From Erodium maritimum (lineage: Eukaryota > Streptophyta > Magnoliopsida > Geraniales > Geraniaceae), in the NCBI GenBank assembly GCA_963921825.1, contig OY997594.1:42836557-42900556 (forward strand): 64,000 nt of DNA, written 5' to 3'. Below are positions 1 through 64,000 of this stretch, piece by piece (position 1 is the first letter of the stretch; each line of letters begins with the position of its first letter). Position numbers and translations under genes: made by a program. Under the pieces are notes generated by a model. That model had not been told where the DNA came from and did no database searches. It saw only the letters and a list, made by a program, of their open reading frames with translations.

Positions 1-180
1 GGTTGTTGAACCCGAGTCTTGACCGTTGGTGTGTCTTGAGTGGCAGTGAGTGTCGTGGGGTTGTTGACCCGAGTCTTGACCGTTGGTGTGTCTTGAGTGG
101 CAGTGAGTGCCCGTGGGGTTGTTGAACCCGAGTCTTGACTGTTGAGGTGTCTTGAGTGGCCTTGAGTGCCTGTGTGTTTG
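1..180 (+). repeat. Tandem ~60-bp repeats inside the gypsy LTR
   Basis: About three copies of a unit running from GTTGTTGAACCCGAGTCTTG to a GTGGCAGTGAGTG block. The same unit occurs about four times at 62640-62870 in the other LTR copy. Short length differences (GTCGTGG versus GCCCGTGG) are visible between units. Confidence 0.85.
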
Positions 181-221
181 AACTTGCCTGTGATTGTGAT
201 TGTGGTTACCTGAAGTTGTGA

Positions 222-365
222 GTTCTAAAGGTCGACAGCCTGATCCGACTTAGTGTCGATGAATTGCGAGTTCTAAAGGTCGACAGCCTGATCCGACTTA
301 GTGTCGATGAATTGCGAGTTCTAAAGGTCGACAGCCTGATCCGACTTAGTGTCGATGAATTGCGA
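222..365 (+). repeat. 48-bp tandem repeat, three copies, each with a dyad
   Basis: Three head-to-tail 48-bp units begin at 222, 270 and 318. Each contains GTCGACA and, 16 bases later, TGTCGAT, so every unit can form a short hairpin. The homologous array at 62931-63314 has eight units. Confidence 0.9.
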
Positions 366-944
366 TAGGTTGAACCCTGACCTGATTGAGATTGGTTACT
401 GAGCAGCTGGTGTGCGATCCTTTGTGATCTTGTTTGGCGTTGTGTAGTCTTCTGTCGTGTCCTTGGAGGAGGTCGTCGATAGTTGTGTCGGGTCTACATT
501 GTGTTATCGAGTGTTGGGTCTGTTGAGGAAAGTAACGGGTTGTGGGTCTGTTGGGTACTTGAGTTGGGGACTGTAGTCCCGGTGTTGGGTTGGTTTTAGC
601 GTTACTGGATTTAACTACAAATTATGCCATAGTCAGTCTGTTATCCGTGGAGGTGAGCGAACGCTCACCCTTAGCTTCTTTTCCTACATGTACTGATCAC
701 CGGATGGACTAGGTTAGCTCTTGGAGTTCGTGGAGCTTGGAGCGGAGTCTGGTCTTTACTTTTGTCGAGTCTAGTGACGGATGTTGTACCTTGTCCACTT
801 GTTGGGACGTTTTTGTATTGTAAATACTATTATCTTTTTGGTAACGAAATGGAAATATCAGAGTTTTATTCAAAGCAGGTTTTAAGTGTTCATGTTTTAA
901 ATGTTCGCGTCCCGAGTTCGGTTCGCTGAAATTGGGGCGTGACA

Positions 945-1054
945 GGTATGACCCTCGGAGTCAATTTTAGGTTTAATTAAGTGCCTGACAAATTTTTTTA
1001 AATTTTCCTATTTTTCGTAGGTTTGACTGGCGTTGACCGAGAGTGGTTATTACA
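945..1054 (-). mobile_element. Inverted 110-bp fragment of the LTR's 5' start
   Basis: Read on the minus strand from 1054, this begins TGTAATAACCACTC and ends GGGTCATACC. That matches the first 110 bp of the LTR at 60465-60574 with scattered differences. It sits immediately after the LTR 3' end at 944, in opposite orientation. The outer end at 1054 is a proper LTR terminus and abuts LINE coding sequence. Confidence 0.8.
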
Positions 1055-3003
1055 ACGATTGTTCTCAAACTAGATTTTGAGAAGGCCTTTGACAAGGCCA
1101 ATTGGGATTACATTGAGGAAGTGATGGTTGCTATGAATTGTGGTCCTAAATGGTGTTCTTGGATGGCCTCATGTGTTAGAGCATCTATAGTTGTTCTTGT
1201 AAACGGCTCGCCTAGTCGTGATTTTCCCATACTCAATGGGATTAGGCAAGGCTTCCCCCTCCGCCCTTTCATTTTCTTGATCGCTGCAGAAGGTTTACAT
1301 AAGGTTCTTGAGGAGGGCATCAGGCTGGGGGAGTTTTCTGGGGTTCGGATTGGCTCTACATGTCCCATTATTTCCCACCTTCAGTTTGCAGACGATACTC
1401 TGCTTTTTGTGCGAGGTTCTGTGGATAATCTTCTGAGGCTCAAGAGTACCCTTCTTACTTTTCAGTTTAGCTCGGGTCTCAAAATTAATTTTGAGAAGTC
1501 TACTTCCATTATCTTGAGTGATAGGACCCTGAATTCGGACTCTGTTGCTTCTTCTTTGGGATGTTTGGTTGGCTCGCTCCCTTTTAAATACCTTGGTTTT
1601 AATTTGGGAGCCAATCCAAGGCGTTTGTCAATCTGGGATCCCGTTGTCCGAAAGTTTAAGGACTCTCTTGCCTTGTGGAAGACTAAGGACCTTTCCATGC
1701 TAGGAAAGTTAGTTCTGATCAAGTCAACTCTTTCTGCGTTACCTATATTCTGTATGTCTTTGCTCAGGGCTCCTAAGGGAGTTATTAGGGAACTGGAAGC
1801 TTGGAGAAGACGTTTCCTATGGCATAATAGAGCTCGGTCCCGAATTTTCTGCAAGGTCTGTTGGTCCTTTGTAAGCCAAAGACTGAAGATGGCTTGGGTA
1901 TCCGAGGCTTGGATAGGGTGAATAACAGGTTACTGGCTAAATGGTTTTGGCGTTTCACTTCTGATAAGGACTCCCTTTGGAAGCAGGTTTTGTGTGCAAA
2001 GTTCGGTTGGGATCTAAATGAGTGGGATCTCACTGCGCTAGACAAACCAGGCTCCTTTTTTCTTTTTAGTCACATAATGGTTTTGTCTGAGGATCAGTCA
2101 TTCAGGAATCTCTTTGGGAATAAGAGTTTACACTGGGGGCTTGGGAGAGGTGATCGCATCCGTTTTTGGCAGGATGTGTGGGTCGGCCCTTTGGCACTTC
2201 ATTACCGTTTCCCTCGGCTATATCTTATTTGCACGGGTAAATGGTTACGTATTGGTGAGATGTGGATTGATGATACCTGGCATCTAGTTTATCGTCGCTC
2301 TTTTCTCTTCTCATATGAGTGGGAGGACTCAGCATTGCTTATGGATCTTCTGAGTACGGTTTCTGTTAGACCGGATTCCTCTGACTTGGTAGTCTGGTCG
2401 CAAAGGGAAGCAGGATTTTCCTCAACTTCTGCTTACCTACTGCTTTCAGACTCTGACCCATCTCCTGTTCCTTGGGATGGTATTCTTTGGGTCAAGAACC
2501 TTCCACCCAAGTACAACTCTTTGGTCTGGTTATTAGCTCATAATGTCGTCCCCACGAAGGTCTTTTTGGAAGAGAGGGGTTTACGGGTCTCGATTAATGA
2601 CATGTTTTGTAGCCTCTGTTCCCGGGTCTTTGAAGATTCCTCTCATCTATTCCTTCACTGTGATTATTCTTTGTTGCTTTGGTCAAAGGTTTTTACTTGG
2701 TAGTCTGTTGTCTGGATCATGCCGGGGGATTGTGTCACTTGCATGTTCGCTTGGAGAGGACTTGGTCGCAGAAGTTGGTGGCAGGTTTGGGTCAAGGTGG
2801 CCTTTGTAAACCTACTTATGTTTTTGGCATATTTGGTTGCAGAGGAACTCTGCTGTTTTTAGACAGCAGTTTGAGGCTATCGATGCAGCGTTCCACAAGT
2901 TACAACTTCATAGTTTCAGCATCTGCAAGATGGCTGGGGTTGATTCTCTTTGGTTGTTTCTTTCTTTTGGAGGTTATTTGGGGACTTCTCCCCTAGCTTT
3001 GTA
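1055..3003 (+). pseudogene. LINE ORF2 remnant: reverse transcriptase plus zf-RVT
   Basis: The first frame (1055 to about 1857) encodes the RT palm. It has LDFEKAFDKANWDYIEE near its start, NGIRQGFPLRPFIFLIAAEG in the middle and the catalytic FADD motif near 1390. A frameshift at about 1856-1875 moves to a second frame (to 2703) with CKPKTEDGLGIRGL and a zf-RVT-like region: LPPKYNSLVWLLAHN, then CSLC and HLFLHC. A further shift near 2700 leads to a C-terminal piece (IWLQRNSAVF and onward) that stops at about 3003. At least two frameshifts make it non-functional. The motifs identify the plant L1 clade; the exact family was not determined. Confidence 0.85.
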
Positions 3004-3057
3004 AAATCTTTATTTTCAATGCTCTGAATAAAACCATCATTTATCAAAACAAAAAAA
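1055..3057 (+). mobile_element. 5'-truncated L1-type LINE (ORF2 3' half, 3' UTR, polyA)
   Basis: The fragment starts inside the reverse transcriptase domain, where the gypsy-type LTR end abuts it. It ends in a short A-rich tail at 3042-3057, after an AATAAAA-like signal near 3027. Downstream sequence belongs to a minus-strand copia-type element, so the LINE probably inserted into that element and was then cut by the LTR insertion. Any 5' part lies beyond the LTR or is lost. Confidence 0.8.
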
Positions 3058-3090
3058 CATTTCATGCCTTACTTCAGGAAGTCCTTTTCT

Positions 3091-5580
3091 CTTCACTTCA
3101 AGGTGAAGGATATGGTCTTATCAAAAATGAAAATAACAAATCATTCAATAAACATCTTGTCCTTTAGGGACTCAAGATTGTCAAGGCGATTGATTTTATA
3201 AAGCGGTCAATAACTTAGCAAATGCAATGTTACACGATAAGACCATCTACTGGATGCGTCTATAAAGTATAGTCATACATATTCTCATGAATTCTCTACA
3301 TGCGTAATTGAAATTCCATACTAAAATTATCTTTGGATGGTTGGACCACAAAATATATCTTGTGAGAAGCAACACAAAATACTTCATAGGACATTTGAAC
3401 ATTCTAATCCTTTAAAGAAAGTCTGCATTAATTCTCAATGATCCTACACGCCATCGTCGATCCAAATGATCAAGACGAATACGTCGACGCATAAAACATT
3501 TTCATTATTGAACTACAGGTTCAATATAGCGTAGGCATTGACTGTTCTTGTATAACTCATGTATCTGAACATTTAGATTTCTAGTACTTCATTTTCACTT
3601 TAATCACTTCAGGTGATACGTGAGAAACGCGGTCTCATTTTTGGTCTCAACATGACATGCATCACAGTGTATGTCGTTAACACTAAGTAGATACTTTTGG
3701 ATCTACTTCCACATAGAGCATTATGAATGTTGAATTTTATTGTAATTTTCAACGACATGGTAGCTTTTCTGGAGCCCTTAATTACATTAATGGCACCCTA
3801 AATATTGTTAACCTTTACCTCAACCAAGGTTAAATATGAGAAATGCTTCTCATTCTTTATGATAGTATTGTGTCAATTATACACATATCATTTTTATTTT
3901 CGCACATGAATTGATCGCTTCAGGGATCCATATATAATATGAGAAATGAACCATGATTATATCGGCTACATCGTTATATAGAATCGTCTGAGACATTCAA
4001 TTCATTTAGATCTTCCGGATCTAGGTCATCAATCAGACTTTATCTCTATAACCCTTTTCTTTTGCCCTTGTTTGATGCTTGATGTAAAGTCATCTAAACA
4101 TTTGGTCATACAACATGTAATCGACCAATGATCTCTCCCATATCATATATAACATATAATTTCATCGCTTTCAGGAGTTCAATTCTATAAGCAACTTTCT
4201 TTGTGCATTTCGCATTTGTCCCACTTCAGGTGGGATTTCGAGATTGAAAGTTATAATGCATGTGAGAATGATCGTGGTCTCGATATGTCCCGGGTCTAGA
4301 ATTACCATCATGATTTATCCCATTCACTTCTGGGAATGGTATACTGTCAACATGGCGAATTTGATGGTTTTTCAGTAATAACTCATTATTTCGGTAATGA
4401 GTATACAAGAAATTAACTTCGAATATATAAGTTCGTATTTCCCGATATTAATATTGTTGGAGCATGTGGGATAAATGAACAAATATATTTCTTTATAGCC
4501 AAACTAATATGGCAATGTTTGGAAATAATATATCTTTAAAATGAACTATCAGATTTATATGAACTTCTGGTCATATAAATAACATAAATAACAAGATTGC
4601 ACCTTGAATCAGAATCTCAAGCTCTATGAAATTTAAGTCGGCATAAACTTCTGGTCATAAGACATTTAAAAATATTCCACATTTCAAATTCTTATTAAAA
4701 GAATGGTTCATTACATTTATTTCAGATTCTATGAAACTTTAAGTCCGTATGAACTTCTGGCCATACGACATTTAGAAATGGTGCACATATAAATTTCCAT
4801 TTGAACGACGGTGTAATGAACTTATCTCAAATCCCGTGAAATGTTAAGTCTGTATGAACTTCTGGTCCTACAACATTCAACAGCGGTGAAAATATTCGTT
4901 TCACTGGAATGAATAATTTAATGAAATTGTCTTTGACGGTTTTGGAACTTCGGGTCCAAAGTATCATGATATTTGTAATCTTCGGGTTACAAATATACAA
5001 CATTTGAATAATCAAAATTAGATATATAAAACCACACAATGAGCGAACTCATGGGGTAATATAGGTATAACCGCACAACGAGCGAACTCACGAGGTATAA
5101 AAAATTAAGTATATATATAACCACACAACGAGCGAACTTGTGGGGTAACCATAATAAATGTATAAATTAAATAAATATATATATATATATATAACCGCAC
5201 AACGCGTAAGCTCGTGGGCTAGACTAAATAAAATAAGTAATTGCATATAAAATTTTAGTCTTCAGGCCCTGGACACAAGTTACAGGCTTCAGGTCTGTGG
5301 TTTCATCTAGTGACCTTAATACAAGTTACAGGCTCCATACATGTGGTATGTATTTTACTTTTAAGGACATTTTACAGGCTTCGGGCCTATGATTTGTCAA
5401 TTGGTCATAAATACAAGTATCAAGCCTCAGGCTTGTGATTTATCGTTTGACCATAAAAATGCAACTATCAAGCTTCGGGCTTGTGATTTATTATTTGGCC
5501 GTAAATGCAAATATCAATTTTCGGGCATGTAATTTTTTTTATTTGGCCGTTAAATCACGTATCAAGCTTCGGCTTGCGAT
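3091..5580. repeat. Array of ~20 short hairpins with a common TTCNG-like loop
   Basis: Perfect or near-perfect dyads occur throughout. Left/right arm positions: 3091-3096/3103-3108, 3507-3513/3519-3525, 3603-3607/3613-3617, 3685-3692/3701-3708, 4007-4012/4018-4023, 4219-4224/4230-4235, 4320-4325/4334-4339, 4381-4388/4395-4402, 4555-4562/4571-4578, 4746-4751/4762-4767, 4941-4946/4955-4960, 4970-4978/4987-4995, 5469-5473/5479-5483 and 5563-5567/5572-5576. Stem sequences differ from hairpin to hairpin (ATTGAAC, AAGTAGAT, TTATATGA, TATTTGTAA and so on). The centre is nearly always TTCAG, TTCCG, TTCG(G) or ACTTCTGG. The sense strand of the element is minus, so RNA loops would read CNGAA. Confidence 0.8.
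5033..5215 (+). repeat. Degenerate tandem repeat with GAGCGAACTC core
   Basis: Four units of about 40-70 bp share CCGCACAACGAGCGAACTC or close variants, followed by a G-rich GTGGGG and an AT-rich spacer. The cores are themselves dyads around a CGAA centre (for example ATGAG at 5039 and CTCAT at 5048). A short TA run lies at 5178-5192. Confidence 0.7.
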
Positions 5581-5600
5581 TTTTCATTTGGAGCTTCTGG
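5255..5600 (+). repeat. Degenerate ~55-bp tandem repeat with CAAGCTTCGGGCTTG core
   Basis: About seven units carry a CAGGCTTCAGG or CAAGCTTCGGGCTTG dyad, followed by TGTGATTTAT and a TTGGCCATAAATGCAA-type spacer. The unit is part of the hairpin array but is more regularly spaced here. The last unit (near 5590) keeps only a weak stem. Confidence 0.7.
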
Positions 5601-5888
5601 TCTCAAATAATTCATTTTTGATACAAAACCGCTTCAAAAATGACGGTAGTAAAATAAATCAATATAAAAGAAACTTTTACTATATAACGATATTTTGATA
5701 CTACAACATTTTCTGATGTGAAAGATCCAAAACATTTTTGACGATCACATAGCATACTTAATAAAAAAAAGTCGATGCAACAAAAATATGAAATGAACAC
5801 AAATACACTTCATGAGTATCGTTAGTAAGTAATATAACGAAATAATTTAAGTTCATATAAAATTTTGATACCTGAGTAGACGAGCAAC

Positions 5889-5905
5889 TCGTGCTGATAA
5901 CGTGC
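5889..5905 (-). promoter_or_regulatory. Primer-binding site of the copia-type element
   Basis: Minus-strand GCACGTTATCAGCACGA lies immediately inside the LTR terminus. The TATCAGCACGAG core is one I associate with plant copia elements. The pairing tRNA was not verified. Confidence 0.55.
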
Positions 5906-6220
5906 TGTAAAACGAAATTAAAACAAGAAGGATGTCTTAAATAGCATAGAGTACTGCAATCAGTTGTGCATTTACTACTTTTGTGAGATCAAGAACTGCT
6001 TTTATAATAAGGAGATCAGAAACATAAAATGAAGACAAGCATATATGTAAAGAAAGAAACTCAAAATAGTTTGTTTTTTATAACCGCTCTGTTTCACTCT
6101 TACAAAACAAGTCTATATATAGACTAGTTCACCGCCATAATACATGTGATAATAAGGACACACATACATCATTAGTTTTGCCATGTGTCTATGATGGGGT
6201 CCACATGATTGTTTATAACA
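5906..6220 (-). mobile_element. 5' LTR (315 bp) of the copia-type element
   Basis: On the minus strand it starts TGTTATAAAC and ends CGTTTTACA, the usual TG...CA termini. It contains a TATA box (CTATATATAG, 6113-6122). It lies directly beside the tail of RRM retroposon copy A, so it probably inserted at or near that tail. No partner LTR is visible in the window, so no target duplication can be scored. Confidence 0.7.
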
Positions 6221-7490
6221 TTTTTTATATAAAAAAATTTGATAAGCGAAAAATTTATTAGGCAAATATTCTATAAAAATATAGAACAAAGCAAGAAAAG
6301 ATCCAAAAAGACCTTTTCCTCAGACCAATACAGCTCCATAGAGAAAAATCAAAACAGAACTACACAGGATGCAAACAGAAAAAAGCCTACACCCTACTCG
6401 GGTTCAAACAAGAAAACCGGTTAGAGACCAGAACAGTAGAAAGGTAATCCTCGTCTTTCCTGTCCTCTGAGTCCTTCTTGGACTGCTCGAGCCTCAAGGA
6501 GTTAAGATCAACTACCTTTTCCCAATTTTTCAAGCTATTACTCCAATTACCCGAGCTATCTTTTATCGCAACGTTCACAATGAAACGTCTTGTTTTATCC
6601 CCTTTATCAGCCGAAGTCCGAGCTCTTGTCTGGTAAACAACAAATGGTTGAGCAGTCCACTTCATCTGGCCCTTCTTTGGGCGCCCACGTCTCTTAGTTT
6701 CAACTTTGGAGATCTGTAATTTTTTCAAGGCTTCCTTCCATGAGCTACCTTGGAACCTGACTTCCATGTTCGTCACTAATTCCGGGTCCACACCAGAGAT
6801 CACCGGGCCCAAATCCGTCCCAATTCTTTTCAAAACACCAACTAAACTTGGATCTGCATGGGCCATCACCTGGGCCTTTGTGATTGGGCTTGTAAACCTA
6901 CAAGTTACCGCTTCTGTTGGGCAAAGCTGTGTTGAGCTGGGCTCCACAGGAAATTGGGCTTGCCCTAGGCCCATCCCCGAACAAACCAAAGTAGTGGCCG
7001 AAACGGTGTCGCTTCCTTCGTCTTCTTCGAGCGACAAATCAGACGCTCAATGGGATTATAATCGACGATCGCGCCATGGACGGGATTGATAGAATCTATA
7101 TCAGCGGAAACCCCCGCGATTTATGGGAAGATTGAAAATAAAAAATAACCAAATCGCGAGATTCCGGAGACGAGCAATCGAACTTTTGAAGCCCGCCAGC
7201 CATGTCACCGGCGTCAGGGACACACGCGATGTCCTCACCCATACATGTACCTGAACGGTGAACAACATCGCCAGGGCACGGATGAGTCGTTGTGTTGCTT
7301 TTCTCTTCCCCGGATGATCCTCTGTTCTTCGTTCCCAGACCGGATATTGATGTTGGAGGACGAGCTATAGCCACAAATAGGACGTATCCGTTAACTTTGA
7401 ATCCGTTGAGACTATCCACTGCCTGGTAAGCTGCGGACGTCGTCGAGAAACTGACGAAACCAAAGTATCTCCCTCTTTTTATAATCTTTA
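6221..7490 (-). mobile_element. RRM retroposon copy A (5'-truncated)
   Basis: Minus-strand, polyA-type retroposon sharing its coding blocks and 3' UTR with copies B, C and D. The 3' UTR contains TTCTATATTTTTATAGAATA followed by AATAAATTTTTCGCTTAT, the same layout as the other copies. Its 5' end stops at the RNP1 motif of the RRM near 7490, as expected from incomplete reverse transcription. The 3' end abuts the copia-type LTR at 6220. Confidence 0.75.
6387..7490 (-). pseudogene. RRM-domain ORF of retroposon copy A, frameshifted
   Basis: Two frames (7490-7096 and about 7090-6387) together give the second half of an RRM (RGRYFGFVSF as RNP1, then DSLNGFKVNGYVLFVAIA). They continue with a low-complexity middle, LKRIGTDLGPV, SSWKEALKKL, an AT-hook-like RRGRPKKGQ, VVYQTRARTSAD, a VNVAIKDSSGNWS block and VSNRFSCLNPSR before the stop. 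A frameshift lies near 7040-7095. The order of blocks matches copy D exactly, so this is a decayed retroposon ORF and not a host RNA-binding gene. Confidence 0.75.
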
Positions 7491-7554
7491 ATAAAAAGAA
7501 GTATCAAAACTAAAATATGGTGTTCATTTTCCTACCTAAATAAACAAGCGAACT

Positions 7555-8700
7555 CAAATTTTGATAAAAATACAATGCGACTTCGGATGATTGGGTTCGT
7601 CGCACTTTTGGTGCGTTTGGCGAGATTACAGGATGCTATGTTTTGAAGCGTGCGAACAGGGGTGGAAAGCTTTTTGGGTTTGTTTCGTTTTTGTCACCGG
7701 AATCTGCGTCCATGGCAGTGGAAACCTTCAATGGCTACACGATTAATGGACACAAATTGTTCTTAGCTCTCGCATACCCTCGGGATCTAGTTGGAACGTC
7801 TTCCAAGCGAGTCGAGAATACTCCGGTGCTGATTCCAGTAGTCTCATCTGAGCTTTTGGGATCCAGTGGTTCCAGTGGATCAGAGCTTGGTGGTGTGGTT
7901 GTGTCGGATGTTGAGGCCCTTCCATGTATTGAGGCCCATTCGGCAAGTTGCTCTGGCTTGCAGGGTATGATTCCGCTGGGATCATTGATGGGCTTAGGCC
8001 CTCAAGCCCTAACACAGGAGGATATTGATCCTTCCCCTTTGGAATCGGGTTTAGGTGGTGGCAATCTGCTCGACGTTGTCGAGGTAAAAGCCTATGATAT
8101 TGTTGAGGACCAACAGAGTAGCCCGTGGAAGGAGGTTCTCTTAAAACCCCCGAAGCCAATCACCGCGACTCAAAGAAATGTTTTAGCTCAACCAAAAAGA
8201 CGCGGTTGTCTAAAGAAGGGACATTCAAAAGAACATGCTCCTCCAACCGTCGTTTATCGGACAAGAGCTAAGACTACTGCTGATAGAGGAGGCAATTCGG
8301 TGAGCTTTACTGTTGATGTTGCTAAGAAGGATAGCTCAGGTGATTAGAGTTTTAGCAAGAAAGTGGGAAAAAAGGCATTTAACCTTGTTCCATTGATGCT
8401 CGATCAATCCAAAGACGTACCGCAACGTGTTGAGGAGGACGTCGAGTATAGTAAGGTTGAGGATCTGATTATCCCTATTTCAGTTTCTAACCAGTTTCTT
8501 TGCTTGACCTCAGGTAGGACGCAGGCAAGGAGGAAGGCTTCGATGGTGGCTTTCTCTCGCGTTTTTCTTTCTTTTGCTATCTGGTTTTGCTCTTGTAGTT
8601 GTAATTGTCTGAGGAAATAGTCCTTTTTAAGGATCGTTTTCTTGCTTTGTTCTACTTTCTTGTAGAATAAATGCTTAATAAAATTTCTCTTATAAAAAAA
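7555..8700 (+). mobile_element. RRM retroposon copy B (5'-truncated)
   Basis: Plus-strand copy, head-to-head with copy A and separated from it by about 65 bp. It begins within the RRM upstream of RNP1, runs through the coding blocks and 3' UTR, and ends in AAAATTTCTCTTATAAAAAAA at 8680-8700. The 3' UTR stem TTCTACTTTCTTGTAGAA (8650-8667) corresponds to the one in copies A and D. Confidence 0.75.
7590..8620 (+). pseudogene. RRM-domain ORF of retroposon copy B, with stop codons
   Basis: The reading frame gives SDDWVRRTFGAFGEI, RANRGGKLFGFVSF (RNP1) and NGYTINGHKLFLALAYP. It continues through an acidic/Ser middle to SSPWKEVLLKPP, a weakened AT-hook-like KRRGCLKKGH, VVYRTRAKTTAD, FTVDVAKKDSSGD, a TAG at 8345-8347 where copy D has Trp, and VSNQFLCL near the end. 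The long open part is 7643-8347. The in-frame stop and 5' truncation argue against function. Confidence 0.75.
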
Positions 8701-10528
8701 CAATAAAATGTGACAAGTCTTTTTCTTTTAGCATATGGTAAACGTTATTGATTAAAATTAGAAGTACAGACGCAAACCAGAAGAGGTATCAGACCAAATA
8801 TAAAAAAGAAACATAAGAAACAAAGTAAAAGGGTAAGACTTGAGTCTTGACTTGTAAATACTAGACGCTAAACCTATAACAAGATACTCGGATAATTTAG
8901 GGACAAATTAGCGGTGCATCGTCTCTACACGAATGGCTACTTAGTTGTAGCGCATACCACTCTTTATTGGACTCGACCTAAAAATGCTCGTGATGAATGA
9001 TCTGGACCGTTTGAGGGGATAACGGCCTTCCACGGAGAACACCAGATAATGGGGGGAAGGGGTCGTCAGGATTGCACCAACGTTGGTAAGGTGAGGCGTG
9101 CATCCCCATACGCGCCTCGATGCTCGGTGTCCCATTTATTGTCCTGAGTGAGGATGCTCTACAGTCCTCGCCTGAGAGATTCATGGGTAAGTCGATGCCC
9201 TAGCCCTTGGTACGTACAAGTGCATGGAGAACGCAAGAAGTTTCTCCTGGTTAGGTAGTAGATCTTGTTTTGCATCAGCTTCACTAGGTCCTATGACCTC
9301 CGGGGTTTAAGGCGAGGGTATCGAGCAGTGGCAAGCATGCTTCCAGCGCTGTGGACGTGTTGTTGTGGTAGGCAGAAGATCTTAGGTTGTGAACCTAGTC
9401 CTCCTCCCCATTGGGGCAGAAAGACAACATTTGGTCGTCTAAGACAATAACTAGGAGGCCATCAGCATTCCTTCCCCATCAGAAGCAGCCAGTATCGATG
9501 AAGATGGCCTACGGCTGACGTTCCTGGCTTGGAGTAGGAGAGAGGCATCTCTAATTTCATGTCGTCCCTCTAAAAAGGACTTTTTCGTGGGGGCCTCAGG
9601 TGGGCATCCTTGGTTGGCAGGGCGGTGGACCGTGTATGGTGGACAGACCGAGCTCCCTAGCGATTGAGTCAACGTCAGCATGTTGAGAGCCAAGAAAGAT
9701 CATCCGGTGTTTCCTCCTATTTGAAATGAGTAGACCAAGCTGTGTTTAGTTGCACCAACAGTGGATACGGTTAATTGGGTCAATGGGGAAGAGAGTGTAC
9801 ACGCACGAGATCATAGGGAGGAACCCCAGTGGAATCATAGTACCTCGCGGACCCGTGCCAATGCTCTCCAGGTGCGATGGCGATGAGGATCATGGAAACC
9901 CATTCAATCCCGCCCAGTAAAGGTACGATGAGGGCGGTTATGATCGACACCGAAAAAGTAGAGGAAGGAGCATGCACGAGTGATGTCGGTCATTAGTAGG
10001 GCGAGGAAAGAGGTGGGAGGTCTCTCTTCTTCTTCAGCCGGACTGATTTTATGAAGCCTCGAGGTGGGGTCGGCGGCATGACACGGGTGGAGTAGGGTAG
10101 CACGTGGGTGGGGAGCGGCACAACAATGATGGTGATGGTTGGGAGGTTATCGGGACTTGGCATGGCAGGCGGAACATGAGGGTGGCGTGCTGAATAGGTT
10201 ATGGCAAAGAAGCCAAGAAAGGTGAGTTGTTGGGTTCTCGATAAAGCCGACACAAAGCTTGGCAGCGGCACGAAAAGGAGATAGGAATCACGGAACCCTA
10301 GAAGAACAATTTTTTTATATGACAACACTTAGTTGTATATGTGTATATTATACTCAAAATTTAAACATCTGAAAGACAAAAGCCGAGAATCAAAAAAATT
10401 ACATATTGAAATGGTATTGTGGCCTGGTAAGAATTTTAATCACGAAATGTACAACTCAAAAGAGAATGTAGAACTACAACACGCATTTAAAAAGTGGATT
10501 TCTACTTGATCGTGGTGTTCACAACTTA
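8701..10528. other. No gene recognised; GC-rich decayed block at 8880-10330
   Basis: 8701-8880 is AT-rich with nothing recognised. From 8880 to 10330 the base composition rises and resembles the minus-strand DUF4283 pseudogenes elsewhere in the window. Read on the minus strand it begins near 10290 with CTAGGGTTCCGTGATTCC, like the starts near 39640. Open frames are short (at most 111 codons) and carry no motif I can name. It is probably an old ORF1-type retroposon, but this is weak. 10331-10528 is AT-rich. Confidence 0.35.
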
Positions 10529-10829
10529 GAGCACCCATATTGGGGTCTCATTTCCACCGATTCTGGCCTCGTTTTGGGGTAAAATCAGCTTTTCAACATC
10601 GAATCGTCATTTCAGAGTCCAGTCTCACGTCGAATCAAAACGGTCGCTTTAGACGGTCTACGATTCTGCAGACCGTTTACAAAGTCATTTCTGCATATAC
10701 GACTTTGACCGTCAAAATCACCGAGCGACACGTGGACGGTTTCGGCAATCCAAATCTAACAGTGCACGACGATTCTACCACGTGTACCGAGTCAGTAGTT
10801 TTGTTCGACCGAAATAATAATTTTTAATC

Positions 10830-10837
10830 TATAAATA
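10830..10837 (+). promoter_or_regulatory. TATA box of the Harbinger transposase
   Basis: TATAAATA lies 70 bp upstream of the transposase ATG at 10907, in otherwise AT-rich leader sequence. Confidence 0.55.
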
Positions 10838-11774
10838 CCCTAAGTGTTTGTTCAAATTTGTTTTCCCACACCATCAATTGTATCATTTTATTCTCATGTT
10901 ATCGTTATGGATTCATCGAGTAGTGAGGAGTATGATGTCGTTGAAATCGACTACATAACTTTTCGTGAGAGGACCCGTCAAGCGAATAAAGAGATGTTCG
11001 AGTCTTTAGGGGAAACGGTTAGGGAATCAGAGGCACGGATGACAGATGTCGTTCGGGTGAAGCACAAAAGAAATTATATTTTCAGAGATCGAAGCGATGC
11101 ACATGAACGACTTATGTCCGACTACTTTGCAGTGAAGTCGTTGTATGATGCAAAAATGTTTCGGCGGTGTTTCTGTATGGTGCAAACTGTTTTCATGAAA
11201 CTTGCAGATAGTGTGTTTGAGTTCGATGACTACTTCAAGCAAAAAGTTGATTATCGTGGTCGGGTCGGGTTCTCAATGATTAAAAAGTGTACGACAGCTA
11301 TACAGATGTTGTGCTACGGTTCTTTGGCGGACAACCTTGACGAGTATTTGAAAATGGATGAAACAACGACCCTCGATTGCATGCATCATTTTTGCTTCAC
11401 CACAATCAACGTTTTTGGTGATACATATCTCAAGAAGCTCAATGATAATGATATTGCTTACCTTACGCATGTGAATGAAACGCGTGGTTCCCTAGGTTGT
11501 ATCGGCAACCTATATTGTATGCATTGGGCATGGAAGAATTTTCTAAAAGCTCATTAGGGGTTCACGAGCGGGGCGATCATGATGGACATGCGTTCATGCT
11601 TGAAGAAGTAGCACGACCTGGTTTTGGCATGCATACTTTGGTATGTCGGGTCCAAACAACGATATTAATATTTTGAATCAGCCGTTCATATTTTCTCACG
11701 TATATCGAGGTGAGTAGCACGAAGTTACCTACCTTGAAAATAATGTTGGATTATCACAAACAACTGTGAAATGA

Positions 11775-13672
11775 GAGCAATAGGAGGACTAGAATGACGG
11801 CTAAACTTCTCTCTAAGACGTTGAGGCCAATTCCTTTTCTAGAATTATGTTCGGTGTTACTATCTAGCTATGATTCCTATTGTAAAATCATAGCTTGTTC
11901 TTTGGGGAAGGAGGTTTCTGCTATGTCTTCCATCAAGGCCCGAGATGGTGTTTTTCCAGCAAAGGCGAAGGTCAAGTCTCTGGCCAAAAAGGCTTTGGCC
12001 AAGAAAGCTCGGATCGAGACGATCCCAGTCAAGGATCAGGCCGCACCTTCGGAGGGTGGATCTGCAGGGCTTTGTTCTACCTCAGAGAAGCCACATCAGG
12101 AGACTAGTGTTGTGGGTGATTCGTCCAATTCAAAGTTGCGTCCACAACAGGGGTCTGTTCATATGAGACTTGGTGCGACTCGTGCGTCTTTGGATGCAAT
12201 TCCAATGGTTCAGAATAATTCTTTTGTGCTGCCGGTGGTTGATGCGGATAAAGGATACAAGGTATTTATCCACAACCTCCCTTTTGATACCTCATCGGAT
12301 TTAGTACGAAACTCGTTGGGAGTGTTTGGTGATGTTTAGTCAGTCAAGGTTCTAAAGAAACCAAACCGGAAAGGTCGTTATTTCGGATTCGCAGGGTTCA
12401 AATCCACAGAGTCAGCTCTATAGGCTATAGAGGTACTCAACGGTTTCAAACTGAACGGATATAATCTCTTGGTAGCTATTCCTCGGACGGGATTGGACCA
12501 GTATGGACGTGCACAAACATTGTCCACTTCCCCTGTTCTTCTAACTTCAAAACAGAGCATCGATGGACGCTTAGTCTCTAGCTCGGTGGAGGCGGAACTT
12601 CTCCGGAAAGCTTCATCGGACGGTGGTGCTTCCGAGCTTGCGTGCGCAGCTTCTGCAAGACCAAAGCAGATTGAGAGATCTCCGAGATTGATGAATCCTC
12701 AGGAATCAACGCCTGATTCTTTGGAATCTCCTGTTACGAATTTTCTCGATTCTACGCCCGTGATCCCTACACTCGTGATCCCTGATAGTTCGAATCGCTT
12801 TCCTGTTTTGGAGGAGACGCGAGATGCGCGGTAGGTTTCTGAAATGAGTGGGGAAGAAGGCAGTATGCGTGGGTCGGTTGCGTCTAAGGCTTGCCCGTTT
12901 GGGCTTGATTGTAGGCCAGGTGATATGGGCTCATTTCAGGTTGATGGGCTTGATATCAGTTCTGTTGATACAGGCTCAGTCCAGTCGGCTTGTGAACCCT
13001 TTTTGGCTGATATCTTTAAGCGAATTGGGTCTGACTTGGGCCCGTCATCTGTTGTGGGCCCGGGTCTTGGTGCACAGGTTAAAGACGGTCCCTAGTGGAG
13101 AATTTTTCTCGGGATGAAGCAAATTTGGGAGGTAGTTTTTAAGATAGCCCTTGGAAGGAAACCTTGGATAAATCCCCGATTCCTGAGGGTGAACCAAGGA
13201 AACGTGGACGCCCAAAAAAAAGGTCAGCTGAAGAAAATTGTTTCTCCAGTCGTCTTCTATCAGACAAGAGCCATGACTAGTTCTGATATAAGAGGCGATC
13301 CCGGAAGCTTTACGGTTGATATTGCAAAGAAAAATAGTTCCAGCGATTGGAGTTTCAGCTCGAAAGCGGTCAAAAAGGCAGTTAATTCTCGAGTGTTGAA
13401 GGACGTCGACGAGGATAATCCTGAACTGGGAAATCTAAGTCATGTCCCGGTTTCGAATGTTTTTCTTGCCTGGACCTGTGACAGAAATAGGCTAGGAGGA
13501 GATGTCTGCCTTCCCGCTTGTTTTTTATGTTTTATGTTTTTGTTTTTCTTTATTTGTAGCTCTTTTGAGCTTGTGTCGGTATTGGGAAGACCCCTTGTTA
13601 AGGTCGTCTTATTTTCTTGTTTTCCTGCCTCTTGGAAAGCGCAGAACTAATAAATTTTCGCTTATAAAAAAA
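11775..13672 (+). mobile_element. RRM retroposon copy C, inserted in the Harbinger transposase
   Basis: The longest plus-strand copy. It ends with AATAAATTTTCGCTTATAAA at 13649-13668 and an A tail to 13672. Transposase coding sequence lies on both sides, which brackets the insertion. The 5' boundary is approximate. GAGAGCAATA near 11772 and GAGAGTAGCATA at 13673 could be a diverged target duplication, but the match is imperfect. Confidence 0.75.
11923..13490 (+). pseudogene. RRM-domain ORF of retroposon copy C, several stops
   Basis: The ORF starts MSSIKARDGVFPAKAKVK, with a Lys/Ala-rich basic N-terminus and a Ser-rich linker. The RRM follows: KVFIHNLPF (RNP2), RKGRYFGFAGF (RNP1) and NGFKLNGYNLLVAIP. 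TAG codons fall at 12337-12339, 12421-12423 and near 12832 and 13093, and there are frameshifts near 13100-13250. Downstream blocks are recognisable: IFKRIGSDLGPSS, DSPWKETLDK, a GRPKKR AT-hook-like stretch, FYQTRAMTSSD, FTVDIAKKNSSSDWSFSSK. This copy shows that the family ORF begins well upstream of the RRM with a basic tail. Confidence 0.75.
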
Positions 13673-14324
13673 GAGAGTAGCATAAAGTCTCATTTGAGGT
13701 AAACGGTACGTACTACAACATTACTTACTTCTTAACTGGGAGAATTTACCCACCGTGGGTGACCTTTGTGAAGTCTATCCCTACAACATAACTACTGAAA
13801 CAAGGGCATTTAAGACTCTACAAGCTTGTTTTTTTATCATTTGTAAGTCTGCTCGAGGTTGGGATTGTTGGAAATTTTCTATGATAATACTGGTGTGCAT
13901 TATCATACACAACATGATCGTCGACGATGAACGTTATACCTACCAAGGAGATATTGAACGACTACAATCCGAAGAACCAATCATACCCATCCAACGAGGG
14001 ACATTACCAAGTTACAATTACATCCCAAACCAGACTACCCGAATTGAGGATCGAGCAGTCCACCAACAACGCAAGGCAGATCTAATTGAACACATTTGGA
14101 TTATGTTCAGAGCGGAGGCCATTTTGGATTGTGAAAACCAGTACACGCTTTGTTTATTTTGTTTCCGTATTTAATTTCAATGTATTTCCATTTGGTTTTT
14201 ATATCGGGACGATATGTTCTGGTACATTTTTTTCGTTCTGTTTACTTGTGTTTCGGAAACTTTATTTTACCGTAATATGAACCGTGTCTCTTCCCAATGC
14301 ATCATTTTGGCCAAATCGGTTGCA

Positions 14325-14331
14325 TATAAAA
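14325..14331 (+). promoter_or_regulatory. TATA box of the small Harbinger ORF
   Basis: TATAAAA lies 83 bp upstream of the ATG at 14414. Confidence 0.5.
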
Positions 14332-14413
14332 GGCAACTCATCCTCATCTACAAAAGGAAACAAAACCTTACCATATTTCATCATCCTTCCAAATTTAGTC
14401 CACAGCCAAAATA

Positions 14414-14664
14414 ATGGAGTCCGAGAATGAAAGTGGTGTTTCTCAAGCTGATATGGGTCCACCACCATCAATGTACATGATCGAGCGAGAAGAACGTTGG
14501 TGTGGTAGGTTCGAGCGCACAAAAGCCCGCCTTATGAAGTACCAGATGTCATTGACCAGAAAATACGCTGAAACCGTTGCTTTGGACACATCCGAATAGA
14601 CCCCGCTCGAGAAGGCCAACCACGAGGCTCTTATGTTTGAAATGCTTCGAGTTATGAACCACAA
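14414..14664 (+). pseudogene. Small Harbinger-associated ORF
   Basis: Begins MESENESGVSQADMGPPPSM and reads 61 codons to a TAG at 14597-14599. It then continues in the same frame (TPLEKANHEALMFEMLRVM) to a TAA near 14664, so the original protein was about 83 residues. It is charged and probably helical. I do not recognise a domain. Its place between transposase and ORF1, with its own TATA box, suggests an accessory protein of the transposon or a broken ORF1 tail. Confidence 0.45.
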
Positions 14665-14935
14665 CTAAGACATGTTAAATATTTTTTTTGTTTTCTATCG
14701 TTGTACTCGGTGTCAAACACGGTTCGTTTCATTTTGTATTTGGAAACCAACCCATCAAGTTCGAAATAACTATCTCTTAAGTTTTTGTGTCTTATTTGGA
14801 TGATTCTGCCCTTGTACACATGTAACATTCACTTTGACCAATTCTACCAAATGGATAAACTTTTACAATTTCATCCAAGTAAAAGAAACCCTAACGAATA
14901 TGCCATATCATTAAGTGCAGCGACTCTCCTGCTCC

Positions 14936-14942
14936 TATATAA
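14936..14942 (+). promoter_or_regulatory. TATA box upstream of Harbinger ORF1
   Basis: TATATAA at 14936-14942 precedes the Myb-like ORF1 remnant. Confidence 0.45.
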
Positions 14943-15127
14943 GCCACTCAACAAACTCCCTCTTCCTTGCAGATTCGGCGTCACTCTTTCTTCTTCACCT
15001 TCATATTTTCCATTTTACAGATTCAGCGGCAACACTTTTCATACACATGGTCGTTCATACACATTGCGCCAATATAGATCAATGAGGAGGAGAGGTGACT
15101 GGTTGTTGTACGGATGGTTCACACTGA

Positions 15128-15499
15128 CATCATAGAGAGTTTTGGCGCCATCTCTACGACGACCGGAAAACTATGGTTTTGTCTCCATTTCCTCATACCG
15201 AGAAGCAGCTCAAAGGTCATTGGCAAAAGACCAATGTACGGATGAAGCGCTTCGAGGTGGTGTTCTTGCAGACCCGGCATGAGCTCGGTCCAACCGCCAC
15301 CGAAGCGGAGGTGCTCCTCGAGGTGAATCGTTCACATGCCCATAATGTCAACCTCCCCTTCAATAAGCATGAGTGGTGGGCGTCTGTTTGGGAATGTCCA
15401 AAATGGCGCATGTACAATGGGTTCGCCAACCTTTTAGTTTGGGTGGTGGTGTGTTTTGTTGGTTATCGGGTTTTGTTGTTTCTCAGGTTTGCGTTGTAA
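15128..15499 (+). pseudogene. Harbinger ORF1 remnant, Myb/trihelix-like
   Basis: The frame opens after a stop at 15125 and reads REFWRHLYDDRKTM, TEKQLKGHWQKTNVRMKRFE, then ATEAEVLLEVNRSHAHNVN and HEWWASVWECPKW. This pattern (a Trp, then basic helix, then a conserved KW block) is typical of the plant Harbinger ORF1, the DNA-binding partner of the transposase. The N-terminal helix of the Myb-like domain is missing or lies in another frame around 15050-15120. The hydrophobic C-terminal extension after 15432 is probably read-through into non-coding sequence. Confidence 0.55.
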
Positions 15500-16066
15500 A
15501 TTCTTTTGCTCATTTGCAAAAATAATAATAATTTCTAACTTCGATTTTCGTTGTTTTTTCTATTGTTTTAAATTTAATTTAATTTTTTTACAATTTGACG
15601 TCTATTCCCTATGTGAAGGAAAAAACAACAGATTGCGATTCGGGGTCTAATTCCCATCTATTTTCAAAAAAAAAAACTCAATTGTTCTTATATGGTGACC
15701 CATTATTGTGGTTTTTGTAACGTGCATTCATCTGTTTGTCTATAGGCAACGAATTGGATCATTATTTGCAATCAACTCTGAAAATGGGCTGAAACAGTTA
15801 AAAAAAAGACTAGGTTTGTGGCCATAGCTATCGCTTAGAATACCTTTCCTTAGCTGCTGTTTGACAAAGAAAAGTAGAGACAAAATCAGAATATCTATAT
15901 TCGGGATACATACAATATTTAACTGAAAAGAGACTACAGAAAGTATCTGGATTTGCAGTAGCTGCATTGAGCATGTACAGTCTGATATTTGGACAACGAC
16001 ATTGAAAGAGCTACTGAAATTATCCAACTCCAGCTTGCTGCACTGATGTGGTTGCATTGCCACAAG
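15500..16066. other. AT-rich intergenic sequence and probable 3' UTR of the acetyltransferase-like gene
   Basis: 15500-15740 is AT-rich with an A run at 15665-15676 and no recognisable ORF. 15740-16066 lies just downstream (minus strand) of the stop codon at 16069-16067 and is probably its 3' UTR. Confidence 0.4.
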
Positions 16067-18106
16067 TCAAAGCTTCCAATAAATTCCTAGTCGGTGCAGA
16101 ATGCCAGCTACTACGCCCCAGAATAATATTTCACCAAACACGACATAAAGCAAAATGCCTAATCTCCTTGAATGCCAAACTCCAATAAATATGTGCTTTT
16201 GAATCCAATATATCTGCATTATGGCTTTGGTTAATATGATGATAAGAGGAAACTCTGAGCTAAAACAATCCTAATCTTACTGAAATAATGAGCTGACCTA
16301 CCAGTGTGTTGTGGGGATCATCGTAGTACCATCCATTAATGAATCCCGCGAAGATGCCTTCAGCTGCCATAACATACACAAACATAGCATTCATACCAAT
16401 CCATTCCAGCAGCAAGAACAAGTACCTCAACCTCAACATATCCACCTAGCACAAGAAACCAGAGATATTTATGGTCCCTCGCTATTTCGTATCCAACTTC
16501 ACTACATACAAGGAATCAATCAGATTCACAAAGAGTATACCAGGATGTACAAGGCGGAGAACATCAATGCTGCAGCTCCCGAAGTAAGGCAAACATAGCT
16601 TAAAGTATACAACTGTTTATTTAACGGCATGGCTACAGTTGGGGCAAATGAGAGATCAGGAAACACAGAGACAAATGACACAACAGATGCGTAGGTTTCG
16701 CTTTTTTATTCTCACCGTGACTAAAATGAAGAATAATTCCTAAAATGAGTAGAGCAGAACCCATGAGAACCCAATGCTTCAGTCTGGCTGAATGACCCTG
16801 TTAGTGACAACCAGACATGAACGACGCAGAAACAGCGTAGGCACAAGGCACTTGAAAATGAAACAAACCTTCAAATTTATGAGCACATGGCCGAAATGCA
16901 CTCCAACTATTGTAGAGAGAATAGAACTCATCGAGCTGCACATTACATGCCTCTTAGTAAATTTTCGAGAACATACAAGTTTATCCTTTTTCTTACAATG
17001 TAATTACACAAATGGCTTGCTACTAACGAGTAATGGTTATTTTTTGAACTTATGCAGGATAAATAGCTTTCATTACATTGACACCTTGGTAAGTTGGAGA
17101 ATTAGATTGCATGCGCTGGTTGCGGTGCAGATGAAACAAACCTGTCCTGAATAAAGAAATTTAAAAAGGATGAATTACATACCTTAAGACCCCCTCAGGT
17201 TCAAAGGGTGCATGACACCATGATGGAGCATTGGTTCGGAAAGGGCCTTCATATGGTGAATGTTCAGTACAAGCCTGCAAAATTTCAGTAACATTATATA
17301 TCTCTAACAGTCATCAGCTCAAATATGGTCTAAATTTCAAAGATATGTGAAGTAGCGATAGACAAAAGAGCCACACTCACCTTAGATCTCCTCCATGCTG
17401 GATGTTTATACATGTGATTGATTCCTAGTACTACTCTGTCAATATATCCTACTGCATTACAAGGAGGGTCCAGCTTCCCTTTGACATTGCAGGTTATCTT
17501 AAATGAACGGGAAGTATAGTTATTCAACATTGTGTTCTCCTAATGTGAATGAGTAAACTTAGGAAAAAGAAAAGGTTACGAGCATCTTACATTAAAAATC
17601 TTGCCATAATCAACTCCATCTCTATTGTTATCAGTAAATTGCCAATCAGGAACATGTACTCCATAAATTACAGCCAAGTACACAGCAACTATACAGGCAC
17701 CCACCATCCTGCAAATGGATAGCTCAAAATAAATATAAGTGGACTTTATCACTACTAGCACCAACAGACTACAGTATAAATCTACAAGAACACACAATAA
17801 AACTAAATCACACACATACCAGTGCCAACAATATAATTTGAAAAAAGACAACCATCCAGGTGACAGCTCCTTGGGGTGTGCAGCTTTCGTAAATATTTCT
17901 ACAAGTGCCACTACTAGATATGCAAGAGCAATTCTCTAGAAACAAGAGCGAAAACTAACACATGAACATTTTGCAGAAAATGACGACATTCTGACAATAT
18001 CAAATGTAAGAATGTTGAAACACATTTACCTGGAGAATACCACACCACCTTATTACTTTCATGTTGACACCATAGGTAAGTTTGTCAGGAGCATGTGAGA
18101 AGCCTC
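16067..18106 (-). CDS. 3' exons 3-12 of the acetyltransferase-like gene
   Basis: Ten exons are intact, with no stop or frameshift. Exon 3 reads GGFSHAPDKLTYGVNMKVIR to ILQ; exon 4 RIALAYLVVALVEIF; exon 5 YGVHVPDWQFTDNN; exon 6 the Pro-rich KLDPPCNAVGYIDR loop; exon 7 CTEHSPYEGPF and PSWCHAPFEPEG; exons 8-11 several membrane helices; exon 12 HIFIGVWHSRRLGILLYVVF and IYWKL before TGA. The preservation suggests that the exon loss upstream is recent, or that a functional copy exists elsewhere. Sequence just 5' of exon 3 belongs to a truncated copia LTR. Confidence 0.75.
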
Positions 18107-18640
18107 CTTCATAACATAATGGAGCAAAGTTATAATCATATTGAGAGAGAATAATATCTGGATTTTGCATTGCCTTGAATATCAATGCCATTTGGTATTC
18201 ATAGGGAGAGGGAAAAGAGTTTGAAACTTGAATAGATTTCTCAAGATATTTGATAGCGTATTAGAATTCCAATGTAATTCAAATCTTGATCGACAGCCCC
18301 CTCAAATTGATGTCATTGGATAAACCAACAACAAGTAATCGGAAAGAAACTTGTGACGTTGTCAAGGAAGAGCTTTGGTAAGGATATCAGTCACTTAAAG
18401 AACGGTAGGAACATGAGGTTGAGAAAAACCGGAGACTCATATGCCTTACGAATAAAATGACAATCAACCTCAATATGCTTAGTCCGGTCGTGATAGACAA
18501 GCTTAGTTGTAATATGAATGGCTATGGTATTATCAACATGCAGAGGTGTGGTCCCATGTGGTGGAAATCCACATAACCAAATAATTTTACAGCACACAAC
18601 AGACATCGCAATATATTCAGACTTAAGGTAGTGCATTTGT
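18107..18640 (-). mobile_element. Copia RNase H end, polypurine tract and partial LTR
   Basis: Minus-strand reading gives KSEYIAMSVVCCKIIWLCGF, TPLHVDNTIAIHITTKLVYH, RTKHIEVDCHFIRKAYES and, after decay, PHVPTVL and VTDILTKALP. This is the C-terminal RNase H of a Ty1/copia polyprotein. GAGGGGGC at 18296-18303 is the polypurine tract, and the 3' LTR starts TGTCGATC at 18295. The LTR is cut off where exon 3 of the acetyltransferase-like gene begins (near 18107-18190), so this junction marks a deletion. Confidence 0.75.
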
Positions 18641-18841
18641 CATTTTGAAATGTTGAGTAGTGTAGTGTTCGTGACCAATACTTACGAATAAGTTTCGATA
18701 TTTAACCCTAAAATAAATTATAGTATTATCTAAGATATCTTCATTCATAGTTTTCTAGTTTGCAGGGATTATATTCAATGTATTTTCATTTTCCTAGCTA
18801 TAGGCTGATGTTTAAGTGCTACCTTAGAATCGAATAAAGGC
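18641..18841. other. Short AT-rich spacer between copia fragments
   Basis: No coding or structural signal was seen in these 200 bp. Confidence 0.3.
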
Positions 18842-19690
18842 ATGAAATTGAAGAGTCACTCAATCCTGATGATGTTTCCATTGATGAGCTGCAAGGCTCA
18901 TGAGCAGAGAATTAATTATGGAGCTAGTCGAGGAATGGCAATGGACGAACAAGCCTTGAAGGTCCCTTTTAATACCAGGGCAGCTGAAGCATATGGTCGA
19001 GGAAAGAGGCAAGGGAAGATTCAATTCATACTCCAGAGGAAGAGGGCATAATCAAAGCTCAAGGTTTGACATATCCAACATCAATTGCCGTGAGTATGGT
19101 CATTATAGGCCAGAATGTTCTAATTTCTATAGAGGTCAGAACTCTATTTATGCTGAGATAAAAGAAGAGACCACCTTATTAATGGCATACCATGATATTG
19201 ATGAGAAGTCTAAAAAAAATTGTGGTATTTAGACTCAGGTTGCAGTAATTAAATGTGTGGTAATAAAATATTATTCTCTGTCTTGGGTGAATCTTTTAGA
19301 GATACATTAAGTTTGGAGACAAACAACTCTACTGATCCTGTTATGGGGAAAGGAATTATTAATGTTCGTATGAAGAATGATGTTGTTGACAAAGTTGCTA
19401 GTGTGTTTGATGTTCCGGATTTAAAAAGCAACTTGCAGAGCTTGGGACAAAAACAGGAGGATGGTTATGAGATTACCATTACAAATGGAGTTTGTCTCAT
19501 TACAGATTCAAGGAGAGGTGTGATTGTTCGGGGTAAGGTGACAACAAACTATTTATTTCCCATAATCACTCAAAATGATAGTTCAAGTGCACAGAACTGC
19601 TTTGTTGCAAAAGGGCTACAAACTCTGGAGAATGTGTATGGAGACAATTCTTCCGAAATTTATTTCTCTAACAACAATGGGTGAAGATTG
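18842..19690 (+). pseudogene. Copia gag zinc-knuckle to protease fragment
   Basis: The reading (with frame changes near 18990 and 19230) gives gag C-terminal blocks SLNPDDVSIDELQGS and RGKGRFNSYSRGRGHNQSS. A knuckle follows, NCREYGHYRPEC, in which the second Cys is lost. TLLMAYHDIDE, a protease/gag-pre-integrase segment (MCGNKILFSVLGESFRDTL, MGKGIINVRMKNDVV, VFDVPDLKSNLQSLG) and ITNGVCLITDSRRGVIV come next. The usual WYLDTGCSNHM protease motif is reduced by a stop at 19230. It is non-functional and lies in the lost-exon interval of the acetyltransferase-like gene. Confidence 0.75.
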
Positions 19691-20330
19691 TGCTCTTGAA
19701 AAGAAACATCGTGATCATTTTCCTAGAAACAGTACATGAAACAAATAATTATTTGAGATCCTTCACACGAGATCATCGAATTCCTTTTCATGTACTGCTT
19801 CTAAGAAAATGAACATGATGTTGCTTTCCAACAACACAATCTTCTCTACTATTGATAGAGAAGATTTATTTGGAAGACCTTGCACCATCCACTTATCCTC
19901 CAGAGTTTGTAGCCCTTTTGCAACAAGGCATTTCTGTGCACTTGAACTATCATTTTGGGTGATTATGAGAACTGAATGATTTTTTGTCATCTTACACCGA
20001 ACAGTCACACTTCTCCTTGAATCTACAATGAGACAAACTCCATTTTTAATGGTACTCTCATAACTATCCTCCTTTAGTTTTCCAAAGCTCAGCAAGTTGC
20101 TTATCAAATCTGGAACATAAAACATACTAACATCTTTCTCAACATCATTCTTCATGCGAACCTTAATAATTCATTTCCCCATAACAGGAACAGTAGAGTT
20201 GTTTCCAAACTTCACTATATCTCTAAAAGATTTATCCAAAGCAGAGAATAATAATTTATTACCACACACATAATTACTTCAACCTCAGTCTATATACCAC
20301 ATATTTTTAGACTTGTCATCAATATCATGT
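19195..20330. repeat. Large inverted repeat of copia protease-region sequence
   Basis: The plus-strand arm (about 19195-19742) and the minus-strand arm (about 20330-19785) encode the same protease-region stretch. Both contain the MKNDV, VPDL, NGVCLI, ITQNDSSSAQ and LVAKGLQTLE-type blocks. The arms diverge by substitutions and small indels. The spacer is only about 40 bp, centred near 19764, so a transcript across it could fold into a hairpin of about 500 bp. Confidence 0.8.
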
Positions 20331-21650
20331 TTCAGCAGAAGAAGAGGCCCGCAGGACCGGTAACAATTGACGATTTAGGGGATCGGATAGATGGACTCTC
20401 GACCAGAGAGGTTGTGCTCCTGGCGGCAGACATTGGGGGTCGAGGCGTTCTACTGGCAGCCCGTTTTCTAACCTCTAAGCCGTTATACTGTCGGGCGATG
20501 GCCAAGAGCATGACGGACCAGTAGAAGGTCTAGAATCTGAAAGACCCTGTTTTGGGCTTTGGTGCAGTGAGCTCTTTTTTCAGATCAACGGTACAGAGGG
20601 ACAGAGGGATCGGGTGCTCCAAGACCAGCCATGGGCTTCCTAGGGAAACATGGTCGTCTTGACAAAACCGAGGCCATAGCTGAGGATACGGGACATCCAA
20701 TTCTCACACATCTCGATGTGGATTCGGGTGGTGAACCTCTCGGTGGGAGCGTGGAACCAAGGGTGGCGTACAAGATTGGAAATTCCCTGGGGAGGTGCAT
20801 GGAGGTGGATGATGACGTTCGTGGCATGAGCTGGGGAGAATATGTATGCGTCCAAGTGGATGTGGATATAGGCAACCGCTCGAACAATGACTATTATTCT
20901 GTATTTTGGAATATGAGGTTCAAACTATGCTATATTTTTCAATGAGCACTTACCTAACCATTGTTATGACTGCGAAAGACTGGAACACAAGGAATGTCCA
21001 TTCTTCTATCATCAGACCGCCCTTATCGAGGGCACTATGGGAGACTATCAGGAACTGCAAGGAGCAAGTACCTGAACAGGTATGGAAAAGACAGACCAGG
21101 ACATAAGCGGGGCACCCTAGGACATCTCGGTCACGGTTTCTGACGCTAGTAACATTTGGTTGGATGAACCAAGGCCGGTACGGAGAGGAATGCGCATTTC
21201 AGAACCCGGCCCAAACCAGGGTCGAGCCATAAAGGCAAGGCAAAGATGGGGTATCAAGCCCTTCTTTAGGTCTACCAGGAGAAATTTCCTTATGTTAGGC
21301 ACGATTGTGTCGAACCATCTCCTTCGTCACTGGAGAATTTCCCTTTGTCACCAGAAGGAACTCCCCATCCAGGCAATCTGTTTCTCTTCAGGTTCTCGAC
21401 TAGGCCAACCTGAGAGGACAAGTGAAAAAACGGAACCCCTATTCCTAGTGCGGCGGCCTCGAGCACCTTCTAGGCCTAGGGAAATGACTAGTGGAGGACT
21501 TTCTGGGCCAAGACAGAAAGGAAGATCCGTCTGAATCTGAGGGGACACCAAAGCAACTAGCACAGGGTAGGAAACACCCCGACCTATCCCAATAAGGACG
21601 GGAAGGATTGGTAGGGGGTCCAATACTTCCCACCTACCGACCATAAGGTG
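20327..21650 (+). pseudogene. DUF4283/zf-CCHC_4 (LINE ORF1-type) pseudogene
   Basis: The N-terminal part reads IDDLGDRIDGLSTREVVLLA and AARFLTSKPLYCRAMAKSM, the pattern of DUF4283 proteins. After several stops and frameshifts a zinc-knuckle-like segment follows near 20945-20995 (LPNHCYDCERLEHKEC), with the last spacer shortened. Downstream is Pro/Arg-rich decayed sequence. These proteins are mostly ORF1 products of plant LINEs or their relatives. Its position inside the acetyltransferase-like gene makes it part of the insertion that replaced the missing exon. Confidence 0.5.
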
Positions 21651-22575
21651 GCATCGTTTCCACCTAGTATCGATGCGACAAACTGCATATTGATTCAGTT
21701 TTTACTACATATGATAGGTAGAAGGAGGCAACACTCTTCCCGGACACGGAAACCAGCCGCTTCGATCTTATCACTTCAAAGTCCAATTACCCGACCCGAG
21801 CTCGAGACTACAAACAGATGGGTTTAGTGGAAGCATACCAGAGGCGATTCGAGAAACTGTTGGCCTAGATGCTAACTCTTACATCCCAGTAGGAGATGAC
21901 GATTTTTGTCAGTGGACCCAAGGAAGCAATCACTATTGATGTGGAAAATGATGGAAAGTTGACAAGGTGGACAAATCAGAAATTAAACAAGAAAACTTAC
22001 CTTGTAACAAGAGACCCCAAAAGAGGAGTTTGCAAGTTCTAAGTAGCACCTTTCTAACGGCCATAGACTTGTTCGGTATTCTCTACACCAAAAATGAGCT
22101 TCTGTAAATACATATTGACCGACCATAACTATGCAATTTAGTTCCAGAGTAGAAAGATACAAAGTGATATGAGAGTATGTTCACCTAATAATTAAGTTTC
22201 TGAATATGGGTGAACACCAAGTTTCAATAAATCCGAATGAAAAAACCGATCAAACCCGGTAAAGCTTAAATAAAGACATACAACATGTACACATGATTTA
22301 TGTAGTCTGAGGAAAAGATAGGACACAATGGAATGTGAATGGTACATTTTAAAACTAAAAACTATTTTACATGTAATAAATTACATGACCTCACGGTTTC
22401 TAATCATGTGATAAAGTTGAACTTAGCAACAAGCACGCCAAATTAGAATTTGTTTGCAACGAACTACTTCATCAACAAAAGAAGTTCAAATTAAACCAGC
22501 TAGGTAGCTGATAATCTTATATTAGCAAAATGGCAAATGGGTAAATGATTGAAGATGAAATGTAAAGCAGTGCAC
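21651..22575. other. Remnant of intron 2, no gene seen
   Basis: 21651-22080 still has moderate GC and may be the tail of the DUF4283 retroposon. 22080-22575 is AT-rich and looks like original intron sequence. I looked on the minus strand for the missing acetyltransferase exon (basic helix then LLFWGLLLQ) and did not find it. Confidence 0.35.
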
Positions 22576-22905
22576 CTTAAGAGCAAGGGCAATGGAAATC
22601 CCGACAATAAACAAGAAGAAAGGCATAACGAAATCGGCAAGGTTGCAGCCGTTCCAGGAAGCATGCCCTATGATGGGCCATTCGCCTCCAGCATCATCAA
22701 CCAATATCATCAACTACAATACAATACAATGAAGTTTTTAATTTCAATTTCACACCAAACATTTAAGAGCAGAAACATGTACCGCCACGGTTAGGCCTCT
22801 GAACATGTCCAAAGAAGCCACTCGCCTTGTTTTCAGGTTCGGCATCTTTTGGACCGATATATCGGACACATCCACCGCGTGCAGCTGGGGAGTGCTATCG
22901 CTCAT
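22576..22905 (-). CDS. 5' exons 1-2 of the acetyltransferase-like gene
   Basis: Exon 1 (22905-22783) starts MSDSTPQLHAVDVSD and ends ASLDMFRGLTVA, exactly 41 codons, with donor GTACATG. Exon 2 (22713-22576) is 46 codons, LMILVDDAGGEWPIIGHASW through FVMPFFLFIVGISIALALK, with acceptor TTGTAG and donor GTGCAC. Both are open, and the ATG chosen is the first in frame upstream of the conserved ASLDMFRGL block. The 5' flank is short: a MULE ends its terminal repeat only 155 bp upstream of the ATG. Confidence 0.75.
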
Positions 22906-23060
22906 TTCTTGCTCGACTCACGATTTCGGCTGTCGACCACTAACTTTAACCAACAACACCCATGCCCCATGGTACACATATGTAGATAAGACTGAAGCTC
23001 GGGACCCCAACTTATTCAAACTTACCATTCACATTTCATAATCATTTTGTCATTTTTTTG

Positions 23061-24370
23061 GGGAAATTTACACCTAACTTCTCCTATTATTATCTTATTT
23101 TCATATTACTTCCTTAACTATTTTTTTTTGTCATTTAACACCCTTAAGTAAATATTGTTTTCACTTTAGTCCACTTCCGTTATATTTTAGATGGGAAACA
23201 ATCACATGCACAACACATTATCTTGATTTTTTTGAAAATGACAAAATTGCCCTTCAATCTTAAATAGCCCTAAAATAAATTACCACAACCCTCTCTCTCA
23301 CATCAGTACCGCCCCTTGCCCCTACCCCCCTCTTTCTCATTTCTTTATCGGAGCTCCTATCCTCCCTTCCAACGACTCCATGACAGGCAGTACAACACCA
23401 AGCAGCACCAAGCACGATTGTGTGCTCTCGATTCTCGATGATCCGATCGTGAGTAGGGTTTTGGGGGAGGCTGGGTTCAGAAGTTGTCACATTAAGATGG
23501 TGACTGTGCACCCGCTAGTCACGCAATCCTCTAGATTCTCCTGGTGCCCACCGATCTTCCTCTATAACTTGACGGATTCAGAGTCGTCTGGTGCTCGGAG
23601 CTTCATATTTCCATTCGTCGGGGTCGAGGACGGAGACGACGAGAATTGCAGAAGAATCGGGGAGGTTCTCACCCAGAAGAGCCGTAGAAACCCGCTACTC
23701 GTCGAGGTTGGTGCGATTGATGCTCTTCGGAGCTTCATCGATTGTGTGCAGAAACGAAAAACTACTACTATGCCTGTAGAAATTTTTGGGTTGTGTGTAT
23801 TTGATACTTCCAAGGTGGTTTATGGGTTTGTTGTTGAAGGTGGGAGCAACGAGAACTAAGGAAAATTATGAGAAATTAGGAAAAAAGAATTAACTAAAAC
23901 AGAATTAAGGAAAATTATGAATAGAAATAATAAATATTAAAAAAAATAAAAGTAAATGAAATAAAGGAAAAGAATAAAAATGTAATAATAAAATTGAATA
24001 TATATGTATATATAATAAAATATGATTTTTTTATATATTTTTAAAAATAAAATATTATATATATATATATATATCTATTTTGGAAAATAAAAAAATTCTA
24101 AAAATTAAAAAAAGTATTAACAAAAAACAGATAAAAAAAGTAATGACAAAAATAACTTATTTTGAAATTTAGAAGAATGAATGGCATAGTTTTGAAAATG
24201 TGATGGTTAATGAAGGGCATTTTAGACTTTTTACTTCTTTTGGATGAAAACTTAACGAAGTTGGACTAAAGTGCAAAAAAAATAAAGGTAAGGGTGTTAA
24301 ATGTAAAAAAAAGTTAAGGGGGTGATGTGAAAATACGGCGATAGTAGGGAAGGTTATGTGTAAATTTCCC
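23061..24370. mobile_element. Pack-MULE-type transposon carrying an SMXL-like fragment
   Basis: Long terminal inverted repeats of about 130 bp. The left begins GGGAAATTTACACCTAAC, and the right, read inward on the minus strand, begins GGGAAATTTACACATAAC. Both continue through a block containing CATTTAACACCCTTA. The flanks are T-rich on both sides (ATTTTTTT within a few bases of each end), so the exact 9-bp duplication cannot be fixed. The interior holds a GC-rich coding fragment followed by an AT-rich stretch with a TA run at 24055-24075. Confidence 0.8.
23380..23859 (+). pseudogene. SMXL (D53/SMXL6-7-8-like) gene fragment captured by the MULE
   Basis: A 159-codon open frame contains LSILDDPIVSRVLGEAGFRS, PPIFLYNLTDSESSG, DENCRRIGEVLTQKSRRNPL and DALRSFIDCVQKRKTTTMPV, then EIFGLCVFDTSK. 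These blocks follow, in order, the region after the Clp N-domain in the SMXL/D53 family, repressors in strigolactone/karrikin signalling. The family proteins are about 1000 residues, so this is a 15% fragment with no repressor motif or ATPase fold. The frame is uninterrupted, implying recent capture. The first ATG may be fortuitous. It runs divergently from the acetyltransferase-like gene. Confidence 0.75.
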
Positions 24371-24399
24371 TTATTTTTTTAAAGGTAAGATAAATCTGA

Positions 24400-26760
24400 T
24401 TCAAATCGGAAAAATCAAAAGTCAAGAATAATTGTATTGAAAAGAAAAACAATATGGGAAAATGAAAGTAAAAAATAAAAGCTCATATGTCGAAACATTT
24501 TATTAAATTGTTCGGATGTTGATATTACAGTAGTGTCTGAAAAAACCAGTACAGGGAATCCATACGGGAAGTTAAGAAAGTGCGGGCCCCTTTTAAGGTA
24601 ACCGGGGTCGAGGCGGGCTGTATACTCTTCCAAGGATCCAGTATGCGTCGTCCTACCTGAAATAATAATGTAGGGCTCCATGGACGCGAAAGTGTTGACT
24701 CCCAAAATGGTAGAAGAGTAACATGCCAGAACTTGGTGAAACCACTATCACCATATGTTGAGTGAGGCGGCGTTGCTGGACAACCCCCACTAGACCACGA
24801 ACTCCTCATTGATCAAGGTGAGGGTGCTTGCTCCCCCCCCCCCCCTTCCGCCCATTGTTCGGTGTTCCCCCTCAGAGCGTGTAAAGCCATCAGACTTCAA
24901 GTCTTGGACCCCTACCAGACACTTCTGATCTATCGGGAGAGAAGATGTAGCTAACTCCCAAGTAAAACTCGTCTGCTCTTCCGTAAGGCTCCGTGGAAAG
25001 GAGTGGGAAAGGCTCATAGAGTGTTATGGGTAAGACCGAGGCCCTCTTCCTCGTACTGAGGAAACTCCCGGAATGTCTGGCCGAGTCCCCATGACGGGAA
25101 AAGATCTAACTCGTGAGTCAAGGTCCTTATCGGATAATCACTCCTAACGGAAAAGAAAAAAAATAACTCGATCAGGCGAGGAAGCCTCCTCATCTACTAC
25201 CTTCCCCTTGCCCCTTAGGATCCCCTGGTCTTGGTGCCACTGGGTAAAGTTGTGGGTCGGGCGATCAGAAGAGCCAGCCAAGTAGGACCAGTTAGTACTT
25301 GGGGCCATCCTTCGAAGACGGGCCCGAGAGCCAACCGATCTTGGATCAGTCGAGGATCGGAGAGAGGGTCTAATATCCTAGTGACCTAAATGACAGGCTG
25401 ACACCAGGTGCCCTACATAAGTACGGCTAAAATAGTGGTCCAGTAAACGTTCATAAGAGATGTGTAGAAGGATATGTACCTCAGACTCGAAGAGTTGAAA
25501 CCATGTCTGACCCTGTAATGGCAGACGGGCATCAACCTTCACCCTGACCCGCATAAAGTCCCCCTAACTCATGCCATCCGCATCACCATCCAGCACCAGA
25601 CATGTGCCGAGGGCGCTCCCTAAACAAAAATTGACTCCTCGGTTCCAAGCCCCACACTAGAGGTTGGAGATGTGTGCTCACACCGTGAAGTGGGTGAAGA
25701 TGATGTTTGGGGTTTCATCTGAGGCCTCAGTTTCACGAAGAGTACTAGTGATCGAAGAAAATCCCAATGCTCCCCAGCCAAAACCCGAGCTATGTTCTTT
25801 GAAGATGGAAAGAAGAAACCAACTATTCGTCCTCCAAGGGCCATTACATTTAGGATTTGCCAGAGCTTCTCTAGCCAATCAACTGGGGACTACCAGTAGA
25901 ATGTCTTCGTGGTCAGAACCCGAGTCAGTAGGCAAAATTGAGGCCCCAACCACAGAGTTCCTTCAGAAGGACAACAACCTTCCTAATGGCCAGTCCACCC
26001 ATATTGACCCCTATATCCTACAAAATGGCTTACCGGTGTTCGTTCTGCCTTGTCGGGCATGATCCATGGCCTGGTGGACCCAACATACCCCCAATCCGCC
26101 TTAGGCCACCAACGCTCGGTCGAACAAGACTCTGTCCACCAGAACTCGTCCCACCAAAACTCGGCCCAACAGAGATCCGAGGGCCCACCAGAGATGATGG
26201 AACCCTAGGGATCCCCTGGTTCCCATGTTGCCACCAACTACAGCCCATTCAGAGGAGGAGCCCTAGGTTGTAACACTCTCAATGCCGCATTGGTCCAACC
26301 CCAATGGGTCCATACCAGTAATTTCATCTTCATCCTCATACATAGAACCCCATTGTCAGTTGTGTAATCCTTGACGTATGTCCCCTCCGACTTGCATCCG
26401 ATCTGAAACAACGATCAGTACCTGATTGGAGAAGAAAACACGAGGAAGGGAGGGCAATCGGTCGTGGCTACCACGACCTCTTTCCCCTCGTCGAGGTTCT
26501 ACGAATAAGACCCCATGGTCGACCTAGAAGGCCTCCCTGGTGGAGACCCCGATCTCTCGCTTGTGCCACCGGAGCAACAGCACACTCAGATGCGTCTTGA
26601 GCAGAGAAGATCAAACTCGCCGTCATCACCGCCACTATCCCAAAGAGGTAAGGGACCGGACACGGAGAGTAGGGTGCACCATATAAACTAAAAGGGGAGT
26701 CGTCAGGCTCACCGTTTGTCGGTTTCGCAACCGTTTTCTTATCGCCATTAATCGCCATCG
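24400..26760 (-). pseudogene. Decayed DUF4283/zf-CCHC_4-type ORF, minus strand
   Basis: GC-rich block whose minus-strand translation has recognisable pieces. At about 25878-25640 it reads KNIARVLAGEHWDF, the DUF4283 hydrophobic block. At about 25560-25400 it reads FMRVRVKVDARLPLQGQTWF and then YERLLDHYF with LVSACHLGH, the segment leading into the CCHC knuckle, here lacking most Cys. The 5' end (26758) starts MAINGDKKTVAKPTNGEPDD after a CCCTAG-rich leader. Stops and frameshifts are frequent. A stretch near 26660 (PCPVPYLFG) resembles the GLUTAMINE DUMPER motif, but I judge this fortuitous or a small chimera. Confidence 0.5.
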
Positions 26761-27056
26761 CTACAAACTCTTGGGAATAGAGAGAGAGAACTAGGGTTTG
26801 TTTTTTAGACTACAAATTTACCATTCACAATCATATGATTTAGATAAAGATTAATGGTAAAATATCATCTCGCAACCTTGGGAAATTATTAATAGGGTTA
26901 ATTATTTTTTTGTACCCAATTTTTATCGGTAACACATTTTTAATACCCTTATGCTTTGTAACGTTTAATAACAGTTGCCACATTTTGATAATCGTCATTT
27001 TCAAGTAGATTTTAGAATATTATATTAAAATTGATAGAATATTTCAAAATTATCTG
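26761..27056. other. AT-rich spacer
   Basis: Contains the leader of the preceding minus-strand pseudogene (to about 26815) and AT-rich sequence without a recognised gene. Confidence 0.3.
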
Positions 27057-27566
27057 TTATAATAATTTGATACCTCGACAACGTCTTCGGTAATGATGGG
27101 AGTTTCTTGACTTGTCCGGAAGGAGTCTTAGCTTGGGAGGATATTCTCTTGTGTCTCTAGTACATAATCGGTCCCCATTGCACAAAAGAAAGGATCCCAA
27201 TTGTACTCCATTACAAACGAAAAAAACGAACATAGAGAAATAGAAACGAATTAGAAAGTAGTATTTTGGGAGGAATTGAGTTGGTGTATGAAATTGAAAG
27301 GATACTTGCTGTTTATATAGAGGAGTAGAATTTTTTTGATCTCTAGCGACGCATCCATGTGGCACCACCGAAGAGGCTGGCAACGGTTGGCGATGCTCCC
27401 GATGCAGTCAACGCTGAATACCAACGGCTCTTTGCTCCAGCGCACGCTGTTGTCGGTAACGTCACTAACGCCCTTCTCAACCATCATCGAACCGCTAGTG
27501 AACCGACATCGTAACGCCAACATTTCGTCTCAATCAGCGAGCCGCTTGCGACTAGAGATGCTCTAA
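27057..27566 (-). mobile_element. PIF/Harbinger left-end fragment with promoter and ORF start
   Basis: On the minus strand it starts with the PIF-type TTAGAGCATCTCTAGTCG. Then come a GC-rich leader, a TATA box (TATATAAACAG near 27318-27308) and an ORF starting MEYNWDPFFCAMGTDYVLE near 27212. The ORF runs only about 30 codons before stops. The layout (terminal repeat, leader, TATA, ORF) matches the element at 10529. The right part is missing. Confidence 0.5.
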
Positions 27567-28024
27567 GATACCTTCTTTAAAACATTGATATTGTAATTTT
27601 AGGTTTTTAATCCATTAACCCTATAATTCAACTAACCCTACAAATTCAAGTTTTCATATTGACTCTAGAATTTCATGTTTCTAAGATTTAGAAACCCTAG
27701 TTTTGAAATTCGAAACTATTACCTCCTCTTCTTCTTCTTTGACCAAAGTTGAAGTTTTTTTTTCTCCTTCTTTTCTTCATTTAACGTCAATCTTCTTTGT
27801 TCCCTATCCTAGTACATAATTCCTTTTTTTCTCTATTTTGTCTCTCCTACATTTCATACCTAAAATCTAAAGAGAAGAAATCAAATAGAAACTCATTCTT
27901 AACCTAAAAACCGTAAAAACTCATCCAAGTCATCCATTTCATAAATGGATAGATGAGAGGCAATTGAGTCGTTGATTACAAAAACACATTACTTTTTGTT
28001 AAGTGGTAGGGGCTTTTTAGTAAA
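27567..28024. other. AT-rich sequence, no gene seen
   Basis: Low-GC intergenic sequence with CT-rich stretches near 27722-27790. Nothing else recognised. Confidence 0.3.
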
Positions 28025-28199
28025 ACGATCATTTTTTTATCAATTCACTAATTTAATCATTCCCGCTTCGTTTTAAATCTGATTGGCTTCAAACTAGTGC
28101 CAATATTTTTGTTTATTCAAGGGATTCCTATCAAGACCAGTGATAAATATATTTTGAAGCACGAATAAAATTTATTTTGGGGCTGATTTAAAAAAAATA

Positions 28200-28555
28200 T
28201 GGGTTATTTTTATCAACACCTTGCACTGATTTTATCAACACTGAACATTAGTTTTATCACCTCATTTTCCACAACTGAACATGATTGTTATCACATCATC
28301 ACGTTTTTTTATGAACATTGAACACTAGTTTTATCTATACTAAACACTAGGTTTATCACTATATTACATGTGTTTTGTCACTCTATCACATTTTTTTATT
28401 AATAATGAATACTAGTTTTATTAACACTAAACTCTTGTTTATGACCCTCATTATCAAAATTAAACATGATTTATGTCACCTCATCACTTGTTTTTTATCA
28501 CCTCAGGACATGTTTTTTTATCAACATATAATACTAGTTTAATACTCCGATATAA
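28200..28555 (+). repeat. Degenerate ~30-bp repeat (ACTAGTTTTATCAC words)
   Basis: Roughly ten diverged units combine an AACACTAGTTTTATC-like word with a TCACCTCA- or CACATCA-like word. The pattern resumes after the retroposon at 30412, showing that it predates that insertion. Confidence 0.6.
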
Positions 28556-28568
28556 AACATTTATTAGT

Positions 28569-30397
28569 TTTTTTTATAAGCTAAGAATTTTATTAAGCTA
28601 GAGTTCTATAAGAATATAGAACACAGCAGGAAAGGATCCAAAAAAAAGGATCAATTCCTCAAACCAATACAACTCCGCAGAGTAAACAAGGATAAGAAAA
28701 ACTACTTCCTATCTGGATTTAAACAAATAAACCGGTTAGAAACCGGAACAGGGGGTAAAGAGCGAATTGGAGTCGGTGCCTCAAAATCCTCGATCCCGTC
28801 CTCGACGTCCTTCACAGGCAAAACGCGAAGATTTACTGCCTTTCGACCGACTTTCGAGCTGTAACTCCAATTTCCCGTGCTATCTTGTTTGGCAATGTCT
28901 ACCATGTAACATCCCAAATTAGCCCCACTATCAGCAGAGGTCCTAGCTCGTGTCTGGTAGACCACGATTGGTGGTTTAGGCAACTTCGATTGACTCTTCT
29001 TCGGGCGTCCTCGTTTCTTTGGCCCGACGCTAACTATCGGTTTCTCCAATGCCTCCTTCCATGGACTTCCCTGAAAGCCGAATTCCATACTCGATTCACC
29101 AACCCGAGGTAAAGAGTCAGTACGCGAGCCAATATCTTCCCCAATTCGGCTAAAAACAATAGCCAAACTTGGATCCATCCCAACCAGCGAGCGGGCCTTT
29201 TCAGATGGGCTGAGCACACCCTCCTTCTCAGCTGAGCCCAATCCCACAACTGGATCAGGCCCAACCGGACAAGAGCTCAACCCAGCCCCTCCAGGCCCAC
29301 CGCGTTCAACGAACTTGTTTGGTAACGTATCCGGAGGAAACTCGGACGCCGTGATCAACGGATTCAAACCCAATTCTTCGCTATCTGAAAAGGGAATCCC
29401 GATCTGGACTGGATTCTCATCCAACGAGGCAATCCCATGATTCACAGAGTCGGGATCGCGAGCGTCAATTGCAGGAAAACGCAGATCTTCGGGAACCTGA
29501 AAACACGGTGGAGGAGTGATCGTCGGCCGAGATGTGGGTGCCTGGGCGATGGCTTCCTCACGAGGAAGCTCCTGTCTCGCACTGGAAATCCGGAGAGCCA
29601 CTCCGGAGCGATCTTCTGGGTCAGGACGCAAAACAGAGCACATGCTCTGTTTTTGCTCTCCGGTTGACAGAGTCGCCTGAGGACGCAGGAAACGCCGAGA
29701 GAACGCTACGAAAAGGACATGGCCGTTCAGCTTGAATCCATTCAGTGTTTCGATCGCCTGTACAGCTGCGTAATTCGAGGAGAAACCGATGAAACCAAAA
29801 AAGTACCCTTTCTTATTTGCACGTTTCAGCAGAGTTGAGGATACAATGTCTCCAAAAGGAAGAAACATCGCCTTGAACGACTCTTTCGAGAACGGGAACG
29901 GAAAATTTCTCACATACACCTCCGTCGTACTTTCCACGAACTAAGCTCGAGGTCGTCGCCGGCGGACTGACTCCCCGTCCCTATCAGCACCATCGTCTTC
30001 TTGTTGGGCTACGGGCAGCACAAGAACAATGGACGCAGTCCCGGCCATCTGCTTCCCCTTCTCTACGACGGTCTGAGGACGAGATATGGGAAGTGTAGAT
30101 ACCCCTTTCGACTGCTTCCCCGTCTCTGTGGTAGGATCAACGGCGGTGCTTTGTTTATCGGCAGCCGGACGTTTGGTCGCAGTGTGAGTACGGGAGGGCT
30201 TAGACGAGCCTCCACGAGTTCCCTGATAACAAAGGGATCGATACTCACGATACAAAGCCACCATCTGCGAGCAAAAAGAGAAGAACGGAACAGGTTCTCC
30301 TTCGCCGGCGCTGGTAGAAGTCCGGCCGGCCAAGTGGTGGAAGCGTTTCCTTGGTGACATAGAAAATGTTTGTTAATACATATTACTTTTAACATTT
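28569..30397 (-). mobile_element. RRM retroposon copy D, bounded by a perfect 14-bp target duplication
   Basis: AAACATTTATTAGT occurs at 28555-28568 and again at 30398-30411, flanking a 1829-bp unit. Read on the minus strand, the unit has a 37-bp leader, one long ORF (30360-28702), a 3' UTR with AAGCTAGAGTTCTATAAGAA-type sequence (as the complement near 28595-28620), and a short A tail against the duplication. It has no RT, endonuclease or promoter-like tail. The duplication, A tail and 5' completeness show a LINE-mobilised, single-ORF retroposon. Confidence 0.85.
28702..30360 (-). pseudogene. RRM / AT-hook-like protein of retroposon copy D, one stop codon from open
   Basis: From ATG at 30360 the frame is open for 139 codons (MSPRKRFHHLAGRTST to RRRRPRA). 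It meets one TAG at 29943-29941 and continues in the same frame for another 412 codons. After the TAG comes an RRM: EVYVRNFPF (RNP2), KKGYFFGFIGF (RNP1) and ETLNGFKLNGHVLFVAFS. Then follow a long Pro/Ser linker, VFSRIGEDIGS, GSPWKEALEKP, the AT-hook-like KKRGRPKKSQ, VVYQTRARTSAD, YMVDIAKQDSTGNWSYSSK and VSNRFICLNPDRK at the C-terminus. The N-terminal extension is Lys/Arg- and Ser-rich. RRM-containing ORF1 proteins are known from some plant L1 LINEs; this one has no ORF2. The RRM implies RNA binding and RGRPKK possible DNA binding; both are inferred. Confidence 0.75.
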
Positions 30398-30592
30398 AAA
30401 CATTTATTAGTGAAGATTTATCAACACTCAATATATTTTTATCACCCCGATATAACTTTTTATTTCCGTGCTTCAAAATATATTTAATATAGCCCTTGGA
30501 AAAAGAAAAATGTCGGCGCAAGTTTGAAGCTAATCGGAGTTCAAACGAATCAAGAATGATTAAATCAGTGAATTGATCATGAAAAAAATGGA

Positions 30593-30839
30593 CACTTGTC
30601 CACATGACACCATATATTACAATTGTGTTCTTGCTTGTGTGAGAATTGATGAAAGTGGTATTTTGGGTGGGATTAGAGTGATGACGTGACATCATGGTGA
30701 ATGTGGGATTTTAAGTGTACGTGACCAAGATGAATTCTCACATTTTTTTAAGATAAGAAGGGTTTCTAGTAGAGTTTTCCTCAAAATCAAAGTATTTACT
30801 CTAATAATTAAAAATAAAACTGATATTTAGTTGTTACAA
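30593..30839. other. Spacer, no gene seen
   Basis: AT-rich sequence between the inverted repeat and the next retroposon 3' end. Confidence 0.3.
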
Positions 30840-31399
30840 TTTTTTTGAGCGAAAGGTACGAATTTCATTACTTCAAAAAAGAGTCATTACATGTTTGGAG
30901 TCCCCGAGGGGTCGAACAATAACTCGGTAACAAGAGACCGTCTAGTATAGTTTTTTAAAGAGTCATAGAGGCAAACAAAAATAAAACTACTAAACTAGCG
31001 AAACTGGTGAAGACTGCTCAAGGTGTGGCCTAAGCGCTTCTTTATCCTAGAAGATGACTCGTTTTGTCTGGTTGAAAACCGAACCTGACTTCATCAGTAA
31101 CATAGGAGGAATGGCTTTTACCAAGGACCCCTCCTAATTTGAGTCCCTATAGTCATGGTATTTAGTCATCCCTCTTGGCGAGACTGGTTACGAGCCCTCG
31201 CATGACCATCACGGGATCTCCAACTGACCCCCTCTTCATTCCAACACTTCGCACCAGGGGTGCTCCATTCCCACTACTCGAGGGTTGTCCCACCTCTAAG
31301 TTTTTCTAGTCGGGAACAACAACCCAATCCACTATACCATTAGGCACAGTGTACTGGGTTACTATTGGGCCGCTTCCTCAAGGTAAGGGTTCTTTAGGT

Positions 31400-33440
31400 A
31401 TAGTGTTCTGTGTCAAAGGCCCGAAATCAAATGGAGGATTCTTGGGTGTCTTAGCCGTCCAATTCGTCGCATATTGTTTGGTTTTTCTGGTCTCGATAAA
31501 ATTCCAATAGCGATGTGTCAAAACGAGGGATGCTTGACATCTCCCGATCCTATGCCTGAGACCCATGACCAATCCACCCACAATTGTCACAGTTGGTTGG
31601 CAATTTAGAGTAGGTGAGGGAGCATCGGATCAGGTCCCGTAATTTCTTGAAGTGTAGTAGGAGACTACGACGTTGGGGGTGATCCACAGAGTACCAAAAC
31701 CAGACTTTAACCGCCCCTCCCCAACATTACCCCCATTGATCACACGACACCTCAACAGAAACTCCCAGGGCGGCTCTAATCGTCCCCCCAATTGTCCTCT
31801 TCCTTACCAGTAGTGGGAGGGCGTGGGCATTAACCCACAACTGCAGGTGGTTCAAGCCAGGAAAATCTTGGGCCATCGGATTGATATCCCCAAGGAGCAG
31901 TGGGTGGCATCGAAACACCACGGTTCGTTACCCCAGACCCAAGAGCGAGCCTCCTCGGATTCAAAGTAGAACCCGAATATCCGTGGTCCGAGGTTCTTAA
32001 AGACAAAGCCTACTATTGATCATCCCCACGCACTGGTGATGATTCTCAATAGGGTTTCCTTCTGAGGGGGGCATAAGCTTCCCGATCATCCCAAATTACT
32101 GGCGAGCCAACACACTTAGACCCACGGACGTGTAGGGGACTAGAACCTCCATATTTTCTTCCTCCTCAATCGAGCAAGAGGAGAGGCTCTCCTGGAGGCT
32201 AGCCATCTGTGAGACAAGAAAACTGGGTGAGACCGGGACAACCGATACAAGGATTGATTCCGGTGGTGGCGGAGGAACCCCCCTCCCCAACGTAACATGT
32301 AATCTGTATTAGAAGACCAACTCAACTAAAAGACCAAACTGATATTTGAAGGCCCAATTATAGTTATATTCTAACTCGCGTTCTCACGGACAAGCCCGTT
32401 TAGGGTTTGAAGGTGAATTATTTATAAGAAGGATGAGCCCATTGAGAAGAGAGATGAGAGTTGGCCCATTTGGGGCAACTTTGATAAATTGAGAAGAAAT
32501 TAATAACTTTTGTAGAGAGTGGGGTTTAAACCCCTATTTGTGAGGTACCAAACTCTGATACCATATTAGAGAACCAACTCAGGTAAAAGCTCAAGCTGAT
32601 AGTTGAAAACCCAATTATAGTTATATTTTATCACATGCCCTCATGGACAAGCCCATTTACGGGTTTAGAGGTTAATTACTTAGAAGATGAGATAAGCCCA
32701 TCAAGAAGAGAGATGTGGGCTGGCCCATTCTGGGTAATTTTTGATAAATTGAGAAGAATTAGATATTTTTTTTGTAGAGAGTGGGGTTTGAACCCTTGTT
32801 CGTGAGGTACCAAGCTCTGATACCATATCAGAGGACCAACTCAACTAAAAGTTCCAGATGATAGTTGAAGGCCCAAGTATAATTATATTCTAACAGTATA
32901 GCCGGGAGAGAGTGTGCTACCGGAATACGATCGACGTTTGGTAGTGGGAACGGGACGCGGAATGAGATTATTTCTTTCCCACGCAATTGTCCTTGGCCGA
33001 ACTGGAACGCTTCAATGAGAGGTCCGGAATTCAGACGCCTCGGTGACTCAGGGCCGTCACTGTGGCTAAGGGCAAGGAGCGGCGGTGGATTGGTTGTCAC
33101 CGACGTAGTTAGGGCTTTAGATGGTTAGGCCCTTTTGGTGTCAAGCGCAAGGGCTCCGGTGCAGTGATCCTTGGAGAGAACGTCACGATGGTCGTGTGTG
33201 GCGGAAAAGTCGTGGTTGGTGCTAGAGTTGACGGTTTCGGCTTCCTCTTTCGACGACCTTTTAATGGACTAACAACGTCCATGAAAGGGCGTGGTGGTTG
33301 GACAGCCAAGCCTTCGACCATTGGTGGTGCAGGCAGCGAAAGAGACACGAGCGGTGACGTCATAACTAGACTAGGGATTAGGGTTTCCTCGAGAGAGACA
33401 CATGAATGACGTAAAAGAATATTATAAATACATATATACA
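31400..33440 (-). pseudogene. DUF4283/zf-CCHC_4 ORF1-type protein, decayed
   Basis: 5' piece (33440-33112) encodes a Pro/Lys-rich N-terminus; 32828-33100 follows in another frame. After the TRIM, 32290-32096 reads SLQESLSSCSIEEEENMEVL, closely like SLQDGLSSCSIEDEDEVEVL in the pseudogene at 52806. Then 31921-31727 reads MVFRCHPLLLGDINPMAQDF and LQLWVNAHALPLLVRKRTIG, the DUF4283 core. Near 31600-31560 a knuckle remnant SKLPTNCDNCGWIGHGSQA precedes a stop where the last Cys should be. The order N-tail, DUF4283, knuckle is that of plant LINE ORF1 proteins. Confidence 0.6.
32297..32897 (-). mobile_element. TRIM element in tandem: three short LTRs, two internal regions
   Basis: Three copies of a ~72-bp LTR (about 32311-32375, 32566-32635, 32825-32897) alternate with two ~185-bp interiors. 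On the minus strand the rightmost LTR starts TGTTAGAATATAATTATACT. After each LTR comes TGGTATCAGAG, the tRNA-iMet primer-binding site (rc near 32554-32564 and 32814-32824). Interiors share GGTACCTCACGAACAAGG-like and GGGTTCAAACCCCACTC-like sequence. No coding capacity, as is normal for TRIMs. The three-LTR layout indicates recombination between two elements or between LTRs. Confidence 0.7.
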
Positions 33441-33496
33441 TCACGGCTTAGCGTAGAGAATTCTGAGTGACTTTTCAGTCGCCTTAGATTCTCTTA

Positions 33497-33833
33497 GAGC
33501 ATCCACAATGGTATGCCATGACTAGTAGTATGGAGCCATGACAAAGAGCTCATTTTTGGTTTTCTCTCTCCTTTATACCATGACTCCTACCACGACCTTT
33601 CCAATGGCAAACCATGGCTAGTGGTATGGATTCATTGTTTGTAGTTATTTTGGAGCAAAATAACATTCTCTCTCCTCTAAAATAGCTCTTATTAGGGCGT
33701 CGGATCCTGCAACGACGCTCTGCCACGCCACCCCTGCAACGACGCCCTGCAACGACGAACCGTGACAGCGAGTCGTGGCAGAGCCGTAGCAGGCCCTACA
33801 ACGATCCGCCTACCACGACCGTTGCAGGTGCTC
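33497..33833. mobile_element. Harbinger-type MITE (337 bp) with TTA target duplication
   Basis: The element begins GAGCATCCACAATGG and ends GTTGCAGGTGCTC, with short inverted ends GAGCAYC. It is flanked by TTA at 33494-33496 and 33834-33836. The interior has internal dyads (ATGCCATGACTAG-type words) and no ORF. Termini and 3-bp duplication fit Tourist/PIF-type MITEs. Confidence 0.7.
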
Positions 33834-34149
33834 TTAGTTAGTTATTACAAAATAATTCGGTAGACGCTATATGGATATGAGTTTAATGAAATAAGGGTTA
33901 TTTTCACCTCAATACCCTAACTTTCATTTGTGGCACCTCAATACCCTAAAATGCATTTTTTTTCACTTTGATACCTACCGTCAATTTTCCATCCATTTTG
34001 GATGGAAAATGGTCATGTGCTATCTTTTCAAAAAATTCCGAAATTACCCTATCCTAAATATATTATTAAAATAACAATTAAAACTAAACTAATCTAATCT
34101 AACTTAAACTAAACTAATCTAACCTACAAATTTAACTTAAACTAACTCA

Positions 34150-35629
34150 CAAATTTGCACCTAACAAATACACGCAGCACACAAAGCAGTGTCTTTCCTC
34201 ACATATATACTAGCCCCCATCGTCTTTCTTCACCCAGTAGATCTGGCCACGAGCAACGTCGGGATGAAGGAGTTCCTTTCCCAGAGCAACGAGCAGCGTC
34301 GCACACGGAGCAGATCTGGTCGGAGGGTCAAGGGTTTCGCCGGAGCTGGTCTTGCAAATCTCGCCGCCTTTCAGATCTTGCCGTCGCCGAGCTGGATTTG
34401 GGGCTTGTTCCTCCATTGACGTTCGGTTCGTGTTTTGTTTTTTCTGGGTTCGGATTGTGCAGATGCAAAGAATTTTGGGGAAAAACAGTGTTGTATTCAT
34501 GTATTGTATCTATTGATGAACAAAAATCTAAAATTAATTAATAAATGAAAAGTAATAAAATAATTTTTGTTTTCTTCTCATCAAGTCACACGCACAGACC
34601 ATCCAATTTTTGCTTTCGTTTTTTTTTGGAATCATGAGTTCTATAAGTTGTTTACTCGAAGCAAAATTTCAAAAAATCGTAAAATGAATTACAGAAATGA
34701 AATAAAAATTGAATTTAAAAACTGAATTAAAAATAAAAAGTGAATTTTTAAAATTAAAGCTAATTTTTTATAATAAAATTGAATTTTTAAAAATAAAAAC
34801 TGATTTATAAAAATTAAAACTGATTTTAAAAAAAAACGATTTAAAAAAAAACGATTTTAAAATTAAAAATGATTTTAAAAAAACTGATTTTTAAAAATTA
34901 AAACTGATTTTAAATAATCTGATTTAAAAAAAACTGATTTGAAAAACTAAAACTGATTAAAAAACTGTTTTTTAAAAATTAAAACTGATCTAAAAAAAAC
35001 TTATTTTTAAAAAGTAAAACTGATATTCAATTATTAAGAACTGCTCTTAATACTTCTCTCTCAACCTTGAGAGCATAATCCTAGCCCTAGCCTGTCTGCC
35101 GCCGCTACGGAGCTCCAGATGTCACCGCCTGGCCCTGTCAAGTTCGCCATCTCGGTGTTCGCGTACCCCATCCAGTTGACCTCGCAGACCACGCCTGGTG
35201 TGGGGTTTACCTGTGGGTGGGAGTGGGTGGCGTGTCCACAACCTCCTACGACTCTTCCCCTCTCCGCTCCTCTTGTGACTCCAGCGGCTCATCGCCCGAG
35301 CCACCGTGTCCCCTCGCCTGCTACTCCGTCGTCTGGTCTGCGAGCCCCACCACCACAACCGCACCCCTCCTCACTTTCCCAAATCTTGGTCTGGTCTCCT
35401 CCTTCGATGGGCGTTGGGCCCCGGGCTTCGGATGCGAGAGATTCACCGGGAGTCTTCGGGCCACGCGGACTATCCCCCGACTCCTCTGAGGCGTTTGCTT
35501 GTCGCCGGTATTGGAAACGTTGCAACAAGGAGCGGCGGGTCTCGGTGGCGTCGGCTACACGTTACAGACCCTCACCCCGCGGCCCGAACCCTATCTCGTC
35601 TATTAGGACCCATCAGCGCCACGACCTTG
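34150..35629 (+). other. MULE interior: GC-rich gene-like pieces and an AT-rich repeat
   Basis: 34190-34440 looks like a captured host 5' region (GC-rich, short frames, no motif I can name). 34660-35035 is a degenerate repeat of AAAACTGATTTTAAAA words. 35085-35629 is GC-rich and has a 187-codon open frame starting at 35119 (MSPPGPVKFAISVFAYPIQL, Pro/Ser-rich) that runs into the LTR element and is not recognisable. Transduplicated host fragments are typical of MULE interiors, but the donors are unknown. Confidence 0.4.
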
Positions 35630-35991
35630 CTCTAGGCCAAATATTGCTAACAAATCCAATTGTAAGCGCACGCTTTGTTTGAGTCGTAGATTTTTGGTCT
35701 TTATTTTCTTGTGCATTTGCATGAGATCTTTTAGTCCGGTTAATTGAGTCAGCATATGCATTTTTTATCGCTTTCAATAATCCAGAGCCCCCAAGATCCG
35801 CCTAGGGAATTTTATATCGCCGGGTTTACCTTGGTACTTATCTTAGCTTTATTTAGTTTGCTCGAGGGCGAGAAAGGTTTAAGTGTGGGGGAACTTGATA
35901 AGCGTAAATGTGTCATATCTAATTTGACCATTTTTCTCCATATTTTTATCTTGTTTGTGCTTGTTTTATGTATTTAGCATTATTTAATAAT

Positions 35992-37841
35992 GGGAAAACT
36001 ACAGATACCTACCCAAAACCATGACCATTTAACCGATGTTTACTCTGAAGTTTAAACGTAACAAATACATACCCTAAAGTTTTGAATGTAACTCAGACCC
36101 CCTTCCCTTAGTCAGCTCAGTCAGTTTACTATTCACTTTTTCAAAAATGCCCAAAATACCCTTAACCCTGTTTATTTTTTATATGCTTTAAATCAAAGTT
36201 AAATTAAGGTTTTCAAAAAAAAATTATTTTACAAAAACCAGATTTTATTATTTAAAAAATCAAATTTCAATTTCAAAAATCAATTTTATTACTAATAAAT
36301 CATTTTTATTATTAAAAAATCAGTTTTATTTTTAATAAATTAGTTTTATTGTTTAAAAAATAGTTTTATTATTTAAAAATCAAAATTAAAATTTTAAAAT
36401 CAGTTTTATTACTAATAAAACAGTTTTATTATTAAAAAATCAGTTTTATTTTTAATAAATTAGTTTTTATTGTTTAAAAAATAATTTTATTATTTAAAAA
36501 ATCAAATTTCAATTTTAAAAATCAGTTTTATTACTAATAAAACAGTTTTATTATTAATAAATCAGTTTTATTACTTACCAAATCACCAAATCAATTTAAA
36601 AAACTACCTTATCTCTACCATTATCACCAAATCAATTCTAAAAAAACTACCTTATCTCTACCAGATTCAAAATACAATATCTACACCTCATCCGCACAAC
36701 TCATCCTCACAACCACAGCTCATCCACAAAACCAGATTCAGAAACCCACGTCGGAGGAGTAGAGTATCGCGTGGAGGGGGGAGCACGGGCCCGGAGGGAC
36801 GAGCATCGCGTCAGGCCAGAGCAGCTGAACCGCGCGACTCATGTCCGGCGTCCAGGGCGAGGGCTTCCACGGAGAGGGCCAACACCAAGGTCGACATACT
36901 CCGGCTTGGTCGGTGGTTCCGGCTTCTTCTCTATCACCTATCGAGTTCTCTAACGAATTCAAATCTGAAATCAATTTCTTTCTCGATTTCAGATCTGAAC
37001 TCGAGTTTGTTGGGTTTGATTTCCTTGCTCACTTCTTTCTCTATTCGAGGGTTTGATTTTGGAGTTTGTATAGGGTTAGGGGGTTCGATGTTCAGATTTT
37101 TGTTCTCATTAATCTGATTAAAATTGCTTTTCTATTTGTGTTAAACTTTGAATCTGGGATGAGAGATCTGGATCTGGGTTACGAAGCTGGCCTTGAATCC
37201 CATAATCAAATAGGGAGGAAGAAGACGATTGGGTTTGCTGTTACGAATGAACATTCAAGACCATTTTTTAAAACTAAAATATGAAATTAAGAATTATAAC
37301 TTAATTTTGATGAAAAGGATTTATATATATATATATATATATATAAATTAAAATCTATTATTTTAAAATATAAATTTAGAATTAAATAAAATACCCTTAA
37401 GTTAATTTAAAATCTCAAAGTAAAAAATAAATTGAAATAAATTATTGAGAAAAGAAAAGAAAGAAACTGATTTGTAAAATAAATTGAATTAAACAAAAAT
37501 AAAAATACTTTGAATAAATTATTAAAATCTGAAATTAAATAAAATAAAATAAAGAAAATAAAATCTAATTATTTGAATAATTATTAATGATATAATAATT
37601 AAATAAACTAAAAAAATTAGTCATAATGGCATTTTCATAAATATTTGAAAGAAAGGGTTGTAATATTGGAAGATAGTTGAGGGTATTTTCGTCATTTAAC
37701 AAACAAAACATTAACCCTGACTGACGGAAGGGGGTCTGAGTTACATTTCGAAACTTAAGGGTATGTATTTGTTACGTTTAAATTTCAGAGTAAACATCGG
37801 TTAAATGGTCATGGTTTTGGGTAGGTATCTGTAGTTTTCCC
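35992..37841. mobile_element. MULE (1850 bp) with perfect 9-bp target duplication, inside LTR1
   Basis: TTTAATAAT at 35983-35991 and 37842-37850 flanks the element. Ends are GGGAAAACTACAGATACCTA on the left and the same word inverted on the right. Inverted repeats run about 150 bp (both include GGTCATGGTTTTGGGTA-type sequence in opposite sense). The interior has a degenerate AT repeat of CAGTTTTATTATTAAAAA-like units (36180-36600) and a GC-richer piece (36700-37285) like a host gene 5' region, without a recognisable protein. The empty site is preserved in LTR2 near 43262-43280. Confidence 0.9.
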
Positions 37842-38282
37842 TTTAATAATTGCGCAAAACCTCGTTCTTAGTTGATATTTTTCAAATACTTAAAATATAT
37901 TTATAATTGGTCTTGTTTTGTAGGCCTCGAAAAAAGGAAATTATTGGCGCAAGAACGAGGTCGATCGGAGGTCAAACGGAGTGGGAATAAGCGACAGAAG
38001 TTGAAAATTAAAAGTGCGAAAGGCATCTTCAGATCTGATCTTGTGCGCTGCAAGCACACCGCCTACCGTGCAGCCTCGCCTCTCCTAGCCGTTTGATCCG
38101 CTGACCGCGCGAGACGGAGATCTGTCCGTTCGTTGAGCGCATCTCCAGACCGTAAGATGGTTGACCAGGACGCTCAGACCAGATCAGCGGCTCGCCTGCT
38201 CGGTTGCACGCCCAGTCCGCTACTCCCGTCCGCACCAGATCATTTGCTTTAGCCCATTCAATTATTAGATGTGGCCGTGTAT

Positions 38283-39674
38283 TTTTTTTGAAACGGGAAG
38301 GAAGTAGTATTAATAAATCAACGTGCTTACAATGTGGGACCTAACAGTCCCGGATACCAGCTGGTGTCCCGATCGGCCGTGGCCCATCGGGCGCACATGG
38401 TTCCATAGCAATAGTCTGCTTTGTTTCGCAGATCCAAACTCAGGAATTCCTCGATCCACTGTTTCAAACAATATAAAACTAACAGAATGAAATCTACCTA
38501 GCCAAAGTCTTATTTGTCCTAAAGCAATCAACCTGAAAATAGATAAAGCCTTTGGTGCGGATTCCCCGAGATGTCCCGGCTGTAGACGTCCCGGGTCTGT
38601 GGGTATAGGTCCCTGACGGTCCTTCCCACCCCCGCTCTGGGGGATCATTCCTCCCCCGGGGGGTTGTAGTCCCCCGGGCTAGTGTCCCGTTCCTGTGCTT
38701 GGTCAGTGGAGGCTGGCTGCCCTTTAGGCTCTGGTTTGTGACCCGTCTTGATCACCCTGGGTCTTGGTCCAACGGCTGTGGTGAAGCGCAGGATCCCCCG
38801 TCGAGAAAAAGTGCAGTTCATCAGATCCCCCAGCCGTGGATCAGGCTTCTTCCACTTGGCCCCAATCTTCAGGCGAGATTTAGGGCTTGGGATATCCGTG
38901 CCTTGACGTTTGGTTATTGTTGGCGACGGATGCAGCACTTTGACAGTAGTGCTCCGATGCTCCTGGTGTGCCCGGCTCCTGCGGGTCTCGGTCCTTCTTG
39001 GGTTGACATGGCCCGGATAATGGGGAGCCCTACCCGATTGCATCCCAAACTCCAACTGATAGTGGGGAGCCCTACCCGATGGCATCCCAACCTCCGGCTG
39101 GCCATATCCTGGTTGATAAGCCGAAGACCAGGAAAAATAGTGCATCGGGTCCCATGGAAAGGCCGGATTCCCGGTGCCCGCCGGTGGGGGAACTGGAATC
39201 AGACCCCGAGCTAGTGCCTCCTGACATTGGAGTGGCTGATCCCAATCCGGAAGAGGACGACGGTTGCCGGGATTGGCTGCAAAGGTCCGGACGGACTCCG
39301 ATGGAGGGCGGTGCCGAGGATCCCTATGCAACCACGTCGGATCGTGGTGCCTGTCGTGCATGGACCATCCTCTATTATGTAGAACCAAAATAGGGTTGGC
39401 TTGATCGATCATGGTAGGGCGTGGACGACCTGACTCAAAGGGATGATCCTGAGTGAGATGGTGCGGCAGGCATGGATTCCGGGGGGGGGGGTATTCTTCG
39501 CAATGATAGCGATGGAACGGGGGCACCATAGTGATGAGGGATATGGAGAGTAGCACTACAGGGAGAGGAGATAGGACCAGGTGAACGGACCGTGGAGGAG
39601 GGCGACGGGCAGGCGGCGGCGAAAATGGAACCCTAGAAGGGTTTTGAGAGTAACCTCTGTGAGGTTTTTTTAGC
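38283..39674 (-). mobile_element. PolyA single-ORF retroposon with 13-bp target duplication, inside LTR1
   Basis: TGTGGCCGTGTAT at 38270-38282 and TGTGGACGTGTAT at 39675-39687 (one mismatch) flank the unit. On the minus strand it starts with an A/CT-rich leader and CTAGGGTTCCATTTTCGCC, carries a 303-codon ORF and a second short ORF, and ends in a run of eight A at 38290-38283 after TACTTCCTTCCCGTTTC. No RT is present. The LTR sequence on both sides is continuous with that of LTR2 around the same region. Confidence 0.8.
38645..39556 (-). CDS. Pro/Arg/His-rich ORF of the retroposon, function unknown
   Basis: 303-codon open frame starting MLLSISLITMVPPFHRYH and ending SPGDYNPPGEE. It is rich in Pro, Arg, His and Gly. 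It has an internal near-duplication (GMPSGRAPHY and GMQSGRAPHY) and a basic segment SPKSRLKIGAKWKKPD. I recognise no domain. The stop overlaps the ATG of a second frame (38648-38310, MIPQSGGGKDRQGP) by four bases. By analogy with the other polyA units here it may be an ORF1 derivative, but no RRM, DUF4283 or knuckle is visible. The frame could be fortuitous in GC-rich sequence; the start codon is uncertain. Confidence 0.45.
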   Translation of the reverse strand: MLLSISLITMVPPFHRYHCEEYPPPRNPCLPHHLTQDHPFESGRPRPTMIDQANPILVLHNRGWSMHDRHHDPTWLHRDPRHRPPSESVRTFAANPGNRRPLPDWDQPLQCQEALARGLIPVPPPAGTGNPAFPWDPMHYFSWSSAYQPGYGQPEVGMPSGRAPHYQLEFGMQSGRAPHYPGHVNPRRTETRRSRAHQEHRSTTVKVLHPSPTITKRQGTDIPSPKSRLKIGAKWKKPDPRLGDLMNCTFSRRGILRFTTAVGPRPRVIKTGHKPEPKGQPASTDQAQERDTSPGDYNPPGEE

Positions 39675-41429
39675 TGTGGACGTGTATATATATATGAGTG
39701 AGAGAGATAAACATGAAATATATCATATTTTCTACTGTTTTTTAATCAAAAGCTTAGTTTTTTATTTTCTCTCTCTTGTTCTTAGTGTTCTTGATTGTTC
39801 TTCAACTTGAGAGCACTTTCTATCATCTAAGGCCATAACTAAGACGATTTAAGGAGCTCTCAAGCATCCATGAGCCTCCCACCACCTCCAACTTCTCCAT
39901 TTTCATGTGTTGAAGTCTTGGAGAGTTTCTCAACCCAATCCCGGTTCTTATTTCTACCCTTCTCTATTTTGTTGTAAAACTCGGTTTTTTGGTATGCTTG
40001 AGTAGGATTTGAGATCCATGACCTTGAGTTTCGATCTTGGGTCATGGGTACCGTGTAAATGTTAAGTTCGTCTAATTTAATGCATGTGTTCATGGCTAAT
40101 TTGAGTTTGGTGGTGTTTTTGGCATAATTTGGGGTTTTTGAGCTTAATAGCATCCACTTGCTTGTATGGTTATTTGTCTATATTCTAGCTAATCGATGTT
40201 CAAGCATGATTTTCTTACTTTGTGTTCGAAACTTTCATGATTTTAAAACCTGATTTCATGTGCTAGCTATTTCATCTCTCGGGTGTATATCAAGTTCTAG
40301 GCTAGAGTTCGTAAAAAAGCAAACTTTAGCATTTAGAACTTATCTAGGTTTTCCGACCTTGACATGTCTTGATTTCCTATTGACGAGATAGAAATATGCT
40401 AGGATGTGTGTTTCTCGATTCTCCTGTGTGTTTCAAGCCGACCGAACGATTTGGGGATTTTCCCTAATTTTTGTGTGCGCTATGTAGATTGATGTTTGAA
40501 GCGATCCATCATTCGATCTAGTATGAGACGAGATTTCACTTTTATAGAATTTACTTATGCTTGAGTATTACTAGAACGAGGTTCTATTTAGTTCTCCTTG
40601 ATGATCGATTTATTCGGTCGTCAGGTTGATTGAACTAGGCGAGCTGAGTAGATTCGACATTTATTTAGAGTCCTCTCATGATTGTGTAGTACTAGAGTAT
40701 CGCAATTCGATACTCTATTTAGTTCTACCCGAGTTTCGGTGTTCATCGCTATTGATGGTATTCGGGAATTAGGAAGTGAACTAGGCGTAGCTGAGTTGAT
40801 TCGCTAAGTGGTGTAGCTATCTCTACTTGTGGTAGTTGGCAGCGAGAGTGACATGCATTAGTCGTCGTTATCTCTAGTTCGATGATTGATCGAGCTTCGC
40901 TCAAGATCATAGAACTACACCCTATTTCTATTTTAATTGCTTTCCGATGATTGGTGGTTCACATTTCGGTCCGGACAATGGTCTTGTGCCCTCTCCCCGT
41001 GACTAGTATGTGGTTGATTTCATGATACCGTGTACATAGGAACTTAAGTGTTCTAAGACCATAAAGAAAGCATTATTTGATTTCACCCTCGTTAACCAAA
41101 CCATGCGTTAATTGGAATTCATATTTACTTGTACCCGTGACCGACTTTTTGTGTGAATCAAAAGTTGTGTGTCTTAGGTGGTAGCGTGTAGATAGATTTT
41201 ACTTTTTCCTAGACTTAAAACAATTCATTTACATTTCTGCCCTTTATTTTCCCTTTCGGGGATGTGGAAGTGACATCCCCATGTCCCCAGGTTTTAGCAA
41301 GATACTAGTGATACCTATACTCCCTATGGGATTGACATGTACTTAACCGTTAAATCTATTGCTTGATGACCGTGTACTGATGCACGTAAAAAGAGGGTAT
41401 TGACGCATAGTCATCCCTACTCATCAAGA

Positions 41430-41446
41430 TGGCGCCATTGCCGGGG
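41430..41446 (+). promoter_or_regulatory. Primer-binding site, tRNA-Asp type
   Basis: TGGCGCCATTGCCGGGG lies three bases inside the LTR1 end. It is close to the TGGCGCC...CCGGGGA site I know from Athila-like elements using tRNA-Asp. Confidence 0.65.
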
Positions 41447-41631
41447 AGTAACGGGCGTCATTAGTATTTTTGCACCTTTTTAGCTAGCTTAATTACCTTT
41501 ATGATCTCTCATGTTTGCTTGCCTCTTTTGTATGTGATTTGAAGAGTTGATTAATTGATATATGGAGCAGAGTCCTCACCTGGAGAATTCATGAAGGCAA
41601 CCTCTTAAATCGCTTGGCTTGCAACTAGGAG

Positions 41632-41633
<2 letters not shown>

Positions 41634-41681
<48 letters not shown>
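41634..41681 (+). repeat. 48-base poly-C homopolymer
   Basis: An uninterrupted run of C (seven at the end of one line, forty-one on the next) inside the LTR-element interior. Such a length is rare in plant DNA and may reflect sequencing or assembly error, or a true unstable tract. Confidence 0.9.
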
Positions 41682-41682
<1 letters not shown>

Positions 41683-43181
41683 CTTCTCAAGTGAAGTCCA
41701 ATTGTAGCAGCTACATTAAAAGGGGCGGTATTCCTTATCCCTTAAAACTTAGATGGTTATGAATGCTACTCTAAATTAAATGATGTATGTTGGGATTCGT
41801 CGTGCTGTAGAGATTTAGGATCTTGTTTGAGCATTTCCGTGCATCATTTATCTGTGGACTCTTGAGAAAACATGATCACCTTATCCAATAACTAAGTGTG
41901 GGGGAGTGGATTGATTACAAGCATAAAGGGAATTAAGTTGTTTGAGTCTTGCATGTAGAGTTAAAAATCAGATTTTTGTTATGCGTCTTATTTTGTGTGT
42001 AAACCTTGGGTAAGTAATTTTGGCCAACATGAGTAACCGGGAGCAGATTTCTTTTCATCATTTGCGGTTTGAGGAATGAATGGAGGATTTACTGTTGGTA
42101 GTGTTAAGAAGTCGTATATTGTGTTTATGTTTTATCGCTTTATTCGGGAACAAAATGAATATGAGATGCTAGATTATGTCGAACTTTTCAATTCTCTTTA
42201 TCATCGCCATCATGATTCTATCTTGGTTTTTGCTTATATCGGTAGGAGACACTAGACTTATTTCACTTGTCACATTGAGAAAGTGTGTTCACATGCTTGT
42301 TGTTGAGGGATCAAACTGTGCGTTTCGGTAAATTAAAAAATCTAGTCGAGTTCAAGTGGTTAGTCTCATTGTGCGTTTGTGGTAGCAATTTTTTTCAAAA
42401 TCTCACACACTATGCACGGGAAATTAAGTATAGGTCCCGGGGAAAGGGGATCTAATAAAAGCTTTGCTTGGGAAAGGGTGTGAGGTGCGGTGGATCGCAT
42501 GCAGAATGAGCCTCACACTCGGAACCTCTCAAAGAGTAATAAAAAGCGAACCCCCCAACCTAACTTAGTGATCAAAAGTTTTCTACGTGTATTCGAAAAA
42601 ACCAAACAAAACTTTGATCTACCTCTTAACTCATAAAGGAACTAGATGGGTTTACAATTCACATAGTCTCAAGACAATGTAATTGCATGACAACACCCGA
42701 TCTTATGAGTTGTGATTGAGTCTAGGATGCTCTTGATTAGTACTGTTAATATGTAGGGCCGAGAGAGCAAAGGGCTAAATGATGATAGGGAGGCTTGAAA
42801 TTTTTCTAGTCATTTTGTAGACCACCAATATATACACTCTTAATCTACAACAATTAAATAATGGTTATCGGAAAGTGGAGAGAAATAATGAGGGAAATTT
42901 CACTCCATTAGCGAGCTCTAGGCCAAATATTGCTAACAAATCCAAGTGTAAGTGCACGCTTTGTTTGAGTCGTAGATTTTTGGTCTTTATTTGCTTTTGC
43001 ATTTGCGTGAGATCTTTTAGTCCGGTTAATTGAGTCAGCATATGCATTTTTTTATCGCTTTCAATAATCCGGAGCCGCCAAGATCCGCCAGGGAACTTTA
43101 TATCACCAGGTTTACCTTGGTACTTATCTTAGCTTTATTTAGTTTGCTCGAAGGCGAGTAAGGTTTAAGTGTGGGGGAACT

Positions 43182-45019
43182 TGATGAGCGTAAATTTGTC
43201 ATATCTAGTTTGATCGTTTTTCTCCATATTTTTATCTTGTTTGATCTCGTTTTTATATATTTAGCATTATTTAATAATTGCGCAAAACCTCATTCTTAGT
43301 CGATATTTTTCAAATGCTCATAATATATTCATCATTGGTCTTGTTTTGTAGGCCTCGAAAAAAGGAAATTATTGGCGCAAGAACGAGGTCGATCGGAGGT
43401 CAATCGGAGCGGGAATAAGCGACGGAAGTTGAAAATTAAAAGTGGGAAAGGCATCTTCAGATTTGATCTTGTGCGTTGCAAGCACATCGCCTACCATGCA
43501 ACCTCTCCTCTCCTAGCCGTTTGATCCGCTGACCGTGCGAGACGGAGATCTGTCCGTTCGTTGAGCGCAGCTCCGGACCGTAGGATGGTTGACCAGGACG
43601 CGCAGACCAGATCATCACGTCGCCTACTTGGTTCATGGGTATTGTGTAAATGTTGAGTTCGTCTAATTTAATGCATGTGTTCATGGTTAATTTGAGTTTG
43701 GTGGTGTTTTGGCATGATTTGAGGTTTTGAGCTTAATAGCATCCACTTGCTTGTATGAGTATTTGTCAATATTCTAGCTAATCGATGTTCAAGCATGATT
43801 TTCTTACTTTGTGCTCGAAACTTTAATGATTTTAAAACCCGATTTCACGTGCTAGCTATTTCATCTCTCGGGTGTATATCAAGTTCTAGGCTAGAGTTCG
43901 TAAAAATGCAAACTTTAGCCATTTAGTGAACTTATCTAGGATTTCCGACCTTGACATGTCTTGATTTCCTATTGACGAGATAGAAATATGCTAGGATGTG
44001 TGTTTCTCGATTCTATTGTGTGTTTCAAGCCGACCGAACGATTTGGGGATTTTCCCTAATTGTTGTGTGTGCTATGTAGATTGATGTTTGGAGCGATCCA
44101 TCATTCGATCTAGTATGAGACGCGATTTCACTTTTATAGAATTTACTTACGCTTGAGTATTACTAGAACGAGGTTCTATTTAGTTCTCCTTGATGATCGA
44201 TTTATTCGGTCGTCAGGTTGATTGAATTAGGAGTAGCTGAGTAGATTCGACATTTATTTAGAGTCCTCTCATGCTTGTGTAGTACTAGAGTATCGTGATT
44301 CGATACTCTATTTAGTTCTACCTGAGTTTCGGTGTTCATCGCTATTGATGGTATTCGGGAATTAGGAAGTGAACTAGGCGTAGCTGAGTTGATTCGCTAA
44401 GTGGTGTAGCTATCTCTACTTGTGGTAGTTGGCAGCGAGAGTGACATGGATTAGTCGTCGTTATCTCTAGTTCGATGATTGATCGAGCTTCGCTCAAGAT
44501 CATAGAACTACACCCTATTTCTATTTTAATTGCTTTCCGATGATTGGTGGTTCACATTTCGGTCCAGACAATGGTCTTGTGCCCTCTCCCCGTGACTAGT
44601 ATGTGGTTGATTTCATGATACCGTGTACATAGGAACTTAAGTGTTCTAAGACCATAAATAAATCATTATTTGATTTCACCCTCGCTAACCAAACCATGCG
44701 TTAATTGGAATTCATATTTACTTGTACCCGTGACCGGCTTTTTGTGTGAATCGAAAGTTATGTGTCTTAGGTGGTAGCGTGTAGATAGATTTTACTTTTT
44801 CCTAGACTTAAAACAATTCATTTACATTTCTGCCCTTTATTTTCCTTTTTGGGGATGTGGAAGTGACAACCCCACGCCCCTAGGTTTTAGCAAGATACTA
44901 GTGATGCCTCTACTCCCTGTGGGATCGACCGGTACTTAACCGTTAAATCTATTGCTTGATGATCGTGTACTGATGCACGTAAAAAGAGGGTATTGATGCA
45001 TAAACATCCCTACTCATCA
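43182..45019 (+). mobile_element. LTR2 (1838 bp) of the array
   Basis: Starts TGATGAGCGTAAATTTG after the polypurine tract and ends CTACTCATCA. It is collinear with LTR1 and lacks the nested MULE and the retroposon. It is highly similar (few substitutions over 40040-41426 versus 43620-45019), so the retroelement is comparatively young. Followed by MULE sequence. Confidence 0.85.
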
Positions 45020-45311
45020 ATGCTTTTGAAAATTTGAGTGTTACTAACGGGTATTTTGGACTTTTTAAATGTCTTGGATGGAAAAATAGATGGAAATTGA
45101 TCTTAGGTACTAAGGTGAAAAAAATGGCATTCTAGGGAACTGAGGTGCCACAAATAAAAGTTAGGGTATTGAGGTGAAAAAAACACATAGTAAAGGTATT
45201 GAGGTGAAAATAACACATGAAATAATGAAACAAAAAACGCTAACGGTAAAAAAGATTGAATAGTTAAAGATAGGAAATGAGACATATAATTTGAATTTAA
45301 GATACAACCGC

Positions 45312-46131
45312 TCACATAGCCTTCGCATTTTTCATGTGGTCCTCGTGGTTCCAGCCGCTGCGGTACTCGGCCTTAGAGGTCTTCAGATAACCGAGGAAAC
45401 TCCTTGTCTGCGACTGGCAATCTGGCCCAATGTTTCTTGATAACATTCCAGTTGTAGAGGCGGTGACCTCCGGTCGCATTGAACTTCATCTCAATAGTGC
45501 ACCAGAATGTGTTTCCGGCTTGAGAGTTTCCCTTAATCGCGTCTTTTGTAGTCGAGAGCCAGCACTCTATGAGGTGTAGGTCTTCCTCGATGGTCCATAA
45601 GATCTTGTGCTCCTCGGGGTCGTCGTTGGGAAGGTCCGACAGAGGATGACTTCGACCTACGGGTGACGCCTACGTCGAGTAGTGGGTGGTCGGGGTAATT
45701 GTAGAATTGTGGTGGAAGCTGGAATTGTGGTGGCATCTGGTACCCTTGTGACGACATTTGGAATTGTGGCGGCATCTGGAATTGTGGCGGCATTTGAAAT
45801 TGTGGATGAAATTGACCTTGGAAATATGAAATTACAAAACTTTTATTACAAAAGTATTCTAAATAAATTGGTTTAATGAATTAAACAACAACAATCACTT
45901 ACGAAAATGAATTTTAAAAAATACAATAAATGAATTTAAAAAATATAATAAATAAAAAATTAGTTTGCAATTAACTGAGCTCGAACCCGGCTGCATGTAT
46001 GCCGTGAAAGCGGAGTTCTCACGAGGGTCTGTTAGAATTTCTTGCAAATCCCGTGCTAGTTCGTCGGGGGTGAATCCTACTTCGTCACCAGCTGATTGTG
46101 CATGGGACCCTGCGTCACCCGACATTTTCAC
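45312..46131 (-). pseudogene. Harbinger ORF1-like Myb/trihelix protein
   Basis: First part (46131 to about 45960) starts MKMSGDAGSHAQSAGDEVGF. A likely intron follows, with acceptor TTTCCAAG near 45820. Next is a Met/Pro/Gln repeat (QMPPQFQ several times, 45810-45700) and, in a shifted frame (about 45660-45385), ILWTIEEDLHLIECWLSTTK, GNSQAGNTFWCTIE and LYNWNVIKKHWARL. The three spaced Trp residues fit a Myb/SANT-like helix set as in PIF/Harbinger ORF1. After another shift, FLGYLKTSKAEYRSGWNHED ends at TGA 45314-45312. Frameshifts indicate a relic. It is transcribed away from the neighbouring SR-type gene. Confidence 0.6.
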
Positions 46132-46134
46132 GAG

Positions 46135-46621
46135 AATATTGGAAATGAGAGAGTAGAATGTGGGAATGAGAGAGTGAAATTGGAGAATGGGTGTGAAAAA
46201 AATGAGGTTGGGGTTGGAGTATTTATATGGTTTAAATTGTAGTAGATTTAATTAAAAGAAAAAGGTTACCGTTTCCGACCGTTTGAAAACGGTCGGAATT
46301 TTCTTTTCTAACGCAGGGACACGTGACGCCACGCCATTGGACGGGAGCCGGGTAAGGAACGAGGGGCGCGACTCGGCCCGCGTTTCTGGGACGAGGGGCG
46401 CAGGCTGTGGCCCGGCCCACATTTTTGTGCGACACGGGCCGTGTAAAAGCCGTCCCACATTGGGACAGCCCCCGCGTCCTGCGGCCTACAAAAACGCGAG
46501 CCGAACCTCAAGGCCGGCCTGTTGTTTATGCTCCAAGATATATATTTACCCCTTTTCTTTTTAATCAACTTTCTCGGGAGCATTCATTCTCCTCCCGTAC
46601 CCTAACCTCTTTGTATCTTCC
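46135..46621. other. Promoter region shared by Harbinger relic and SR-type gene
   Basis: Contains a dyad of CCGACCGTTT and AAACGGTCGG (46277-46298), GC-rich sequence with several CGNG repeats to 46510, a TATATATTT box at 46539-46547 and the 5' UTR of the gene starting at 46622. Harbinger terminal sequence is probably included (TCCCACATTGGGACAG near 46454), so the gene may use a transposon-derived promoter. Confidence 0.4.
46539..46547 (+). promoter_or_regulatory. TATA box of the SR-type gene
   Basis: TATATATTT lies 75 bp upstream of the ATG at 46622, in a CT-rich leader. Confidence 0.45.
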
Positions 46622-49553
46622 ATGGCTGCGTCCTCATCATCGTCTTCCGACTCATCCACATCCTCTCGTCACCACCATCGCAGCCACCGTAGTCATCGCA
46701 ACAGAGATTCCCTCAAGATCAGGAAGAAAAGCAGCCGCTCCCACACAAAGCGCAGTCGTAAGCGTGTTCACCGCTCATCTTCTGATTCCTATTCGTCCGA
46801 CTCCGATTCTTCCAGGTACCCCTCTCTGGATTCAGGCTCAATTTTGATCCATTATTTTCCGTGTACGATTTGGTAACTTATGCTCATCTAAATCATTTTG
46901 GGACACTTCATGAGTTAATTTGTTAGTAAGAAAGTTCGGGAATTGAACAAACAGATTAAAATTCGAAAATTTCATTCTTTGAGATCCATTCTAAATGCCT
47001 TGTTCAGTTAGTGATCGATCTTTATTTTATTGTGGGGGGGAGAATCCGGCGTTGGTTATGTCCTGTCAATAGCCAAACTCAGTGCATGTTTTCATATTTC
47101 TTAGTTAAAAATCCAATTTTAGATATATAGTTAACATTCATAATCCCGTATATTGTACTCAGTTATCAGATCTTAATGCATGCTAGATATAATCCATTTG
47201 GTTGTAAAACAAATTTTAGTTTCAATGATATTAGTGTTATAAGTGTTGTGTTTCGCCTAGTATTTGTGAAGCTCATTTGTTTAGATGCTTCAACGAATCA
47301 ACTCTTTTCATTTCAAAATTGGGCACAAGTTCTTTCTGCAACCTTAAAAGGTCATTCTATTAAGCATAGCATTTAAAGCTTGTATAACAAGCATCATTCT
47401 CGTGCATTATTGGTCAGAGAAGATTAAAGGAATGTAGTCTGTTATGCTAAATGAACAACTTGAAAGAGCTAAGAGGGATTCTTGTAAGTATGAAATTGAC
47501 TAATTGTTTGTTAATAAAATTGAAAGGGGTTTTCAATTATGAAAACTATCTAGAGCTTTGGAAAACGGTAAGGGTAGTAGGATTTATAAATAAAGAGAGG
47601 GATGTGAAACGACCAACCAACTCATGGAGGTTGGTTATCTCAATCATGCAATATTCAACCTTTTTGCTTTTGTTAGTAACCAAACCGTATTTGCTTTGAT
47701 TCCTAAGAACATGGGTGTTTTTCAAGGGGAATACAATGATGGGCATGGCCTGAAAACTCTCCAATGATTCCTTTTTTTCTAAGGAGGGCCATATGAAATG
47801 TGCAGTCTTCTGTTAAATTGTGTTAGTTTTTAGGTAAAATGATAAATTTCCCTATAGCATACGACCAGAGTACCCTTATATCACTTTCAAATTTGAAAAC
47901 AATACCCTTGAGTTGTTAAATCTGACAATTGTAAAAAAATATATAAAAAGTTAGCGCCGTGAATAAATAAATCGTTATTTTTATAAAATTTGAATGGCCT
48001 CCTCTGGCTTCTCTCCTATCCAAGTAGAATTAACCTCTTCAAGAGGAGGCTCCATATACACGCTTTAAGGCAATTCATAAGTCTTTTTATTTCATTTGGC
48101 AGTCTTTTGCCCGCGCCCAATATATGAGGGCACATTTTAACAATCTCCCCTATCCAATGTATGAAATAGAGTTGTTATCAATAATTATTTAATAATCCCC
48201 AAGAAAAAAGAAGAACAAGATCATTCTCCTTGAATTTGTTATGCCACTAGAAAAGTTATATTGCGATTGAAACACAATCCAAAATATTCCCTCGAAAAAC
48301 TACCTTAGATCTGTCCAAGGCATAAACAACACAATTTCTATCATTTTTTTGCATCTACCTTGTAATCTTTGTTGCCGCCTTCCGTAATCAGAAATACCTA
48401 TTCAGTATCGTAAAGTTCCCTTTGATGCTCGATTTCTATAAAACTATGCTCCAAACCTCATTTCTTAATGCCAGAGCCGTGTAACTTCAACCTACCTACT
48501 CCATGTTCTCCTACTACGTGTGAGAGTAAATAGCAAAAGCTGACCTTTTACAATGAGTTGGAACTTTTAGTTTAGATATGCTTTCAACATTTCCAAGTTG
48601 AGTCATTACCTTAACAGAAAAATGTTGTGATTTTGGTACAAAGATAAAAGAGAGTTGGTCTGTGTGTGCGTGCAAAGTGATAACGTCCTTGCTTGTGTAG
48701 GTGTGTGTTAAGGGTATAAAGAGTAGTGTCCTTTAAGATTGAAAAGATTAATTTCTCTGGGCAGATCTAAATTGGAAGACTTGTACACTTTCTTATGCTC
48801 GATCAAAGTTGGTTCTTATGATGTTTAAACAAACTACTTCTATATAAGCGAGGTCTTGATTTCTAAACTTTGTACATACAAATGATCGATAGTAAAAAAA
48901 CAATGAATTACTTTTATTTTGCAAATTACATTTCGTTTCTTCAATTGCACTGTGGAGCTTTTATGTCTCAACAAGTTTATCTTTGGTATGAATTCAAGTA
49001 AGAGTTTTATATTAAATAGTTATTTTTTCTTAGATATGGAACTACTAGTTTTATATCATGTATGCACTTTGACTCTTTGTAGAAGTAGTAGTTTGTCTAG
49101 TGAGCCTGTGACATCGAGTCACTCAAAGAGGCACAAGAAGAGTGATAGAATGAAAAAGGTGATTATTGTACTTTATGATGATTCTCTCTTTTTATTTACG
49201 TTTTTTTCGTGTCTATCATTCTAACATATGATTACATTTTTGTTGTTAAGAAAGAAAAGGATCGAAGCAAAACCCATCGCCACAAACATCAAAAGTACAA
49301 ACATAAGGAGGTATGACACTTTTCTCTATGTAGATTGAATAATGCATGCTTGTGGGTTAGTAGTGCTTCAAATTTTGATTTTGTAAAACTATCTTCTTCC
49401 TTCTGAGAAAATTTGTAGTTATTTACCTATTTGAAGTACTTCTGTTTATCAATTAAATAATAGTGATTCTGCAAAGGTACCTACTTGATAGATGAACAGA
49501 GTTAAACCAGTTGCAGAAATGAAGCATTTAATATTTAAATTTATATTTCACAA

Positions 49554-49591
<38 letters not shown>

Positions 49592-50410
49592 AAGATCAGA
49601 TAATTGTAGTTGAGACAATTATTTGTTTAAAAAAATAGTCTTTCACATATTGATCGGTTGTAGATTGTGTCCAATTAATAGTGTCTTTTGACCACTATTG
49701 CTCTATGTTATGTTCCATATTTTCAAATTTAAAGGCTTTTTGCTTATATGTTTCCCAATAAATTAAATATATCCGTTCAGTCTTTTCGTTCTTATATAGT
49801 TTTCTAGTGTGGAGGTGTGTTCAGTCTAGTTTCGGATTCATATTTAAGATAATCAATACTGGAGGTGCTTATATTCACTTTTGCATGTTTTATGGAATGG
49901 CTCTTCAAAATTGGAGCTGGGGTCTGTAACTTTATGACCGGGGCTCATTGATTTGCCCGGCTGTTGTTCTTGGCTTGTGTTTGTCGTGGCAATGGGAGAA
50001 ATATAAAGATGGAGCAAGATGGGAAGACTAGTGGCCCCGTGCAGCTGTCAAAGGTTTATTAATTTATCTTTGGCATTGCATATAATATTATTTGTTGAAT
50101 TTGTCAGTTCGGCTCTTAGTTGTATGTACCATTTCGGTAACCTTTGATTTATTATTGTATGCAGTTTTTAGGGCGTGACAAAGATGATGGTGTTCGGCGA
50201 AGTGCTGTTTCTGGTAAAAAGGTGGGGCGTCTTTTTTTTGGTCTTGAAATTTACTTCAAAACATACCTAGATTTGTGTTCACGTAACTCAATCAAGCCAG
50301 CCGGTTTTTCCTTGTAGATTTTATTGAAGCTTGATAAGTCAAAAGAGGACAAGGCAGCAGAAAATAAGAGGAATGAATTGCTGAAATTCTTGAATGCTAG
50401 TTTTGATTGA
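46622..50410 (+). CDS. Ser/Arg/Lys-rich nuclear-type protein, six exons
   Basis: Exons 46622-46815, 49083-49158, 49251-49310, 50009-50053, 50165-50221 and 50318-50410. All introns are GT-AG and phases join cleanly to 174 codons plus TGA. The N-terminus is a Ser/His/Arg tract (MAASSSSSSDSSTSSRHHHR, then SRSHTKRSRKRVHRSSSDSY). The middle is Lys/His-rich (KEKDRSKTHRHKHQKYKHKE). The C-terminus is an ordered-looking block: SGPVQLSKFLGRDKDDGVRR, then KKILLKLDKSKEDKAAENKR and NELLKFLNASFD. I believe this C-terminal block is conserved in plants but cannot name the family. The RS-like composition suggests a nuclear, perhaps splicing-associated, role. Exon 4's start is the least certain (acceptor ATAAAG). 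Confidence 0.75.
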
Positions 50411-51249
50411 TTTTCTGCAAGTTGCAAAACAAGACGATACAATTTAGAAATGTTGTTAAGCTGAAGTACACTATTTGTCATATCATGATGTATTTTTACA
50501 ATGGTTTGTTTCATGCGTCTTCCTTGGTGAAGAATATTGCTGTATTGGACAAACAATATTCTGGCTTTGCTTTTTCTGCGAGTCATTTTTTGTGATGTGA
50601 TACACTGCTTCCTTGATAAAAATGCAAATAAGTAAAATGAAGTAGAGATCATAGATGGCATCAAGATACAAATTCATGCCCAGAAGTATACTGGGTTTGT
50701 GGATTATTGAATCATGTGCAGAACCATGATGAGTTTGGGATCTAGTATCTGTACAAAGCAGGTAAATGAGCAAGCTTGATTCACAGGAGGACAGTGTGGT
50801 GAGATCACATATCGCCTTCACTAAGTAACTCATCAACCTGCAGTAGTTATCAGAATTTTGCTTATATCTAGCGTTCGGTTGTCTTAAATGTGTAGTTTAG
50901 CCATTCACTGCTATTTCGGGTTCTTCGTCACACGATGTTGCACAAGTTGAGCTGTACGAAGGTAGGTATTGAGGGTGTTTTAAGATCGTTCTTGAGGGTT
51001 TATCTGCTGTACAGGGGTAGGTATTGAGGGCGTTTTAAAATCGTTCTTGAGGGTTTATCTGCTGCTTATTAGAGTGGAGTTGGAGTTGGTAGATTGTAAT
51101 GTCAATTTAGTCTTGCCAATTCGGAATGCAATGTTGAACTGAGATTCTCAACACATCATTTACCGGAAGGCAAGTCGTCTCTGACCAAGTCATGATCTTG
51201 AAGTATATTTGACGATACATTATTGACTTTGAATTTGAATGCTATTCTA
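50411..51249. other. 3' UTR and intergenic sequence with a 55-bp tandem duplication
   Basis: Downstream of the SR-type gene. 50954-51008 and 51009-51063 are two near-identical 55-bp units (GGTAGGTATTGAGGG to GGGTTTATCTGCT). No ORF of note. Confidence 0.6.
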
Positions 51250-51645
51250 AAACACATAGTTTCAATAAATCCAAATGGTCGCCTACAAATTCAATCAGCT
51301 TGAATTGACCGTCCAGATGGAGAGAGATTTAAGGATCTCCTCCACAGAACATGCTACTCTTAGTAAAACGCCACTTTATAATTCTTTGGCTTCTATCCTA
51401 CATAAACAATTTTACTTTCAAAACTTCAAGCAACCTTCGTCCTCCACAAACACATAGTTTCAATAAATCCAAATGGTCGCCTACAAATTCAATCAGCTTG
51501 AATTGACCGTCCAGATGGAGAGAGATTTAAGGATCTCCTCCACAGAACATGCTACTCTTAGTAAAACGCCACTTTATAATTCTTTGGCTTCTATCCTACA
51601 TAAACAATTTTACTTTCAAAACTTCAAGCAACCTTCGTCCTCCAC
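51250..51645 (+). repeat. Two identical 198-bp tandem units
   Basis: 51250-51447 and 51448-51645 look identical base for base. Each carries the frame MVAYKFNQLELTVQMERDLR. In the second unit the frame runs on into the ORF1-type sequence downstream (to a stop at 51968-51970). Perfect identity points to a very recent duplication or an assembly artefact. Confidence 0.9.
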
Positions 51646-53950
51646 CGCCAGGGGCGCCACTGGCTCAGTCGGTGCAGCGTCCGCCTCCGTCCCCCAGGTT
51701 TTACTTGGGGCCTTGTCTAGGGTTCTGGTTCCAGGTATGCCGCTGCCTTCGTCTCCCCTAGCACCTAGTGTGGCAGATGGTCTGGGTCTTGGCTCGTCCC
51801 TGCCGCCTAGGGTTCCGGCTGAACCTCCGTCTGCGGACGGGGACCTCGCACCCAGGGTTGTGGTCCCTCTCTCGCCTGCAGCGTCCCCACCACCACTGGT
51901 ACGCGATCCGGCTAAGGGGAAGGCCCCTGACTATAGTGCAACCCCTATGTCTGGGTCGGTGCATTCCTAACCAAGAGAGGGTCCCGATTATCCCTGTGTG
52001 CCTAATAACGCCACATGTCATGTGCCGTGGCCATGGTTCTAAATCTCGCGAAATCTCGGCGAGATCTCGGCGAGATACCAGTTGGAAAGGGGTAGGCGCG
52101 ACCGAGAAGCAATATCGGCCAAAAATATCGGTCAACCCGAGTTGACTCGGTCAACCCACCGAGTTGACTTGGTCAACTCGTCGAAAAACAGCAAATCTGA
52201 AAAAAAAAATTAAAATTTAAAACTTAAAACTTGATTAACAACTCACTTTTTTCAGTTTTAAGCCAATTAACCACCTTCTCCTTCACATAGAACAGAAGCA
52301 AGTTCTTGCTTCCTCTTCATCTTAGTTGTGCCTTTGTCTCCTTTGTTTTTGTGGGAAGAAAATGAGAGGTTGAAGTGTACAGAAGAGAGAAGATGGAGGT
52401 TGAAGAAGATCCACAGATCTGGTTTGGCTGCTGGGTAGAAAATAAGAAAAACAAAAGTAGTGTTTAAGTGAATATGAGGGCTAGCTTTAGGGATTCAGTG
52501 GGTTGGGCTATTCTTTTAAGTTATTTATCTTATTGGGCTTAGATTAATTGGGCCTGAATTAAATTTGTTGGACTCAAGTAATAATTTAGGGTTTTAATGA
52601 TAACATTTAGTAGCAGATTTTATTATAATATTAATTTTGTTATTAATATATGTATTATATATATATATTTAATACAAAACGGGTTTTACCGAGATCTCCC
52701 CGAGATCTCTCCGATATATTGAAATATCTTTACCGGTGACCTCACCGATATTTCACCGCGACCGATATTTAGAACCTTGGCCGTGGCCGATCAGGGATCC
52801 GGGACTTGGGGGAGTCTCCGTCCATCCCACCGCCCGGTGACGTTGACATCGGAGCCTCTCTGGTTTCTCTCCAAGATGGACTTTCGTCCTGCTCGATCGA
52901 GGACGAGGACGAGGTTGAGGTCCTTATCCCCTTCTCGCCCGCCATCTCCACGACCATTACTCGGCAGCAATGGGGCATGGTGGGTAAGCTCTGGTCGTCG
53001 ACACCACCTCGGAAGGAGACTCTCCTTCGGGTCATCACCACGGCGTGCGGGCAAGCGGCACCGGGGCTAGTCGTCAAGGAGCCGGACCCGAGACTGTTCG
53101 ACTTCTACTTCCGCTCGGCGAAAGCTCGTGCATGGGTTCGGGACCATGAACCCTGGTGTGTTTGATGGTCGGGCCCTATTGCTTGGGGACTTGGATCCCT
53201 GTGTTCGGGATTTGCCAGAGTTGGATCGTGTACAACTGTGGGCGCATGTCTGAGGCTTGCCACCACTCCTTTGTACGAAGGGGACGGGAATGACGATCAG
53301 GGATGCATTGAGGAGCGCGGTCGCCGTACCCAGCAACAAATGGGGAATGTGCTGGGGAGGAATGGTGCAGGTTCGCTTCTGGCACCTTATCGACCACCCA
53401 CTCAGGCGAAGCATGACTTTCCGGTTCAAGGAGTTTCCGGAACCGGTGAAGGTGAATCTGACCTACACCAAGCTCCCTCATTTCTGCTACAACTGTTGGC
53501 GTTTGGGTCACGTTTTCAAGGAGTGCTCATGGGACATTCGCGGCACACTCATGTATGACTCGTCCATGCTGGAGTATCATAAGGACAAACAGGTGAAAAC
53601 CTATGCTACAGACTAGGAGGTGAACCCGAAGCCGACTCCTCCACACAACAATGGAAGGCTCCCCCCGAGAGTTGTCACTCTGGGCTCCTTATCTCCGAGA
53701 AGGAGTCCACGGGTTTCCTCGGGCACGACTCCTAGCCAGCAACTACCTCGGGGTACCAATGGGCTGGTGATTGGTCCACCCCTAGGTGCATCTACGCTGA
53801 AATCCCCAGACTAATTACTAAGGGGGTGGTGGATACTACTGCGTCGGGGTCTAGGTCACTTAAGAGGTCGGCACCTGGAGCACCTAGGGATGTTCAGGAA
53901 AGGGCGGAGAAGCAGTCCCGCTTGAGGGAATATTAGGTCATCCACGCATC
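51646..53950 (+). pseudogene. DUF4283/zf-CCHC_4 ORF1-type pseudogene
   Basis: Part one (51646-51970) is a Pro/Ser/Ala-rich tail. After the hAT insertion, 52806-53165 reads SLQDGLSSCSIEDEDEVEVL, TITRQQWGMVGKLWSSTPPR and DPRLFDFYFRSAKARAWVRD, the DUF4283 domain ending HEPWCV with a stop. A shifted frame (53257-53616) has LRSAVAVPSNKWGMCWGGMV, then KLPHFCYNCWRLGHVFKEC, an intact CX2CX4HX4C zinc knuckle, followed by MYDSSMLEYHKDKQVK. A short Arg/Pro-rich tail follows. It resembles the minus-strand pseudogene at 31400-33440. The frameshift near 53160-53250, several stops and the insertion make it inactive. Confidence 0.7.
52032..52779. mobile_element. Non-autonomous hAT-like element with 8-bp target duplication
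   Basis: GCCGTGGC at 52024-52031 and 52780-52787 flanks a 748-bp unit. Ends are CATGGTTCTAAAT and, inverted, CAAGGTTCTAAAT. The YA-G-type terminus and 8-bp duplication fit hAT elements. The interior has TCTCGGCGAGATCTCGGCGA repeats, CGGTCAACCCGAGTTGAC-like dyads and an AT-rich stretch with a TA run near 52660. No transposase. Confidence 0.8.
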
Positions 53951-54267
53951 AGGGACTGACCTAGGGAGGGGTCCCAGGAAGATGCTTTGCTTCCCACCAC
54001 TGTTGTTGAAATGCTTGGCCAATACTGTTGCGATGAAAGGTTTTAGCAGCAGGATTTCCAAAATCATCTTCGCATTTCCCGCATTCGGTCACGACCTCTG
54101 TGGCATTCAAATACCGCTAGTGACAATTCTTTAGGAAAAAATATTGGTGAACATTAGTTCTGTACTGTCTTTGTTTAGTGATCGGTGAGTTTGTTCCCTG
54201 ATTCAAAATAATGTAATGGAACTCAAGTTTTAATAATATTTTAAATTTTTCGTTCAAAAAAAAAACA

Positions 54268-54519
54268 TTGCGTATAAGTGTGATGAAATTTATCTTACAA
54301 ATAATCATTAGTGCTAATAGGAAAAAGGGTAAATTGTATTTGAACCTTCATTTGTTATAAGGTAAACATCTACGTTGTCCTCACTCTATCCGGAGGAAAA
54401 AAGCGTTTTTTCTGCTACAGATTGCTCATTTTTAACCGATCCTTGATTTCTGCTCCAAAATTATTGCCGCTGTCGCTGCTCAATTTCAATCGAGTCTGAA
54501 ACCCTTGGAATCGCAACGC
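54268..54519. other. Intergenic sequence / promoter of the following gene
   Basis: AT-rich; no TATA box stands out. Leader of the gene at 54520 probably starts after 54400. Confidence 0.3.
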
Positions 54520-57500
54520 ATGCTCTGCTCATTTTGGACCGGTAGGTCCGGTTCGAACTGGCTCGACAGGCTCCGGTCAACCAAGGGCTTCCCTGCCGCC
54601 GACAATCTCGACCTCGGTCACTTCCTCTCCAACCCACCCGATGCCTCCATTTCTCTCTCAAGTCAACCCAATCTAACCCAAACGCCTTCCACCGGAGATT
54701 CCACGCCCAAGGGAGAGTGGTGCGGTTTCAATGTAATCCTCTCGGAGCTCTTCAGCATGGGCGACCCAAATGACCTTCCCAAATTTCCCGGGAAAAAGAT
54801 TCCCCGGAAACAATCAAACCCCAAGATTTGCTCTGCCTCCCTCTCGAATCGCGTTGGAGAAGAAGGTACGGGTCTGCAAAAAGACGAGATTACCCCTGAG
54901 GCTCTGTCCCTAGGCTCCGATAATAATTCTGCGGAGGTGAAGGAGGAATTCGCCCAAGTCGATGCTGAGGACAAGGAATTGTTTGGGTTCTCGAGGAGCG
55001 AGGTTACCGTGATCGACACCAGCTGCCCGGATTGGAAGTTCGACAAGTTGGTGTTTCGGAGGAAGAATGTTTGGAAGGTCAGGGACAAGAAAGGGAAGCC
55101 CAGAAGCTTTGTGGGTAGGAAGAAGAGGAAATGGGCTAGTGGGTGCAATGACAATCTTGGTCTTGTGAACAAGAAAGTCAAGGTTTCCAATTCAGAGCTT
55201 GGGTTGGAGAAGAGGCTCAATGGTGAACAGTCCTTGGTCCCACTCAATGAAGTAAGTGGATCGTATGTGGGTTTTCATTTCCATGTTCATTGATGTGTGC
55301 TGTTCTAGAGTGTTGTTAATCGTCGTGGATTTGTTATTGCATATTCTAGATGTTCCTCTCTCAGTAAGCTAACTTGGTGTTGGTGTTGGTGTTGGTGTGA
55401 GTGTGGATGATAATATACTCTATGAATTAGAGGAATGGTAGTAAGATAAAGATCACTTGAATGGAGTTGTGTCATCATGCCTGGGGGTAGTATATCTATT
55501 TATAGTTCATTGAAATAATTTTGCAGTGTGCTTTAAAGTTTAAACTACTGATTTAACACATGCCTATTGAGGAAAAATGATCTTCTTCAGTTAATGACAT
55601 TTGCAGCATCTATATTATTATCTTATCAACTGTTATACACACACACACTTTTTATGTGGGGGTCTTGTTAGGTAAATATTTGGTAATTATTATATGAAGG
55701 CTTTTTGCAATTAGTATTCTGTTCTGTCCATTAATCTATTTAAATTCTCCTTTATAAATATACTCAGACTCTATATGAAGTTACTTTTCTCACCACTGAC
55801 TGCTGCATTTGTCCCATAATCTATTCTGCATAAAAATTAGTAATTCCTCGAATATTGATTTTCGTTGTATCTCAAGTTGCCAGTACCTTGGACTCTTTAG
55901 CTCAAGAAGTCGTTTCCTTGGTGTAGTTCATCATTATTTTATCTTGGTGCTGCATACATCATCTGTTACTGTAAATAGGGTTAATTACGTTGGGCTACCC
56001 TAACCTACACACGTTTCTCGGATGCATACCCTGAACCAAAAACGTAATGAATATCTACCCTAACTTACCAACTTGTAACGACATCCATCTTTCCTTCCAT
56101 TTACTGTTCATCTTTTTCTTCTGAAATTCCGAAACTTCCCGTAGTGTTACAACCCTAAAACCAACTCCAACCCTAAATCCACCCGTATTTTATATATTTT
56201 TTAATTTAAAATTGATTTTTAAAAAATAAGAATTATTAAAATAAATTTATAAAGCAATTACTTTTATAATTATTTATAAAATTACAATATATTTTTTATA
56301 TCAAATTTTAATAAATCAGATTTTTTTTAATAAAAAACACAAAAATATTTCTTATTTTAATAAATCTGATTTTTTCTAATTTTATTTTAAAAAACACAAA
56401 AATATTATTTATTCAACAAATCTATCAAAATCTTACCTTTATGTTATCCTTATCAATTTCTAAAAACAATTATTTTAAAAATAAAAAATCTATCAAAATC
56501 TGCTTATACCTAAAACCTAATATTTTGAGCCACTTCATCTTCTTCACTGTTGGGCGAGCGCTGGGCGGCTGCTGCAGCGAGGAGACATGGCGGCGAGCTA
56601 TGGCGGCGGCGAGCTACGGGCAGCAGTGGCGATGAGTAATGTCCACCTCCATCGCACCAACTCTCACCTTGCATAATCACAATCTCTCACCGCCATCGCC
56701 CCCACTCTGGTCTGATTTGCACATTCGGTTCAATTCTGATTCGGAGTAGGAAGATAGAGACACTGACACTGGATCTTTTGACCGCATTCGTTGTAATCAT
56801 CTTAAGTTCTGTGAATTTGAACGGTCCAAACTGTGAATACTCTCATTTTTCACATGTTTCGTTTCCCACGCAGCCTGTATATGGTGCGAAGTCACCTCCT
56901 CCGCCTCCAGCGCCGACCAGCTCTGCTTGGGATTTTTTGAATTTCTTCGAAACCTTTGAGAGATTTGAAATGACTCCTGAAATTCGAAGAGGTGAATTCA
57001 AGGAAGCAAAGGACCGGAAAGGAGGGCCAATTTGAAATGGCTCCTGAAATAGATATATATATTTTAAAAATAAATTTAGAATTAAAAAATAAATTGAATC
57101 AAAATTAATTCAAAAACATATTAGAATTAAAAATAAAAATATTAAAATAATTTTTTGATGATATTAATAAAATTAAAGAGAATTAATAAATATATTAAAC
57201 GTGTATAGGTTTGGGTAGTTCAAATGTAATTAACCCCTTTAAATATACTCTTGAAGAGGGAATTTTGTTTTGGATTTGAGTGCTAGTCTAAGATAAAAAT
57301 TCCATTATTTACCTATCGTGTAATGGTTGAGAAGCCGAAATCAGTGATGGAAGTTTTTTTTCTTTCATCGTCAACTAAGCCACTATTTTCCCTTTTTCCT
57401 GTGTACTAGTCTTTGGAGATCCACAAACCTATGTACGTGTCTAGAACAGTCGTTGAAAGTAAATCTTTCATATACACACTCAGGATATCCCGCTTGGAAA

Positions 57501-58174
57501 AATTAATCGGAGCAGGGCATAGCAGAATTGTTGTACCCCTTCAGAGGGTATGCATTTCCTGTAATCTAACAGATGGTTGACACACCAAATCATATGTAAG
57601 CAAAAAAAGTAATAGTTCAATTGGCATAAACTTTAATTTTGCTCATCTGTTCTTGCACGGATGCACAAGATCAATCCATGTTTCAGTGTAAAAATTTTAT
57701 TTACTGCATATACATGGAAACATTCAATTTGTGATCCGGTTCACTAAACTAAATTATTTGTTGTTCGGCTTACAGCTCCTCAGATTTGAGGGTGTTACAT
57801 CTGTGAATTGTCAAATGGCCATAGATCGAAATTAAGGTGTCTTGTAAACCTTATGCAGGGACAGAATCCTCATGAAGAGACAAGGAAGCAAACCTGTTTG
57901 GGGAGGCCAGATGATGTTACCAAAGGTCATAAAAAGAGGCAAGTATGGTTTTGAACATTATTCTCTTTTGTTGCTTCTCGAATGCAAGAGGAGAAAGATA
58001 CGAACATTCAAATATCTTTGCAGGATTTCATTTTCTGGATCACCCATGAATTCAAGAAAGGGGGACTCATCTGTTGTCATTATAAAAGGCATTCGTACGA
58101 CCAAGAAGAGGAAAGTCCCCAATAACTGTATCCAAGATGCTGAGAACACAATGATGCTTGGTGGGATCAGATAA
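54520..58174 (+). CDS. Basic protein of unknown function, four exons
   Basis: Exons 54520-55262, 57484-57547, 57859-57938 and 58024-58174; phases join to 345 codons plus TAA. Exon 1 starts MLCSFWTGRSGSNWLDRLRS (first ATG in a long open frame) and contains GEWCGFNVILSELFSMGDPN, then DTSCPDWKFDKLVFRRKNVW and a basic GKPRSFVGRKKRKWASG that could be a nuclear signal. Exon 2 reads SRLEKLIGAGHSRIVVPLQR; exon 4 carries IKGIRTTKKRKVPN. The exon 1 donor GTATGTG (55263) is chosen because it alone keeps frame; an upstream GTAAGT at 55252 would not. Intron 3 appears to be GC-AG (AG then GCAAGT at 57939). A MULE sits in intron 1. I cannot name the family. Confidence 0.7.
55978..57236. mobile_element. MULE (1259 bp) in intron 1, 9-bp target duplication
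   Basis: CTGTAAATA at 55969-55977 and CTTTAAATA at 57237-57245 flank the element (one mismatch). Ends are GGGTTAATTACGTTGGG on the left and GGGTTAATTACATTTG inverted on the right, matching for about 45 bp with an ACACGTTT block. The interior has AT-rich repeats and a GC-rich piece (56550-57035) with GGCGGCGAGC repeats and short frames, again like a captured gene start. No transposase. Confidence 0.8.
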
Positions 58175-60464
58175 TTAATTCAAGGTTTGGAGACAGAAGT
58201 GAGAGCAGGTGCCAAAGTAACATATTCCTTGACAGTTCTCTATGTGATCAACTCGAAAGTCAGCCTCTACTTACCGGTGAAGTCTATTTTATTTAGTTTG
58301 CCATCGAATTGATTATATGACCCTCTGGACCGAGGAGATTGAGTGTTCAAGTCCTCTGGACATGATATGGGTCGTCAAGCATATTTCCTTACCCTCTAAC
58401 AGAATTAAATCATGGTTGAAAAGTAAGAACATGTTCGATGTTACTGTCTATTCAGAGGTGACATGACTGCATACATTCGGTTTGGTTTGCAATTTTCTGA
58501 ATATTTGGTTCTGTTCTTTTTTAGCAGAGAGTTGATCATAGAGAGACTGTAGGAGTTAAAGCAAGCTTGCTAGCTGGATGTAAGTCTTTTATCGGTAGAC
58601 TTATGAAACAATTTAAAACTTTGTTAGTGGGATGGATCTTTGGGATGAGTCACCAAACCACAACCAATGAAGACTAGGATAAACAAATTAGTCCAAGAGT
58701 TCAACGTCCTGGTACAGGAGAGCATCGTGCTGGACACTAACAAGGATCAAGCCCAGCTCAGCCACCACATCGTTCTTGCATTCCTCGCAAGCCACTGATA
58801 ATCGGTCACAAAAAGCATATATGAGACGAAGACAATGAGAGCTGATAATGGAGGTCCAAGAAGACTGGAAGGCGATGCTGGCAACCCCCAGGCTAAAATC
58901 AAGGGCCACATTCTTCGAGCCTTAGAAAATGAGAGCATCTTCAGCATTGGGGCTGCATATCGGACTCAACTACAGGAGAAGGAGAATACCTCTTTCCACA
59001 GGGAAAGATTAAGCAGGAATGGCCTCATGATAGACAAGGGTCTCAAACTTAGGGTGGAACAAAGACTTGTACACTGCAAAAGCCTAAGATACCAAGGCCT
59101 CAACACTTGCCCTACAAACACATAAAAAGCTTTTGCCGTAGAAATACCCTTAACATCTAGAGACCAACTTACCTAGAAGGATAAAGATACCATTATTTTC
59201 ATATTCTCGGACCATTCAATTTACGTCAAGCTGAACTAGCTATTTGTGCATAAAAAATAAGGTTCTACAGCATATTTCAAGTGTCTCTCTACATTTCTTC
59301 AAGATTAGAAGTGATTCCTACCATCAAAGAGTATAAAATAAAAAGATCCAAAAAGCATTTAAGTTTTATGAAACATCCCATAACTCTTTCTTTTCCATTT
59401 ATATGTATAGAAGCTTTGGACAAGTTTGAACATGGATCATATTGGACATGAAAAAAGCCCTTTTCTCTCTACCCTCGAAACCTAGTCGCCTCCACTTTGC
59501 TTCTGCGCCTTCACCGGCGACGGCCTCGGCTCCAGCCAAGGACGTTGCCGGTAGCGACCTTCTCCTTCCTATTCCCTTCCCCCTCTTCTCTTTCCCCAAC
59601 CCTACTTCTTCCCTAGTTCCAATCTCTTCGTTTTCGTCTACGCATTGGTGGCGACCTGGACTTCGAGTGCTTGCGGGTGGATGCTCGGGGTTGGTTGTAT
59701 TGGCCTTGCTCCGGTGTGAACCTTACTTCGGGTGCTCCTAACCGGAGCAATTTTTGGATCTAGAACCTTTCCATATCTGATTTGGAGCTCGTTCGAACTG
59801 ACTTTTGGCGTCCTTGGTCGTCAGCCATCCATGAAGCCTATTCTTATTCATCCGTCTTGTCGGCATCTCTACTCTTCTGCCAGCGTCTGCCACACACGGC
59901 GCGCGTGGAGAAGGAGCACACAAGAGACTTCATGGAGGTAGTTGGTGTTGGTTTTGCCGGTGTACTTCATTTCTGGTCTCGGTGTTTCTTGCCGTGGCTT
60001 CTGGGATTCTTGCCAGCCGGGGATTTAGTGTTGCGGTAGGTGTGTTTTTCAACATCTTCCAACGTAGTTCTCGGCTCTTGAAGCCCTTTGGTGTTCAGGT
60101 ACGGTTTTTTTCACTGTTCACTATCCATTTTGGCTTGCCTTCTTTGCTTCGGCTTAGTGTCTCATCGCGATGATGGCCGGGCGGAATAAATGGTGTTTGG
60201 GGTTGTTTGAGGTTTGGTCGTGGGACGTCTTTTCTTTTCTCCGGGAAAGATTAGCGTAGGTCCGGTCAGCCCCTTGACGCTGCGATGGACGCTCCTCGGA
60301 CGTTTCTATGGTGTAAGTTCACTCTTCAGTTCTGAGTCCTTCTTGAATCGAAAGTGGGACACGCTTCTTCATCTTTTCGGTATAGATCGTCGTGTTTCGG
60401 GTAGGAACTCGCTACTGTGGAGGTCGGCTTTTTTGGTTTTCACTTATGTTTTTAGTATTTCGAT
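58175..60464. other. No gene recognised
   Basis: 58175-59430: mixed sequence with short frames only; a 73-codon minus-strand frame (58909-58688, DFSLGVASIAFQSSW) has no known motif. 59431-60464 is GC-richer, with a 99-codon plus frame (59442-59741) of Ser/Pro/Ala-rich composition and several other short frames; it could be a decayed retroposon or a captured gene region cut by the LTR at 60465. I could not identify it. Confidence 0.3.
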
Positions 60465-62289
60465 TGTAATAACCACTCCCGGTCAACGCCAGTCAAATCT
60501 GCGAAAAACAGGAAAATTTAAATTTTGTGAGCAGACACTGAATTGAACCGCAATTGGACCCCGAGGGTCATACCGGACTTAAGTTGACCCCGTTATCGAC
60601 CAAAATGAGTTCCAGGGGACTCAGGGCAACTTTCTGATCAATTTGGGAAATGTTGACTTTTCGCTGGAAAAGTCAACCGAGCGACGTTTTGGTCCATTCG
60701 AGGACCGTTTTGGATCCAAAAAGCTTAGCCGTCGTCGCAGCGATCTTAGTTGAGCCGTTTCCTTGTAGCCCGCGAAGTTTCATAATTTTTTGGAAAAAGT
60801 GCCCGTTCGGGGCCCGAAACGTCCGATTTTCGCGAATCTGATTGGAAAATATCTTCTAGATATTTTCCCAAAAAGGTGTGGGACCCAACTTGCCACTTGT
60901 CAAGCAAGTGGTGGTGTTAGGTGTGGGACAAGACAAGGAAGACTACTTTAGGTGTTAGTTTGTAATTAAGTATTAGTTTGATGTTTTTTTTATAAATAAA
61001 ACAAAAGGGAAGAATGAGTACACGTCCATACAATGTAAAAAGGGAAAAGAAAATGGAAAAAGAGAGTTAGTTTTTAGAGAGAGAAGGAGAAGGAGAAGAA
61101 GAGAGAAAAGAGAAGGAGTTGGGGTTTGTGGTCACTATTCACGAGCATCGAGCCATGGGTTTGTCTCAACGATAGTAGATTCGAGCTCACATCGTCTTCC
61201 TCTACGGTAAGAACCTAACCGATTTTCATTTTGGAACGTTTGAATTTTATGGTTTGAGTTTAAACGGTTTGATTAAGGTTGGGTTTTGTTTAAGATTGGT
61301 TTAAAGATGAATGGTTGAGGTTAGGGGTTCGTTAGGAACGTTTTGGGGCGAAAAGGAAATTTTCCTAATTGTGGCCGGGTGGGGCCCACGTGCCCGAGTA
61401 TCGGGTTTTCGTGTTCGGGTGGTTTAGGACGATCCCCAAGTAGTTAATCCACACCCGGATCGGAATTTGGAATTAAATTGTGAAAGTTGGAATTTCGGGT
61501 TTAGAAACTTTAAACGTCAATTAAATGACTCGGAAGTCGGAATTCGATTCGGGCAAGTACATTGGGTTCCTTGAATTATTCTAAGACCGTAGAAACGAAA
61601 ACGGGAATTTTTGGAGCCCCGGAAGGGCATTTCCAAAACCCGGGCAGATTCGCCATGTCGGGCGAATCGGGCCTTTACGGGTCCTTTATCGACAATGTCG
61701 AGTAATCGGGAAGTTTGGGAGTGATCGACATTGTCGGGGTTACGTTTGGGCGTTAAGTTTATCGAATTTCAGTTTATTCCTGCGAGTTTAAAGGTGCCTT
61801 GAAATTATGTTCTTTTAGGTCGTGCTGCGGATCGAGGCAAAGGGAAGCTAGGCGAGTGACTGAGATCACGCCGGGGCTTATTTGGGCACTCTTGGAGAAC
61901 ACGCACGAGGTAGGGAAAAGTAGCCGGATCTCGGCCCTGACTGGGGAAAGTTAACAGTAGAATTGCATGTGACACCGGGGTGTCGTGGGTTGAGTAGGTT
62001 ATTTAATTATTAGAAAAGCATGATACGGGATTGTAGCGTTTATTAGAAAAACATGTTACGGGAACTTAGTAATTATTGGAAAGGCATGTGACACTTAGTA
62101 GTGTCGTAGGAGCAGAGAACTTAGCGTAATTGATTTACTGGAGGCATATGACCATGCCCGGAGGTTGTTTGTGAACTTATCGATATTAGGAGTACTGGAG
62201 GCATATGACCATGCCCGGAGGTTGATTGTGAAACTGTTGATATTAGGACTGTTGGAGGCTTGGGTTAAGCCGGAGGTTGATTGTTTATT

Positions 62290-62870
62290 TTGGCGTCTTG
62301 GGTGGCCTTGAGAGCCCGTGTATTATTATTGTTGAGTCTTGGGTGGCCTTGAGAGCCCGTGTTATTATTCGTGTTTGGGTGGCCATGAGAGCCCGTACTT
62401 TACTGTTGGTGTTTAGCTGGCTTACGAGTTAGAGTCTCGGTAAGTTGCAAGCGTGTTATTTATTGTTGAGTTTGGGTGGCCTTGAGAGCCCGTGTTATTT
62501 ATTGTTGAGTTGGGTGGCCTGGAGAGCCCGTGTTATTTATTGTTGAGTTTGGGTGGCCTTGAGAGCCCGTGTATTTAAATTGGTATCTTGGGTGGCCATG
62601 AGTGCCCGTGTCTTACTATTGATGTTTTGGGGTGGCCGTGAGTGCCGTGGGGTTGTTGAACCCGAGTCTTGACCGTTGGTGTGTCTTGAGTGGCAGTGAG
62701 TGTCGTGGGGTTGTTGAACCCGAGTCTTGACCGTTGGTGTGTCTTGAGTGGCAGTGAGTGCCGTGGGGTTGTTGAACCCGAGTCTTGACTGTTGGTGTGT
62801 CTTGAGTGGCAGTGAGTGCCCGTGGGGTTGTTGAACCCGAGTCTTGATTGTTGAGGTGTTTTGAGTGGCC
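62290..62870 (+). repeat. Two blocks of LTR tandem repeats (~40-bp and ~60-bp units)
   Basis: 62290-62600: GGGTGGCCTTGAGAGCCCGT-containing units, about seven, diverged. 62640-62870: about four units of the GTTGTTGAACCCGAGTCTTG repeat that is also seen at 1-180. Confidence 0.8.
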
Positions 62871-62930
62871 TTGAGTGACTGTGTGATTGAACTTGCCTGT
62901 GATTGTGATTGTGGTTACCTGAAGTTGTGA

Positions 62931-63314
62931 GTTCTAAAGGTCGACAGCCTGATCCGACTTAGTGTCGATGAATTGCGAGTTCTAAAGGTCGACAGCCTGA
63001 TCCGACTTAGTGTCGATGAATTGCGAGTTCTAAAGGTCGACAGCCTGATCCGACTTAGTGTCGATGAATTGCGAGTTCTAAAGGTCGACAGCCTGATCCG
63101 ACTTAGTGTCGATGAATTGCGAGTTCTAAAGGTCGACAGCCTGATCCGACTTAGTGTCGATGAATTGCGAGTTCTAAAGGTCGACAGCCTGATCCGACTT
63201 AGTGTCGATGAATTGCGAGTTCTAAAGGTCGACAGCCTGATCCGACTTAGTGTCGATGAATTGCGAGTTCTAAAGGTCGACAGCCTGATCCGACTTCGTG
63301 TCGAGGAATTGCGA
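62931..63314 (+). repeat. 48-bp tandem repeat, eight copies
   Basis: Units start at 62931 and every 48 bases to 63267; the last has small changes. Each holds the GTCGACA / TGTCGAT dyad. Because 48 is divisible by three, the array reads as a repeated peptide, which is not a real protein. Confidence 0.95.
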
Positions 63315-63899
63315 TAGGTCGATCCCTGACCTGATTGAGATTGGTTACTGAGCAGCTGGTGTGCGATCGTTTGTGATCTTGTTTGGCGTTGTGTAGTCTT
63401 TCTGTCGTGTCCTTGGAGGAGGTCGTCGATAGTTGTGTCGGGTCTACGTGGTGTTATCGAGTGTTGGGTCTGTTGAGGAAAGTAACGGGTTGTGGGTCAG
63501 TTGGGTACTTGAGTTGGGGACTGTAGTCCCGGTGTTGGGTTTGGTTTTAGTGTTACTGGCTTTATCTACTAATTATGCCGTAGTCAGTCTTTTATCCGTG
63601 GTGGTGAGCGAACGCTCACCCCTAGCTGCTTTTCCTACAGGTACTGTTCGTGGGACGGACTAGGTGAGCTCTCGAAGCTTGTGGAGCTAGGAGCGGAGTC
63701 CGGGTTTGTCTTTTGAGTCTAGTGACGGATACCTAGTACTTTTGTCCACTTGTTGGGACGTGTTTTAAACTGTAATTATTATTTTGATGAACTAAATTGG
63801 TATTTTAAAGTGTTTAATGAAAATAGGTTTCAAGTGCTTTTATGTTTTTAAAACGTTCGCGTCCCTAGTTCGGTTTACTGAAATTGGGGCGTGACAGCT

Positions 63900-63911
63900 T
63901 GGTATCAGAGC
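63900..63911 (+). promoter_or_regulatory. tRNA-iMet primer-binding site
   Basis: TGGTATCAGAGC, complementary to the 3' end of plant initiator tRNA-Met, lies three bases after the LTR end. Confidence 0.85.
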
Positions 63912-64000
63912 TCGAGGTTTCACACCTCGGACTGTACGTCAATTAGGTGGGGAGAGTCGAGTCGGTAGAGTCCCGTCGTACGTTGGGTACGCAGGTCGGG

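Follow-up and report, generated by a model that had tools for sequence, protein, structure and literature searches.

LARDs are LTR elements whose long interior lacks intact genes; they are present in many copies, are assumed to be mobilised in trans and are described as having well-conserved RNA secondary structure (PMC7215508). Retrozymes, likewise non-autonomous plant retroelements, have conserved RNA structure (PMC4918200). In the copia-type element Ty1, Gag packages the RNA by structured cis signals, and the signals for packaging and dimerisation are described at the 5′ end, with kissing loops (PMC5454406). In RNA viruses such as MS2, packaging signals are dispersed, with many genome-wide stem-loops that have a common apical motif and a bulge rule; in MS2 the motif is (x)xYA at the apex, and the bulge is an A 5′ of it (PMC6281560).

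Here we describe a locus in a 64,000-nucleotide stretch of the Erodium maritimum genome (the window) that resembles each of these systems in part, and which we class among LARD-like, non-autonomous derivatives of copia, its dispersed RNA signal being undescribed. Unlike in LARDs, its interior is partly a gag-pol relic with one repeated hairpin motif, which is common to coding relatives, and its LTRs, at ~0.3 kb, are much shorter than those of the original barley LARDs. The likeness to MS2-type signals is known from sequence alone, and the loop is another one, the bulge is on the 3′ side and the carrier is an LTR retrotransposon. Unlike in Ty1, the hairpins are dispersed and their loop is not self-complementary, and the role of Gag is putative. 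Sireviruses carry repeated motifs in plant copia non-coding regions, in the form of palindromic DNA motifs near and in the LTRs, whereas the hairpins described here are strand-polar and lie in UTR, gag and pol. Retrozymes carry hammerhead ribozymes, whereas an Rfam scan of the present element returned no ribozyme match and nothing above the gathering score, with SNORD46 as one sub-threshold match (18.7 bits vs 40). Among the titles and abstracts that searches of the open-access literature listed, we found no description of such a motif.

Results

A sequence-only reading of the window had reported hairpins with a common TTCNG loop between 3091 and 5580, and this array is real. In 3058-5905 there are 25 TTCNG sites, 10 of them capping perfect Watson-Crick stems of 5 bp or more. 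In 300 dinucleotide shuffles, an equal-composition comparison named beforehand as one that could refute the array, such hairpins numbered 0.40 on average and 3 at most. TTCNG ranked first by hairpins among 256 XYZNW patterns (10; next ATANA, 8), and each of nine control slices of equal length elsewhere in the window held 0 or 1 such hairpin. The longer CTTCNGG occurred 17 times (shuffled mean 0.32, maximum 2), 8 times with perfect stems of at least 5 bp (shuffled mean 0.013).

The 5′ LTR (5906-6220, minus strand) has a 93% identical partner ~15 kb to its left on the same strand (C7:42827199-42827512), and a PBS-like stretch is read just inside the LTR (5888-5902, minus strand; sense CGTTATCAGCACGAG). 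The LTR partner is on the same strand, and the PBS-like motif comes after the LTR when the minus strand is read, so the element has minus-strand orientation. The apex in the transcript is therefore CCNGAAG, not TTCNG. The array (3059-5905, minus strand) holds 17 CCNGAAG heptamers on its sense strand and 0 on the other. A PBS 20-mer taken from other copies had 328 exact matches in the genome, compared to 0 for the reversed control. The LTR, the PBS and collinear homology to the coding relatives described below identify the element as a Ty1-copia derivative. Sequence adjoining the left LTR partner matched the 3′ interior of another copy at 90% identity, and ~1.6 kb of the window element's interior was found in neither flank.

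Abutting the array is a stretch that we label LINE-like from a reading of its sequence (1043-3058, plus strand), with frames at 1043-1921 and 1861-2703 and an A-rich end near 3058. Further repeats lie to its left, and positions 1-434 hold short tandem repeats common to the repeat-rich region to the left (L009), with some matches in reverse orientation. Elsewhere, a 411-aa open frame on the minus strand (28702-29937) contains an RRM domain (47 bits), and similar frames with no Pfam match occur at other places in the window.

All array features that follow are on the minus strand. Diverged tandem units of ~46-48 bp occupy 5250-5608, with hairpins at, for example, 5469-5483, 5563-5576 and 5376-5388 and covariation between units. 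Stems are otherwise unrelated in sequence, as the sequence-only reading held; the tandem units are the exception. The arms atatttgtaa/ttacaaatat enclose CCCGAAGA (4969-4996) and tttgga/tccaaa enclose CCCGAAGT (4941-4960). A hairpin with a CCAGAAGT loop (4745-4768) lies in a ~105 bp repeat, with further units near 4641-4660 and 4855-4874, and the same loop is enclosed by atttatatga/tcatataaat (4553-4580) and ccattc/gaatgg (4320-4339). Other hairpins are actcatta/taatgagt around CCGAAA (4381-4402), tcccac/gtggga around CTGAA (4219-4235), tagatc/gatcta around CGGAA (4007-4023) and gatc/gatc around CCTGAAGC (3913-3928). The element had been read as lacking gag-pol, and the window copy indeed has no intact frame that we could see, but 3061-3844 is collinear with copia pol (beta-barrel, GAG-pre-integrase and part of integrase), at ~67% identity to the coding loci L052, L053 and L054. 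Three sites in this stretch can be compared directly. At 3686-3707, the window copy reads agtagat/atctact around CCAAAAGT, most other copies have a CCAGAAGY loop, and coding L053 has aagtagat/atctactt around CCAGAACAA. The hairpin atcac/gtgat around CTGAA (3602-3618) is missing from coding L052 and L053 where they align to it. The stem tattgaac/gttcaata (3506-3526) has a mutated loop in the window copy (CTGTA), and coding relatives have a CCAGAAG loop there, over codons for MNQKFI.

A second hairpin class lies at about 5031-5215, where four tandem units carry sense GAG-TTCG-CTC (UUCG loop) with outer pairs that differ between the units. In another copy (L012, 4084-4194), three near-identical hairpins, gtagat/atctac around CCAGAAGC, are ~45 bp apart, a local multiplication of one hairpin that occurs in some subfamilies. 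We considered direct duplication as the sole source of the hairpins and rejected it: tandem units exist, but many hairpins are at collinear, pol-derived sites.

The motif obeys rules of polarity and register. In five segments, stems of at least 6 bp gave 31 CNGAA hairpins, counted with the pentamer at or beside the apex (in at least three it is partly inside the stem), and 0 TTCNG hairpins. No element segment counted had the complement CTTCNGG on its sense strand. Twelve non-coding segments contained 180 distinct heptamer contexts, 76 of which had perfect stems of at least 4 bp. Of these stems, 46 began flush with the heptamer, 29 after one unpaired 3′ nucleotide (12 T, 12 C, 4 A, 1 G) and none with a 5′ bulge, and the remaining stem had one unpaired nucleotide on each side; flank-shuffled contexts gave about one stem per register. 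Since contexts from related copies are not independent, these counts describe the family and not separate events. At the coding loci, 20 of 40 contexts had stems (7 flush, 9 with one and 4 with two unpaired 3′ nucleotides, 0 with a 5′ bulge).

When all 4096 XXNXXXX patterns were ranked, CCNGAAG came first both by count and by hairpins in the L052/L056 ORFs (10 hairpins, next 1), in L053 (8, next 1) and in the window array (9, next 2). CCNGAAG was missing from an unrelated copia stretch of the same genome (2349 nt of L047), and in the rest of the window (56.7 kb) the pattern ranked 1934th by count and formed no hairpin. The shuffles, this ranking and the control sequence rule out a chance origin. 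Many stem-loops with a common apical motif run along the element, as they do in dispersed packaging signals. The 100-nt folding energy was slightly below that of shuffles, with no strand preference (mean z -0.69 sense, -0.74 antisense).

The derivative forms a family. The array (3091-5620) found 1089 candidate places in the genome, and the 40 of these that were scored gave 87 matches; the LTR (5906-6220) found 8 places. Either the LTRs diverge faster than the interior or they were exchanged. Five of eight copies tested had LTR pairs of 95-98% identity within the fetched reach, and L020/L044 is an element of ~5.9 kb with TATAT on both sides; paired LTRs with a target site duplication mark a complete mobile unit, as in LARDs. 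The hairpins also run through the 3′ half of family copies, so that the array does not stop at the limits first drawn for it (3091-5580): other copies examined carry hairpins through the interior.

No frame of at least 150 aa overlaps 3059-5905 in the window copy, and the longest sense frame before the 3′ LTR was 117 aa in the 3′ halves of four uninterrupted copies (L044, L045, L047, L048). As in LARDs, intact protein-coding genes are thus lacking from the window array and these 3′ halves; the insert-bearing L049 has frames of up to 254 aa. Many copies have a 92-aa pol remnant with an equally long open frame; of 1161 candidates 150 were scored, and in none of them did the frame exceed 122 aa. 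Given this ceiling and the 95-98% identity of the LTR pairs, the family appears to have multiplied while gene-less. Young gene-less copies and the common PBS suggest that it was probably mobilised in trans. Pfam gave no match above cut-off on the remnant frames tested, so the pol origin of the derivative rests on alignment to the coding loci.

Matches to the PBS 20-mer led to four such loci (L052, L053, L054 and L055). Frames of the first three contain PF14223, PF13976, PF22936, rve, PF25597 and RVT_2 (Pfam, run on these three), with zf-CCHC of L052 below the Pfam cut-off. These copia-type gag and pol domains place the coding relatives in the Ty1-copia superfamily. They have the same PBS as the derivative and a homologous 5′ UTR, and the window array aligns to their 5′ UTR, a piece of gag, and pol (the last over about 3844-3061). 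L056 is the continuation of L052 and has a 1005-aa frame. When 267 aa of L052/L056 pol were searched against the genome, there were 17841 candidates, of which 144 were scored; at least 20 of the 144 fall in stop-free frames longer than 1000 aa, and three sequences other than the query match all 267 aa exactly. Related pol proteins are present in many flowering plants. A search of IMG/VR for pol relatives gave one pattern match and no confirmed relative.

The presence of the motif inside gag and pol of coding relatives is a new observation here. The L052 and L056 ORFs contain 22 CCNGAAG heptamers in sense and 0 in antisense, whereas 1000 synonymous shuffles averaged 8.9 and never exceeded 14. 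They form 10 hairpins, counted for stems of 4 bp or more that start flush or leave one or two 3′ nucleotides unpaired; the shuffles gave 0.43 on average and 5 at most. The heptamers occupy all three reading frames, inside both gag and pol; in L056 pol, 10 of the 15 are in one frame, and the synonymous mean is 7.3. The stretch from integrase to reverse transcriptase (L056, about 1180-1410; L053, 1840-2180) reads as a PE-rich linker whose codons hold many heptamers. The excess was not seen in every coding segment: L052 gag had 3 heptamers vs 1.2 in synonymous shuffles, one L053 segment had 1 vs 0.8, and L054 had one heptamer over three segments. When CNGAA on 5-bp stems was counted instead, the only segments to stand out were L056 (p 0.006) and two of the three from L053 (p 0.03 and 0.006); L052 gag had 0 and the L052 pol piece 1 vs 0.7.

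We compared aligned sites of the derivative and the coding loci; the same site can recur in several copies. In the 3′ half (six copies, 26 hairpin sites), the coding sequence had a hairpin at 6, a stemless heptamer at 3 and no heptamer at 17; in the 3844-3061 stretch (eleven copies, 19 sites), the numbers were 12, 1 and 6. Sites with no aligned coding letters were left out (7 and 27, respectively). In the reverse direction, at least one of the six copies kept 2 of 4 alignable coding hairpins of L056 and 2 of 5 of L053 in the 3′ half, and in the 3844-3061 stretch the derivative kept 1/2, 2/3 and 1/1. The hairpin over the MNQKFI codons, by reading, keeps CCNGAAG in 21 of 31 aligned non-coding rows, the window row being one without it, and has two different outer stems in two subfamilies.

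At three aligned sites, for example, the motif occurs in the derivative alone: non-coding ATCACTTTTAATAAA vs coding ATCACCAGAAGTGATAAA, CTCGGCCTACAGCTCGAG vs CTCGGCCTGAAGATCGAG, and GTGAAACAGAAGTACA vs ATGTACCTGAAGTACAT. One loop at an aligned site changed from CCTACAG to CCTGAAG. Simulated neutral decay of 2180 nt to 67% identity left a mean of 1.3 heptamers and 0.6 hairpins, a rough guide under a simple substitution model. We infer that the derivative gained these hairpins, as opposed to descending from an unseen coding line that bore them; some derivative-specific hairpins fit in frame. Near 1620 in coding L054, at the site of the 3602-3618 hairpin and beside a frame break, there is an inverted repeat with another loop, ATCACCGGGGTGAT.

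The stems had been expected to covary. This is clear between tandem units: across 47 distinct arm pairs, 213 of 282 cells were paired (shuffled mean 183, maximum 197), with 30 double changes (shuffled mean 11.3, maximum 20). Between orthologous copies it is weak. In three alignments, double-changed cells numbered 26, 11 and 3 (shuffled means 12.3, 7.6 and 3.4) and double-changed pairs 3 vs 3.9, 3 vs 3.6 and 3 vs 2.8, no excess over shuffles; of these nine pairs, three are subfamily-level flips. We therefore dropped orthologous covariation as the main proof. Among 7397 stem cells compared between copies, 598 were broken, 339 changed on one side and 49 changed on both. Most stem changes are thus uncompensated, an outcome that had been set in advance as evidence against the array, with the tandem units and the three subfamily-level pairs as compensated exceptions; dead insertions are expected to decay in this way.

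Discussion

A single polarity, loop and bulge side, together with the retention of the motif in reading frames, point to a single-stranded sense nucleic acid recognised by one protein. Sense RNA and plus-strand cDNA are indistinguishable here because they have the same letters. The proposal that a conserved loop on changing stems is kept at the RNA level gains support from the polarity, the bulge side and the coding occurrence beyond synonymous shuffles. Dimerisation by loop-loop pairing, another early suggestion, is unlikely because CTTCNGG is absent from the sense strand of the counted segments; the loop is complementary neither to itself nor to another sense-strand loop, as kissing loops would be. 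Our data suggest that CCNGAAG hairpins are tags scattered along the RNA for recognition by a single RNA-binding protein, perhaps Gag of the element itself. Gag would be the simplest reader because many copies of it are present per particle, as in dispersed packaging signals (PMC6281560).

The reading we favor, to which we give a probability of roughly 0.5, is that this Ty1-copia lineage carries a dispersed sense-strand signal, putatively read by Gag for packaging, that was multiplied in a trans-mobilised non-autonomous derivative. In CCNGAAG, the outer C and G could close a CNGAA pentaloop, beneath which the stem begins flush or after one (sometimes two) unpaired 3′ nucleotides. Coding members have the motif in the 5′ UTR and within gag and pol. 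In the order of changes that we propose, the derivative would have lost its genes and then accumulated the signal all along its RNA. Old sites would have been retained or improved, others would have arisen in dead pol sequence, and units would have been duplicated. Gag of the coding family, most likely, would bind many hairpins and so bring the RNA into virus-like particles. An RNA that needs cis signals alone may be selected for more hairpins, and if the packaging signal is additive, the derivative would fill with copies while the coding family would be limited by its codons.

The strongest competitor, though an unlikely one, is a host RNA-binding protein that reads the hairpins for nuclear export, stability or processing of unspliced RNA and not for packaging. 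The same evidence (sense polarity, dispersed UTR and coding sites, one loop) fits such a protein, a gene-less RNA also requires export and stability, and SR-type proteins have a preference for GAAG. As the hairpins are absent from the unrelated copia stretch (2349 nt of L047) and the 56.7 kb of other window sequence, the need for such a protein is not a general one. Less probable still is a mutational process in which reverse transcription switches templates, so that one arm is copied into the other, leaving perfect inverted repeats with no function. Derivative arms did become complements of the other arm, for example at 3602-3618 and at the GTACA site, the array contains tandem duplications, and the L054 hairpin at the 3602-3618 site has another loop. 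That process does not predict one loop, one bulge side, the heptamer excess over synonymous shuffles or the conversion of loops into CCNGAAG (CCTACAG to CCTGAAG), so that the template-switching by-product first suggested does not, alone, explain the array or its retention in coding frames.

We consider it improbable that the hairpins act on host silencing, by blocking, feeding or diverting small-RNA pathways, or repress translation of the transcript. The 5-10 bp stems seen here are on the short side for dicing, and a single loop sequence would be unexpected; on the other side, plant hairpins can interact with silencing (PMC10760457). Least probable, at the level of a slim chance, is that codon use, or the repetitive PE-rich linker with tandem duplication, makes the motif and that it has no RNA function. 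The array is partly tandem repeats, 10 of 15 L056 pol heptamers share a single frame, and synonymous shuffles already give a mean of 7.3. Those shuffles hold protein and codon use fixed, yet they are exceeded, all three frames are occupied, the stem registers are non-random and motif sites lie in the dead pol sequence of the derivative.

The dispersed Gag-read signal that we favor touches two questions, how plant LTR retrotransposons choose their RNA and how their gene-less relatives become numerous. Because the motif is defined (a CCNGAAG hairpin with a 3′ bulge rule), occurs in coding copies and is multiplied in the derivative, it is open to ordinary binding assays. Within its dead coding sequence, the family also preserves a natural history of one RNA motif emerging again and again. 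More tentatively, at somewhat under even odds, LTR retrotransposons could have a recognition code at the RNA level that is written genome-wide, in the UTR as well as in all frames of the coding sequence, as cooperative packaging signals putatively read by Gag; the gene-less derivative would have made dead gag-pol into a dense signal array and may compete for particles. If true, this would extend the idea of dispersed packaging signals from RNA viruses to retrotransposons.
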